Source: Amphibalanus amphitrite (taxonomy: Eukaryota > Arthropoda > Thecostraca > Balanomorpha > Balanidae). Taken from it: a DNA stretch of 64,000 nucleotides. Position numbers and translations under genes: made by a program. A model generated the notes under the pieces. The model was not told the DNA's origin. It ran no database searches and saw nothing but the letters and a program-made list of their open reading frames with translations. Of this stretch, positions 1 through 64,000 are shown piece after piece (within the stretch, counting starts at the first letter, position 1; each line of letters opens with the position of its first letter). The stretch lies in NCBI RefSeq assembly GCF_019059575.1, contig NW_024881839.1:218501-282500 (forward strand), written 5' to 3'.

Positions 1-487
1 GCTCCAGGCTCAAATCCAACCAAACACATCACCCTGCCAAGTCTGGTGCCACCTCTGCGCCGGCCACTGGCGGATCCAGACTTGCGTTTTGGGGGGGGGG
101 GCCAACTCCTGCAAGTAACCAAACCTAGGGTACCCCCAAATCCTGTTTTCTCATCGGATTTAGGCCACTTATTTTTTCGTCACAGCCCTGAAACGATATT
201 TTTTTAAACTAAAAATAAAAAATATAGAAATGGTAGCCCACCCAACCCGAGCCTAAATACTACTTTGAAAACACTTCAAATTGCTTTTGTCGACCAATTA
301 GCCCGCTCCAGGTCGGTGCGTGGCGCAGCCTTCGCGGGCTGGGAGGTGTCGGTTGGACCCCCTGCCGTTCGGCCCCTGATTAAGCTAGAGCTCGCGAAAA
401 AAAAAAAACAGGCGTGTTGCCCGTGAGTGACGAGACGAAGCCGATGATACCCGATTTTAAGGTCCTTGGTCATTGGTTGACCTTCCA

Positions 488-650
488 GGGCGGTGTTTCA
501 CGGTCGTGCTGACAGCCGCTGACAGCGCATTCTGCGAGCTAAGGTCAGCCTTCGGTAGTGTTGTGGGTATAAGCTTGTTGATGTCTCCATTGAAACCAAA
601 AGTGCCATCAGCGCTGGCAGCGGCTGGCAGCGTGCCGTGAAACACCGCCC
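488..650. mobile_element. Short MITE, 163 bp
   Basis: GGGCGGTGTTTCACGG at the left pairs exactly with CCGTGAAACACCGCCC at the right. The similarity extends about 41 bases inward through GCTGACAGCCGCTGACAGCG versus its diverged complement. No clear target duplication was seen. No coding content. Confidence 0.75.
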
Positions 651-2204
651 AGGTCAGGTCACAGACCCAAAAGACGGGAAAATCAGGACCTGTCAGAACC
701 TCCTAAAGTAAGGCTGTAATACGTTTTTTTGTGCTGATCACAAATTTCATGTTAGTTTGGATCATAGATAATGTCTTCATGCGTTTAGGCCATGTCGGGG
801 CAGGTCAGGTCAGATCAACCAGTAGGGGTACTTATGGGCGTCCGTATAGCAGGTGTCCACTACCACTGGCAGCTACGTAACATGATACGAAGGCATCAAA
901 ACTACTTCGTAAATGTTCAAATGGCTGCAAAATGCTAAATTCAAAATCAGCTAAACGAAACTATCCTAGAAACATGTTAAACTCGGAAAAGTGCACCGAG
1001 GTCATCAAAGGTCAATGACCTGACTTGACCGTAAGGTGACATTGGCATCCGCCCTAATGCGTGGGAGCAACATCATATCACATGTTTGAGCGTTTTAAAC
1101 CACGAAAAGACTATAAAAGCGCGGATAATGTGAGCCGACATACGCCGAATCGCTATTCCGGCCAAACATGGCCTCCAACATGGCCAAACAGTCTCGAGAA
1201 ATAGGCCACAAGTCAAAGTTCACTTGGGTCAGGGTCATGAAATTTTCAGAATTTGTCACCATGAGGGTACTAAAGTTTCGTCGCGATCGGCTTCATGATA
1301 CCTTACACGATAACTTCACACGTCGATCGAGAGTTAAAGCATGGATGAAGGAGAACCTGGGGATGAAGGTTCTTTCATCCATGGTTAAAGTGTGCAATAA
1401 GAACTTCTTGGGTGAAGACAAGACCAACACTTTTATCAAGCTCACAGATTTTTAATGATACGGTATTTTCTCTACCTACTACGCCCTTCTCACATTCATT
1501 TTTCTTAAGTGTTTTTGGGGACAAAAATATATGTTGTTCCCCTTTCAGGCTTGGGGGCATGACCCCGTGGCCCCCCTGGATCCGCTAGGCCGAAACTAAC
1601 TAGGTCGTTTTCAAACGGTCTGATATTTCAGGTCATAGTTTGCAAACGGCCGGTGTTTTCAGGTAGTTTCATATGGCCTGACTGGGCCAGGCCGTTTGCA
1701 AACGGACCGAATTTTCATGCGGCCTGTAACATATATTCAGATTTCGACATCTGTCGTAGCATCAAATGCTGATGTGGCGCACTCAAAAGCCGGAATTGGT
1801 CCTTGGATGCCGTAAGGACCCTTTTAAGAAATAAGTGACCCGACTGACCCTTAGAGATTGGCCTGAGCTGTGACCGAAATAAGTCTTTTACCGTTTCGCA
1901 GGAAGGGACAAAAAGGTCCCTCATATGCTTCTTGTGCAATTACGAAACAAAACAATTTTTTCAACGAAAACTCAGTGAGTTTTCCTAAAAAAATTATTGC
2001 GCATATTTCGTGAATGAAAAGTTGCGGGTCATGTCAGGTCAGGCTGCCACAGCAAGTTTGTTAACTTGACAGCTCAATCGATATTTATGCAATAAGACCT
2101 TCTCGGGTGACGATAAGACATGACGACACTTTATGAAGGAAGCTAGTAAAGTAAACCCGGTAGTTTCTCCATAGGCGCGGGAACCGGGGGAGGGGGCAGT
2201 GGTG
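651..2204. other. No gene seen; repeat remnants
   Basis: It contains GGTCA/TGACC-rich text at 780-1,060, a fragment related to the TTAA elements at about 1,229-1,292, a satellite relative at 1,455-1,592, and nothing else I can name. Confidence 0.5.
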
Positions 2205-3350
2205 GCAGCTTGCCCCCCCCCCCCCCAACTCTGGGGCCGTGCGGGCGGTGCCCCCACAACTTTCAGACAGAATACCGCTCCTTTTTGCAAATGTTTTCTT
2301 TTTTTTGTTGAAAAAGCCAAGGGATGAAAAATAAGCGGCCTAAAACCGGCGAGAAAACTATATTTGGGGGATCCTAGGTTGATCTCTATCATGGTGTGAC
2401 CCCCCCCCCCCCGTCTAAAAGTAGTTCCCGCGCCCCTGAGTTTCTCTACGCTATTGAATCACGCTGCTGATTCTAGTAAGTATCTACTACACAACCTTCT
2501 CACATTAATTTTTCTTCGAGCGTTTTGGGGGGCCAAAAGATATGTTGGCCCCCTCTTTCAGGCTTTTTGGGCCCATGGCCCCGGTGGCCCCCTTGAATCC
2601 GCCAGTGGGGGCGGTGCCCCCACAACTTTCAGACAGAATACCGCTCCTTTTTGCAAATGTTTTCTTTTTTTGTTGAAAAAGCCAAGGGATGAAAAATAAG
2701 CGGCCTAAAACCGGCGAGAAAACTATATTTGGGGGATCCTAGGTTGATCTCTATCATGGTGTGACCTCCCCCCCCCCCCCGTCTAAAAGTAGTTCCCGCG
2801 CGCCTGGGTTTCTCTACGCTATTGAATCACGCTGCTGATTCTAGTAAGTATCTACTATACAACCTTCTCACATTAATTTTTCTTCGAGCGTTTTGGGGGG
2901 CTAAAAGATATGTTGGCCCCCTCTTTCAGGCTTTTGGGGGGCCATGGCCCCGGTGGCCCCCTGGATCCGCCAGTGGGGGCGGTGCCCCCACAACTTTCAG
3001 ACGGATTACCGTCCTTTTTTGCAACTGTTTTTTTTTTTTTTGAAAAAGCCAAGGGATGAAAAATAAGTGGCCTAAAACCGGTGAGAAAACTAGATTTGGG
3101 GGGACCCTAGGTTGATCTCTATTATGGTGTGCTCCCCCAGTCTGAAAGTAGTTCCCGCGCCCCTGACTTTCTCTACGCTATTGAATCACGCTGCTGATTC
3201 TAGTAGGTATTTACTACGCAACCTTCTCACATTAATTTTTCTCCAAGCGTTTTGGGGGGGGGGGCAAAAGATATGTTGGCCCCCCTTTCAGGCTTTTGGG
3301 GGGGGGCATGGCCCCGGTGGCCCCCCCCCCCCTGGATCCGCCAGTGGCGC
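2205..3350. repeat. Tandem satellite, unit about 360-368 bp
   Basis: TTTCTCTACGCTATTGAATC marks unit starts at 2,441, 2,809 and 3,168 (periods 368 and 359), with a partial unit to the left and right. Every unit has a poly-C/G tract, GGCCAAAAGATATGTTGGCC-like text, GTGGGGGCGGTGCCCCCAC, and CCTAGGTTGATCTCTATCAT. Diverged relatives lie inverted at about 61-190 and direct at about 1,455-1,592, so the family is dispersed as well as tandem. Open frames in it repeat with the unit and are not genes. Confidence 0.85.
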
Positions 3351-4011
3351 CGGCTTGTTGTGAATCTCGTGTAACAAGACAACTGAAGCTCTCGTGTCGG
3401 GACGGGACGGGCGGCTGTCGGGCGGCGCGGCTCCGGAACAGGCCCGTGGCGCGCCTCTGTCCTCCGGGGATTCATCGTAAGCTGTCCGGGCCCGGCGGCA
3501 GACTGGCAGAGCTAAACCGAGCAGACACACAGCTCCACGACAGACGGCGAGGAAATGCAGCACGACTCATCAAAAACAGCGCAGGAGGAAATAACATCAT
3601 GTGATGTGATAGGATGCTGCTGGATGCCACCAATTGTCGTGATAAGTGTGTGCGGAAATATCACGTGAAAGTGATAAATATCTCCAAGTTGTAGAAAAGG
3701 AAAAATATTTTTGCATGTTGCGTCATACAAAAAAAAAATTATTTTCAAGATTGCTGCACATAAAGCCTCAATAGCGCAGTACAAATTAAACTTACAAAAA
3801 GAAAATAACCTTTTATTACCGTGGTTATACACAGTAGACGGTTATCTATCATAAACAGATGACTGGTTAATATATTTAACCCTAAGCTATGACACACATC
3901 GTGCAGTGCACATAATGCATGTACCTATTGAATGCACTTAAATACGCCGGTGCCCTGAGGCCCAACTTTCCCAACTTTCCCACTGCACGGACTGCATCCA
4001 CTCGCAACTAC

Positions 4012-4339
4012 TTACCGCACTGCCCATCCCCAATTTCAGCCAATTGTTCTTTTCGAATTGTAAATGGGGTTAGGTACTTACCCCACTGTAGCCGGGTTAA
4101 AATCGTACCTACCCCACTATAGCCGGTCACAGTCAGTCGTAATTACCCTAATGCATCAGGAATAAACATCATACTTACCCTACTGTAACCCGGGGTAAAA
4201 ATCGTACTTGGCCCACTCTATTCAGGCCCAGCAAATCGTCCTTACCGGACTGCAGCCGGGATAAAATCGAACTTACCCCACTGCACCCGGGGTAACGGTC
4301 GTACTTACCCCACTGTAGCCGCGGTACGGTCGTACTTAC
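4012..4339 (-). repeat. Tandem array of duplicated 5' splice sites (about 31-bp unit) after the TM2 exon
   Basis: On the minus strand the exon end CCCGGCTACAGTGGC|GTAAGTACGA is followed by degenerate copies of the same unit, each centred on GG(C/G)TACAGTGGGGTAAGT. ACTTAC-type cores (plus strand) are at 4,334 (the real donor), 4,303, 4,271, about 4,241, 4,206 (decayed), 4,173, 4,107 and 4,076, with a weaker one near 4,012. The spacing is mostly 30-35 bp, with gaps. Several copies keep GTAAGT, a full match to U1 snRNA. An isolated related piece (ACCCCGCTACAGCCGA, plus strand) lies at 4,975. The reading frame of the exon stays open through the array for about 55 codons. Confidence 0.85.
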
Positions 4340-4466
4340 GCCACTGTAGCCGGGACCGAGCCAGTCGTACGAGACGACATCCATGGCCACCCACATGCCG
4401 GCCTTCAGGATGAACGATACAAACAGGTGCATGTGCAGGTTTGTCCGCGGGCACGACCTCAGCTTC
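4340..4466 (-). CDS. Class B GPCR, intracellular loop 1 and TM2 exon
   Basis: This exon is 127 nt long, with acceptor CGTTTTTCAG and donor AGTGGC|GTAAGT. It encodes (R)KLRSCPRTNLHMHLFVSF, then ILKAGMWVAMDVVSYDWLGPGYSG. The K-L-R-x-C-P-R-x-x-[IL]-H-M-H-L-F-x-S-F-[IM] signature of loop 1 and TM2 is one of the most conserved in the secretin family. The HMHLFVSFIL form looks closest to PTH-type receptors, while the ectodomain has a calcitonin-like CWD; this is an orphan-style call of class B1 only. The exon ends in phase 0 in extracellular loop 1. TM3-TM7 and the C-terminal tail must lie left of the window; no further exon was found in 1-4,000. Its 3' end with the splice donor is repeated in tandem in the intron. 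Confidence 0.95.
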
Positions 4467-5486
4467 CTGAAAAACGGCGAGACGGGGGCGTCGTCTCAGT
4501 TTCACAGAGATATGTGACCAAGAAAACAACTCGTACACGTCGGAATGAGATCGCAATGCAATGATTCATTCAGATTATCAGTGTACAATCCATCAAGACC
4601 GGAAGCTGTGCAGTGTACACTACTGCTCTACACTGCCGCCTGTGTGATAATTAAAAATTGAGCAGATGTCAAGAAGGTGCAGGCGGAAAAGTGTAACTGG
4701 ATGCCTGGCCCTGTCCTTAACATGACAGCACACAGGCTGCTGTCAGTACGGTCTGTCTGTCGCGAATAATAGCACCCTGTCAGCGCCCGCAGGCTCAAGA
4801 CACCCAAACATTCCCGTCGCCGGAGAGCGAGTGCTGAATAATTTAGTAGCCCTGTTGTTTGCCACGGGACACATCTGACAGACATACACGTAGTGGTCGA
4901 AGCCACAGGGTGGACGCGCCGACTTCTTGAACGGCACTGGACAATTCAGTAGGTATGGACCGAGCGTGCACATTACCCCGCTACAGCCGATATCATCGAC
5001 AGAGAGACAGGAATTATAGGCACAGGACACGGACACGGAAACAATATACAAGAGATTCAACCGCAACTACAGGCACAGATCAACTTGTAAATATAGGACA
5101 CACTAAAAGAAACTCATCACATATCCAAACAGATGGATAAAGTCAAAGCTATATCCTAATACAGATACATCTTCAACATAGGAAGTTACAGATAGGGCAC
5201 TTGTTGCGGATACAGACACAACAATTACAGACACCGATATGGAACAGATACGGACAGCAGGCATGGACACAGGCCAATAAAAAATGGCACATATATATAG
5301 CTGATACAGACGCAGTCACAGACATTGAAAAAGACAACCATGACTTAGACGACATGCAACTACCGATACACTTACATACACACACTCTCGCAGTTGAATA
5401 CATCTACCCGCTTTGTCACAGGCTATGAAGCGAGCTCCGTGCAGAGCTGGCGACTCAGTCACCCAGCCACCGTGACTGGTACTCAC

Positions 5487-5581
5487 CGTATGCTGCAGAA
5501 TATCACCATGGCCATGATGAGAGAAGTGAGCGATATACCGTAGCCGGCCCTGCTGATGTTCTTAATGACGGGAGTCCACAC
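5487..5581 (-). CDS. Class B GPCR, TM1 exon
   Basis: This exon is 95 nt long, with acceptor TCGACAG and donor ATACG|GTGAGT. It encodes VWTPVIKNISRAGYGISLTS and then LIMAMVIFCSIR. The GY-x-[IV]-S-L-x-S-L pattern followed by a hydrophobic run and FCSIR is the first membrane helix of class B receptors. It starts in phase 0 after the exon at 6,003 and ends with CG, which the first G of the exon at 4,466 completes to Arg. Introns on either side are 421 bp (6,002-5,582) and 1,020 bp (5,486-4,467). Confidence 0.95.
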
Positions 5582-5826
5582 CTGTCGAAAACGTCCAAAT
5601 GATCAGGCATGGTACCTGCTACTGATCTGTTTTAAGGGCTCTCACATGCACTTAGTGGGACAAGGATGCACAGAGACGTTGCATGCATACCTATTTATGT
5701 GTCACTTTTAACACTTCCGTCATCTATAGCCACTCGATAAGGTCAGGTGATATCTTATTAGGTATTTAAAGAGTTTCTATTGAGTGAAGATATCTCGTAC
5801 TCGGTGAAGTTTATCATGATGAGGGG

Positions 5827-6002
5827 TTTGTCATCTCACCTTGATCAGGTGGTTGTCTGTGCGATTGATCATGAGGAGGTGTTTATCACCTTACCTTGAT
5901 GAGGTCTTTGTGGGTGTATTTGATCATGATCAGTGTTTGCTACTCACCTTGATCAGGTCGTTAACGGAGTAGTTGATCATGGTGAGATGTTTGTCATCTC
6001 AC
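5827..6002 (-). repeat. Tandem array of duplicated exon end plus 5' splice site (about 54-bp unit) after the HRM exon
   Basis: The last 30 or so bases of the HRM exon, ATGATCAACTACTCCGATAA onward through CTGATCAAG|GTGAGATG and into the intron, recur downstream on the minus strand. Equivalent donors sit at exon-side bases 6,003 (real), 5,948 (AAG|GTGAGT), 5,895 (AAG|GTAAGG) and 5,840 (AAG|GTGAGA), at spacings of 55, 53 and 55 bp. A decayed fifth copy may extend to about 5,780. The unit shares no sequence with the array behind the TM2 exon. Reading past the first donor meets TGA after two codons. Confidence 0.88.
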
Positions 6003-6173
6003 CTTGATCAGGTCGTTATCGGAGTAGTTGATCATGGTGAGATGCTCATCGGGCAGAAGGTGGCCGCTAGACTCGGGCGCGATGTGACAGGAGCTGAAGT
6101 TGGTCCAGGTCCTGTTGTGCTCTCCGTGAAAGAACCAAGTGCCATCTGGCATGCATTGCTTCTGCATCTGGTT
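6003..6173 (-). CDS. Class B GPCR, second half of hormone-receptor domain
   Basis: This exon has exactly 57 codons, with acceptor TTTCTCAG and donor ATCAAG|GTGAGA. It contains QCMPDGTWFF, then HNRTWTNFSSC, the hallmark end of the HRM domain (C-x-x-D/N-G-x-W ... W-x-N-[YF]-x-x-C), with cysteines 5 and 6 and two sequons (NRT, NFS). The remaining residues lead through a short linker, HLTMINYSDNDLIK, towards TM1. Both ends are phase 0. The linker and donor are the parent of a tandem repeat that continues into the intron (see 5,827-6,050). The HNRTW-x-N-x-S spacing resembles PTH and calcitonin-type receptors, but I would not name a ligand. Confidence 0.95.
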
Positions 6174-7113
6174 CTGAGAAACACAATATCGGAACGTGAA
6201 GATAGTTTCAATTGACGCACCGTGAATAGTCGCCAGTAAAATAGCAGAGTGTTTTGACATGTAGCATGTATGCATCCAATCGTGAAATGCAACTATACGG
6301 TTGCAACGCGAATTAAAACTGCATTCAGCACTTAGGCACGAACAAGTTTGTGATCGTGTTTGTAGATGTTAGCAATTCATCGAATCATCTATTGATACGA
6401 CGGAGTTTAGTGTGGGGCATTTCAGTACTCATGTTTCGAAATAACTATTCAAACTGAGGGTTCCGCGTGTTTTTTCTTCACAAACATGCAATACAGCCTT
6501 AATTAACTTGCACATAAATGCACGGTATGCATGTTTTGAAGACATTTCCTGTGTTCAAACTATCATAATGCCCAGTTGTGGTCGCCTTCCTAGTGGGATA
6601 GTGCTGTGATGAAAACAGCTATTTTGATGTCACCTTTCATGAATCCTCACTACCGTACTAACGTACCGTACGGTAGTTACCGTACTAACTACCGTACTAA
6701 CGCTCTTTATTGCAAAAATATGATTTGTTTTTCTCAATTATGCAAATGGATTCGGCTTCGTTCATTTTTATATTCCGTATGGTTCTTGTCGGTCTTCGGT
6801 TTGGTTTTGGTCTTCCGATAATTTAAAACTGATACCACTAATTCATACCCGCCTGATATGTATAGGTAAAAGAATTGCAGTCACGGCCAAAGGCATCAGC
6901 AATTTCAAACATGCCGTTTTGCTACCGCATTCACAAGCCACTCTGGCTATAGAGGTTTGAACAGTTTGATCAAACCACCCTATACCGCAGTGCAGAGCGC
7001 TGTTCGCTCTAAATCCACCGGTTCCTGATGAGAGGGACCGGCGGCCGTCGACGAAAACTCGCCTTTATTATGCATTGGATGGCTAACAGGTTTTGCTACT
7101 GGGAATGGAGGCC

Positions 7114-7364
7114 CTAGACTTTAATGTGGGCCATGTGATACAATTTCAGGAGCTCATCAGTCTTCATTATGTCCTCCCAGAGCAGCAATTTTGCGTGCCC
7201 CGAACTGTAATAAAATACACGATGGTGATGGCCCAGCTTTGTGCATAGCTCAGCACTGGCGTGGATCACCGCGCCATGGCCGCTGCTCTTATCCTGATTG
7301 ATAGCAATCCGCAGAGGCAGCGCGGATGTGCGGCGGACGTCAATGTTGACGCATCGCCAAAGCC
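7114..7364 (-). CDS. Coding-like fragment inside GPCR intron 2, unknown
   Basis: A frame with no ATG runs from a possible acceptor (GATCCAG above 7,364) to a TAG at 7,114-7,116. It reads LWRCVNIDVRRTSALPLRIA, continues HGAVIHASAELCTKLGHHH, and ends LLLWEDIMKTDELLKLYH plus MAHIKV. The residue mix looks like a folded protein rather than noise. I do not recognise the family. It may be a last exon, a gene remnant or a decayed transposon protein. A second frame is also open over part of the interval, which weakens the case. Confidence 0.25.
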
Positions 7365-9589
7365 TGGATCACTGAGAAAAACCCATGAGCTTGAGACGCA
7401 GGCCTGCAGATAGGTGTACTTGCACCAAACATTCTGTTTCGATATTTGCTCCGCTCAAATTATGTCCTCCAAATGGGTAAAACTTCATTATAAATACAAA
7501 TTAAGAGATATTCAAGCATCGATAGGCTTAGCTTTGGTCGTTAGATTGAAATAAAAAACATTTTGGTCTGCAGCTTTTAAGCCGACAGACTCGAAGCTGT
7601 GTTGGGAGGTGTTGGGATTCAGGACTATTATAATTGCGTGCTAGATGGAGCACGGCTATGCCAAAATTACGTGAAAACTATTCAAGAGAATTTTTGCATT
7701 CATCTTGCTAAACGGATATTAATTATGTAAGCTAAAAATACATCAACGCCGGATTCGATAGAGATTTGTTGGTCTTTTTCAGATCTCTGTGTCTGCTCTG
7801 TCTATGTCTATCTTTAGAGCTCGTCCTAAGATACACAAGCCAAAAATTGATTTTTTATGTCAGAAGACGAGCCGAGCTCAAAACGTTATCCCTTCTTTTT
7901 ACAAATATATCTACTAACATCATTGAGCATCAGCTTGATTCATTCCATGGATTGCGTAACTATATGTAATACACAAATGTCTCTAAGTGCACTCTGGAGA
8001 GCAGCCTCGCCAAAAAAGGCATTAAAATTTGGTGTCTGATGGATTTTTCCCTTGGTGTAAGCCCTGTTAATGTTTTGGCAATGCCTGTGTGATGAATTCT
8101 CTTTGAAGTGTGCAATTATACCGACATTAACGTTTCAAAATGCAAATTAATAAATTGCACTGCAAAGTAATTATCATTTGGAGACGAAAACGCATTCAAT
8201 GACAATATCAATCACTCATGGCATCTGTGTCTGTGCATGGACCCTCATATTGCTGCGACGTCCCATTTCCTTATTAAATGTTAACACTTATTGCTGATTA
8301 AAACACCGCCGATCTAAGGCCTGCAATGCCTTTTTATTGTCCTGAAAGGTTCCAGTTATGTCTTTCATGGCTGGAAGAATCTTTCATAGACATATTTCAC
8401 GGATATTCCATTCATGTACAAATTTTATTATAAGTCGGGAAAACAACAGCATGGTTTGGTCGATGGCGAGACACTGCTTGGCGCTGGGCTATATGAAAGT
8501 GCTTTCTGAACGTTTTTCTGGAATTATCACACAATTGCATGTATTGGTGATGTCAGAACAGCTTACCCTTAAAAGCGTTTAATGAAAATCGAATTGGACA
8601 GCTTATACGCTTCATTACAATAGGACTTTCAAGACATTTGACTGACCGGGCCATCTCCAGCAGGCGTAAGCCGATTAATGAAGTTGTTTATGTAAAGTGC
8701 GACAACATGGTGGACAAATTTGGGACCATTCTCAGCTGACGCCTAAACTGGCACCAGCTGGCTCGGATTAATTGCCGTGATATTTAATTGTCGGAACATC
8801 AGAGTCTGCCGACACCCTGGCTCTAAATTATCTGCGCCGACGGCTCTCTGGGGTGACGGGCGAGGCAATCTCCCTGTAATCGGGCCCGGCTCAATTACTG
8901 TGACTTGGCGGTGCCCAGTTCCCGTTATACCTGAAGGTCGCCCAACAGTTTTATCCAGCCCTGCATTGGCATGCTATTTTAGGTATTACTATAAACATCA
9001 ACACAATACATGGACGCTGAGCGACTGAATCTCACACAGAATATCAACAAGCTAGCCGTGTGTCGTAAAAAAGGTAAGCCAAATAATAAATGAACATTAC
9101 CTATCATATTGACATGGTCATGTTATAAGAAAATATGGCAAATGACCGCGAAGCAGAATCTACCGTGCAATGTAAATGCCCTTGGTTGTTGAAACGGTAC
9201 GAAATGTCTCGCGTACAGAATGACATCATCACTCATCAGTCATCACTCTCATTTTCATCCCAGGAAAACTATATAATCCTCCTTGCACACCCCCCTCTGA
9301 TGTTGTCATCATTCATGATAACAGTTGAATTGTTCACAAGGCACAGCGGACATTTTGCGGAAGAGATGTTATCGGCCACACGCCCTCCTATCCGCTGCAC
9401 TGAGGAGTCCCTGTCGGGCCGTTCTCCGCCCGTAGTCGGCCGATGGTTACGCAGGCGTAGGTCATCGGCGGGTCAGCGACTGCCGGGGGCGATAAATTTC
9501 GGCCGACCGTGTCCCTGGGCGCCCGTCAGGCCGGTCAGGGCTGATGAGTAATAACGGGCGCCGCAACTTCCAGACTCTGACCGCCGCGG

Positions 9590-9800
9590 GGACACCGGTG
9601 TCGGTGGTTCGACACAATGACACCAGACTACTGACACCGGACCGCGGACACCGGTGTCAGTGGTTCGACACAATGACATCAGACTACTGACACCGTTGTG
9701 ACTGGTTCGACACAATGACATCGGACTAGACACCGGTGTTCGTGGCTCGGCAAATGACATCGAACCTCTGACTGCGGTGTTATTTGTTCGATCCTATGAC
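9590..9800. repeat. Short tandem repeat with GGTTCGACACAATGACA core
   Basis: Cores at about 9,606, 9,662, 9,703, 9,744 and 9,785 give spacings of 56 and then 41 bp, each preceded by GACACCGGTGTC-like palindromic text and decaying to the right. It lies in GPCR intron 2 and is not next to any exon I can see. Confidence 0.75.
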
Positions 9801-11003
9801 CCCGGATCGTCGAAACGCGAAATGCATCACTAGTTGGGGACAATAGCGCCTGCACTTGCAGCCCTGTGGTGTCACCAGTGAGATATGTGACATTGGTCCA
9901 GTGACTCGGGCTGACAGTGTCACTGGTACTGACAGCGACACTGACAGGAATTATCACTGGCAATAACATCTGATTGACTGTCACCCGACGAGCGTGTCTC
10001 CACCGGTTCCAAACAGCCGTCCTCATATCTACTCGTATCCAAGGATCCGGTGGCTATCTCTGCCGACATTGGCTTGCTGTGGACTGTGGACTGTGGCTGT
10101 GGACTACAGCGAGCCACACTCGCAGCCGAGCTGGGGGCGAGACTAATGTGCTAATCTTGTTTGGCATCGGCTTTCTCAGTTGGCGCTGGCGTGAAAAATT
10201 GACACCGTCGGCGGCGCCGAGTGACCCATTCCAGCGGTCCTGCTTTTTCGGCAGTTTCCTCGAGATCCTAGCAGTCGGCAGCGGCGGACGACTGAAAGCC
10301 GAGTTCGCCCAATAGCGACTTACCAACGCCCTGCCGTTCTTCTTTAGGTGAAAACGAGCAGTTCATCAGCCTTATTGGGCTCCAAAGGAAATAAAGACCA
10401 GGCTGTTAGCTAAAGAGGATGTGGCCTAAATTACACGATAAGGTCGTTTTTCCGCGCCGACTCTTCTGATCAGCATTTGACGAGTGACGACCGTCTGAAA
10501 GCCATCTATTCGGGCACAACTGGTCCAATGCGCAGAGCTGATGACCGGGTGAGCGACGATGGGCATTTCGTGCATTTTTCCATTAGCTTAATATGCTCGG
10601 TTGCCGCTACAAATTTGAGAGGTTGTATACATGTACGTACATTGTACATATATGATACTGCACTCATGTCATTTCGGAATAAAAACTACACAAGTACATA
10701 TCATACATATCAAGCCCTCGCCTATCACAGGCTCTGTTTAAGCGCTCCATTTCCCAGCTGAAGTTCGCTGGTCATGAAATATGGAGTGTAGATTTCTTAT
10801 AGTTACATGGTACAGCATAAAAAGAACTATTAGCAAAACAAATGTGGACACATGGTTAAGTGGCATAAAAAGTGAACATTATTCAGTGTTTTCAATTCAA
10901 AATAAAATTCTTTTAATGAATACCACTATCAAATTTCAAAGAGATCAATCAGCGCAACAAAGGAGACCACGTTTTATGCTTGTGACTTTATTCTAACAAG
11001 CTG

Positions 11004-11166
11004 GGTCATGAAATTTTCAGGGTAGGTGTAAAATTGAGCAATGCGAGGGCACTGAAAGTTTCGTTGCGATCGGCCGCTTTTTACGCGAGTTATTCGCGAA
11101 AAACCGAGAGAGGGGTCCGTTCGAACCCCACCCCCCACCCCCACCCCCTGGGTATACGGGCGAGGG
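11004..11166. mobile_element. Right end of another TTAA-type element, truncated
   Basis: The segment ends GGGCGAGGG followed by TTAA (11,167-11,170), like the right end of the nested element at 13,487. Upstream it shares the GCCGC-TTTTTACGCG-AGTT-CGCGAAAAACC block and a C-rich tract with it. No matching left end was found, so it appears truncated. A homologous internal fragment (GGTCATGAAATTTTCAG ... AAGTTTCGTCGCGATCGG) occurs at about 1,229-1,292. Confidence 0.6.
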
Positions 11167-11687
11167 TTAAAGGAAGACTGCCACCTTCAAAAAGTTTTCT
11201 CAGATCGGCCTATGATTTATTCCCTGGATAAAACAAAATTTTAGAATTCACCTGACAAAGTATCATCACGTGAATCGCGAAAAAATTATCGATTATCATA
11301 CAATTATCAATCGGTTAATGTCTGGCGACAATGTTTACACATCACTAGACTTCAAGGTCATAAGATTATTACATTTTATTTGAAAAAGTAAGGTATTTTA
11401 TGATTTACTAATATATGATTTCATAAGAAATTGGCCATGTTTAATTTATTTTGCATTTAACTTCGTAAAACATTTAAAAATCATGGCTCATTTGGAATGG
11501 GTCTGGCCCATGTTAAACCCCATTTCCCACACTTTTTTGGAAAAAATGAACTACTGAATATATAAGTTTAACTTTTATTTTGACACTCCAAAATTCTTCT
11601 CTGATCTCGAAACAATCAAAGTTTTGACATATATTTGCCAAAAGATAAGAAAATTCATGTTTCAAAGTTATCGATAAACAGTAGAGA

Positions 11688-13720
11688 CATGGGTGGAGAA
11701 CCTGCCCCGGCCACCCCGGCCGTGGCCGGGGTAACTTTCAGCCTACCCCGGCGCGGCCGGGGTAACTTTTCTACTCTTGTAAATCCTAAAAGCTGTCCCC
11801 ATACGAGAAAAGAAAACTCACGCTCTTCGAATGTTGACTTCCATGGGCGTAATATTGCAAATCAGGTAGGTATTTACCATTTACTTAACTTGCCATAATC
11901 TCCAACCCTAAGACCCGCGTGTGGTCGCCAATGCCAAGATTGCTTTCACATCCTGTTCAGTTTCGAAATTTTGGCGCGCCTTCGGCGCACTTTTTCAAAA
12001 CTACTGCTTGACCTCATTGCCTTCAACTGACCTGCCACCAACCGCAACCACACCCGTTTATGAGCGTACCCGTCAGGGTGCTCATAAACACCGAGCGGCC
12101 ATCATGCTTCGAACTCGGACTGTTGTAACCGGGCCGCGTGCTCTCGCCACGCGGAATCCAACGCTCTAGCAACTGAGCTACGAGACCGGGACCGGTCGAT
12201 ATTCCTGGATCGACTCCCTGTTTGTATTATAAGAGCCGCCCAACATTGAAAAAGGCTACGCCCGTGGATGTCAGTGACCTATTTTAGTGCTTTGCTTGGT
12301 TCGATCTGTCAATTTCTCTGTAAAGCTTCTACTATGGTGAGTTGTCTTTTTGTAGCTATTTTGAGACACAATAAAAAGCTGAAAACGCAACATTTAGGTA
12401 CTCAAAATGGCATATGGTTTGGTTTGGGTTCGGTGTGAAATTGGAAGTTTAACCCTCGCCCTGGCAGGGCATTTTTCATAACACGGCTTGGCAGGGAGGG
12501 GTCGATGCGACCCCCCCCCCTCGCGATTGGCTCCTATGGCACCTAGAAACACCAAATTTGGTAGGTAGGTGGGCCCCCTGGAGTTCTCGCCCCTGTGCAA
12601 ATTTGGTTGCTCTAGGTCAATATTTAGGGGGGTTTTGGGGGGTATAAATGTAAAAATTTCGCTAAAAACAGGTCAAACGTTTTTCGCTTATAACTTTTGA
12701 TCTAATTAAGATAGAGCAAAAAAAAAAGCACCAGTGAACTCAGCACGTCAAGGCGCGTCGAATGATATACTTTTTAGCTTGCTTAAGTGTACTTAAAGTT
12801 TTTCTTAAATTTTAAGTAAACTTAAAATTATTAATTAAGTTCAAGTTAACCAAATTGCATCATATCGCATATCATTCGATTCCGCTGATCACCAGGAACA
12901 CAATGATACCATTTTTTAAGCTCTAGCGTCATTATGTGCCAAGTTATTGGCAAAAACGTCATTTGACCTCAGTTGACCTAATTTGACCTGACCCATGGAT
13001 AAGTACACCAAACAACGAAGCACCTAGTGACCTGCTGTTAATTACTATGGATTTAAAGCACAAAAGTGATAGAAAGAAGTAGATATCTCCAGTATTTTCG
13101 GAATTTAGTATTTTCCCATAGGCTTAACATTACGACGTAATGACCTCTAAATGACCTCAGGTCAGTGACCTAAAAAACCCCGAACTATATGTTATACAAC
13201 TCGGTGAACTTAGCACATCCTGAAAGTTTGAAGGAAATCAGTCCAAAACTGTGAGTTGGACAGGTGCAAAAAGAAAATTGAAATTTGACCATGACCTTGT
13301 ACCGGTTTTTCTGACCTGGTGACCTGACCCAAGGTCACCCGGACCTGAAATTTTCAGGTCATATGTAAAAAGGTTGCCCCATAGGCTGTGCCAAATTTGG
13401 CGGCCTGCGCGCCGCCGTTTTTACGCTATCTTCGAAAAACCTTAGGGGGGGTCGCATCGACCCCCCCCCCCCCTGCCAGGGCGAGGGTTAAGTAAAAAGA
13501 AATAATAATTTAAAAGGAAATTGCCTTTTCGATCATTCCAAAAATGTTATGAATAATACGGTGTCGGATACAACGCTCATCCTTGAGCAAACACAGCATC
13601 CTATTCCATGCGTCAGAATAGGGGTTTGATGATGACCGTTGAGAACAACGTGAGTATATCGTCTTCCCGCGACTATCGGTCGCCGGCCGGGGTAACTTTT
13701 TCAAACATTCTCCACCCATG
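11688..13720. mobile_element. Non-autonomous hAT-type element copy A, carrying a nested insertion
   Basis: Terminal inverted repeats CATGGGTGGAGAA ... TTCTCCACCCATG bound a 2,033-bp unit flanked by a perfect 8-bp target-site duplication, AGTAGAGA, at 11,680-11,687 and 13,721-13,728. An 8-bp duplication and CA...TG ends are typical of the hAT superfamily. No transposase frame is present. The interior contains GC-rich palindromes (CCGGCCGTGGCCGG region near both ends), a tRNA-like segment and a 1,035-bp TTAA element. Removing that insert and one TTAA gives about 994 bp, the size of copy B at 31,273. It lies in intron 2 of the GPCR gene. Confidence 0.9.
12453..13487. mobile_element. TTAA-flanked element nested in hAT copy A (piggyBac-type ends)
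   Basis: The 1,035-bp insert has inverted ends CCCTCGCCCTGGCAGGG and CCCTGCCAGGGCGAGGG and is flanked by TTAA at 12,449-12,452 and 13,488-13,491. The same site in copy B has a single TTAA, which proves the duplication. TTAA targets and CCY-starting ends are features of the piggyBac superfamily. The interior has poly-C/G tracts, many TGACCT/AGGTCA sequences and, near the right end, a GC palindrome (GGCCTGCGCGCCGCC). It has no coding frame, so it is a MITE-like passenger. Confidence 0.9.
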
Positions 13721-15080
13721 AGTAGAGATGTCGGTTTTCTTGGACTAAAAAAATGGCATCAAACTGAACTTTGGTCTCCGATTTCTCGCAAACGGGTTCG
13801 AATTTCGGAAAACCGACTTCAGTCTGGGACATAGGTGGCTCAGCTCTAGTGAAAACCGTTTTGTGAAAAAAAGGTGGCAGTCTACCTTTAAAGAAGAAGA
13901 AAAAACTTCCGTTTTTAGTTTTTAATATTTTATTTTGGTATGGTTCGTACTTCGTACTCAAACAACACAGGCGTGTGTATTTTGGGCTGTGCCGAGTAAC
14001 TGTATAAAAATCCGGCTCATCATTGTGTCATTGCAAATAATAGCAATTTTTATTTGCTCACCCATAAATAAACATGAATAACTGGTGTACTAGTAACATG
14101 CTTGGAATTTCTCCAATGTGTTCCTATGCCTCTGTTCCATTTTCAGTAATTCGAGTTCTCTGCGTAATTTATGTATCTTGTCAGCGCAGATAATTACAGT
14201 TAATTACGTGTCTATCGGGAGAGGAGACACTCGTCCCTGAGCGGATGCATACTAATGTGTGTCGTCCGACACATGTTGTGAGTCGCTGGGAAGAACCCCC
14301 GGAGTGTCGACAAATGGTTGGGTGGCTCATTTTCGTCTCACTCGGATCCGGGAGACTCGGAGGTCTTTATTTACCACGTCGTCTTGTTCCGGTCGATGTA
14401 TCGAACTAGCGTAACAAGCTGGTTTTTAGCAAGCCGCCTTCTTTGAAAATGCATGGCACTTGAAATGGTCGGTCGTTACCTACATGTGAACATGTAGGAA
14501 ACATTTCAGCTCCCTAGATCACATGCATTATGCAATATGCATGCGTACATAAATGTAGACTAGATCAATGGTGTCCGACTGGAAGTACCTACCTGGCCAT
14601 TTTTGTGATGAATAAAATCACAGAGCCCTTCCCAATACATCAAAGTCGGGGAAATTTTGAAATACAATATTGCTGCACCAGATGCATTCTTTTATCACAA
14701 CGGATCTATATCAAATTTAAGCAAAATGTATGAAGTATTTGCCACTCTTTGGTCGTCTCTGACTTCTGAGTATGTTCTGAACAGAAACCGGATGTATTTT
14801 ATCAGCAGAAAGCCTAGTTTGAGACAGATCTGATGCAGGCTGATCGTCTGACTCGGCGACCTGTCGTGGAGCGTGGCCGAGGGACGTACACTCGTCGTTT
14901 TTGGAACGACGCTGCTGTCACGGCATATTAGGTAACTTCGCCTCCCTTGGTGAATGAAAGTTCTGTCAAAGTTGCAACAGCAGCCTCATCAGCAATAACA
15001 GAGTCAATTTACTTAAATGAGTGGCCTAGTGTGGTGCCACATCTACGGATATATCAACGCATGATTTGTGATATATTTTA

Positions 15081-15308
15081 CTAAAGGCTCAAGCTGTCTG
15101 AATTCGTCCTGGGCCTTTTGAGAACCATGAATGAATGTCGCACATGTTGCATTGAGGTGGTTAATTTGCGGAGTCGCTTCCTCATCTTCGCAATCTCAAG
15201 TGAATCTGCAAACTCGCAAAACGCCTCGCTCGTCCGCAGAATCATATAGTCTTCAATGACGTCCAGGCCGAAGTCAAAGTAGCCACGACCGTCCTCGACA
15301 TTAGACAT
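15081..15308 (-). CDS. Small single-exon ORF inside GPCR intron 2, 75 residues, unknown
   Basis: An ATG-started frame encodes MSNVEDGRGYFDFGLDVIED, then YMILRTSEAFCEFADSLEIA, KMRKRLRKLTTSM and a C-terminus rich in Arg, Ser and Leu. Amino-acid composition (acidic start, amphipathic middle, basic end) and many G/C-ending codons look like protein-coding sequence rather than a random frame. It is not a family I recognise. It could be a small nested gene on the same strand as the receptor, an unlinked exon, or a fragment of an old retroposed gene or transposon. Confidence 0.33.
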   Translation of the reverse strand: MSNVEDGRGYFDFGLDVIEDYMILRTSEAFCEFADSLEIAKMRKRLRKLTTSMQHVRHSFMVLKRPRTNSDSLSL

Positions 15309-16874
15309 GAGCTAGACATTCGAAACCAAGTGGAGAACAAGAGTTGTGCGCCGTTACGGAGACGCAGCGACTGGTGCTCAATTCAAAGTGCGAACTCAAT
15401 CGCTGATTTCTGAGGTCAGATTAAAATGGGACCAGGTTTCGGTAATGGTCTGGGTCAAGTATACCAGCTATCAGGGCCCTATCTCTAATGGATACCAAGA
15501 AATCGCGAACAAAAACGTGTGGGGTCGGCTCCATCCCTCTCCTCTCGCCCGGAAGTGTTAATGGTTCGATATTCTCACAAAGTCCATTATTTCAAAACCA
15601 AACTCCTGAGGACGTGCTCCGAAAGACGTGACAATGCTGCTCAGCCTCGCTTCGCCACTGTCCTGCAATTTAGCTATGCGGAAAATTCGACTTCACTCTG
15701 CGGCCGGCCTGGATCCCGCCTGGCTCTGCGGCCGGTGCCGGTCTGGATCTAACCTGGCTCGGGTCTGACAGTTCCGCTCAAACACCGCTCGGCGGTCGGG
15801 CGGCCCAAACACCTCTCCACCGCGCGCGCCGCCACGCGCTGCCGCCTTTGTCCCGCCGGTCTGTTTACATTTGGGCAGTCGCCGCGACAGCTGATGAGGC
15901 TGAAGGCTAATCACCTGCCTGAAGTGAGACTTGGGGACGCTGGCTGAGCCACGGCCGACTGCCAAAAGTGCCACCAGTCACAGCTACTTAGGAGATCCAC
16001 CGGCCAAAGACCACCAGGACGCAGTCGGGTCACGGCGCGGCGGCGGCTCTCTCCCGACCGTGACGACTGATCGGGCAGAGCTGAAGAGGGCCGCCTTTCT
16101 CAGTCGGTGGCTCCTCTCGGCGCTGACCTGGCGCTGAGCCGGAGAATGGAAGCAGGGGCGATAGCAGGCCATTGTGGCGCCCGGGCCACAATCAATCGCC
16201 CGAGACAAAGATGACTGTGTGGTCGACAAGAGCCGTCAGTTTCGTCATCCGCCGAGACGCCAGGCCAGGCATAGGCTCGTGTAATCACTGTGTGCCATTT
16301 ATCATTCTTCTGTTTATTCATCGCTTCATTAAATCACTATTGGAAGTTTTCTGTCGGAAGTTATAATGCTTCATATACAACGCATAGCTTATGCATTTAT
16401 AGATGCCTTGCAAGATGAGAAACTTGCCCTTGCATTCAGACGTTCTCGATGTGATTTGTTGGTTCGTTTGTAAATGTCTGCCTGCAATGCTTGATATATA
16501 ACGGCAGATAAAACTCTTCAAAGACAAAACAAATAAACACTCAAATACCAATTACATACGCACACTACCTGATAAGTGGAGATCGGAAAGTCGAATTAAA
16601 CTGAACTCAGATATATCATATAAAGCTGGCCGCAAATGGACCTGCTCAGCTGATCGCTTCGCCCTATAGATACGCAGACATCAGTAAGCTTTACCAAATA
16701 TCAATACAATTAAAAAAACACTTAAGAAAGATCAGAGATAAGAGAGATAAGGTACAGATAAAACTGGCTATCAACCTTGCAGGATAGTTTTCACAATAAT
16801 ATACCTCATTGCTTTACGTTGCCAGTAAGTCCACAGGCCCACGTAAGCCCGCTTATTCTTATTGGATAACTCAC

Positions 16875-16987
16875 ATGTTCGTAGAAGCCCTGGAAGTAGG
16901 CGGGACAGGGCCGGGTGACCGTTGTGCCCGCCGGCGCCGGATCCCAGCACGAGATGCCGTCAAACACCCGCGGGCAGTGCAGACCCT
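16875..16987 (-). CDS. Class B GPCR, hormone-receptor domain exon (CWD motif)
   Basis: This exon is 113 nt long, with acceptor CCCACAG and donor CAT|GTGAGT. It reads (E)GLHCPRVFDGISCWDPAPAG followed by TTVTRPCPAYFQGFYEH. The spacing C-x6-7-D-G-x2-C-W-x3-P-A-G and then R-P-C-P matches the hormone receptor motif (HRM) of secretin-family receptors, whose core Trp, Pro and Gly are structural. It supplies cysteines 2, 3 and 4 of the six that form three disulfides in the extracellular ligand-binding domain. The exon completes the split codon from 18,753 and ends in phase 0, exactly what the exon at 6,173 needs. The CWD form resembles calcitonin-type receptors, but the subtype cannot be settled from this stretch. 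Confidence 0.92.
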
Positions 16988-18752
16988 CTGTGGGTGGGGG
17001 CGCCGGTCAGGACTGTCAGAAGAGTACGGGACGCTCGGAGGCGCGGCCAGGCGTCGATAACGTAAAATAAAAATGATAACATCGGTTCATACGGTTGACC
17101 TGTATTGTTTAAATTTTTCAACGTCAAAAATTGAGCTTTTGTCACCTTTCCTGGAACTGAGTTCAATGTCAGTCACCTGATGAAATTAGCCTCAAAGGAA
17201 ACAGACGACACTTCCATCGAGTTCCACGATCAAAGCCGGCACGGATAAGTCGGTGACATGGCATTTACAATTTACATAATTTTATAGAAATCAGTTACCT
17301 TTTGAACCTGGGTCCTGACTTTGACCGTACGTATATCTACACCAATTTAGTCAGTATTGGGTCCGAAAATGATATTGGTGTAATCAACAGACAACATGGC
17401 GTCTACTAGAACTTAACATAAAAATGTTCTTCCCTTGAAGGGTAACGTGCCCCCAAAAATCAAACTACATATAAGCTTCAGATGCCTCTCGATGAGCATT
17501 TCCTAAAACCGCTTTGCGCTTCTCGCAATGATGCTACAATTCGGAGATAATCTGCACTCTGCAGCCTGCTCCCCTCAGTCAGTGGCGCCTGCCTAAAGTA
17601 TCAGCTTAAAACGAATGAACGAACTTCTTCAGTGTGTTGTTTTAAACGGATGTTATCGGTCGTTTTCGGAAGTTCTGATTTTGTCATGTATAGTTCAGCA
17701 AGGAATCATGCTAGATTAAATATCCCATACAGTAGGTATACATACAGGTCGGTATAAACCAGCATAATAACTCTTATCTTTGTTCCGTGCGATAGACATG
17801 CAGCGCGATATCTAATAATGGTCTGGCCAATTCTGTCCTGCTGTCATGTTCAATGCTCATAAGCCGAACTATAAAAAGGCTCACAAAGAAACGCTTTCAC
17901 CACGATCTGGTAGCGGGGGCACGAACGCAGTGTTGAAAACCCAAAAGCGAGATCAATATCAGCCACAATTTGTAGCCAGTGTATGCTTCCTACGTCACAA
18001 ATCGCTGCAAAATAATCCACAACACATATTGCAAATGCAATGATATGACGGGCAATAATATGTCCTGAGGTCCACTGAGCATCATTTGTCATGCATTTGT
18101 CACGCGAACTATTTCGAGAGGCAGTAAGTGATCAAGTGCGCGCCATTTTAAGAACCCTGCATGATTTTATTGAAACAAATTATGCATTACATCCATAGTG
18201 GAATGTCCATCAGTGCTATTATTGGATGTTGTGCTTTTGTGCTTGGTATGCCATCAACCACACAATCGATGCAAAAGATATTGGAATGCACCAGCGCAGC
18301 GCAAGCACTTTGTCACTATTTTACAATTAGGTGACGTTGATTTTGCTTCATTTCGTTATTATTATGATTCCCATCAAAAATATGAGAACAGTTTTGTTCA
18401 GGACACTGAAAAATATCGTGACTTTTCATTACCCTTATGGAAGAGAATAAATGACTGGGATTTTTGCTATTCTCCCCCTCATTATGGGTGCTATAATGTG
18501 AACGGACCTCATCGCTAAATCAAACTCGTGTCTAGCTGACTAAATGTTTTTGGAACCAGATCTAATTGACGATGTTTTTCATAGGTTTACCATTCCTAGG
18601 TCCTCACCTGAAACTGACCTCAGGCTAATGGCATTGATATATCATTTTCATTGCGGCTCTGCGCCTGCGGCCTGTTTCTCAGTCTGCGGTTCGATGCCGG
18701 CCCTGGCCCTGTGACTGAAGGACAGACGCCGCGCCGCGCCGCCTGCACTCAC

Positions 18753-18920
18753 CGGGTTGCGGCTCCGTCAGGTTGGCCTGCAGGCAGAGTCGCTGCTGCT
18801 CCAGCAGTGTCATGTGCTGCCGCAGGGTGGCGTTCATACTGGCCGCCGGAGCCGGCGTCGCTTTGGCCGGACTCTGACCCATGGCTGCCGACCCGCCGGG
18901 CCCGCCGGGCCGCCCACTGC
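18753..18920 (-). CDS. Class B GPCR, ectodomain exon 1 of those visible
   Basis: This internal exon is 168 nt long, with a TTTCAG acceptor above 18,920 and a CCG|GTGAGT donor below 18,753. It encodes a Gly/Pro/Ala-rich stretch and then an amphipathic helix, ending MTLLEQQRLCLQANLTEPQP, with one cysteine and an NLT glycosylation sequon. In class B receptors the ectodomain opens with such a helix carrying the first of six conserved cysteines. The exon starts with two bases of a split codon and ends with one base, which joins the AG of the next exon to give Glu. An internal ATG (MGQSP) could be a start, but it would leave no signal peptide, so an upstream signal-peptide exon is expected; I did not find it. 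The assignment rests on phase and on fit with the following exons, and the N-terminal half alone is not recognisable. Confidence 0.75.
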
Positions 18921-21027
18921 CTGAAACAAACGCAGACATTGCACTGTGATCGTAGTTTAGTTCAAATAGGAGATGAGGAGATGGAAAACAACTACCTAAA
19001 AATTTGCATTTCAATGATAGTTAATAACTGTAAGTGTACAATAAGAGAATACGTAACCAATCATTTTGTGTTATTCGTAAGAACAAGGGCTCTCACTAGA
19101 ATTCGAGAATATGGTGAAGTTTTAAGCAATTCGGTAACAATTTCGGAGTTGCACACCGCAACTAACAAACACACCGCAACTAACAAACATAACAGAGAAA
19201 ACAGGTTCGTCTGCCAGTTGTGATATCACTGAACGCGTCAGCGTATCGATATCGCGGGATAAAATGTGTCCATCTCAACCCAATTGGTCGTTGTAGCAGT
19301 GATAAATGATGCTTGTCCAATGTCAATACCTACATAATCTGAGCCAGCCCACCTTGGTAATGGTCAACATGCTTAAGAGTTAAGTTTGTCCACCACTTTT
19401 CCATCTGAAGACTATCAACAAGTTGATTGTTGTGCGGACCAGTTTACAATGAAATTTGCCTCTTCGCGGAACTAATTGTCCTCGCAAGCCTAAAGTGAAG
19501 GCCGCACAAAGCATTACTAACTTTGTACGTAATCGTTGTTCTATAAGGGCTTAAGAAGAACTTTGTCAGCCGCATAATAGGGCATAAAGTTTTAATTAGT
19601 TTGAGTGCAAGAATCAACTTCAACAAAATCTAAGCGTGCTGCTGATTTTGAGACGATGTGACAGCGTATTTGATAATTATATTTCCAAACAAATTGGCCG
19701 GCGAGTTCCGGAGCTCAACACTACAAAAAGGCGAGCCATACGATCACAGACAAAGATGAGAGCGAGCCCCCAGAGCCTTTATAATCGGACACTTTCAGAA
19801 TCTCGAGTCCTCTCACCAAACACAAACAAGAAGGTGAGAGTCCTTCCAGCCACCAAACACTGGTAACTCAGCTAGATGAACATTTTGCGAACAAATGATA
19901 TCTTCAGGGATGATTATTCGCCAACTAAACATGGATAGACAATAAATAGTTCGAGTCCAACTAGTCAGTTTGTATTGAAAACTGGTAGACTCCAACAAAG
20001 TGAACTTGCCTTGATTGACGATCAATATATTTCTCTGAGTGCCTTTCCCCATATCAGTAGTCGTTGGCCAATTTCGCTAGTACGTTAACTGATCAAAGTT
20101 CAACAGCTTCCACTTCCTTTATGATGCATAGCTAGTTCCACATGGCTAAAACCACTCATGATTATATCTTTTATCCTCACGCTTTCTCCATTCACCAGTC
20201 ACTGTCTTCATTCACCACGTCGACAGAACTCTGATACGAATTTAATCACTGGTGTCACTATCAAGACACAAAATAATCACCAAGTCACACATGGGGCACT
20301 GCAGTTTTAGCACCGACTGACGGACCATGACTGGCAGACAGGACTGACAATCCTGGTCCCGACCAGCACCCCTGACCACCGGACCTGATGTGCTTATCGC
20401 TGGCCGATCAGTGTCATAACGTTTACGACATTATTGACAAAAGCACAGACAGACATATGCACACACACGCACCTTAATTACGCTTTCAACGGCATGACAT
20501 TGACCAGGCATGAACAATTTTACGATAAAAAGAAATTTACTCATTATTCAGTTTATAACACGAAGTTCCCATATTCTAAGAGACCAAGCATATCTCAGGC
20601 AGCTTTTGCCAAATTGCGTCAGGGAACTCAGATTTGCTTTTCAATAGAAAAACACAATTCTAAAGAATAGTGTTTTAACTATTGACAACAAACCTTCGGT
20701 TAATTGAATTGAACCTAATCGTTAGTCGTGACTGCTTCTTTTAAAAGTGCAGTTACACTGTAAACCAAATTGACAAGTCTTGTGTAATATAACCAATCAT
20801 CTCTTGGTATGTTTACCAACTGATACTTTTTAAACAAGCCGTTGTCTGGTGCATTGCTTGTCAGGTGACAACTACGAGTCAATAGTTACTATGCACACCA
20901 ACTTCTCAGCATCCAGACCAACTCTACATTTGTTTCAACGTTTGTTTCTTAACCAGTTTTGGAAACCTGTTGCCGCATGGTTATTTAACCGGCGCCTAAC
21001 TTGTACTGGTCAGCTGGTCAGCATACA
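18921..21027. other. Upstream of visible GPCR exons; nothing identified
   Basis: AT-rich DNA. The signal-peptide exon expected upstream of 18,920 on the minus strand was looked for here and in 24.6-31 kb without success. Confidence 0.4.
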
Positions 21028-23870
21028 CATGGTCAGCTGCGCCTGACGTCAGACTTGGCGGACCAATCAGCGGTCGCCGCCCGCCGTTAGCGGGCCCCGG
21101 CGCGGCGGTTTCAAACCAGCAGTTGTCGCGCGGCCGCCGTGCAGCCTGGAGCAGCGACGAGGGCTGTTCCAGCATTTGTGCAGTAAAAAGTGAAATCTGT
21201 GAACTGTGGTGTTCGTGCTGTGAGTGAGGCTCCCTCTGGCCTGCGGGACGCACTAATCGTGCCTATACCCGCGGTCGAGACGCCTCCCTTCCCCTGCGCG
21301 CGCAATGTAAGTGGGCCAGACCTGTGCAGTGTGCATGCACATGTGAGCAGATGTTTTGCGGTCGGTGTTTTTTTATATATAAATACATTTATTTGCCTTT
21401 AATTCAACTCTTTATATTTTTAACCTGATGGACATATATGGGCTGTAAAAGCTAATCTGGTTGGCGATCATGATTTATTCGAATTATATGCGTGATCGTG
21501 CAACTGCATGATTGTTATGCTTAATGTTCAGGAAATATTCGTCATACGGGCATGTTATACTTCTGGCTTGATGCGGTGCACAAAACCATGTTCTTCCACA
21601 TACGCAGCAGTTCTTGCTTCAAAGACTTATATGCTGACGGTGCACGATACACTGTAAACCAAATCTACAAGTTGGCTCCTTGTTACAAGTTTGGTTCCAA
21701 TTCGCATAGGCGTCACCTTGTCGATACCTTGTCGATTCACCAACCCCAGGCTTGTTGGCCAACAAACTAACAGTTTGTCTACAAGTTTGGTTCCAATTCG
21801 CATAGGCGTTACCTTGTCGATACCTTGTCGATTCACCAACCCCAGGCTTGTTGGCCAACAAACTAACAATTTGTCTACAAGTTTGGTTCCAATTCGCATA
21901 GGCGTCACCTTGTTGAGTACTAGTCTGGGCCTTGTGGACCTACCAACTTCTGGATTATAGGCATAGTCGTTTCCTTGTCGGTTCATCAATCCCTGGTTTG
22001 TTGATGAACTAGCCTAGCCTTTGACTGGGCATTGCTAGCTTACAAATTGTCAACAAGTAAGTGTACTAACACTCTGTTCGAACTTGCTCTTCCTTACAAT
22101 CGCTTTGTTTGCGTTGATACTTGATAACCTTAAGAACTTACGATTCGCGTTCGTTTTCAATTGCCACGATACTGATTCAGGAAATATTTTCTATACGGAC
22201 AGGTTATTTTTTGGCTGGAAGTGGTGCACAAAACCATGACTGGCATCAGTTATTGCTCATGCTCAAAGGCTTGCGCTGACAATAAACGAAATACTGATGG
22301 GTTATATACCTAATCAATGAATGCATACACCATTCCATTCGGAAGTTTCTGGAATCATTAGTATTTATTACGGTCACGTAATTAATAGGTACTATTGACT
22401 GGAGACAATTCCGAGTGCATATTTCCGAATGGATGTGGTAAATGCGTGAGGTAGGTATACCCAGTAGGTATACCTATCGTGCACCGTCAGCATATAAATC
22501 TTTGAAGCAAGAACTGCTGCGTATGTGGAAGAACATGGTTTTGTGCACCGCATCAAGCCAGAAGTATAACATGCCCGTATGACGAATATTTCCTGAACAT
22601 TAAGCATAGCAATCATGGCAGTTGCACCGTGCACGATCACGCAGATAATTCGAATAAATCATGATCGCCAACCAGATTAGCTTTTACAGCCCATATATGT
22701 CCATCAGTTAAGTTAAAAATACAAAGAGTTGAATGAAAGGCAAATAAATGTATTTATATATAAAAAAACACCGACCGCAAAACATCTGCTCACATGTGCA
22801 TGCACAGGTCTGGTCCATCTTACATTGCGCACGCAGGGGAATGGAGGCGTCTCGACCGCGGGTATAGGCACGATTAGTGCGTCCCGCAGGCCAGAGGGGG
22901 CCTCACTCACAGCACGAACACCACAGTTCACATATTTCACTTTTTACTGCACAAATGCTGGAACAGCCCTCGTCGCTGCTCCAGGCTGCACGGCGGCCGC
23001 GCGACAACTGCTGGTTTGAAACCGCCGCGCCGGGGCCCGCTAACGGCGGGCGGCGACCGCTGATTGGTCCGCCAAGTCTGACGTCATAGGCGCAGCTGAC
23101 CATGTGTATGCTGGTCCTCGGAATTGTCTCCAGTCAATAGTATTAATTACGTGACCGTAATAAATACTAATGATTCCAGAAACTTCCGAATGGATGTGGT
23201 GTATGCATTCATTGATTATATAACCCATCAGTTTTTCGTTTCTTGTCAGCGCAAGCCTTTGAGCAATAACTGATGCCAGTCATGGTTTTGTGCACCACTG
23301 GCAGCCAAAAAATAACCTGTCCGTATCGAAAATATTTCCTGAATCAGTATCGTGGCAATTGAAAACGAACGCGAATCGTAAGTTCTTAAGGTTATCAACG
23401 CAAACAAAGCGATTGTAAGGAAGAACAAGTTCGAACAGAGCGTTAGTACACTTACTTGTTGACAATTCGTAAGCTAGCAATGCCCAGTCAAAGGCTAGTT
23501 CATCAACAAACCAGGGGTTGGTGAACCGACAAGGAAACGACTATGCCTATCCAGAAGTTGGTAGGTCCACAAGGCCCAAACTAGTACTCAACAAGGTGAC
23601 GCCTATGCGAATTGGAACCAAACTTGTAGACAAACTGTTAGTTTGTTGGCCAACAAGCCTGGGGTTGGTGAATCGACAAGGTATCGACAAGGTGACGCCT
23701 ATGCGAATTGGAACCAAACTTGTAGACAAACCGTTAGTTTGTTGGCAAACAAGCCTGTGGTTGGTGAATCGACAAGGTATCGACAAGGTGACGCCTATGC
23801 GAATTGGAACCAAACTTGTAACAAGGAGCCAACTTGTAGATTTGGTTTACAGTGTACTTTAGTTGATTCC
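21028..23870. repeat. Compound inverted repeat, order a-b-a'-b'
   Basis: Segment a (about 21,028-21,648) returns inverted as a' (about 22,485-23,105), and segment b (about 21,650-22,410) returns inverted as b' (about 23,115-23,865). The copies are highly similar with scattered changes. The start of b holds a 96-bp tandem repeat, and a 65-bp piece (TTCAGGAAATATT ... GTGCACAAAACCATG) occurs in both a (21,529) and b (22,179), so a and b share ancestry. A stray ACTGTAAACCAAAT piece lies at 20,757. No coding frame is conserved between copies. Confidence 0.85.
21685..21915. repeat. 96-bp tandem repeat (ACAAGTTTGGTTCCAATTCG unit)
   Basis: Units start at 21,685, 21,781 and 21,877 (the last is partial). 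Each includes CGCATAGGCG, GTCGATACCTTGTCGATTC and CTTGTTGGCCAACAA, the latter a small palindrome. The same array is present inverted at about 23,596-23,820. Spacing and sequence do not fit CRISPR: the unit is repeated in full, without unique spacers. Confidence 0.88.
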
Positions 23871-24185
23871 GGTATGTAGAATCATGTTTTGCTTTATTTT
23901 TACATTCGGGTGAGTAACCCAGTTATTAGATTTATTTTACGCATATACCTGCAGCTCAAAACATCTACCACAATTATGCTCGTCAATAGGCTATCTTATA
24001 TACCGAGACAAACATACATGTTTTTTTTTGCTACTTTTTCTTCCCTTTTCCTTTTTTATTCGTTTTTTTCATTTTCTTTTTCGAATATTGTTGCTATCTG
24101 GCGTTCAGTAGTGTCGTAGCTTGTAAATACAGAAAATGTAGCTTTAGAAAATGTTGGAACTTAGGCATGCTATTACTTATCACTA

Positions 24186-24609
24186 TAGTTCGTTTTTTTT
24201 CCAAGTTTTTTTCTAAGTTCGACCCTCACTGTAAACATCTTTTTGGAAACAGCACGAGAATTGCTAGCTGAATTACTGAGAAAACTGGTTAGCGCACTTT
24301 GTATTGGAGATATGAATTAATATTTTCAAAATAAATTTCTAACACCGACGATATACTGTTACGTTTAACGCCGTGCGATTTATTAATTAGTTTACTTATA
24401 CTTCCTGACAAGTCCTCGATCCTTGTGGGGCTGCAAATACCGAGCTGCGAGTCTGGGAAAAGAAGCCAGGTAGAAATAATTTTGATACAATTGATCGTCT
24501 GCGAAATCATTGTGCGCCAACGAGTTTTCTCAGTAATTCGGCTGCCAATTCTCGTGCTGTGTTCAAAGAGATGTTTACAGTGAGGGTCGAACTTAGAAAA
24601 AACGAACTA
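24186..24609. mobile_element. Fold-back MITE with about 105-bp inverted arms
   Basis: The left arm (TAGTTCGTTTTTT..., through TTCGACCCTCACTGTAAACATC and AACTGGTTAGCGCAC to 24,298) returns as its complement at 24,510-24,609. A roughly 210-bp AT-rich centre separates the arms. TA (or TATA) flanks both sides. The arms carry small differences, so it is not brand new. It has no coding frame. Confidence 0.85.
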
Positions 24610-25458
24610 TAATCTTGGCCTACATTCTGCCGACGACGCAAGCCGAAACATATTTTTATATTTGTGAGTTGCGAAAAATACAGAATAATTTATAACACTG
24701 TTATTTATGTACAAAACCAGATCTCTACGCAGGGAAAATGTCATGAACATAGTGCTTGAAGACAAGAACGCTTCAAAGTTGATGCTAGACGGCGATAAAG
24801 AAATCACGCGAAGTATCAGAAACCAGTTGTCTTCTCTCCTACAGTGTTTCTCCTTACTCACCCGTTTCTTCTGATCTCATCTACTTCTTCCCCTTTAAAG
24901 ATTTTGTCTTCATCAAATCAAACGCATTGAGCCATTTATGAATTCCAGAAATAGGTCCGGTCGCGGCATCAGTTGGGGCTATTTATACCCGGCGCCCTAT
25001 TCGTGCCACGGCTGATTGTATCACGTTAGGTCTGTCGGGGAGGCCACAGTCGGCTGCGTCTCCTGAAGGAGGGAGGGGAGGGGACTCCGGGGAAATACTC
25101 GCCCACCACACCGCACCAGACAGACCCCAGAGATGCGAGCCGGCTCTCATCTCTTCCTGACGTTGGGGAACGGTGCTCTGCGTGCTGCTGCAATGGGGAA
25201 CTTCTGTGTTCGCACAAGTTTTATTGCTACGTCAGCTTAACAGAATATTAACATTTAACATGCCAGTATGTGTGTTATATTTTGGTTATCCTGAACCTAA
25301 GTTGAGTGATTTAAGCCAGTTTTAACCAGAAACAATAACATGTTACATAATCGAATTCAAAATAACGGAAGCAATTTACGTGCTCGGAGGAACAAAGCAT
25401 AAAGCAATGATCACTTGTAGCCAGTATTCTAATCTTTTCCCCACACTTCTGCGTTTAA

Positions 25459-26713
25459 CCCGCGCCCCAGTGGCGGTCTCAGCCAACTTCGCCCTAGTGG
25501 GAGGGGGGGGGGGCATATGTTACCACCCACCTCTTAACTCAAAAACTAAGAGGGCTAGGAAGACGCGGTAAAAAGCAGTCGATAGCTCTCAATGCGTACG
25601 TTTGAAAGTACTCAGGTCATTTTCATCTTAGAACAATATTGGGGTCACTGGAGGTCATCAAAGGTCAAAATTTGCCAAATGTCATTATATTTCTCAGAAA
25701 ACATGCATTTATCTCAGGAACTATGATAGCTAGAAAAAACGAATGGGAAAGCAATCGATAGCTTTTAAACTCTTCTTATGAAAAGGTCATCATCAAAATA
25801 GCTAGAAAAACGAATGGGAAAGCAATCGATAGCTTTTAAACTCTTCTTATGAAAAGGTCATCACCAAAATTGACCTCAGGTCAACGGTTTAGCCTCCAGA
25901 GGGCAAAAACTCCAAAAATACCTGTTTTTACGAAAAGTGTTTTTCGACAATAACTTTCGACTAAAAAAGCCACGACATTTCTATTGCCAGAATCGTGTTC
26001 CTCTCGCCGAGACGCGTCGAATGAACTATAATTTGACCTTCAAAGGTCAACTTGAAAATTTGACCTCAGGTCAAGGTCATGACCTGACCGGAAAAGGTCA
26101 TGTTGCATATCATTCGATGCGTCTCGGCAAGACAAACACAATGAAGCCATCCCCAGCGTTCTATCTCTTTCCAATCGAGAGTTATTGGCAAAAATCTGTT
26201 TGTAGCCTCAAATGACCTCGGATGACCTTTCTAGAGGCTATCAGCAAAAATGACACCTTGGTCATCACGGGTGGTCCAAATCATTGTGATTCTGAAATAT
26301 TTGGACTGTTCCTATGCGTACACACGGATCTAGAGACATTTTCATTTTTCTCCATTGCCTTATAATGGTAAGGTCACGACACTGACCTGACCTTAGGTCA
26401 CAGATATAAAAAAATCCGAGATAAACAAATTGTAGGCGTCTATAACATCATGCAATCCACCAAGTTTGAAACCTTTCTGACAAACACTGCAGGCTGGACA
26501 TGATCGCAAACTTTTTTTTAGGCTTGGTCAGTTAACTTGACCTGGTGACCTGACCTGACATGACCTGGGGTCAAAAATTTCACACATTGTCCAAAATTGA
26601 TGTACAAAAAGCTACCCCAAGCGGCGCGGCGCTACGCGCCGCGGTTTTTTATTTACACGCAAAAAACGCGACAGGGTGGTAACATATGCCCCCCCCCCCC
26701 ACTGGGGCGAAGG
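25459..26713. mobile_element. TTAA-flanked element with dense AGGTCA half-sites
   Basis: This 1,255-bp unit lies between TTAA at 25,455-25,458 and 26,714-26,717. The ends are CCCGCGCCCCAGTGG and, read inward from the right, CCTTCGCCCCAGTGG. Like the nested element it has G/C tracts near each end and a GC palindrome (GGCGCGGCGCTACGCGCCGC) near the right end, so the two belong to one wider family. AGGTCA or TGACCT occurs repeatedly, as direct and inverted pairs (GACCTCAGGTC near 25,873 and 26,062). A 71-bp tandem duplication lies inside. No protein frame is present. Confidence 0.78.
25728..25868. repeat. Two-copy tandem duplication of about 71 bp inside the TTAA element
   Basis: AGCTAGAAAAAACGAATGGG onward to AAAAGGTCATCATCAAAAT is repeated immediately, with one base lost in the A-run and one substitution (CATCATC to CATCACC). 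The near identity suggests a recent slippage or unequal exchange. Confidence 0.85.
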
Positions 26714-26717
26714 TTAA

Positions 26718-29700
26718 TTGAATCTAGCCAATTGCCATCCCTAATCAGTAATTAATGGCTACAGAGAGCAGTCTCGAACAACAACATTGAACCATTCTCG
26801 GCTCTCGTAAGGAAATATTATATTTGTGTTTCTCACGTTTCTTATACCTATTGGGCTCCGAGTTTTTGAAGAATGGTTTGACTGGAGCGGAAGTTTTCAT
26901 ATTATTGAGGAATAACAAATGCTACAAGAAGCCGAATACAAATCTGTCGTTGCCACTACTCATATGACACCTGTATGCATATTTCTACCAACATGGTGAT
27001 TAATTCCTGACCAGCACTCGTCCGAGATTATTTGAGAACGAGCGCTTTCCCGCGCTTTCCCTCCCAAAGGATGACGCCTATTATACCATGTTGACTTCTG
27101 GCCCTAATTTAGCAGCTAAACAAACACTATATGGCAGATGAATACAATTATAGCGCTCCTACAGAAAACACTGGCGAAAGTGTTACAACTTTGTAGGAAT
27201 ATGAGTTTGTATAAAAACGTAACTCGCTGGAAGATTGGCATTAAACTTGACCGAAAACTTTACAGTTCTTAAAACAAGAGCAACGGAACAGGGCGCACGT
27301 GCTACGCAGGAATCATAGCATACCTTTTCCAACCTTTCATCCCTTTCATACCTTTTCTACCATACCTTTTCCAATCCGGCATGTATGAACTAAGACACAT
27401 GATTATTTGTCTCCACTGCATTCCTGTTTGTTTGGACAGAAAGTAGACACACTTGTCTCATAAGACGCCGAGGGCGGCGGATTCTCTGACCCATGTTCTA
27501 CCGATGTCGGTGATTATTTTCCATCAGAATTTATCGCTTATTTCAGCGAATTTATGGGTGGATGCTTTCACGGTCGGCTCTGGATGCAGCCACACTCCAT
27601 CCCCGCCGATCTTCTACAAGCAGTGGCGTGAAATATCCGCCCACGGCCGGCCGCAGAAAGATGCGCCATGAATTACTCGGACCGGCCGACGGCACACCGA
27701 TATATCGTAATTCGCTCCCGCCACAACAGTGAACTATTTTTAGCGTCCCGGAGGGGGAGGGGGAGAGCTGTACCCCTCCAGCCACCGCAGTGGGTGAGTT
27801 GCCTCTCCCCAAACACCAGGTCAACCGACGTACCAACTGAGGAGCGAGCCCATCGCCACTGCTGCGCCCAGAGAGGATGAAGGGACGGGACAGACGGGAT
27901 AAAATCCGGTGTCCAGACAATGACAATCCCACGGCCAACCGTTGGCTCCTGTCCTAAATCTTCGACCCTGCGCAATATGTCACATCCTGTCACATGAAAG
28001 CTCATGCCACTTGTAAACTCCGACTCATAATTTAGCCCTGCCTGACCTCAGGTATCATGCCCGTTGCCCAGCCCAGCACACCATCCCAGCCATTATTCCC
28101 CGAAACCAACACAGACTGTCACGGACACCAGATCCGGCCACGTGTCGTGCATGTGCAAACATATCCCATCGCAACGGCTTTCTCGGCTCATCCATGTTTG
28201 TGACATTCGAGGATATTTCCAGGCTGCCATTGTCCACCCCCGATATTCACTCGGGCTGGCCACTCTGGTCACCCGAGCTGTGTCCAGTGACCAGTGACAG
28301 CCAACCGAGCATCGCGCTGGTCACTGCGGGCACCATCTCGTGCCCGAGGTTGGCCGAATTAGTGGGGTGTTGGCGGTGGCGCGGAGTGGCCATCGGTTAA
28401 CTGTCGACACCGTCTCCGATAGGTAATAACGCCGACAGCGCTGCCGCCGCGGCCTGACACACCTCAGTCATCATGTGGTCGCTATAGCGGCAGGGCACTC
28501 TGCCGAGGCGTGGCGAGCGGGCCGGGTCAGCGGAGGGCCTTCCGCCGCACCTGTGTACCGACTATGGTGGTCTAATGAATCAGCGGTTATATGGTGGCGG
28601 GGCTATCACAAGGCTATACGTTGATACAACAAAATTATTTGGTTATATCTTTTTAAAAACTTATCGGTAACAGTGTGTCGTTGTTAAGGCCATAACGGGG
28701 TTCCAAGGGCATACTGAATGGCGGTTTTAATGCAATGTTTCATTCAAGCACATCTTAGATGATCAAAACATACAAAACCAAAACCAAATTCGGGTAAAGA
28801 CATTCGATTTCGAATGCCTATTCGAGTACAAATTTTATCCAACTTTTTTGAAGGGGTTAATTAGAGCCATACCGCTGTGCAATTTTTTAATTATGCTTCA
28901 TAAAGTGAAACTGAAATTAGCTTGAATGACTTATATTCGGGTTTGGATATAGGTATAGGATCACAACTTGATGAAATTAACACAAATATTCTGAACTCAG
29001 CAGGGTGCCTGTCATATCCTTGATGGAGCCGGTCGTGTCGCCCAGAATCGTTCGGCCGCGTTCAATACGATGCTGGTACTACTTGGAGCCTTGTTTTGAT
29101 TTGATTTACCGAGAAAATTCGTGTTTTGAGCGGAAAGACAGGCCCCATTTGGCAAACTTAGAGACCGATACAGGGTCGGTTTTCGCTTATTTTCTAAGCA
29201 GAGATCGAAAGACAATCTTGAAAATGGAACCTTAGGTATGTACGTATGTAATCACAACAGCTTTTAGATCTGCATTGTGCATCAGTTAATCATAAATCAT
29301 AATTTCCGTTCAAAACCTGGGCAATGAAAGGACTTGTCCAGCGTTTTCTATTTCTTAGAAATATTCATTGGCGTTTGCAGGCTGTCAAAATTACAAGTAC
29401 ACATTGTACTATTTATATATTACGACATTATACTATTTTCGCAGGCTCGGAGGGGCTTGCACGTCATCTTACTTGACTTGATGACAAGTGTTAGAAAGAG
29501 CGGCATGAAGTGAACCAAATGTCAAATAACCTGAATGTCATTGTTTCACCCACGTCCTAGCGCCTGGCCTCGGAGACTTGGTGGCTGAAACTGAAATAAA
29601 CCGGCCTGCCCATCCGAGCCTCGGTGGCGGAGCTGCGCGATAAATACAGACGGATTCCGCCGCGGCTCACGGCAGGTTTGTCATAATCTGTTTGTGAAAC

Positions 29701-31264
29701 GCGGCGTGGCTCGATGACTCGGTTGATCGGAACTCTGCCACCGAATCCAGAAGGAGTCCACGGGTCTCGAAAGACGAGGGGCCAGGTGCTGGGGGGAGGG
29801 GGACGGGGACGGACGCTGGCAGCTCGACCTGGCTAGCGTTTGTTTATTGTCGGAACAGAGGAGCGGTATGGGCCGACGCCGGCAGCGAACGGAGGAGAGC
29901 AGAGAGACGGAAACGTGCCGCAGCTGAAAGAAGCCACAGAGCTGAAGAGAGATACGCTCACAGAACGAAATAACATTCCAAAATATGAAAAGGGATTTGA
30001 GGAATAGATCGAGAACCTCAGAGAAGCAAACGGGTGATGTATTAGATTGTAAATAAAATAAAGAAATATTTTCCAGATGTTTTAATCAATACAATGACAG
30101 ACCGGAAAGATATGATTCTTCTTGCCAAGCCAGAGCTGAAGCCTGAATATGAAATTCCTGGAACCCCACCCATCTTAGCGTCTGACCTCAATGGTCGTGG
30201 CTGTGTACGAGAACAATGTCCTCGACCACTTGCAATTCACGTGTCGTTAGGAGGTAGTCATCGCTTTAATTTAACGGCCCGAGCAGTCGTAAATTCGCCG
30301 GAAAGCCTCTTCCGTAAGACGAAAGGCGACATTTTGTACTGAATTTAGAGCTACAAACACAATGCAGGGGGACGGTAAGGTAACTAATAGATTCAGGTAG
30401 ACGTAACGCACGTTCAGCGTCGTTTACACGATATGTGATAGGACGTGCCATAAGATGTACTAAAATGCGACTGCTTGCATAACACATTTTTGCACCACCT
30501 TGCGGCATGGTGGCGTGACTATTTTTTGGAAAGTAATAGGTATTGAGTTAGGCATTCATTAGTAGTGATACGTTCTACTCGATCTGTTCACTGTATTACC
30601 TATAGGGAGCTAGCCAGCTTCAGAAAAAAATCAGTGTTATTGTTTCTTATTCGGGTTTCACTGTTGTAATATATTATTATCTACCTTAGTGTTAATAATG
30701 TTATTTGTATCACATTATTCGTAGGTGTATGGATAAAAATGTGGAAACTGAACAGACAAGTGTTCTACATGATGTTCAACGTCACCCGCCATAGCACTCA
30801 TTAGGTGAGTTTCAGGCCCATCAATGGGACTTATCCCACCCAGGTGGATTTACTGACGACGATAGAAGATGTAGTTTATGGAACCAGGATCCACTCAGGC
30901 CGGAATACATCCAGCGAGAAGAGATAGGCCATTCACTGGTGATCGCGCGTTGAACGGGCTGACACCAGACTGGTGAGTCATTATTCTCTGCCGGGCCGGA
31001 AATCCATTGACGTTATTGCACAGCCATGCACCGCTGAGTTGCAAGGCTCTTGAGTGAGCGATGACCAAGTCACCAGTCTAGGACAAAAGGCATTATCAAC
31101 TCAGCCAACAGCACTCAAAATGAGCACCAAAGACAAATGCTTCCGTGAAGCTTGCTCGTGGAAAAGGACACATCTGCTAATCTACCTATGTTGTCACATG
31201 CTGCACTTCAACTTCTTTTATACCAGAGTGATACATCTTGCTTGCAACGGATTATACTGAGTGC
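26718..31264. other. Anonymous stretch, no gene identified
   Basis: GC-richer islands at 27,450-28,560 and 29,560-29,950 have several open frames on both strands but no recognisable protein or consistent splice pattern. The rest is AT-rich. Confidence 0.4.
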
Positions 31265-31272
31265 TGTCCAGG

Positions 31273-32267
31273 CATGGGTGGAGAATGTTTGAAAAAGTTA
31301 CCCCGGCCGGCGACCGATAGTCGCGGGAAGACGATATACTCACGTTGTTCTCAACGGTCATCATCAAACCCCTATTCTGACGCATGGAATAGGATGCTGT
31401 GTTTGTTCAAGGATGAGCGTTGAATCCGACACCGTATTATTCAAAACATTTTTGGAATGATCGAAAAGGCAATTTCCTTTTAAATTATTATTTCTTTTTA
31501 CTTAAACTTCCAATTTCACACCGAACCCAAACCAAACCATATGCCATTTTGAGTACCTAAATGTTGCGTTTTCAGCTTTTTATTGTGTCTCAAAATAGCT
31601 ACAAAAAGACAACTCACCATAGTAGAAGCTTTACAGAGAAATTGACAGATCGAACCATAGCAAAGCACTACAATAGGTCACTGACATCCACGGGCGTAGC
31701 CTTTTTCAATGTTGGACGGCTCTTATAATACAAACATGGAGTCGATCCAGGAATATCGACCGGTCCCGGTCTCGTAGCTCAGTTGCTAGAGCGTTGGATT
31801 CCGCGTGGCGAGAGCACGCGGCCCGGTTACAACAGTCCGAGTTCGAAGCATGATGGCCGCTCGGTGTTTATGAGCACCCTGACGGGTGCGCTCATAAACG
31901 GGTGTGGTTGCGGTTGGTGGCAGGTCAGTCGAAGGCAATGAGGTTAAGCAGTGGTTTTAAAAAAGTGCGCCGAAGGCGCGACAAAATTTCGAAACTGAAC
32001 AGGATGTGAGAGCAATCTTGGCATTGGCGACCACACGCGGGTCTTTGGGTTGGAGATTATGGCAAGTTAAGTAAATGGTAAATACCTACCTGATTTGCAA
32101 TATTACGCCCATGGAAGTCAACATTCGAAGAGCGTGAGTTTTCTTTTCTCGTATGGAGACAGCTTTTAGGATTTACAAGAGTAGAAAAGTTACCCCGGCC
32201 GCGCCGGGGTAGGCTGAAAGTTACCCCGGCCACGGCCGGGGTGGCCGGGGCAGGTTCTCCACCCATG
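31273..32267. mobile_element. Non-autonomous hAT-type element copy B (uninterrupted), inverted relative to copy A
   Basis: This is a 995-bp unit with the same CATGGGTGGAGAA inverted repeats and an 8-bp target duplication TGTCCAGG at 31,265-31,272 and 32,268-32,275. Its interior aligns in reverse orientation with 11,688-12,452 plus 13,492-13,720, so it preserves the uninterrupted state (GAAGTTTAAGTAAA on the minus strand) of the site where copy A holds the nested element. Sequence identity is high throughout by eye, suggesting recent activity. It has no transposase frame. Confidence 0.9.
31769..31850 (+). other. tRNA-like segment within hAT copy B (not a functional tRNA)
   Basis: GTCTCGTAGCTCAGTTGCTA followed by GAGCG resembles a tRNA 5' half: TAGCTCAGTTG is a good pol III A-box and GCTC/GAGC could form a D-arm. 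A perfect 7-bp hairpin (CCGCGTG-GCGAGAG-CACGCGG) then replaces a normal anticodon arm, and GAGTTCGAAGC about 60 bp later is a weak B-box. A T-arm and acceptor stem cannot be paired. The inverted copy in element A is at about 12,110-12,190. It could be a pol III promoter captured by the transposon. Confidence 0.55.
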
Positions 32268-32456
32268 TGTCCAGGAATCCGAAATAAGCATGTTTAAGTA
32301 GGGAGAGTCTTCTCATACATAGATGGACTTCCTATACAGAAAAAAACGACGTTATAAACACCATCTGTCTTCCTGACAGGGAGCTGGAAATGGAAGCTCC
32401 ACAACGAACACAGTTCTTATCAAATTACAAAAATGCGCAAACTTCATACACATTAC

Positions 32457-32523
32457 ACATGTCCAAATACATCCAAATAGAATGTAAATGATTTACATTC
32501 TAGTAAGATGTATTTGGACATGT
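32457..32523. repeat. Imperfect 67-bp hairpin
   Basis: ACATGTCCAAATACATC pairs with GATGTATTTGGACATGT, and AGAATGTAAAT with ATTTACATTCT, with a short unpaired stretch between. No TTTT terminator or promoter is evident. It is probably a tiny MITE remnant. Confidence 0.7.
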
Positions 32524-35157
32524 CAGTGACAACCGCCTTATAGCTGCCTTGGTGTGGCAGGGTATTCGCCCATCAGGCCATTTTGCTTTGCCTTTCGTCC
32601 TTCTGCGTCCCTATTTGCATAATCCACGACACGCACGCACGCAAATGCAGCGTCTCTTGCCGCAGACCTGTTGCCCTTCAATCCATCTCCGGTGTCTCAC
32701 TTACCGTATGAGATGGGTCATTACTTCTCGTTACCGACACGTAATAACCTTAACATCAGCGGAGCTTACCGCTCGCGTGATACGTCCGAGTGATAATGCG
32801 CCGTGCTTGAATAAATCGCACAACATCGGGTAAAAGGAGCATAACTTCGTGGAAAATGGAATGCAGTCCTAAGGAGAATGCGCTCCCATCGTAAAAGTAT
32901 ATCCACAGCTAGTGTAGATTAATGATCTGTCAATGTTACAAAAGAAAATGCATTTTCTTCACCTTATCCTCACTCAGAAAATTTCGGTAGTGCTCAAAGA
33001 GCACAACACAAAGATCAAATAATAGGTCTTGCTTCTGAGATGTGCCAGTTTAATACAAATCGGTATGACACGAATGGTCGGTATAGTCATATAAGTCAGC
33101 TGGCATTGCTTTGCCAAGCCGAGGTGGCTTGACATGTCACCTGTGTACAACGTCGCCTCCCCTGCCGCCCATTCACTGAGCCAGACTTGATTGTTATCTC
33201 CCTTGAGTTTTGCATGGAGCTCATGAACAGCGCTTTATAGTACTGGAGATCCTTACTATACGGACTGAGCGCTAAGATCAGTGAAATAACCGGTGAGGCG
33301 TTTTTGGGCCACTGGACGACTGACGAGTGAGCACAATAACGCCTTGCACGTACACACGTTATAAGCGAAATCCCAGTGAACTTGCGTGGGTCAAAGAGTC
33401 TTCTATCAAGCGCCATCAGCCCATACATTGTCAACTTTCTCCACTCTTCAATTCAACACCAACAGCACCACTCTACCATACACCAACATCACCATTCAGT
33501 TCCAAGCCAAAGCACTCCATACGGACATTGTGGAGTTTTTGCAAACGGGACAATTTTTACAACCCTGATTTAGCATGCAACACGTGCGAGGATTGTCCCC
33601 ACAAAAAGGTTTGAAAAGGTTTCAACATTGAGGTTGAGGCCATGGGTTACCTAACAAAAGAGATTGTTCTTCCCGACGCACGATTGAGAAGAAAATAACA
33701 GATAAGCATAGATGGGAGATGTATTTAAATTCTATTATTTCTCATACACGCTATAAGTTCCTGATTTCTCAAAAGTGTTACAGGTCGGGCCAAGCTCGAT
33801 CGGGTCGAGCCCCATGCCTACCATTTTTTTTCTGGTTCGTATATAAAAGACTGTTTGCGTTAATCGCCAAGAAGCCCTCTCTGTCTATGGACTCCTCAAC
33901 TGTTGTTCTGCCATTTTCCCCATAGCTTGCCCGAATTTCCCGGGGACGGATGGCACGGCAAAGAAAACAAGAATCCTGATGCGGACAACACTGCGTAACC
34001 CTATCAGGCACCAGTCGGTGAGGCCCTGTCGGCCAACATGAAAATTCACCTTCATATTTTAACTTCAACGTTAGTGCCGTCAACTACCTCGTTCTCGGTG
34101 CTTGTGCGGGTGAAAATAGTGTCATTACGGGACTTTATTGGCAACGTTCTGAGAATTAGGGCCCGACATAATCTAGCTGTTAAACATAACGTTGCTGCTC
34201 CTGTTAGACGTCCGGCTCGCTCACAGTGCATGCGAATGTGTTTTTTTTTTTTGCTAAAATGGACCTACCTTGGACGGACCTGCCTTAAAAAAATCAACAT
34301 CGTTTGTTACGCGAATTCGAACGTCATATCTCTGCCGTCAAATCCATTCCACATTCCATTTTATTTTCACCTCATGAATGAAAAGGACAGTGCGAGTAAA
34401 GTAACCAATGATAAAGGAATACTAACTACATTGACTTAAGAACAGCCTTTATTATTTTTAATTTGTCATTTACTACACTAAAAGCAAAATCGGCTCATAC
34501 CTCTCGAACAAATTTTCGCATTTTTCATGATGTAACCAAAATAGTGAAACCTAGCGCCCCGTGCAATGTCATTTCATGCATGGCACGCGCAGAATAAAGT
34601 GTAACAGGCCATACGTTATACAGCTGATGAGCGGTGTGCGTGGCTGCTGACAATGAACCGCTTCCATTTCCGTCGCGATAATAAATGAGTGGAGGTCCCA
34701 GCGCCAGCGGGTGGGTAGGTGGTTAGTTCGGTGTTGCAGCCGCCGAAAATTAGCCAGCTTCCCATGGCCCGGCTGTTACGAACAGTGGAGTAATTCAATT
34801 GGTGTTCATGCAACAAAACAAAAGAGAGACGGCACAAGTTGCACAGTGCACTGTGGCAGTTCAAAGTCGCTAGCGAGGGGACTGAATTGCGAGGAATCGA
34901 CTTCAGTTGGACGAGTAATACTGTTAGGGCCAGTATGCACGATGCGCATGCAAAGCCCGTAACCACATATTTGTTTTATACCAAATCGCCCGTTTCCGAT
35001 GATGCGGTCTCTTGTCTCCTTATTGCGAGCACCATGCATTTCAAAAATAAAATGTTGAAATGCAACTACATTCCTCATCGTGTCCCGCGAAAATATGACA
35101 AAGCAAGTATTGTGCGAAGCGAGGCGACCAAACAGATGAGCACTGCAGACCACATAT

Positions 35158-36678
35158 CAGTAGGCGGAACTATGGTCATGAGTACCCAAATATAGGAACG
35201 TTCCCATTTTTGGGAACGGAGTTCCCAAATATGGGAACGGGCGTTCCCATTTATGAGAACGGAAGGCAATTTTTCGGCCGTTCGCCCACTAAAACTCAAA
35301 AGTGCATCACGTCTCAAAAAAGTGCACGCTGATTTAAGTATCTACTAAATCTCCATAAAGTTATCTTTAATCTGACCGTGGAACAAGGAAATTGACCGTG
35401 GAATGATATTTTTAATGATTTTTTAAAAATGACAGAATGGTGGAAATATGGGTTATACGACATTTAACATGCAATTTTAAGGAAAATGAAGCATTTTTTA
35501 CATTTTGAGGTCAAGTATAATAATTTTCGCCTGGTTATGAAGTTTCATTCTAGCGACACCAGATGCTGACATATGCAAGCGAACACGCGGACAGTCCCGA
35601 GGTAATATTGTTGACTTTTGGTGTCGGGGCGATCGACCGCGTGCAACGTCAGTGATTTTACCGAACTACTGTTGTAAACTCAGTTTCAGTGGTTTAAAAT
35701 CATTCAGCTGTATTTTATCAGCCCTGAAAGACATATTTTATTTGGATGCTAGCTGTTTGGCGTTGTTTTATAAGCAGCGTCATGAGCGTGGTTTTTGTCT
35801 TCGGCGTTTCTAAGCATGATCGTTTGGAGGGAATTTCTCTGATATAGGTCGCTCTGTGTGGCTTATTTATAATTTTTATGCTGATTTCGATCGTTCCTCG
35901 TGCCCATCCTACCAGGCCTTTTGCCACTACACTCATTAAGAAAGGAAAAAACTAGATTTTCATTGGGACTAGGTGTTTTGAGGGTGTAACATATTCAGCG
36001 TTCCCATTTTTGGATACTTCTTGTGCTCGTCAACTCTCGGTGATTAGCAGACAGGTGCTTGACATGTCTCCACCCTCGGCGCGGACGGTGGATATAGGTA
36101 TGGAAGACCTTGTTGAACATCGCTGAGCGTTGTGGATTACGTAATCCTGCAGAGGGGGGCGTGCCCGCTGCGAGATCGACGGGAATAAAAGCGCAGAAGA
36201 CCGGGCGAAACATGCAACGGTCTTGCCGGAAAGGTCATCTGATGATTGTTGCATTAACAATAATTTGCGGCGTTGGACGTGATGCTTGTTAATGAAAAGA
36301 GCCCCTGAAAGGCGTCGGTGAAATCGTTCCCAATTTTGGGTACGCCGTTCCCATAATAAGGAACGCTTGCAGCGCCAGTATACGAGAGCGTTCCCAAATT
36401 TGGGCTCGCGGCCCGGGTGATGGACTGCTTTAGAAATAGGGGAACGATTTGAAACTACGATGGGCCTTACAATATCAAACTCTTTCCCAACAATATTGAG
36501 ACAACTATCAGGCGGTTCACGATCGTTTTATATTTTTTGGACGTCATTTAACGGTTCTTTTTCTTGTTTTAAATAATGCCTACATGGCGTTCCCATATTT
36601 GGGTTTATCGTTCCCAAACATGGGAACGAAAATGCGTTCCCGAAAATGGGTACGCTTGACCATAGTTCCGCCTACTGA
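35158..36678. mobile_element. TA-flanked element with GTTCCCA palindromes, about 1.5 kb
   Basis: Inverted ends TCAGTAGGCGGAACTATGGT (CA) match perfectly over about 22 bases, and over 33 bases with few differences, between flanking TA dinucleotides at 35,156 and 36,679. Inside, GTTCCCA-n4-TGGGAAC palindromes and half-sites cluster at 35,199-35,262 and 36,588-36,655, with more at 36,001 and 36,328-36,410. No transposase frame was seen. A TA target duplication would suit Tc1/mariner-like or related elements, but the ends do not match a family I can name. Confidence 0.8.
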
Positions 36679-36798
36679 TATAGCTGAGAACGCCCTTATC
36701 CCATACACACATTATATGGTTGTGTACTGATCTATGTGAGCACGCCACTTTAAATAACACTTGAAATGACCCCATATTCAATCATATTGGACACTCAC

Positions 36799-37220
36799 CG
36801 GCAAAGTTGTGCTCTGATCGTCTAGTTTCCACCCTGACGTGAACCGATCAGTGACTGCCACTCTGTGGCCAGTTGCTGAGCCAGCGAGGTCGATTGGCGA
36901 CCCTTCAACCGGAGGGGATTCGACGCTGACCGCTGACCTCTGACGGCCGCCGCTGACCTCGACGGCCTGGCGCTGACCTCTGACGGCCCGGCGCTGACCC
37001 CGGTCACCGAGACCGCCTGGGGCGGCGGGCCGTCGGGGACTGGCCGCTGCGGCCGGCGGCCGGCCACCCCACCGTCTCGGCTCGACCCGGCGGCCGTCAG
37101 AGGCTGCGTCGGAGCGTCGCCACCGACGATGGACCGACGGCGGCTCACGTGGGAGCGCCGCCGCGGGTTGGAGTGAGATGGGTCCCCGGCTGCCGGAGCT
37201 GCGGGCGCCGGAATCCCCGT
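36799..37220 (-). CDS. Probable exon of an unknown gene, disordered Arg/Pro/Ser-rich
   Basis: A 422-nt GC-rich segment lies between a plausible acceptor (CTGCACAG above 37,220) and a strong donor (TTGCCG|GTGAGT below 36,799). One frame is open across the whole interval and into the donor, beginning DSGARSSGSRG and ending FTSGWKLDDQSTTLP. A second frame is open to a TAG at 36,822-36,824, ending SLAQQLATEWQSLIGS. Imperfect repeats of AGGTCAGCG make up the centre. Neither product resembles a family I know. Low A/T content alone keeps frames open here, so coding status is uncertain. The donor phase does not fit the next downstream GPCR exon (18,920), so I do not assign it to that gene. Confidence 0.38.
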
Positions 37221-37489
37221 CTGTGCAGCACGACAGTGATTTGTAACATTACCCCCGGGTATGATTGGTTGGCGTTCGGTCCAAATTTATGAGACGACTT
37301 ACCTATCTGTGTGGGTTGGTATGTTGTTTATGACAATAATTGTTAAAATCGGTACGTTTTTATGTAACATTGCATACAAAAGTTACTGATGACTCTATGG
37401 CATTATCTTACCAGTGCATCAAGGTGTCATGACGTCTGATGAATTCATGTTTTACAAGTTTCTTTTTTTGTTTTGTTGGGTTAGGCCCT

Positions 37490-37775
37490 TTCGGTCCAAT
37501 TAGACCATTTCAGAGCCGGAAGGATGGTAGGAATTAGGGGGAGACATTGGTCTGGGCAGGCACCCTAGTGAGTCACCGGGGCTGAGCCCATCCCGAAGGA
37601 CAGGCCGGCCAGCCCCAAGGTACTCACTGCACCCGGCTACGGGGTGCGCTCCCTCGGGAGCAGCGGTGCCGCTCCAAGGGAGCAGCCCGCATGAGATAAA
37701 GTTGCCTGTCCAGCCCGGAGGGGGGTTGCGGCGTGGAGGAGAAGGATTTCTGCATCCTGAGGATAGAAGCATGGA
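37490..37775 (-). mobile_element. SINE-like retroposon copy 1
   Basis: On the minus strand it begins near CATGCTTCTATCCTCAGG and ends GGGCCTAACCCAACAAAAC followed by an A-rich tail. A 285-bp body contains a strong hairpin (GGTGCGCTCCCTCGGGAGCA region and GCTCCAAGGGAGC). It shares both start and end with the copy at 45,393, as expected of a discrete retroposed unit rather than random LINE truncation. No classic tRNA A/B boxes are obvious, so its promoter origin is unknown. Confidence 0.65.
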
Positions 37776-40700
37776 ACGGTGTTTTTACAAGGTTTTACCT
37801 CGTATATCTTTAGGCACTATGATTGCCTCTTTGTAGGTACTGTCCTGACCTGTGAATCGGAAGGGTTTTCTCCCAGTGAGCAGCGTTGTTGAGCTATGGT
37901 TCAATTTTAGCGGCGGAGAATGATAGTCATTTGATTTGAGATTGCGGGGTGGGTTTTTCTCGCTAAATGATTTTCTCGAACAATATCTGCTCCTCTTCTC
38001 CAAACACAGTCCTGCGCCGCCTCAATACCAGTCCGATAAACATAGCACAAAAACAGAGAACAAATTCTGGATCTGCTTCAAATGATTCTGCTGAGTGTTT
38101 CTTGCTCAACAGAAACAAAAGTCAGCAGTCAGCACACATCCAAAAGTGAAAAACGCTACACTGCAAAAATGGACTCCTCGTTGATTGAACACTTTTGTTG
38201 GATGATCGGCTACTGAATCGAATGAAGACTCAAAGGATTGAAATTGAGTCATGTCGGCTCACTGCCTAGCAGGCAATGCTGTCCCTCAAAGGATACGGGC
38301 CGCGAGGAAATGTTCGAGTGTCGCCAGGGAGCTGGCACAAGAGTATGGAAATGGCTGGAATATACCAATGGTTTTTTCAAGGGGTCTTTTTCTGCCAAAA
38401 AAGCTGCATCTTTATCCAGCAATCGGTGTGCCATAGACTATCGGCGACTTCCGTCGGAAGTCTCAATTAGTAAGTCAATACCTGCTCCTAGCGAACGGAG
38501 GCGAATGGTGACCCTCTGATTGGCCTTTTGTCGCCGTATAAACGTGAAAAACCTGAGCCGAGACCGCGAATGATGACCTTGAAAAAGTAACTGATCAAGA
38601 CTCGGTGGCGTGAGTCGGATCTGACGTGGCTTATTCCGTTCGGAAGAAAGACAAAGAGGTGAGCGGAAGCGCCACCACCAGCCCCCGGTGTTTGGCTAAA
38701 TACCTCATTAGGGGGCTCGGGTTAGAGTTGCCATTGAGAGGGGATGTGAAACAAACCCTACAGCAAATTGTGTTAGCTGTTTATCATCAGCTGAAACAAC
38801 CACGACCAAATTGATACCATTCCCCCTTTGCCAAACTCTGAGACCTATATCCTCTGTACTTTTTAAAATTAGTATTTTAGTGATTCGATGGAAACAATTG
38901 AATTACCATAAAAGCTTGCTAAATTAGCTCTTGTCAGAAAAGTTTCGGATGTGCTACCCCAACCATATCAATGCGAGCTAGAGTTCCAACGAAATGCATT
39001 TCACTTACTTAACGCTGAGAATTTTCGCCCTGCCGTGACAGTCTGACTCATTGATTGTCTGTACCATCATACTCTTTATTAGTGTCTGAGCCTCGAGCTT
39101 GTTTTGTGTCACAGAACAGTCCATTTTTTCTCGTCATGTGTCATCTTTTATTCGCGACATACCTACTCCATAAAATCGTGTTCCTTGTCGTAGTGTATGT
39201 TAAAATTTAAATGAATCACACTGAAGACTGCCTTGACTATGCTGAAGCATCACAACTTGGCCTAATCAATCATACGTATTGCAGACCTCGAAACAACGAC
39301 ACCCTCCTTCACATTTCAAGTTACCTTCGTTAGAACCATTGTAAGATTGGAGTTATTATGAGACTATGCTAAAGCGCATCTTTCCGACTCAACTCTCGGA
39401 AGACTGTTGCCCTAAAAAGGCGATTAAACCATCAGATTCGAACCTCCGGATTCAACTATTCCAACGAACCCAATTTTAAATACGGCGGCGCCCGGTTCAC
39501 CATTGATACAAGCCTCAATGAAGTCGGTCGGTAGAATATATTGTGCCGCGGCGATCGTCAGACTTCACATCACGTCTGCGGAACTCATCGACTGAAACGA
39601 GTCGCCGGGGGCTCCGCAATCGCATGCGTAGCAATGCAATCATCCCCCGGCCCTGACCGGTCACCGCGCGGCCATGCCCATCGATTGCCAAACGTCGGCG
39701 ACGACGCCGAACTCCGACGTTTTGACGCTAAACGACGGGGAGCGCTGTTTGCCGCGGTGTGGCCGCCGATTTCAGCGGCGCCCGTAACTGGCGACACTGA
39801 TTTATAATCGATACCGCGGCCTGTCGGAGTGCCGATGGGCGGACGGAGGAGGGGGAGAGGGGGGAGGGGCTGGACATCAGACGTATTTGGTTGCATCGGT
39901 CTCGGCTCAACAGTTGGAACCATTCCAGATGACCGTCTGCTGGTGATGCATCTGAACTGCAATGGAAGAAGCTAATTACCATGAAAATAGTGTAGGTAAT
40001 GTATGAACTTATGAGCCATGATAAAGAAATAATAACGTAAAATGATCATGAGGTCTGATGAATTTATTGCTATGTTTTAGCACCATGAATCGCCCGCATG
40101 GGACAGGGAGGGTTACGGACACCTATTGCTCGCAGACAGCACAACCTAATTGCCCCAATGCCCCATTGTTCCTATTACCGCTCCCCCTACCCCAAGCCGT
40201 CCCCCTCCCCGGTCCCGGGAGCACAGCCCGAAGAAGCCGTGCCATCCGACCCGTCCCACCGGGGAGGGGGGGGGGGGGAGGGTCCCACCCTGCATTCACT
40301 AGACACGCCAAGAAATCCGAGAAGCCGATGAGTAGTTAGTGTGTTTGGCCGCCGTCGAATCGACGGGAATTTATCCGCCCGCAACTGCGTCTGGCCCCCA
40401 GACAGTGACCACGAGCGACCGAAACGGTCGAGTTGTGGGGAAAACGAATAACTTAAAAGGAATCAACTTTTCCACGGGGACGGCTGTATGTGTATGGGGA
40501 ATGTGAAAAGTTGCAGCCATTTCACTGGGGACTATTCCAATCGGCTTCAGACGGTATGTAAAAACAAGCGATATCGAAAAGAGATTTGCGGGAGAAGCAG
40601 AGCGAAAATTCACCTGCAGTGATTTCATAGCAGAAATACATCCAGTTTGTGGCAGAAACATAGCACGCTCCCAGAAGCATTTGAATTATGGCATGCCTAC

Positions 40701-41786
40701 AAACGATCCGAAAATATCGATACTTGATTCGAGATTAGATTTATAATTATTCTAAGATTTCACACAGCGGCCGCTGCATTTCTTTCAATTCCAATTAGTA
40801 TGATTAACGTGTAACAAGCCCGGTGACGCACGAGCCATTACACACCATTTGATCAAAATGACTTTTGAACCCGCCTCAGTAAATCGTATCGAGGCACGTG
40901 TATTGGCGGGCTGCCGCGCCGGCCGCCGCGCTGGCCGTTTGGTAATGCATCGACAATGGGCCCGGGGCCGACCATTAGTATCGCCTGGCGACTCCGCAGG
41001 CGCCCCCGGCGGCCGAACACATTCAGAGTGACTGTTATGGACGGCAGGGCCGGCAAGGTGCGCGTCATAGCCCACAATCTGTCTTCCGGGCAAATAGCGG
41101 CCGAGCCGGCGCGGCCCGGCTGCCCAAAGTGGCCGGTTATACACACTACACAGCCGACTGACTGTGGTTTACTCGACCACGCTGAGCTTTCACCGAGACA
41201 AGAAGCCGAACACACAGCACGCTACTGGGTGTCATAAAATGCGTAAAACTTAATTTTGAAATAAATTCTTACCAAATAACTAACCAAAATAATATCTCCA
41301 GCCACGGTCGAAAGTCACCAGCTGTGGAGTGTGGGTGCATGCATATTGCATTATGCATGCCTGCATGTCACCACAGCCGGCTCCGAGAAAAAGTGCTCCC
41401 CTGAGCACTTGTCTTGTAATGGGATGCATCCAGTAATCCAGTAATCCAGTACCTACTCCAGAGCCAGCAGGAGCCGCGCATTCATCCAGACAATCTGAGG
41501 TATGAGAGCAGCTTTTCCACTATGGTAGCAAATACTAAGACAGTGAATTTCCCTAGGGCTCGTCTCATTTCGCGGTGCTGTGTGTGAAAGTAATCCAATA
41601 TTTCACGGTTAAAAGTTGCTGGCGAGACGGTGATGATATCAGCCTCACCGACTCAAAGCTCTGGTGGAATGATTCCTGGAATCCTATGGCGCTGACCATC
41701 GATATGTAACAGCCCCAAACATTACGGTAAATGGATTAGTAATTGCACAATTATTCAAGAACAAAGTAAATAGAAATAAGTGATGG
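37776..41786. other. Anonymous stretch, no gene identified
   Basis: GC islands at 39,540-39,960, 40,100-40,330 and 40,850-41,230 have frames open on both strands owing to base composition. I see no domain, repeat or RNA gene. Confidence 0.4.
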
Positions 41787-42012
41787 TATGTAATACGAGA
41801 AGTAGTACCTAGCCTTTGCTCATATTAATGTTCAAATAATGCACAAAATTGGATATATTAAAATAATACTGATATTTCGCCTTGCGGCATCATCAGAGGT
41901 GTACTCTGATGATGCCGCAAGGTGAAATATCAGTATTATTTTAATATACCCAATTTTGTGCATTATTTGAACATTAAAGTATGAGCAAAGGCTACTACTT
42001 CTCGTATTACAT
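41787..42012. mobile_element. Hairpin MITE, 226 bp, near-perfect palindrome
   Basis: TATGTAATACGAGAAGTAG at the left is matched by its complement at the right, and pairing continues through ATAATACTGATATTTC to GCGGCATCATCAGAG with only scattered mismatches. The loop is a few bases near 41,895. Almost the whole length is arm, so a transcript would fold into one long hairpin. Confidence 0.85.
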
Positions 42013-44441
42013 AGTATATATAACGATGCTCATCACAGCCATCCATTTCATTTGAAATAAGTGATGCTACTAAAATAAGTGCCGGGCATTTAATTTAAGC
42101 TTGAACATGCATGCAATTAATCATCATCTTAACAAACCCTGATTTGCCTTAGGCTTGCATAAATACATAAGCAAACCGGCAACTGCGTTATTGGAAGGTG
42201 CAATATTCGTCTGAAAGGCACAAATTTCGCAGACAACATATGCGCAATGGAAACTGCGACTTTTGAACGTTGCAGAAACGGCAAACACAAGCTATGGCTC
42301 GAAAACGGTAAGGGCTAAGGAAAGACAACCAACAGCTGGTTGACGTCCGACTGTGGCCCAATCCGGGCCCCATTATCACCTTCAGCGGCCATCGGGCGGT
42401 GGCGCGGGCGCGGCAGACGCGGCGCCGATGGCACTGTGACAATTGCGCCGCGGCGCGCCGCAATCAGCTGTCGCTAATACCTGGCCGGCGCGATAGGCGG
42501 CTATATTGACGCCCCCGGTCAGCAGCAGTGTTTGTGTGGGATCGGACGGGGATATTAAATGGCCGCCGCCGCGCCACCACCGCGGCACCGGCCGGCGGAG
42601 GTCACCACAGGGCTACAGGGCGGCTATAGGCACCGCACGGTCACCGGGCGGTCAAAGGCTCACCATGGCCGGTCATCGACTCCGGACAGTCGGGGCGCGG
42701 TCACAAAAGGCAGTCACAGCTGAGGTCATTGGGCGGTCACGGTCACAGTTACTTAAGCGAGAACGCGCTGAGAAAATGCTGCTAAAATGTTCAATTTAAC
42801 GAGAGCTCAATGGAGATTTTTTAAGTGGCACAGAGGGTCGGAGGCCATTGACGGGCATCCCGTCCTAGCAAAAGCGCGCCACTCGACACCTTTTCCGTAA
42901 TAACTAGCAGCAGTGACAGCAGTTCCTGATACAGTGCCATTAAACCACGACCAGTCGGGTTCCCCCCCCCCCCCAGCCTATGTATGTTTCGGTCTCCGGG
43001 CAGCTTATTCTCTGATTGTGGCCTGCCATTTATACAGCTCCATGCATCGACGTTGGTACAATTATTTAGGACTCTATGTACGGTTTTCGCCAACCAAAGT
43101 GGCATGAACAAACAATGATCTATTGTCGGCATGCCAGCCGCCGCACGGCGGCTTGTCATATCGCGCGCAGTGTAAACAAACGTAGGATACATATATGTAT
43201 TTTTGCCGCTATCTACCAAAGGTCCGACTCCGGAGTAATCAATGCATGGATGGCTTACGACTGACGGATACTTTGATTGATATTGTTCAACACATGTCAA
43301 AGGTTTGAGAATGTCCCATCCACAAATCAAACCATTTTTTGGGTTGCTCACTGCTTTTGGCCACCGTCAATCCAATAACAAATGCCACATTGCCAAGGAA
43401 GGATAAATTAAGAATGCATTTATTATTAAAGCGTCAGTTAAAGTTAGACCATTTTAAACCTTCTTTTTGTGCGATGGCTGACCACCATTTCTAAATATTG
43501 TTCCAAATTTGCCCTACTGTTTTCCCATCTAATACGCATTTTCTGCTGCTTTTGACCCACAATCACACATTTTCTCCTTTCCTGTGTTAGCACAACGACA
43601 AGGCCCAGTTTAGGGATTTCATTTCAAGCAGCATTTAGTAATGTTCGAAAAGGCGCAGCGACAGACACAATCACCGGTGACATTAGTGTCCGTCACCACC
43701 TTTCCAAACATTGTCGTGGCTGATCGAAAACCCTGTAACACATAGTGTATTGCCTGGGAAAGGTGGCTGCCGCCTGCCATTCATATTACGTCAATTAATT
43801 ATCGAATGTTAGGTTACGCTCCACCTTTTTCTCTCATGGAGCAATGCTGACTTCACTTCACTCATTCGGTGACTGTCACCACATTGCACCAATCTGTGTG
43901 CTGTATTATTTTGTGGTAGCCCACCCCACCGGGCGGTCCCACCTCCCCCTTATTGCTGGTAGCCCTCGTATTGGGGTCAGATGCGCCGATAGGTTCGCCC
44001 CACATCGGTACATCTGCACACAGAGAAGATAACCTGATTGGGGCTTCCAGCGGATCCCATATCCTACCACCGGGGACTGCCTGTCACCGCCCCGTCTGGC
44101 GGCCGGTCACCGTTTACCTTTCACCCCCCATGTTGCAGACGGCTGGCAATGTTGAGACAATGCACAAACCCGGGCGCGTACATAGTACCAGTGTTATGGC
44201 TGTCCTATAAACAATGTCGCGGGGCCGGCCTAGTTCTCTGCACAATCGACTTTGTGGCCAAGAAAGGACCAGCAGGAGGCTTTTGTGGTATCATGGCTTT
44301 ATCAGGACTCACTCGGAGCTTTTATCGAATTCCGATTGGCGCACTTTCTGTGATAAATGGCCGAGCTCGCCGGGATTGGAGTAAAGTGTTTCGCGGATTT
44401 CGATCGCTCCGAAACGTGGGCTGAAATTCGGGCTACATGAG
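42013..44441. other. Anonymous stretch, no gene identified
   Basis: A GC island at 42,340-42,770 is rich in GGTCA/CGGTCA short repeats. The 176-codon minus-strand frame at 42,821-43,351 is discussed among rejected items. Confidence 0.4.
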
Positions 44442-45340
44442 TAGGGGAGAGTGGGGCAAAGCGGCCACCCTAACGCTTCTCACGATGCCAACGCTTGATT
44501 TTTAAACTTGGAAAGATTCTTTCTATACCAATGTGATCCCTAGTAAGTTGCCTTTTATTTCAACTGCGTTTTATTTCCAAAGGCGTTCACATATGAAAGA
44601 TATTGACAAAACTTTAAACCTATGCATATTGGCCACTTTGCCCCATACCCTGGGGCAAAGCGGCCACCGGCGTCTTCTCAAGTCCCGATATGAGAAACAA
44701 AACAGTTGCCTCGTGTACGACTAGTGTATTTGATGGTGACAAGGTTAATCGAAGATGGATGTTTACTTTATCATCTTCCACCTGTAGGTAAACAAAGAAA
44801 GGACTTTCATGAAAATAAACATTTAATTGCATTATTTGGTAACTCATGCAACTGAAAAGTGGCCAAGATGAATGCATGACGACACATTTCAATATAAATA
44901 ATGTTTTTATCCAGATGGAAGCAACTTATGGCCAATTGGGGGGTGGCCACTTTGCCCCGGCCACTTTGCCCCGCGCATACCGTCCGAGACAAAAATATTC
45001 CAGCTTAGCTATTAGTGGGGTAAAAAACATTAAAATTGGTAGAATACATGTACGATAACCATGCAATGCATGGACAAGAACGCTTATAAAATTCCAAAAC
45101 GGTTATGGAATAACATAACATTTAAAAATTGTAAACATAGTTGGTAACCTGGCAAGAAATGCTTTTCCGTGTTTCACAGAACAATGGTGATGGGCCTGAA
45201 ACCCCGGTCTGGCTCATTCGAACGATCGTGAAGAGAAGTATAATTGGAAACCATAAATTGGAACTGACGCCAGCTATGAAGGGCTAAAAAGATGGGTGGC
45301 CGCTTTGCCCCGGGTGGCCGCTTTGCCCCACTCTCCCCTA
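44442..45340. mobile_element. GGGGCAAAG-repeat element with 29-bp inverted ends
   Basis: The ends TAGGGGAGAGTGGGGCAAAG (CGGCCACCC) and their exact complement bound an 899-bp unit whose outermost TA is probably the target duplication. The block GGGGCAAAGCGGCC recurs inside, at about 44,640-44,670 in two orientations, about 44,940-44,975, and doubled at the right end (45,294-45,332). The remainder is AT-rich without a coding frame. A truncated relative lies at 53,318-53,375. Confidence 0.85.
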
Positions 45341-45392
45341 TATGACAAGCAGAATAAAAGACCTGGAAAAGAAATCAGAATACACCTATCCG

Positions 45393-45700
45393 TGCTTCTA
45401 TCCTCAGGAAACTGAAATCCTTCTCCACCACGCCACAACCCCCTTCCGGGCTGGACAGGCAACTTTATCTCATGCGGGCTGCTCCCTTGGAGCGGCACCG
45501 CTGCTCCCGAGGGAGCGCACCCCGTAGCCGGGTGCAGTGAGTGCCTTGGGGCTGGGTGGCCTGTCCTCTGGACGGGCTCAGCCCCGGCGACTCACTAGGA
45601 TGCCTGCCCAGACCAATGTTTCCCCCTAAATCCTATCATCCTTCCGGCTCTGCAATGGTCTTGTCGACCGAAAGGGCCTAACCCAACAAAACAAACAAAC
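45393..45700 (+). mobile_element. SINE-like retroposon copy 2
   Basis: It begins GTGCTTCTATCCTCAGGA and ends CGAAAGGGCCTAACCCAAC followed by the A-rich tail AAAACAAACAAACAA. It aligns along its whole length with the copy at 37,490-37,775 in the opposite orientation, differing at perhaps one base in ten. It lies about 50 bp right of the GGGGCAAAG element. Confidence 0.65.
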
Positions 45701-47602
45701 AATCAGAATACAACATGATAGGAAATTTACAGCGCAAGTTAATGCTGCCGTGCGACTGGCAAGAAGACGCTGATTCAGTCTCATACTAGACATCACCACG
45801 AAAGATGGGTAATTTGGTGCTTGCTTTACTGCAGTGCTTTCTTACGACACTTTTTTATCTCGGTTACAGCAAGTTTTTTATTTTCAAGTCGCCAACAATG
45901 CCAACGAGAGGAAAAGTGCTTTCATTTTTTTTTTAAACCATTAGGTAGGATCATTCGGGAATTTGCGTTTTCGTCAGGAACCAGGAACCATCAAAACCGA
46001 AAGTAGCACGTACCCATCCGTGGAAGTACTTACTATCACGTTGAAATTCTTCAGCTGGCCACCATATTTATTCCAATAAGAGTAAACACCCGTTTCCGAT
46101 CATCTACCACCAGACACTCGCATGCCAGCTGCCGCCGTGCAGGCCCGTCGTGCCGCTGTCACTCAGACGAGCCGCGGCTACCGTACGCTGTCAGCCGCCG
46201 TGCTAGTCGCGACGGGTCACTCCTGTCCAACAGCAGGCCCATTCTCCTGTGAACCCACAGACGGTAGACCCACATCCGCAAACCCCCGTGCAATCGCGCT
46301 TTCCGGTCTGCAGCGGTGGCGACACTCCCACGCGCGTCGATGAAGCCTCTCTCAGGTACACCTCCCATTATCAGAGACATAGCCGCGGGATGCAGTGTAT
46401 GTACAAGTGGTGCAATTAGAGCTAGGGTTTTGTCGGAGGAAGGGCTTTTTTAATGGAAAACTTAATTACTGGTGATGGAGCGTTTATTGTTGGTTCTGTG
46501 TCGTCTGATATCATCAGATAAATGCCACGACACGAGAGAAATATCACGAAAACATGCCACATAAATACGTGGGATGGATATGCTCGTCGTTCATGTAGAA
46601 GGTAGATGTTGTTATTAAACTCTGTGATTAATTGGACAACATAAAATTGCCTTTATTGCATATATGACGTTGCAATTAAGGTAAGTGCCAGAAGCAAAGA
46701 ACGTTCTACGAGAAGCAAACTGAATACATTAGTACCTAACAGATCATCGGGCGGGCTCAAATGGCCGTGGTTTTCGGCTACTTGATATTCTTAACATGCT
46801 CAGCGGCGAGCGCTATTACTTAGGGACATTGTTCGGGAAGCAGCGTTCTAAGTCTTCACAAAATCTGAGAACTTATGTTACTGTATATGGATGGCCACCT
46901 CAAATGAGATTTATCAAGTGTCGAGAGGCATGTGGTAGGAACTTCGTCAACATAACGTTTGTCATTTCAAATACCAGAGCTTTCATGGCTTGTGCAGTTT
47001 AAGTTTTAACTACCTTCCATAACATGTGAAGGAGCAAATTTTGGGATTATTTGTTAAATCGTACAGACGCTCTCACAACTCATGCATAACATCTTTTCAT
47101 TTTGCTTTGCCAAAGGGGTTATCTGCATGCTTACCGCGTGGATAATTCCTATAAAAATCAATGCTTGGAAGGGGCAGTTTTTAGCGGCTGCACATAGTCT
47201 ATATTTGCACGCCACGAATGCTGCGCGAGCGTTTGGATGGAATTTAAAGCAATTAAAACCCTGAGTTTACGATAGTCAGATGCTCAGTTCACTCCTCCCC
47301 TAGCATGAAATAGGCATTAGAGCAGGAATGCATCAAAATCCAAAGCTGTTGTAATTGCATAACTCATCGAAAGTGATCGTGATGAGACCTACAACAAAAG
47401 GCGAAATACAGTAGGTACGTGTTCACGCTCGCGTAATTTTGCCATAGTTCAAAATTGATGTGTAAATTAGCCCGAGAAAAGAATAATTTACATGTGAACA
47501 GGAGGGCGAGAATTCTCAGAGCTAAGTTTATATTTATTACTCTCCGGCTGGCGATCGTGGCATTGTAAAGCATGCATTACCTTTTCGCCGCGCCACATTT
47601 GC

Positions 47603-47745
47603 CTAAGCTGAAGACATGGCCTGGCCAGTGGCCACTAATCCATTGACAGCCGATGGCATCGGCGGCGGCGGGTCGGTCGGAGCATGTAAACTGGCCTGGG
47701 AGTCGGTCGGCGACGACAGTCGCAGACGGCACAGCTGGTCGCCGT
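47603..47745 (-). CDS. Possible terminal exon of an unknown gene (weak)
   Basis: After a GAATTCACAG acceptor, one frame reads GDQLCRLRLSSPTDSQ, then a Pro-rich stretch (PTDPPPPMP) and VNGLVATGQAMSSA before a TAG at 47,603-47,605. An AATAAA lies further downstream on the minus strand near 47,530. The GC content and codon choice differ from the AT-rich flanks. No domain or partner exon was recognised, so this may be a chance open stretch. Confidence 0.22.
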
Positions 47746-50194
47746 CTGTGAATTCACTCGCTCGTATATGGCTAGCAATGTGCTTTAGACGAATTTCAAC
47801 AATGCTTTGCTTCAAATAATGGAAACATTAAGTATTCATTGCCCACATTGCAATTAATATGCAAGATGATATGCTGTTCGGTGGTGAATGTCGCATCACT
47901 CAGCTGAATGGAAAATAGTTGTGTTCTCTGAAAAATGCGCCTTGCAGCCGTGCTATCTATAAAACACTAATGGCAACATTTACTTTAGACATTCCAATGC
48001 AGCCGAGTGAAATTGAACAGTTGCCCTCAACGATATGCCGCACCAGACCCATCCAAGTGCGCATCATTCTACATTTTTCTTGTTTTAACTACGCACCGTC
48101 TTGATTCAACAATCCATCACAGCACCCTTGTGTGACGACAGTGCAGAACCCTGTCGTTACCAGTCGTTCAAGACAAGACGTGCAAACAGACGAGCAACAA
48201 CAACCTGTCATCCGGCATTCACCGCCAATGACGAGACGATCGTTTCGCGCCCGTTATCAAAACAAACTGAACATCCTGGGGCCATGGGACGTCCAGGGGT
48301 ACGTGACCGTGGCTATAACGCTCATTGTACGCAAACCAACACAACCTTCGTGGACGACCGCCGGGAACTGTTTTTGTTTATGGAGAAATATACGAGATTG
48401 ACGGCTGATACAGCCCAGTGAAGTTTGAAATCAATCACTGTGTCTGAATGAATATCCTGTCGAAAGGAAAGGAAACATGCAGTATAAATCTCGAAGCGCA
48501 TGAATGACATCGAATCATTCATATATTTGTCGTTTATCCTGATGGTTGCTGCATTGTGGATGATATCGCATTTGAAAAGGCACCACATGACGCTGCAAGA
48601 TGGATGCCGGAGTTTCTGCAGTCGCATTATCAATGAAATGAACAGGAAAAAAAAAATGATGGAGCACATTTCTCTTCCACATGCGTTGTGCTGAATGGTT
48701 AGGCAAAAGAGCATCCATAAGATAAGCCATGCTTCTTATCCCTTCAGCCTCAATTGTAAGCAATTAATCTCATAAGTCTCCCATTTTTTTTTTTAGCGAG
48801 CGGTCTACAAAGTGGCCTGCATTTACTGCCGGAGAGGTCTCGAAAGTTGCTAAAAAACCATTCACCACTTATTTCGCCTGTCATGTCATGAGTTAGCAAG
48901 AAACGACAGCTCCAGCCTAGTAAGGCGTCATGCTTAGTTAGCATAATTATCGAGTTCAACATGGGCACAGCGAGAGGACACAGCATGCTTTTGAGATTTT
49001 ATGGAATAGAGGTGATTTTTAAAACCATAAGCACCTAGTAGGTGCCTATACCCACAAAAATATATGAAAAGGGGCAGTTAATGATATACAAACGGTATGC
49101 CAATGATGCCCTTTTTAAAATCAATACAGCGCAAACGAATTGGAAAATATGTCCCATACCGTTGAAATACAGTCCGACCATCTATGGCTAATTAGTTGTT
49201 CACTTCGTTTGTTGAAGGCAAACAAATAAAATGCTAGGCATGAACAGGCATTTTAACTGCTTCCATGTTGTACTAAAGTGAACCGCCGCTTATTAAAATA
49301 TACATCAGCTAATGGGTGATCTCATAGCTCTCAGGATGTTTTCACAACTCGAGAATTGCATTTGGCTACCTTTCAACTCGAGGGAAAACATTAGCAAGTG
49401 GCTCGGCCATATAGCGCCTCAACTGTGCGAAAATGTGTCTTGCTTCTCACAGTTCAATAAAAATAAAAATAAAACGTTCATTAAAAATTATTAGTTTGAT
49501 AATCTTTTTTAATTTCCCGCGGAAAAAGGTTTTTAAATTTTGTTTATATGTATGCAATATGGAGCAAAAGCCAACATTTTTTTCCTACTTATTTCGATTT
49601 CGAAAGAGCAGCCCAATGGGTAGGTATGTCAAAGAACTGAGCCGTAATGTCAGCCGGCTGAGGTCGCTGGCTGATCCACCGACTGCAGCCAAGGCTAATC
49701 GATTAGAAACGCGGCGCACAGGGCCACTCTGTCATTTCAATTTGGACTCGGGTAAACAGCTCGGGACCCACCTGGCGATGACGGAGCTGCTGCTGGCACC
49801 CAGCCGTCGCTGGGACCTTGAACTCCCTGCGGTCGCTTCACTCCTTCAGCGGTCCTGTTCCACAAGTTCGCTGACGCTCTTCACAACAAAGACGGCGGAT
49901 AATAAAGGAACACTTAGATTGCACCCTCCGCAAAGTTCAAAGCCACTTCACTCCAATTCGAGCAAGGTCTCTCCTTGTTTACCAGTTGAGACAACAAAAG
50001 GAAATAAATCGATGCTGTTTTTCAGGAGTCCTCAGATCTAATGGCAGAAGCAATAAAAACAGCACGCTTCTGTGGGTATTTCGTCGTTCCTGGCCATACG
50101 ACAATCCCAGGAGTTGGTTGCACATTCACACAGGATATGGGGGACCAAAGCGTTCACCCTGTGACCACGAGTTGGCCACTGTCACGCAGTATGA

Positions 50195-50240
50195 CACTAT
50201 ATAAGCGAGCATTCACCTTCTTCGCAGGATGAAATCTCCC
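50195..50240 (+). promoter_or_regulatory. Possible TATA core promoter (weak)
   Basis: CACTATATAAGCGAGCATTC contains a consensus TATATAAG about 25-30 bases before a TTCGCAGGATG stretch, within a GC-richer island (49.6-50.8 kb) in otherwise AT-rich DNA. No gene with a recognisable product follows, so this is only a sequence match. Confidence 0.15.
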
Positions 50241-53200
50241 TTGGATTTCGAACGCACGCCGTGTCTCACTCACAGACACTGGCGGATGTTCACGTGACGG
50301 CTACTGACGTCACGATGTGGTGACACGCACTCAGGTACTCATGAAATTTGCCAGATGAAGTTGACGGACGATCCGGCTCACACAGCTCAGGAGTGTTTTG
50401 AACCGTCAGCGATGAGACAGGTTGGTTTCAATAAATGCGCCAGCACGGCGGACTCATGCGCTCCGCACGTTGTCACCGTCACGATCACACAGGATCACAC
50501 ATATCTCAGCATTCTCCAGATTCCGTCACAGTCGCTCTCCTCGCTTACACCAATCCCTCACACTTCTGTCTCACTGTATCAGCTCAAACCCTGCCTGGCC
50601 AGCGCTCGTCCTGCCCACACACGCACTGCCGGACCCGCAGTTCGGAGGACCCGCACCGCCAGCCGCCGGCAGAGGGCGCGTTGGCAGCCGACTCTGGCTG
50701 AACCGACCAACCGACCGACGGGGTCAGGCAGACCCTGGCCGGCACCTCGCGCGATCTGAGCACAGTGGGGCGGCCCGGGTCCCAGACCTTCCGCAGCTGC
50801 TAATGTCATCACCGCAGTGAGGCATGCATCGTCGTGTCTCACTGTTGTAGTGAAGCGTATGCCTGTTGACTGTCTACACTCTACATAGACGATCACTGTG
50901 CAGTGTGCAGTGTGCAGCCATCCGCATTCCGAGTATGCATTTTGGAACAATGTCCGCATTAGGTAAAATGTCAGCGTTGGTAGGCATGAGGACTTGAATA
51001 CAAAATCTTAAAAAGGGTGGGATCTGACATTTGTGGGTAAGGACACTTCTAGTGAAGAAGTTTAATGTCTTATGTGGTTGCGGAACTCATTGAAATGTAG
51101 GGAGAGTTGTCGTTTCAAATCTAAATACCTATTTAAATTCAGATCGTGAGGGAATAGCAAGAATGCTTCGGTGTAGGTATCGCCGGCCCAAATATCGATA
51201 AATTGCGCAGCAATGCATCATTCAGACTTGATATAAGGTACAAAATAATTCGGTGGAATTCATTAGGTAATTGTCCTTTCTGTTAAACGAAATGGTCCAG
51301 AGAATCAACTTATCTCAATACCTGTTACGTACATACCTATAACTACTACTCCTATATCTGAAAATTAGGTCAACGCCGAACCACGTGAGCCGTAGTCTTT
51401 CCATATTTGTATTTTACGTAAGAACCTGTCAGTCGAAGCCATCTTGCTGCCAGGCGAAAGCAACTAACGGGAGTCCGGTGCCATGACCCGGCTGGCCACC
51501 GAATGCCCCCGGGGCAGCCGCCGAGTCTGTTGCCAGGTGCCGATTCGGGCCGAGGTCCACCCACGCACGCGCGCGGCGTGGGCGGTAGCAGCTCGCTCAA
51601 ACCGGACCGTTTCTCAATGCACGCGCGTCTGGCGCCGACCGGCTCTGTGTGCTGAGGCCTCAGGTGACAGGGGTCGGCTGCTCATAGCTGTGGGCCCGCG
51701 GCCGGGAGCGGTCCGGTGTTTTGATTGAGGTGATGAGACTCCGCGCACCACTGCGACCGCAGACTGCAGAGCTATGCTCTGGTCTGGTGTGGAGACAGCG
51801 GCAGCTGGATTTAGAATTAGACTGTTAGCTACAAATTGAGATTTACTATAGTTAGCTGGGGAAGCTGTGATCGCAGAAACTATGTCGGTAAATTGGTCGT
51901 AATAGTGCAGTCATGAGATGATACGGTGCCGAAACTAGTTTCTAAGCCTGAGTGGAATTTTGACGTCGCCTAAGCGGAACCGGGAACACTACGCTTTGTT
52001 TTGGTCGGGAGCAAGGGGCAAGATGTTAACTTATGCTATAACAACATGTTACTTATGTTATTGTAAGCATCGCCTATTGCTGAATCATTATCAGTACCTA
52101 ATGCAGTGCTTAGTTCAGCAATAAAAAAGACAAAAAAAATGATTAAAGATGTAACATGTTGAACTCTGCACTACCCAATGGATATCCCAACGTTCTTTAT
52201 TTCACCTCATAATTTATCAGTTTTTGTCGTGCACTTTTTGCATAAAATTCCGTTACATAACATAGATTTAAAATATAGCCTCCCACAACGCTGCCCTTTC
52301 CTTCCGCATTGCCAAACATTAACCACGTTTTATGTCTGGCTTTTAAAGGTCCTTACCTGTCTTATTTTGGGTATGGTACGCGAGGCTAGTTAGCTGATCG
52401 CTGTACGGTGAATTCATATTTTCCGATACATGCAATCACTGCCCTTTCAATGCGGGCACGGAACACTTTTCACCGTAAATCATGATATTTGGCATATAAC
52501 TAGGTACCCAATGGGTACTACCCACTACCCATACCCATCTACGCGCAAAATTGAAATTTAGCGTCTGACATAGCTTACTTCACAACTAATCAGCCCATCA
52601 ACTGATCGCCCACATTCAGTGACAGCGGCTGTCACAAAAGCAAAGGACAACCAGATGTTGATGTCACCATACAGACAATTCAAACGTCCATGCGTTTACA
52701 ATAGTCGTATGCTTTTAAATCCCTGACAAGCCTTTTACGTTTATCATGGAAAACTAAACCACCATCGAAAATCATGACCCGGAAATTTCGCCGAGAACGC
52801 GGTTGTTGATTTATGGCAATTAGACCATTGTCCCATTTTTCTAAATGAAATATTGCTCTTGGTATAAGCTCATTTTAATCATGAAACAACGTGAGAAGCG
52901 CGGCGAGCGTGTGTTGGCGTTCCTCATCATAACACAAATAGCTCCAAGTCAATTAACGGTCCGGGATAGGGAAGATCATCACATCATGTCAGATCAGGCT
53001 GTGGCATGGTGGTCGACAAGTTGGCTAGCTGCAGGATATTTAGACGGATGTGCATACAAGGATAAAGCCCACCTGTCGGGTAAGTAAAACATCCCTTCGA
53101 GAAAAAAAAGAATTCCCATGAAACCCGGAGACCGTGCCTGACATCTCCTTTAATGCGTCGCGTGTATGCTAAAATCGTGGTAGAAATGCAATTAATTATC

Positions 53201-53317
53201 ATCGTATATGTTTTATAATTTTATTGCGCTCATTCGTGTCCTACAGTACAGGCTGGTGGCTAAGGCTCCTGTTCCCCATCCTGACCATTGTCTTTGTCCT
53301 GACTCGTCAAAGGAAGA

Positions 53318-53375
53318 ATGGGGCAAAACGGCCACCCTAACGCTTCTTACGATACCGACGCTTGATTTGATTAGT
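53318..53375 (+). mobile_element. Fragment of the GGGGCAAAG element family
   Basis: GAATGGGGCAAAACGGCCAC followed by CCTAACGCTTCTTACGATACC and GACGCTTGATTT aligns with the left end of the element at 44,450-44,502, differing at several bases. No right end was found nearby. Confidence 0.75.
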
Positions 53376-54162
53376 GTTTACCACTATACCATTATAACTA
53401 CCTATATTATAATGGTTATATCAAATACGAAGAAACAAAAATGTATTTTTCAGTTGTATTGCTCTTCGAAATCAACGAAGCATGTCGTCTGTCATGATCA
53501 AAAGGCATGTGTCATTTCATGATTATCATCTGCCATAAGACTATTTCGGCTTGATAATACAATACCTATAGTAATGCTGAAATGTTTTCTAATAAAACAT
53601 TAAATGCTTCGTAACACCTGCAGACACCTGCAGACACCTGTAGACAGCATGCTCAGTAGTCATTGGACCTAAATTTTGTCAATGAATGAACGAATGAAGC
53701 CGCGTTCCGCTGGGGTTTTTGGATTTCTACGCCGGTGGTTGGGAGGAGGGTTGCTCGAAAAACCATCCATCTAATCAATTGAAGAAGAAAAAAGCTCAAT
53801 TGCATCTGAAAGTTATTCTGAAGTGAATGAGCCCAGGCGGTAGTGCTTATCGGAAAAAAATTGTCGGCAAACTTAATAAAAAGTCAACATTGTCCGTTAT
53901 TAAACATTAATGCAAAACGACCAGTGTCGCTAGTTACAGAGCACGCTCATTGTATGATCTTACACGTAGCGTGTCTCTAAGCGTGAACCGATATACATTA
54001 GCTTACGAAGCAAGGCAATAACAGGATTTTCCTTTACCCAACAACTGTAACCGCGCAATGTAGTTATCATACTATAGCATCAGGCCTGAGGCCACGCTGA
54101 AGACGGATGTTTCTTATAACTTGTCCGTCCCCACTGACGGTTTGAATGGCCTGCTGGTCAGT

Positions 54163-54821
54163 TTAGCTATCGGCCTCTTGCTGCGCAGGCTCTGTTGGCG
54201 CGTCTTCAGAGGGCTGCTCATTCTCGGTGCTCTCCGCTGGTTCCTGTTCCTCCTCCTTGGGAGCGCCCTCCTCTGCCTCAGGGGAGCCTCCATCTGATTC
54301 GTCGCTGGGCGTCGCCTCCTCAGAGGCGTCTGCCGGCGCCTCGCCCTCGTCCTTATCCGTCGCCTCTCCCTCTCCCTCACCCTCTGCCGGAGACTCGCCC
54401 TCACCTGGCTCTTGAACATCAGCTCCGTCCGTTTGTCCGGGCTCGTCCAGCTGCTGCTCCAGCTGCTCGGCCTGCTGCTCCAGACCTTGCTCCGGGTCCA
54501 GCGTCGGCTGCCGGTCCTCCGGCGGGCTCTTCTTCAGCGCGCCGACCGTCTTCACCCAGACCACGTTCGTCGTCACCAGGGTGCCGATCTTGCGGAACGT
54601 CTCCGGGTTCGATATGGTCCTCCCCGTCTTCACCGCCACGTCCCTGGTGGCGACGAGCGTCCTGCCCGCGGCCTCCCTGGTCTTGTCGGCCGCGACTCGG
54701 AGCCGCTCTCGGAGGGTGACGTGCTGCTTGCCGTCGGGCTCCTCGAGGTAGCCGTATGGGGACCGTAGAGCGCACGTGTTGGTCCGCCACGCAATGTCAT
54801 ACATGATGGCGATCATGATCA
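54163..54821 (-). CDS. SEA-domain membrane protein, last exon: end of TM helix and acidic cytoplasmic tail
   Basis: This exon is 659 nt long, with a TCTGTTTCAG acceptor and a stop at 54,163-54,165. It starts mid-helix (VIMIAIMYDIAW), continues with a juxtamembrane segment (SPYGYLEEPDGKQ), a basic Ala/Arg/Thr-rich stretch of about 90 residues, and a C-terminal tail of about 110 residues dominated by Glu, Gln, Asp, Ala and Pro. The tail is low-complexity and probably disordered. As residues before the helix are extracellular (SEA domain, sequons), the tail would be cytoplasmic in a type I layout. The first two bases complete the Val codon split with the exon at 58,185. The long open frame on the opposite strand is an antisense shadow caused by GAG/GAA runs. 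Confidence 0.85.
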
Positions 54822-55410
54822 CTGAAACAGACAGATTGAAAGCTTCAGGCTGCTGCACTGCAAGCTTTACATGTGTTTGTGTATTTCTTACTTTCAGAAT
54901 GCAGCCTAGAAATATGTATCTTCAAGTGAACTCAGAAGTCTCGTTGTCAGTCAAGGAATGTGAAATTCGCCCACTTAGTAATCCAAAGTTTGTTGCATTG
55001 ATAATTTTATTATGTGCTTCTAATAACAGCAAAACGAAACAAACTTTGGCTTACCTAAGTTAAATAATTTCACATTCCTTGCCAAACAACGAGCACTCTG
55101 ATTTTCATTTGATGCTAGTTGAGGCCATAAGTTGAAAATAAACTAGCGACTAGCGTCACTCGATTATTACCAGGGCCCTGTTCGGGCAGCGCATCCTATT
55201 GCAAAATTTTGCACCACGCATGCGCAGTTGGGGTCTCTCGGGTGCCAAGCTCCGCCCTTCGGCGTATGACGTCACACGTGTGACGTAGGCTCGCGCAAAA
55301 TCTTTCAGTTTTGCGCAAGAAGAAAATAGTAGCTGCAGGAGGCGAAAGTGGCGCGGATTAAAGTTTACCCTCATATATTTCTTATTGATTATTTGAATTG
55401 GACAAATTAA

Positions 55411-55564
55411 TTCGTATATAATGTAAGATAAAAACACCAAAACCACCCAACGTTTCGTGTTATTCACTTTTTCAAGGGTGATATGTATGCATATCACCCT
55501 TGAAAAAGTGAATAACACGAAACGTTGGGTGGTTTTGGTGTTTTTATCTTACATTATATACGAA
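55411..55564. repeat. 154-bp near-perfect palindrome
   Basis: TTCGTATATAATGTAAGATA through GGGTGATATG is followed by a 4-base loop (TATG) and then the exact complement back to CGAA. I saw no mismatch in the arms of about 75 bp. It lies in the last intron of the SEA-domain gene. A MITE is likely; the flanks show no clear target duplication. Confidence 0.9.
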
Positions 55565-55852
55565 TATTTCTTATTGTAAGTGGTTAGTATGGTGTTATTT
55601 TGGTATCATTATCTTTCTTTTCAGTGGCACATTGCTATTAACCACATTTGAACGCATTTTACTCAGTAATTGAACGAAACACACCAGTCCATCCGCGCCA
55701 CGGTTCGCCGCGTCTCGCGTGGCCCTCGGCTTTGCGTGGGCTTTGCGGGCCGGCGGAGAGGGGGCGGAGCATGGGCGGAGCCAGGCGGCTGACATCATCG
55801 CATGTGTGACTTCACACTCAGCAAAATATTTTGCGCGGACCCGAACAGGGCT

Positions 55853-57930
55853 CAGTATAACGCCTTTTGTGGCGACTAACGGAGCGAGCGAGAGGGTGGG
55901 CCTTGCACGTGCGAAATTGCGAGGGGGTACCTCCAACTGACTTGTGCACGGCACCTTACTAATCGGTCTCTAGCGATGTGCCAAATTTGAGCACAATCGG
56001 CTCAGCCGTTCTCGAGATCTGGAAGCGGCACCCTGCACGTGCGCACGTGCAAAATGGGTCCCAACTGACTTGTGCACGGCACCCTACTAACTGCTCCGTA
56101 ACCGTGTACCAAATTTGAGCGCAATCGGTCCAGCCGTTCTCGAGATCTGGAAACGACCCCTGCACGTGCGCACGTGCAGCAGCACCCCAACTCTGGCACA
56201 TGGATATGCATTGCCTAGTGGGTGCCTACCTACATGCCAACTCTCAGCGCAATCGGCCCAGTAGTTACCGAGATATTGCAACCATTACAAAAGTGACACC
56301 TCTTGGTTTTGCACGTGGCCGGTGGCACGTGCATAAGGGGTCACCCACATGCATCGGGAATAGTGCAATACTTGGTAGAAGGAATGAAGCTACCCTACAA
56401 AAATTACCGCATGTAAATCGGTCAAGTGGTTGCTGAGATATAAGCCTCGCAAAAGCGTGACCACGGCCGGCCGCTCATTACGGAGCGAGCGAAGCGAGCG
56501 GAGTCTTACGTATGTAGAACCAGTATAACGCCTTTTGGGGCGACTAACGGAGCGAGCGAGAGGGTGGGCCTTGCACGTGCGAAATTGCGAGGGGGTACCT
56601 CCAACTGACTTGTGCACGGCACCCTACTAACTGGTCTCTAGCGATGTGCCAAATTTGGGCACAATCGGCCCAGCCGTTCTCGAGATCTGGAAGCGGTACC
56701 CTGCACGTGCGCACGTGCAAAATGGGTCCCAACTGACTTGTGCACGGCACCCTACTAACCGGTCCCTATCCATGTACCAAATTTGAGTGCAATCGGTCCA
56801 GCCGTTCCTGAGATCTGGAAACGACCCCTGCACGTGCGCACGTGCAACAGCACCCCAACTCTGGCACATGGATATGCATTGCCTAGTGGGTGCCTACCTA
56901 CATGCCAACTCTCAGCGCAATCGGCCCAGTAGTTACCGAGATATTGCAACAATTACAAAAGTGACACCTCTTCGTTTTGCACGTGGCACGTGCATAAGGG
57001 GTCACCCACATGCATCGGGAATAGTGCAATACTTGGTAGAAGGAATGAAGCTACCCTACAAAAATTACCGCATGTAAATCGGTCAAGTGGTTGCTGAGAT
57101 ATAAGCCTCGCAAAAGCGTGACCACGGCCGGCCGGCCGGCCGGCCGGCCGGCCGGCCGCTCATACTCAGAAATTTCCGTTAATCTAAGGAAAGACTACGC
57201 TCGCTTCGCTCGCTCCGTAATAACGGAAATTTCCGAGTATGAGCGGCCGGCCAGCCGGCCGGCCGTGGTCACGATTCTGCGACGCTTATATCTCAGCAAC
57301 CACTTGACCGATTTACACGCGGTAATTTTTGTAGGGTAGCTTCATTCCTTCTACCAAGTATTGGACTATTCCCGATGCATGTGGGTGACCCCTTATGCAC
57401 GTCCCACGTGCAAAACGAAGAGGTGTCACTTTTGTAATTGTTGCAATATCTCGGTAACTACTTGGCCGATTGCGCTGAAAGTTGGCATGTAGGTAGGCAC
57501 CCACAAGGCGATGCAGATCCATGTGCCAGAGTTGGGGTGCTGCTGCACGTGCGCACGTGCAGGGGTCGATACCAGATCTCGAGAACGGCTGGACCGATGG
57601 CGCTCAAATTTGGCACATGGTTAGGGACCGGTTAGTAGGGTGCCGTGCAAAAGTCAGTTGGGACCCATTTTGCACGTGCGCATGTGCAGGGTGCCGCTTC
57701 CAGATATCGAGAACGGCTGGGCCGATTGTGCTCAAATTTGGCATATCGCTTGAGACCGGTTAGTAGGGTGCCGTGCACAAGTCAGCTGGAGGTACCCCGT
57801 CGAAATTTTGCACGTGCAAGGCTCACCCTCTCGCTCGCTCCGTTAGTCGCCCCAAAAGGCGTTATACTGGTACTCAGAAATTTCCGTTAATCTAAGGAAA
57901 GACTACGCTCGCTTCGCTCGCTCCGTAATA
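55853..57930. repeat. Cluster of three about 650-bp CACGTG-rich repeat units, two direct and one inverted
   Basis: Units run about 55,853-56,521 and 56,522-57,140 (direct) and 57,250-57,868 (inverted), each bounded by CAGTATAACGCCTTTTG(T/G)GG. Each contains sub-repeats ending GCCGTTCTCGAGATCTGGAA and the palindrome TGCACGTGCGCACGTGCA twice. Between units 2 and 3 lies a GGCC microsatellite (about 57,124-57,157) and a hairpin around TCCGTTAATCTAAGGAAAG. The block GAAATTTCCGTTAATC ... GCTCGCTCCGTAATAA occurs at 57,169 and again at 57,878. Frames open on both strands reflect repetition, not genes. Confidence 0.85.
57124..57157. repeat. GGCC microsatellite
   Basis: Uninterrupted GGCC units lie at the junction between the direct and inverted repeat units. 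Unit 1 has only GGCCGGCC at the equivalent place, so the tract has expanded here. Confidence 0.9.
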
Positions 57931-58184
57931 ATATTTAATCTCCTTACGTTGGGATGTACCGATTCCAACAACTTTTACAGTGATTATACTGGTAGGTAAA
58001 CACAGCGACTCATGATTTACGCTACCTATTCATGTAATTAGAAGTATTCCTTTATTGTCTGCAAGTACAGGCGGTATAGTGCACTTATGTAAGCTGTGTG
58101 TGTGTGTGCAATTGATTCAATCATAGTCATATAGTATTCATTGAATGACTTATATTGACTTATAGCACATACGATGTCACCCAC

Positions 58185-58253
58185 CTATTCCGATGGCCAG
58201 CGCCAGATATCGCAGGTACCATATGGCAGGCTTTGGGACTGGCCCAGGAGGAA
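58185..58253 (-). CDS. SEA-domain membrane protein, short exon opening the TM helix
   Basis: This micro-exon has 69 nt, with acceptor CAGTTTCAG (minus strand) and donor AATAG|GTGGGTG. It is too short to stand out as an open frame. In the only frame that joins both neighbours it reads (I)PPGPVPKPAIWYLRYLALAI and GI, then (V). Together with VIMIAIMYDIAW from the next exon this makes one continuous hydrophobic helix of about 24 residues. The one-base phase at each end matches both neighbouring exons, which is the main support. Confidence 0.82.
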   Translation of the reverse strand, partial: FLLGQSQSLPYGTCDIWRWPSE

Positions 58254-58797
58254 CTGAAACAAATGACAGATATGCGAATTAAAATGTCATCTGTCGAGCC
58301 ACCACCGACTTAGTCTTATGAGTGTGAAGGTACTGTGTTTGATGCGTATCTGCATAACTTCATAAAACACGCAATTTAAGAACAATACCCTTTCCCAAAA
58401 TTATATTCCCTGTTCCATGAGATGTGTTTGCCGAGCTCGAGACGTGTTCCGGGCTGATACACCCTATCGGCGGCGGAGCAGGCTGGCTGGCCCGCACGCC
58501 CGCATCGCCCACTGACTACGTCCGGGGGCGTTCGGCCGACCGAGCTTCATTCCGGGGAATCGCACTTAGGAAACGGACCGTCATGAGGGCCGTCCGTGGC
58601 TCGACACACAGTCACGGGCAGCAGGATATAGGTGCGCTCTGGTGGGCGGTGTTCTTGGCGAATAGGTGATGTTAACTTGCTGCTTGTTGATTGCCGTTTA
58701 CCTATATGATCTTATCTAGCCCATAGTCACCCAGCCAGGGCACGGTTCGTACTCGTCCTTTATTTAACTGGAATATAAACAGAGCTCTGTCACTTAC

Positions 58798-59005
58798 TGT
58801 AGTAGCTGGTCGAGTTGTCCACTCGGATGTCGGAGACTCCCGACTCGTAGCCGGCCTCGAAGGAGGCTTGGACCAGCTCGGTCATGTTCTCCACCTCCCT
58901 GGTGAGGTAGACCTTGTGGTGGGCGATGACGCTGCCCTCCTCCATGTTTAGCACCTCTGAGGTTGAGTACCACGAGCCCAGCGTTTGGCGGAAGATACGG
59001 TCCAG
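58798..59005 (-). CDS. SEA-domain membrane protein, second half of SEA domain
   Basis: This exon is 208 nt long, with acceptor GCCACTACAG and donor TACA|GTAAGTG. It encodes LDRIFRQTLGSWYSTSEVLN, then MEEGSVIAHHKVYLTREVEN, MTELVQASF and a stretch ending VDNSTSYY. SEA domains (about 100-120 residues, found next to heavily glycosylated regions of membrane mucins and agrin-like proteins) contain an alpha helix, a strand and then a G-S-V-V-V type turn where many self-cleave between Gly and Ser. Here the motif is EEGSVIA at about residue 356 of the joined protein. NMT and NST sequons support an extracellular location. The exon starts in phase 0 and ends in phase 1. Confidence 0.88.
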
Positions 59006-59104
59006 CTGTAGTGGCCAAGATGTAGTTTAGAAACAATGCGGTGTTGCCACCAAATCATAACCTACAGGACTTCATCAAATGCCTCCCTCGGGCTGTTCTT
59101 TAGG

Positions 59105-59142
59105 CATTTAGACACAGCGTATACACATGCTGTGTCTAAACG
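59105..59142. repeat. Small hairpin in SEA-gene intron
   Basis: TTTAGACACAGCGTATAC and CATGCTGTGTCTAAA pair around a short loop. Function unknown. Confidence 0.55.
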
Positions 59143-59492
59143 CGTCTTTTGCAAGGATTTAGAAAAAAAACGCAATTAGTCATCATGCCACGTATTTCAA
59201 TGGCAAGAGAAGATATTTTGTAGAATAGAGAAGATTTTGCTCAGAAATCGTAATCAAAACGATACCGTATTGATTGGACTGTGGACAGATATTTTAAGCG
59301 AGAACGAGTTTTCGCATTTCCGGGCGCATGATGGGAGCTCTCCCCTACCAATCCCTTTAAAGGTAACGCACTACGCAGGACACTATCAAACCATCATCGG
59401 TAATGCATGAGTTCCGCCTTCCGGTAAAAGTTGGCCAAGCTTCTGCACAGAATGCATGCTATTGAACTCCTATGAGTCCTGTGCAACCTTAC

Positions 59493-59602
59493 CTGTTCAT
59501 GAATATATTTGGTGGCCTCTTGGTAGGCTACCTCCTCTGGATAGAGCAGCACTGTTCTCCAGTGCATGTTGAGAATTCGAATGGAGCCCCAGACTCCCGC
59601 CA
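59493..59602 (-). CDS. SEA-domain membrane protein, first half of SEA domain
   Basis: This exon is 110 nt long, with acceptor TTATTTACAG and donor CAG|GTAAGG. It reads (V)AGVWGSIRILNMHWRTVLL, then YPEEVAYQEATKYIHEQ. The opening G-S-[IVF]-R-[IV] strand, a variable loop, then S/E-x2-[YF]-x3-[AT] and a helix is the usual start of a SEA domain. It follows in the same frame into LDRIFRQ at 59,005. The preceding base G from the exon at 61,054 completes the Val codon. Confidence 0.88.
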
Positions 59603-60067
59603 CTGTAAATAAGACAATTACAGAGATGAAGCGCGCACTATGCAATTATGCATGGATTGTTTATGGTAATAATCCATTTCCTATTTGACAGTCGCATTAA
59701 GGAGCAATTACAGCCTATCACGCCCACGTCATCGGTCAACAAAGACGGAACTGATGACGTCATAGGACCACTGCTCATCTCGCGCGAACCCGCCGCCCAC
59801 TGAGATGGCGAGTCTGTCGCTGCAGGCGCCGCGCTGCAAGGCAAGCTGGAATCTTGCTGTAGACGTTCTCTAGTTAATTGTTAAGTCCGTCTACACACCG
59901 AAGTATCTCCTAGTTATTCAGAGTATGTACACTGTACAGTTACCTACAGAGTACAGAATGATGTTCCACTTTTTACAGGCAAATGGTTGCATGGAGTGCT
60001 AGGCTGTGCCGCATCACACAAAATGAGCTCACGCGGCTACCGACAGTACCTATAATGCTATGACCTA

Positions 60068-60333
60068 AAGGCCTGGCTACACTATGCGTTTTCTTCGTGC
60101 GTTTTTGCGTGTTTGCGTGTTTTGCGTGATATCGTTCTAGAAAAAAAGAACGATATTACGTTTTTGTGATGTTTTTCACCTTAAATTTTAGTTACATAAG
60201 AGTTATATTAGCTTTTGTATATAACCAAAGTAAAAATTATATTGTTTATCACTTTTTTCCTAGAACGATATTACGCAAAACACGCAAACCTGCAAAAACG
60301 CACGCAGAAAACGCATAGTGTAGCCAGGCCTTA
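60068..60333. mobile_element. MITE with about 75-bp inverted ends (AAGGCCTGGCTACACTATGCG)
   Basis: The left end (AAGGCCTGGCTACACTATGC, GTTTTCTTCGTGCGTTTTTG, down to GATATCGTTCTAG) pairs with its complement at 60,252-60,333 with a handful of differences. The centre is about 110 bp and AT-rich, and includes a small inverted repeat of GAACGATATTACG. It sits right of the SEA-gene exons at 59.6 kb, inside the intron before the exon at 61,054. Confidence 0.8.
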
Positions 60334-61053
60334 ACGCTGACAATAGACTCGCCTATAATTATGTTATAAACGGCGCAACCGTTCCAGTCAACTGATAGCT
60401 TCTGAGGAGTGGAACATCATTCTACCATGTTCTGAATCTTATCAAGCTAGCGTGGCAATAACACCAGTCACACCAACAACGTATTAGTCAACAATCGCTT
60501 ACTGTTGGCAACCAGCCCTGTTCATAAATCGAGAAGAATAAAGAAGATAATTGAGCTATAATCGTGGTTGCATGTAGGTAAGAGCTCAGTAACGTGTTCT
60601 GGCTGAAAATGAATGACACACCAAATCCTAAGCCAACATACAGTTAAAACCAAGTTATGACTATAAACCACGAGAGAATTTCGCCGCGCTTTGGGAGTCG
60701 TAGAAGCGACATCGAGTGTCGAAAACACGGCAGGAATGGGATATTTGATTTTCCTTATCGAGTTGAATTCGCAAAGGCAGAAATGCGATGAACGGAAGCT
60801 GAGGCATCTGGGGATATTTCTTTGATTTCTATCGAGGCAGTGGAGCTGAAGTTCGGAACAAGTGAGACAGGCCCAGACTGGTGTCAGAAATAGTCGGAAC
60901 AACTTTGATGGATTAACACTCTGAACTAGGAAACTCTAATGCGTGAGATATGCCTGAAGCTATCAGGAAAAAAGGAAGCCGTTTTACTGACGGCTAATAC
61001 TTTTCATCGAAGGAGCAAAACAGCATTTGTATATATCTTCTCGGCCTCTTTAC

Positions 61054-61938
61054 CTTTCTCGGGGCAGTGGCAGAGGGAGAGCCGTCGCCGTCGCGGTTGG
61101 CCACTGGCCATCACTCCCGGGGGGAACTGACGCTCCGCCGGCGTCGTGGTCGTCACCCGGGTCGTCGTCGTTGTCGTTGTGGTAGTCGACGTCGTTGAAG
61201 TCTCGGTGACTGTCGTGTGGACTGTCGTAGTGTTGCTGATGTCAGCCTCGGTAGAGTTAAGTGAAACGGTGCTATCCTCTGTGGTGTCTGTGATATTCTG
61301 ACATGTCCCGTTGAGGCACAGTTCGGTGGTGTTTGACAAAGTTGCTTCACCGTTCGTTTCTGTGGTGCTCGGAATGTCTGTGGTAGTCTCTACCTCTCTC
61401 TTCCTCCTCCGCAGTCCCTCCGGCACCGTCTCGGTTGTCGTAGATAGCTGACTGTCGGTTGATATTTCGGTGGTCGTACCAGCGGCATCGGTGCTTCCTC
61501 CAGCGTTTCCTCCCAATGTAACTGATGTCACATTGTCAGATTCTTCACTTAACCCTAGATCATTCACAGCTGTACTGTTGTCATCTGCTGTCCCCAAAAC
61601 AACAGTATTGTTTGCGTCCAGTGGGTCACCAGTAACAGTCTGCGTTTCGTTCGGGGACAGTGTGGTGGTGGCGGCAGCTCTGGCAGCTTCCTCAGCGAGG
61701 AGGATCTCGGCGATCAGCTGCTCCCTGGCCCAGCTCAGGGAGCGGTCCAGCCGGCACAGACACCGCTCCTCCGGCAACAGGTTCCAGTTGGGAGGCGGCG
61801 GCGTGGTGGTCGTCGTTGTGGTCGTTGTCGTGGTCCGGGTCGTTCGTCGAGTGGTCGTGGACGGGGTCGGGCTGGTCGAGGTTTCAGCTGTGGTTGTTGT
61901 AGCGTTCAGGTCCACAGCCGTGGTGGTGTTCTCGACAT
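61054..61938 (-). CDS. SEA-domain membrane protein, Thr/Ser-rich mucin-like ectodomain exon
   Basis: This exon is 885 nt long (295 codons in frame), with acceptor CCTTTTCAG and donor GAAAG|GTAAAG. Its N-terminal part is Thr-rich with uninterrupted Thr runs. A short helix-prone, Cys-containing segment follows (LLPEERCLCRLDRSLSWARE), then about 180 residues of Thr/Ser/Asn-rich sequence with many N-x-T/S sequons. GLRRRKREVE is a furin-type RRKR site, and a second basic cluster (GQPRRRRLSLCHCPEK) abuts the SEA domain. Such regions are O-glycosylated in membrane mucins. The exon needs one base from an upstream exon, so the protein start and signal peptide lie further right. The Val-rich frame on the plus strand is its antisense. 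Confidence 0.87.
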
Positions 61939-62084
61939 CTGAAAAGGAAGCGTTTGTTCCGGTCAGGTTTCTCTGTTGACGCAGGCAGGCAGTTTGCACG
62001 GTAAACATGTGAACTAACTAAAACCGACTCACCGCAGTGGAAGTAACGCTTACCCGCTGTGGTCGTAAAACAATGCAAACTCAC

Positions 62085-62155
62085 CTTTCGCTGAGATTAT
62101 CCAGCTGAGTCGCCCTAGAGCGATTACATAAGTTTTTTGCTGATGTTCTACAGTG
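62085..62155 (-). CDS. Possible upstream exon of the SEA-domain gene (weak)
   Basis: A good donor, GCGAAAG|GTGAGT, lies just left of 62,085. The frame that ends there in the phase needed by the exon at 61,938 is open upstream and reads TYVIALGRLSWIISAK. The TGTAG or CATCAG sequences near 62,130-62,155 could serve as acceptor, so the right end is approximate. Joined in phase it would give ...ISAKDVENTTT. One in three random donors would match phase, and no domain is visible, so this is only a candidate. A signal-peptide exon beyond it is not identified. Confidence 0.22.
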
Positions 62156-64000
62156 GAATGGCGATGCTTCGAGGTCATGCACGATAAAATAAAACCTTCA
62201 GAATGAAGCCAGCTCCGAGACAACATCAACATATGTTCTATTGAGTGATAATGTCCACGATCCATTCATCCGCCCACTAATAAGAGCTAGGCAAGGGTCA
62301 GTGGAAATGCATATTCATTGTGGGGACAATCTGAGAGTGCACATTGCATAATGCATGCTGAATCAATGCTAATTGCGCTCGTCTGAAAGCCTGCATCGCT
62401 TTGTAGGTGAGTTGAATGTGAGCGGGTGCATCCGTGCAATATTCATAACTGCGAATTGCCAAGGATTTCATGACATTTTTGTCCTCCACCTATATAATAA
62501 GCTCCTTTGTAAGACACGTGAGTTATCTATAAACTGAAGACATCTTTGAATGAAACTACATCACGTCAATCGAAGGATTCGTATGACTGTTATTTACGCA
62601 CGTTTCCGTCTTCGGAGATGGTTTCTTACCGAGGTACAGTTATAGTAAACACACACGTCACACAGACTTCCTTCTAGTATTTTTAAAAGCGAACGGTAGT
62701 CACTACAGACGCTACTTACTCCGAGAACAGGGACCACCGCGTCGGCGACGCGAAGAACGGTCCAGGAGAAGGGACCGGCCGCGCGCGACCGTAAACTGGC
62801 CCAGACGGGGACGGCCTAGGTCCGGGGATCAGCATTGAGGACCAGAGACCAACAACGAGGGACCGGTGGCTAGGGACCAGAGACTAGCGATGAGAGATCA
62901 GAGAGAAATGGCTAATAACCAGTGTCTGGCGGTCAAGGACTTGATAACTGACGCAAGGTCACTGGCTCGGTGCCCCGGTGCAGCTGCGGCCACGGTCGCT
63001 AAGCCACCAGCTTGGTGATACAATAATAAATAGACTGACTATAGAATCGTTACTGATTGTGCGCCTTTAATAGGACAGTTTCCATTAATCAATGTCCGTT
63101 TACATCCGTTGTTGCATGCATTTTTAACGCCAGATTGATAATCAATCGTTAGTCGGAAGTTGTGTCCGATCAGTGGTCAGGACAGAGTATCTAGTTTTGT
63201 GCAATTACCGGAAAATGGACTCACACAGCCGGCTATATGTCAGACTAAGTACTGAACAATGTACGGACACTCGTTGATCGATCGACAAAATCCAAATATG
63301 TCACGCAGATGCAGTCGGTGAATAAATAGTCTAATCTCGATAAATATTCAAACCATTTAATTCGCCGAGCCGGCCGACCGGCCCGCGTGGGACGGAGGCC
63401 GCTCTGCCGACCCTGGCGGTGGAGCGCCGTCCTATAAACCGTTCCCGCGGCGGCCCCGGCGGACGGCAGCCGCCTTTTACGGGTGCCGCCGCAGCGACCA
63501 CTCGACTTTTTGGGCGGTCGACTCACTGATCTGTCGATAAAGTGACTTGGTAACTAATGACGATGGTAGGTATGTGCTGCGCTGCCTCCAGAAATGGCCT
63601 CCTCGCTGGAGGCGGACCGGACCGAGAGACTACTCGCGTTTAATTATTCAGAACGTTCACTCGTAGTAATAGGAAGCAAAATAAAACGAATGTTATAATT
63701 TATCAAGCATTAATTCTTTTTTAAATTCGACTCATCAAACACTTTTCAGTGATAGGTTTGCTTTTTTGGCCTCCAGGTACTTACCTAATGAAAATTGTCA
63801 TTAAATGTAGGGATTTATATGACCATTGGCATAGCTTTTCTGGCATTATGTTACATGCGCCCAAGCCGCTCAGTAAAACAGCAATCATTCGAAACCACTG
63901 GTGGATTCGAATGGATATTCTGTTACGGGCGGCTGTGGCCGCCCGTTGTGGCACGCCTGGCGCCGCCCGTGGCGCCTCCCCGGCTGGCCGCGCCCGGCGC
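62156..64000. other. Right end; no gene identified
   Basis: Upstream exons of the SEA-domain gene should lie here or beyond the window. A degenerate GGGACCAGAGACTAGCGA-type repeat spans about 62,720-62,960 and GC islands occur at 63,360-63,520 and 63,900-64,000. Confidence 0.4.

Follow-up and report, generated by a model that had tools for sequence, protein, structure and literature searches.

The receptor gene and its exons

The window, i.e. the whole stretch of 64,000 nucleotides that was analysed (218501–282500 of its contig), carries on its minus strand exons of a gene on contig C342 which, judging by its sequence, is a class B (secretin-type) GPCR, a hormone receptor. The exon ends and their phases (0, 2, 0) are predictions made by eye from the sequence. 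Two tandem arrays, here called array A and array B, lie at donors of this gene. The features are listed below from 5' to 3' on the minus strand; a slash marks a predicted exon-intron junction.

6003–6173, minus strand: ectodomain (HRM-like) exon, predicted, acceptor read from the sequence; 3' end DNDLIK/GTGAGA.
5981–6003, minus strand: perfect 9-bp inverted repeat, GGTGAGATG with CATCTCACC, covering the donor predicted as the real one in array B (z -5.7 relative to shuffles).
5801–6044, minus strand: array B, in the same gene and apparently born on the donor, 55 bp unit, 4.5 copies (TRF).
5487–5581, minus strand: TM1 exon of the same receptor (VWTPVIKNISRAGYGISLTSLIMAMVIFCSIR), predicted; donor without an array.
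4340–4466, minus strand: TM2 exon of the class B GPCR (KLRSCPRTNLHMHLFVSFILKAGMWVAMDVVSYDWLGPGYSG), predicted; phase 2 in, phase 0 out.
4336–4370, minus strand: unit 0 of array A, the last 31 nt of the TM2 exon plus GTAA, holding the predicted real donor.
4078–4335, minus strand: units 1–8 of array A, 31–34 bp each, intronic, with donors at 4308, 4276, 4245, 4178, 4146, 4112 and 4081.
4003–4077, minus strand: decayed tenth unit of array A, with a donor at 4015 (GCG/GTAAGT, 9.5 bits).
4058–3902 of locus L002, about 10 kb beyond the TM2 exon: TM3 exon of the same receptor, predicted; more exons lie beyond.

The class assignment is based on a 7tm_2 domain and an HRM ectodomain found in order, the HRM match of the ectodomain exon itself being below its cut-off (17.9 bits against 26.2). 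The TM2 exon matches Pfam 7tm_2 with an E-value of 1e-4 and 22.1 bits, above the cut-off of 20.6, and falls below it (16.6 bits) in a six-frame search of the genome. In the same genome search the TM3 and TM4 exons are above the cut-off and the last exon is below. Against PDB, the TM2 exon matches VIPR1 and PTH1R (E 3e-4). From their predicted ends, the TM2 and TM3 exons are joined in phase 0. Five donors of this gene were examined (ectodomain, TM1, TM2, TM3 and TM4), and arrays are present at two of them.

A minisatellite across the TM2 donor

TRF reports array A at 4074–4354, with a period of 31, 8.7 copies and 67% matches. Cut by hand on the minus strand, it consists of nine contiguous units from 4370 to 4078, with lengths of 35, 31, 32, 31, 34, 33, 32, 34 and 31 bp. 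The pairwise identity among the units ranges from 0.47 to 0.90, and in one copy (4241–4208) the donor has been lost. The sequence-only reading of this DNA held that the exon end plus GTAAGT founds a minisatellite that runs into the intron, and this is what is observed, with unit 0 lying across the junction. It placed the array at 4012–4345; an array is indeed found there, while its exon-side edge has to be moved, as the array reaches 4370 and thus starts about 30 nt within the TM2 exon.

Within the assembly, the unit is specific to this place. A 23-nt unit pattern, searched with up to three mismatches through the whole assembly of 807.6 Mb, gives five matches, all of them inside array A, while the same pattern read backwards, as a control, gives two matches in the assembly. 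A 369-nt stretch used as a query matches only itself. Since the unit is absent elsewhere in the assembly, array A appears to have arisen locally. Further, unit 0 starts at GTACGAC (4370), in exon sequence that can be aligned to VIPR1 and PTH1R, and GTACGAC heads unit 1 again, directly past the donor. The uniqueness of the unit, together with its start within receptor coding sequence, makes it most likely that array A originated at this exon-donor junction. No second haplotype of this receptor gene was found in the assembly.

A different origin would be that a dispersed repeat or a transposable element landed at the junction. The tandem repeat at 2239–3325, with its long stretches of G or C, does lie in the region, and its end resembles one in another locus. 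However, the array A unit is not found elsewhere in the 807.6 Mb, and unit 0 overlaps the coding sequence of the receptor. There is, in our estimate, hardly any chance that this explanation holds, and it was rejected on the uniqueness of the unit.

We infer instead that a segment of about 31 bp, running from the last part of the TM2 exon into the first few bases of the intron, was duplicated in tandem, and that the array then grew and diverged through slippage or unequal exchange. The donor motif would have been copied along with every unit, so that the intron came to start with a row of donor-like sites. Most likely, the origin of array A is an ordinary DNA-copying accident, of a kind known from lancelets.

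Other repeats in the window

Several repeats of other kinds were noticed in the window. At 2239–3325, a 368-bp unit is present three times; it has long stretches of G or C and an end that contains GGATCC. A comparable end occurs in the intron between TM2 and TM3 of the paralog C41 (locus L047, about 6470–6600). At 21044–23856 there is a nest of 14 inverted-repeat pairs with arms of 41–308 nt that are 88–100% complementary, and a 96-bp tandem repeat is present on both sides of the nest (21680–21913 and 23591–23824); the structure is foldback-like or an inverted duplication. A unit of 128 bp (1.9 copies) starting TGCACGTGCGCACGTGCA occurs at 57544–57789, at L047 2707–2952 and at L035 2315–2560. 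Its presence at three of the loci analysed with TRF suggests a family of dispersed repeats.

A second array at the ectodomain donor

Array B includes four copies, each holding the exon end (MINYSDNDLIK and variants) and AAG/GTRAG. Its donors are 6002, the predicted real one, 5947, 5894 and 5839. Reading through the real donor, a stop is reached after two codons (V and R).

A coding role for the copies of array B was considered and rejected, as the frame stops at once and the changes relative to the exon are spread over codon positions 1, 2 and 3 as 6, 4 and 8 (three copies). In the copy at 5895, five of the eight changes are at codon position 3.

The perfect inverted repeat over the predicted real donor of array B would let the donor pair with copied exon sequence, with a predicted stem of -17.1 kcal/mol. 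The other three donors of the array have hairpin z-values of -1.2, -1.7 and -2.3, and values of -2 or below are reached at two of 50 sampled donors. The stem may be a mere effect of the duplication.

Arrays at other junctions

The sequence-only reading regarded a repeat born exactly on an exon-intron junction as unusual. This was not supported: besides array B in the same gene, the arrangement recurs in a paralog and in a few of the sampled genes, and it is known from amphioxus under the name of mirages, discussed below. An array with a 34 bp unit is present at the homologous TM2 donor of C393, a distant paralog. There, an in-frame stop follows after eight codons, and a single extra donor of at least 6 bits is present, at +101 and out of frame. 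In the paralog C41, where the TM2 and TM3 donors were examined, no array was found. A degenerate GTCACTGAG-type array was also noticed directly 5' of the TM3 acceptor of C393 (locus L048, 2856–3058).

In L035 and L036, which are probably a pair of haplotypes, three copies of a 29 bp unit start at the first base of the intron. The copy number is equal (3.1 each) and the two differ in sequence only; one extra donor is GT in L035 and AT in L036, as expected of sites without function. At an ADH-like exon (L038), 44 bp is present twice across the donor. The units in L038 and in the haplotype pair include almost no exon sequence. The mirror case is seen in L059, where a duplication of 69 bp lies across the predicted acceptor of a central ABC-transporter exon.

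The frequency of such arrays was estimated from a survey of 68 exon-centred loci, comprising 30 of 119 7tm_2 matches, 8 of 16 class III ADH matches and 30 of 39 ABC membrane matches. Simple matrices were used to call the junctions, giving donors in 50 loci and acceptors in 60, the others being below threshold. Manual grouping of alleles and paralogs left 29 donor groups and 36 acceptor groups. Array A was left out of the rate because it was the finding itself.

Copies spanning the junction are present in two of the 29 donor groups and one of the 36 acceptor groups. Minisatellites cover 2.8% of the intron sequence 50–500 nt from the junctions when the loci with hits are removed, and relative to this background no excess is shown by the sample, neither at donors (P 0.19) nor at acceptors (P 0.64). 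Within 1–50 nt of the junction, again with hit loci removed, minisatellites cover 0.8% of the positions next to donors and 4.6% of those next to acceptors; the low donor-side value indicates that arrays near a donor tend to be those that span it. The last 50 nt of the exons are covered to 0.2%, microsatellites included. When six more receptor donors are added (ectodomain, TM1 and TM4 of C342, TM2 and TM3 of C393, and TM2 of C41), the count becomes 4 of 35 (P 0.016 against 2.8%), in a set whose choice was guided in part by the finding. This is a hint that arrays favour donors, to be read with that choice in mind.

Donor strength and reading frame in array A

Donors were scored in bits using a matrix of textbook human donor frequencies. 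The predicted real donor of the TM2 exon, GGC/GTAAGT (GT at 4339–4338), reaches 4.6 bits and is weak because of the C at position -1. At least six extra U1-like donors had been proposed to lie behind it, and in fact eight are found in register with at least 6 bits (4308, 4276, 4245, 4178, 4146, 4112, 4081 and 4015), six of which have at least 9. Scoring each donor with a splice model, a check that the sequence-only reading had itself named, thus places the predicted real donor below all eight of the copies. An overlapping site at 4108 and an exonic site at 4394, both with 6.5 bits, also score above it. With eight stronger extra donors, exclusive use of 4339 is uncertain. The enrichment is clear when compared with 1000 dinucleotide shuffles of the region 3997–4342: nine sites of at least 6 bits, with 4108 counted in, are observed against a shuffle mean of 2.2 and a maximum of 8, and six of at least 9 bits against a mean of 0.33 and a maximum of 3.

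The reading frame was said to stay open through the array for about 55 codons, and this agrees with the 54 open codons found between 4339 and the first in-frame stop at +162. In a simulation, 4.6% of random sequences with the same composition stay open for at least 55 codons. The extra donor closest to the real one, 4308 (+31, 9.3 bits), is out of frame. The next, 4276, also with 9.3 bits, lies at +63 in phase 0; its use would add 21 residues (VSTTVPRLQWGKYDRYPGCSG), just as proposed for the third donor of the array.

It can therefore be asked if array A is a used cassette of alternative donors, in which 4339 competes with the stronger 4276, extracellular loop 1 is lengthened by 21 residues and the copy number shifts the choice. 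The score of 4276 and the open frame are what such a cassette would need. However, the out-of-frame 4308 is the closest stronger donor, and with eight extra donors at these distances and in random frames, 28% of simulations contain one or more that are in frame and open. Nor are the donor columns conserved significantly better than the other columns of the unit (0.90 against 0.78, circular-block p 0.19), i.e. there is no sign of donor selection in array A. Further, array B and the C393 array could not do the same, because there the frame closes. Counted between the TM2 His and the TM3 Cys, the loop has 36 residues with the first donor, close to the 38 and 42 residues in two paralogs, whose loops are short; use of the +63 donor would extend it to 57. 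The similarity to the paralogs speaks for productive use of the first donor, despite its low score. We regard a used cassette as unlikely.

Another potential role of the extra donors is that of U1 decoys or of a switch to unproductive splicing, where out-of-frame use (+31 and others) would lead to decay and so set the dose of the receptor. In favour of this, none of the shuffles reached the count of six extra donors with 9 bits or more; also, in array B all extra donors would yield a truncated ectodomain ending in VR, and the predicted real donor lies within the 9-bp hairpin. However, tandem duplication of a donor yields many donors without any selection. In array A a hairpin z-value of -2 is reached at only two of ten sites, the probable haplotypes L035 and L036 do not share one of their extra donors, and in C393 a single extra donor with 6 bits or more is left. 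Nor does the array A hairpin help, as it is without covariation (0 pairs with a two-sided change). A decoy or switch function is quite unlikely in our judgement.

Folding of array A was also looked at in its own right. A conserved donor hairpin (GGGGTAA with TTACCCC) was rejected for its lack of covariation, and the whole array A stretch does not fold better than chance, with a z-value of -1.3 and 11 of 100 shuffles being as good.

Both roles could be combined into a more general proposal, that boundary minisatellites in this lineage are adjustable splicing rheostats: array A would lengthen loop 1 by 21 residues, the hairpin donor of array B would give a secreted truncated ectodomain, and changes in copy number would retune both. 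This is a speculation to which we give very little credence.

Returning to the local tandem duplication, we suggest that productive mRNA is most likely made with the first donor, 4339, in which case loop 1 would be about as long as in the two paralogs. The remaining donors would be tolerated by-products, maybe with low-level use; the lack of a function for them is what we infer from the above. Taken together, array A is probably a boundary minisatellite that arose through local tandem duplication, with the extra donors as by-products, and of the mirage type.

Relationship to the mirages of amphioxus

Tandem duplications at exon-intron boundaries have been described in amphioxus as mirages, in Adh3, the globins BflGb6 and BflGb9, PGBD5 and troponin C (PMC3087553, PMC3902484). 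There, units of 10–160 bp, splice signals in many copies and hits at both ends of introns are reported. The arrays vary in length, and regular splicing is described as undisturbed in PMC3087553, with RT-PCR and Adh3 data.

Array A shares the structural features given there. Its head-to-tail units include the boundary, unit 0 lying across the predicted TM2 donor. A splice signal is carried by the copies: eight extra donors in register reach at least 6 bits, and one copy has lost it. Similar arrays occur in several genes and at both intron ends, namely at the donors of array B, C393, L035 and L036, and L038, and at the acceptor of L059. Because of these features, array A is filed under mirages, and by its sequence it would belong to that kind. 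Some differences exist. The units of array A are more diverged (0.47–0.90) than those of BflGb6, which are 81–100% identical according to PMC3087553. Also, the host is probably a pancrustacean and not a cephalochordate, a difference in taxonomic range and not in a structural feature.

The assignment of the host is based on the mitochondrial contig C2644. With genetic code 5, it contains COX1, trnL(UUR), COX2, ATP6, COX3 and ND3, and beyond ND3 there are ND5-ND4-ND4L on the other strand and ND6; the genes were named by eye, except COX1. This order corresponds to the pancrustacean ground pattern. The GFP family is numerous in lancelets; a search of the assembly for this family gave no match, and no control matched either. 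Amphioxus as the host was rejected, since the mitochondrial order speaks against it, and no match to the GFP family was found. In the same contig (locus L046, 6751–8547), an ND4-like frame has an internal duplication of about 125 codons, possibly an assembly fault.

Among the titles and abstract openings of the open-licence papers listed, no report of a boundary minisatellite in an arthropod was found; within that scope, the animal group is probably new for mirages.

Two other kinds of events are related. In the Rogers model, introns are gained by tandem genomic duplication, with a case in the RdRp of potato (PMC4974935). The duplicated segment carries splice signals there as well; however, at array A an existing intron becomes longer. 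Tandem repeats that alter splicing or gene structure are reported for ABCA7 (PMC5954066), MIR137HG (PMC6692358) and human internal tandem repeats (PMC2812944). The likeness is that these are tandem repeats within genes; in those cases it is the effects that were studied.

If the host is a pancrustacean, mirages, which the papers found describe in lancelets, would not be a peculiarity of that group. Boundary minisatellites are natural tests of how the spliceosome chooses among near-identical donors in a row, and they are plausible raw material for intron lengthening, donor shifts and intron gain.
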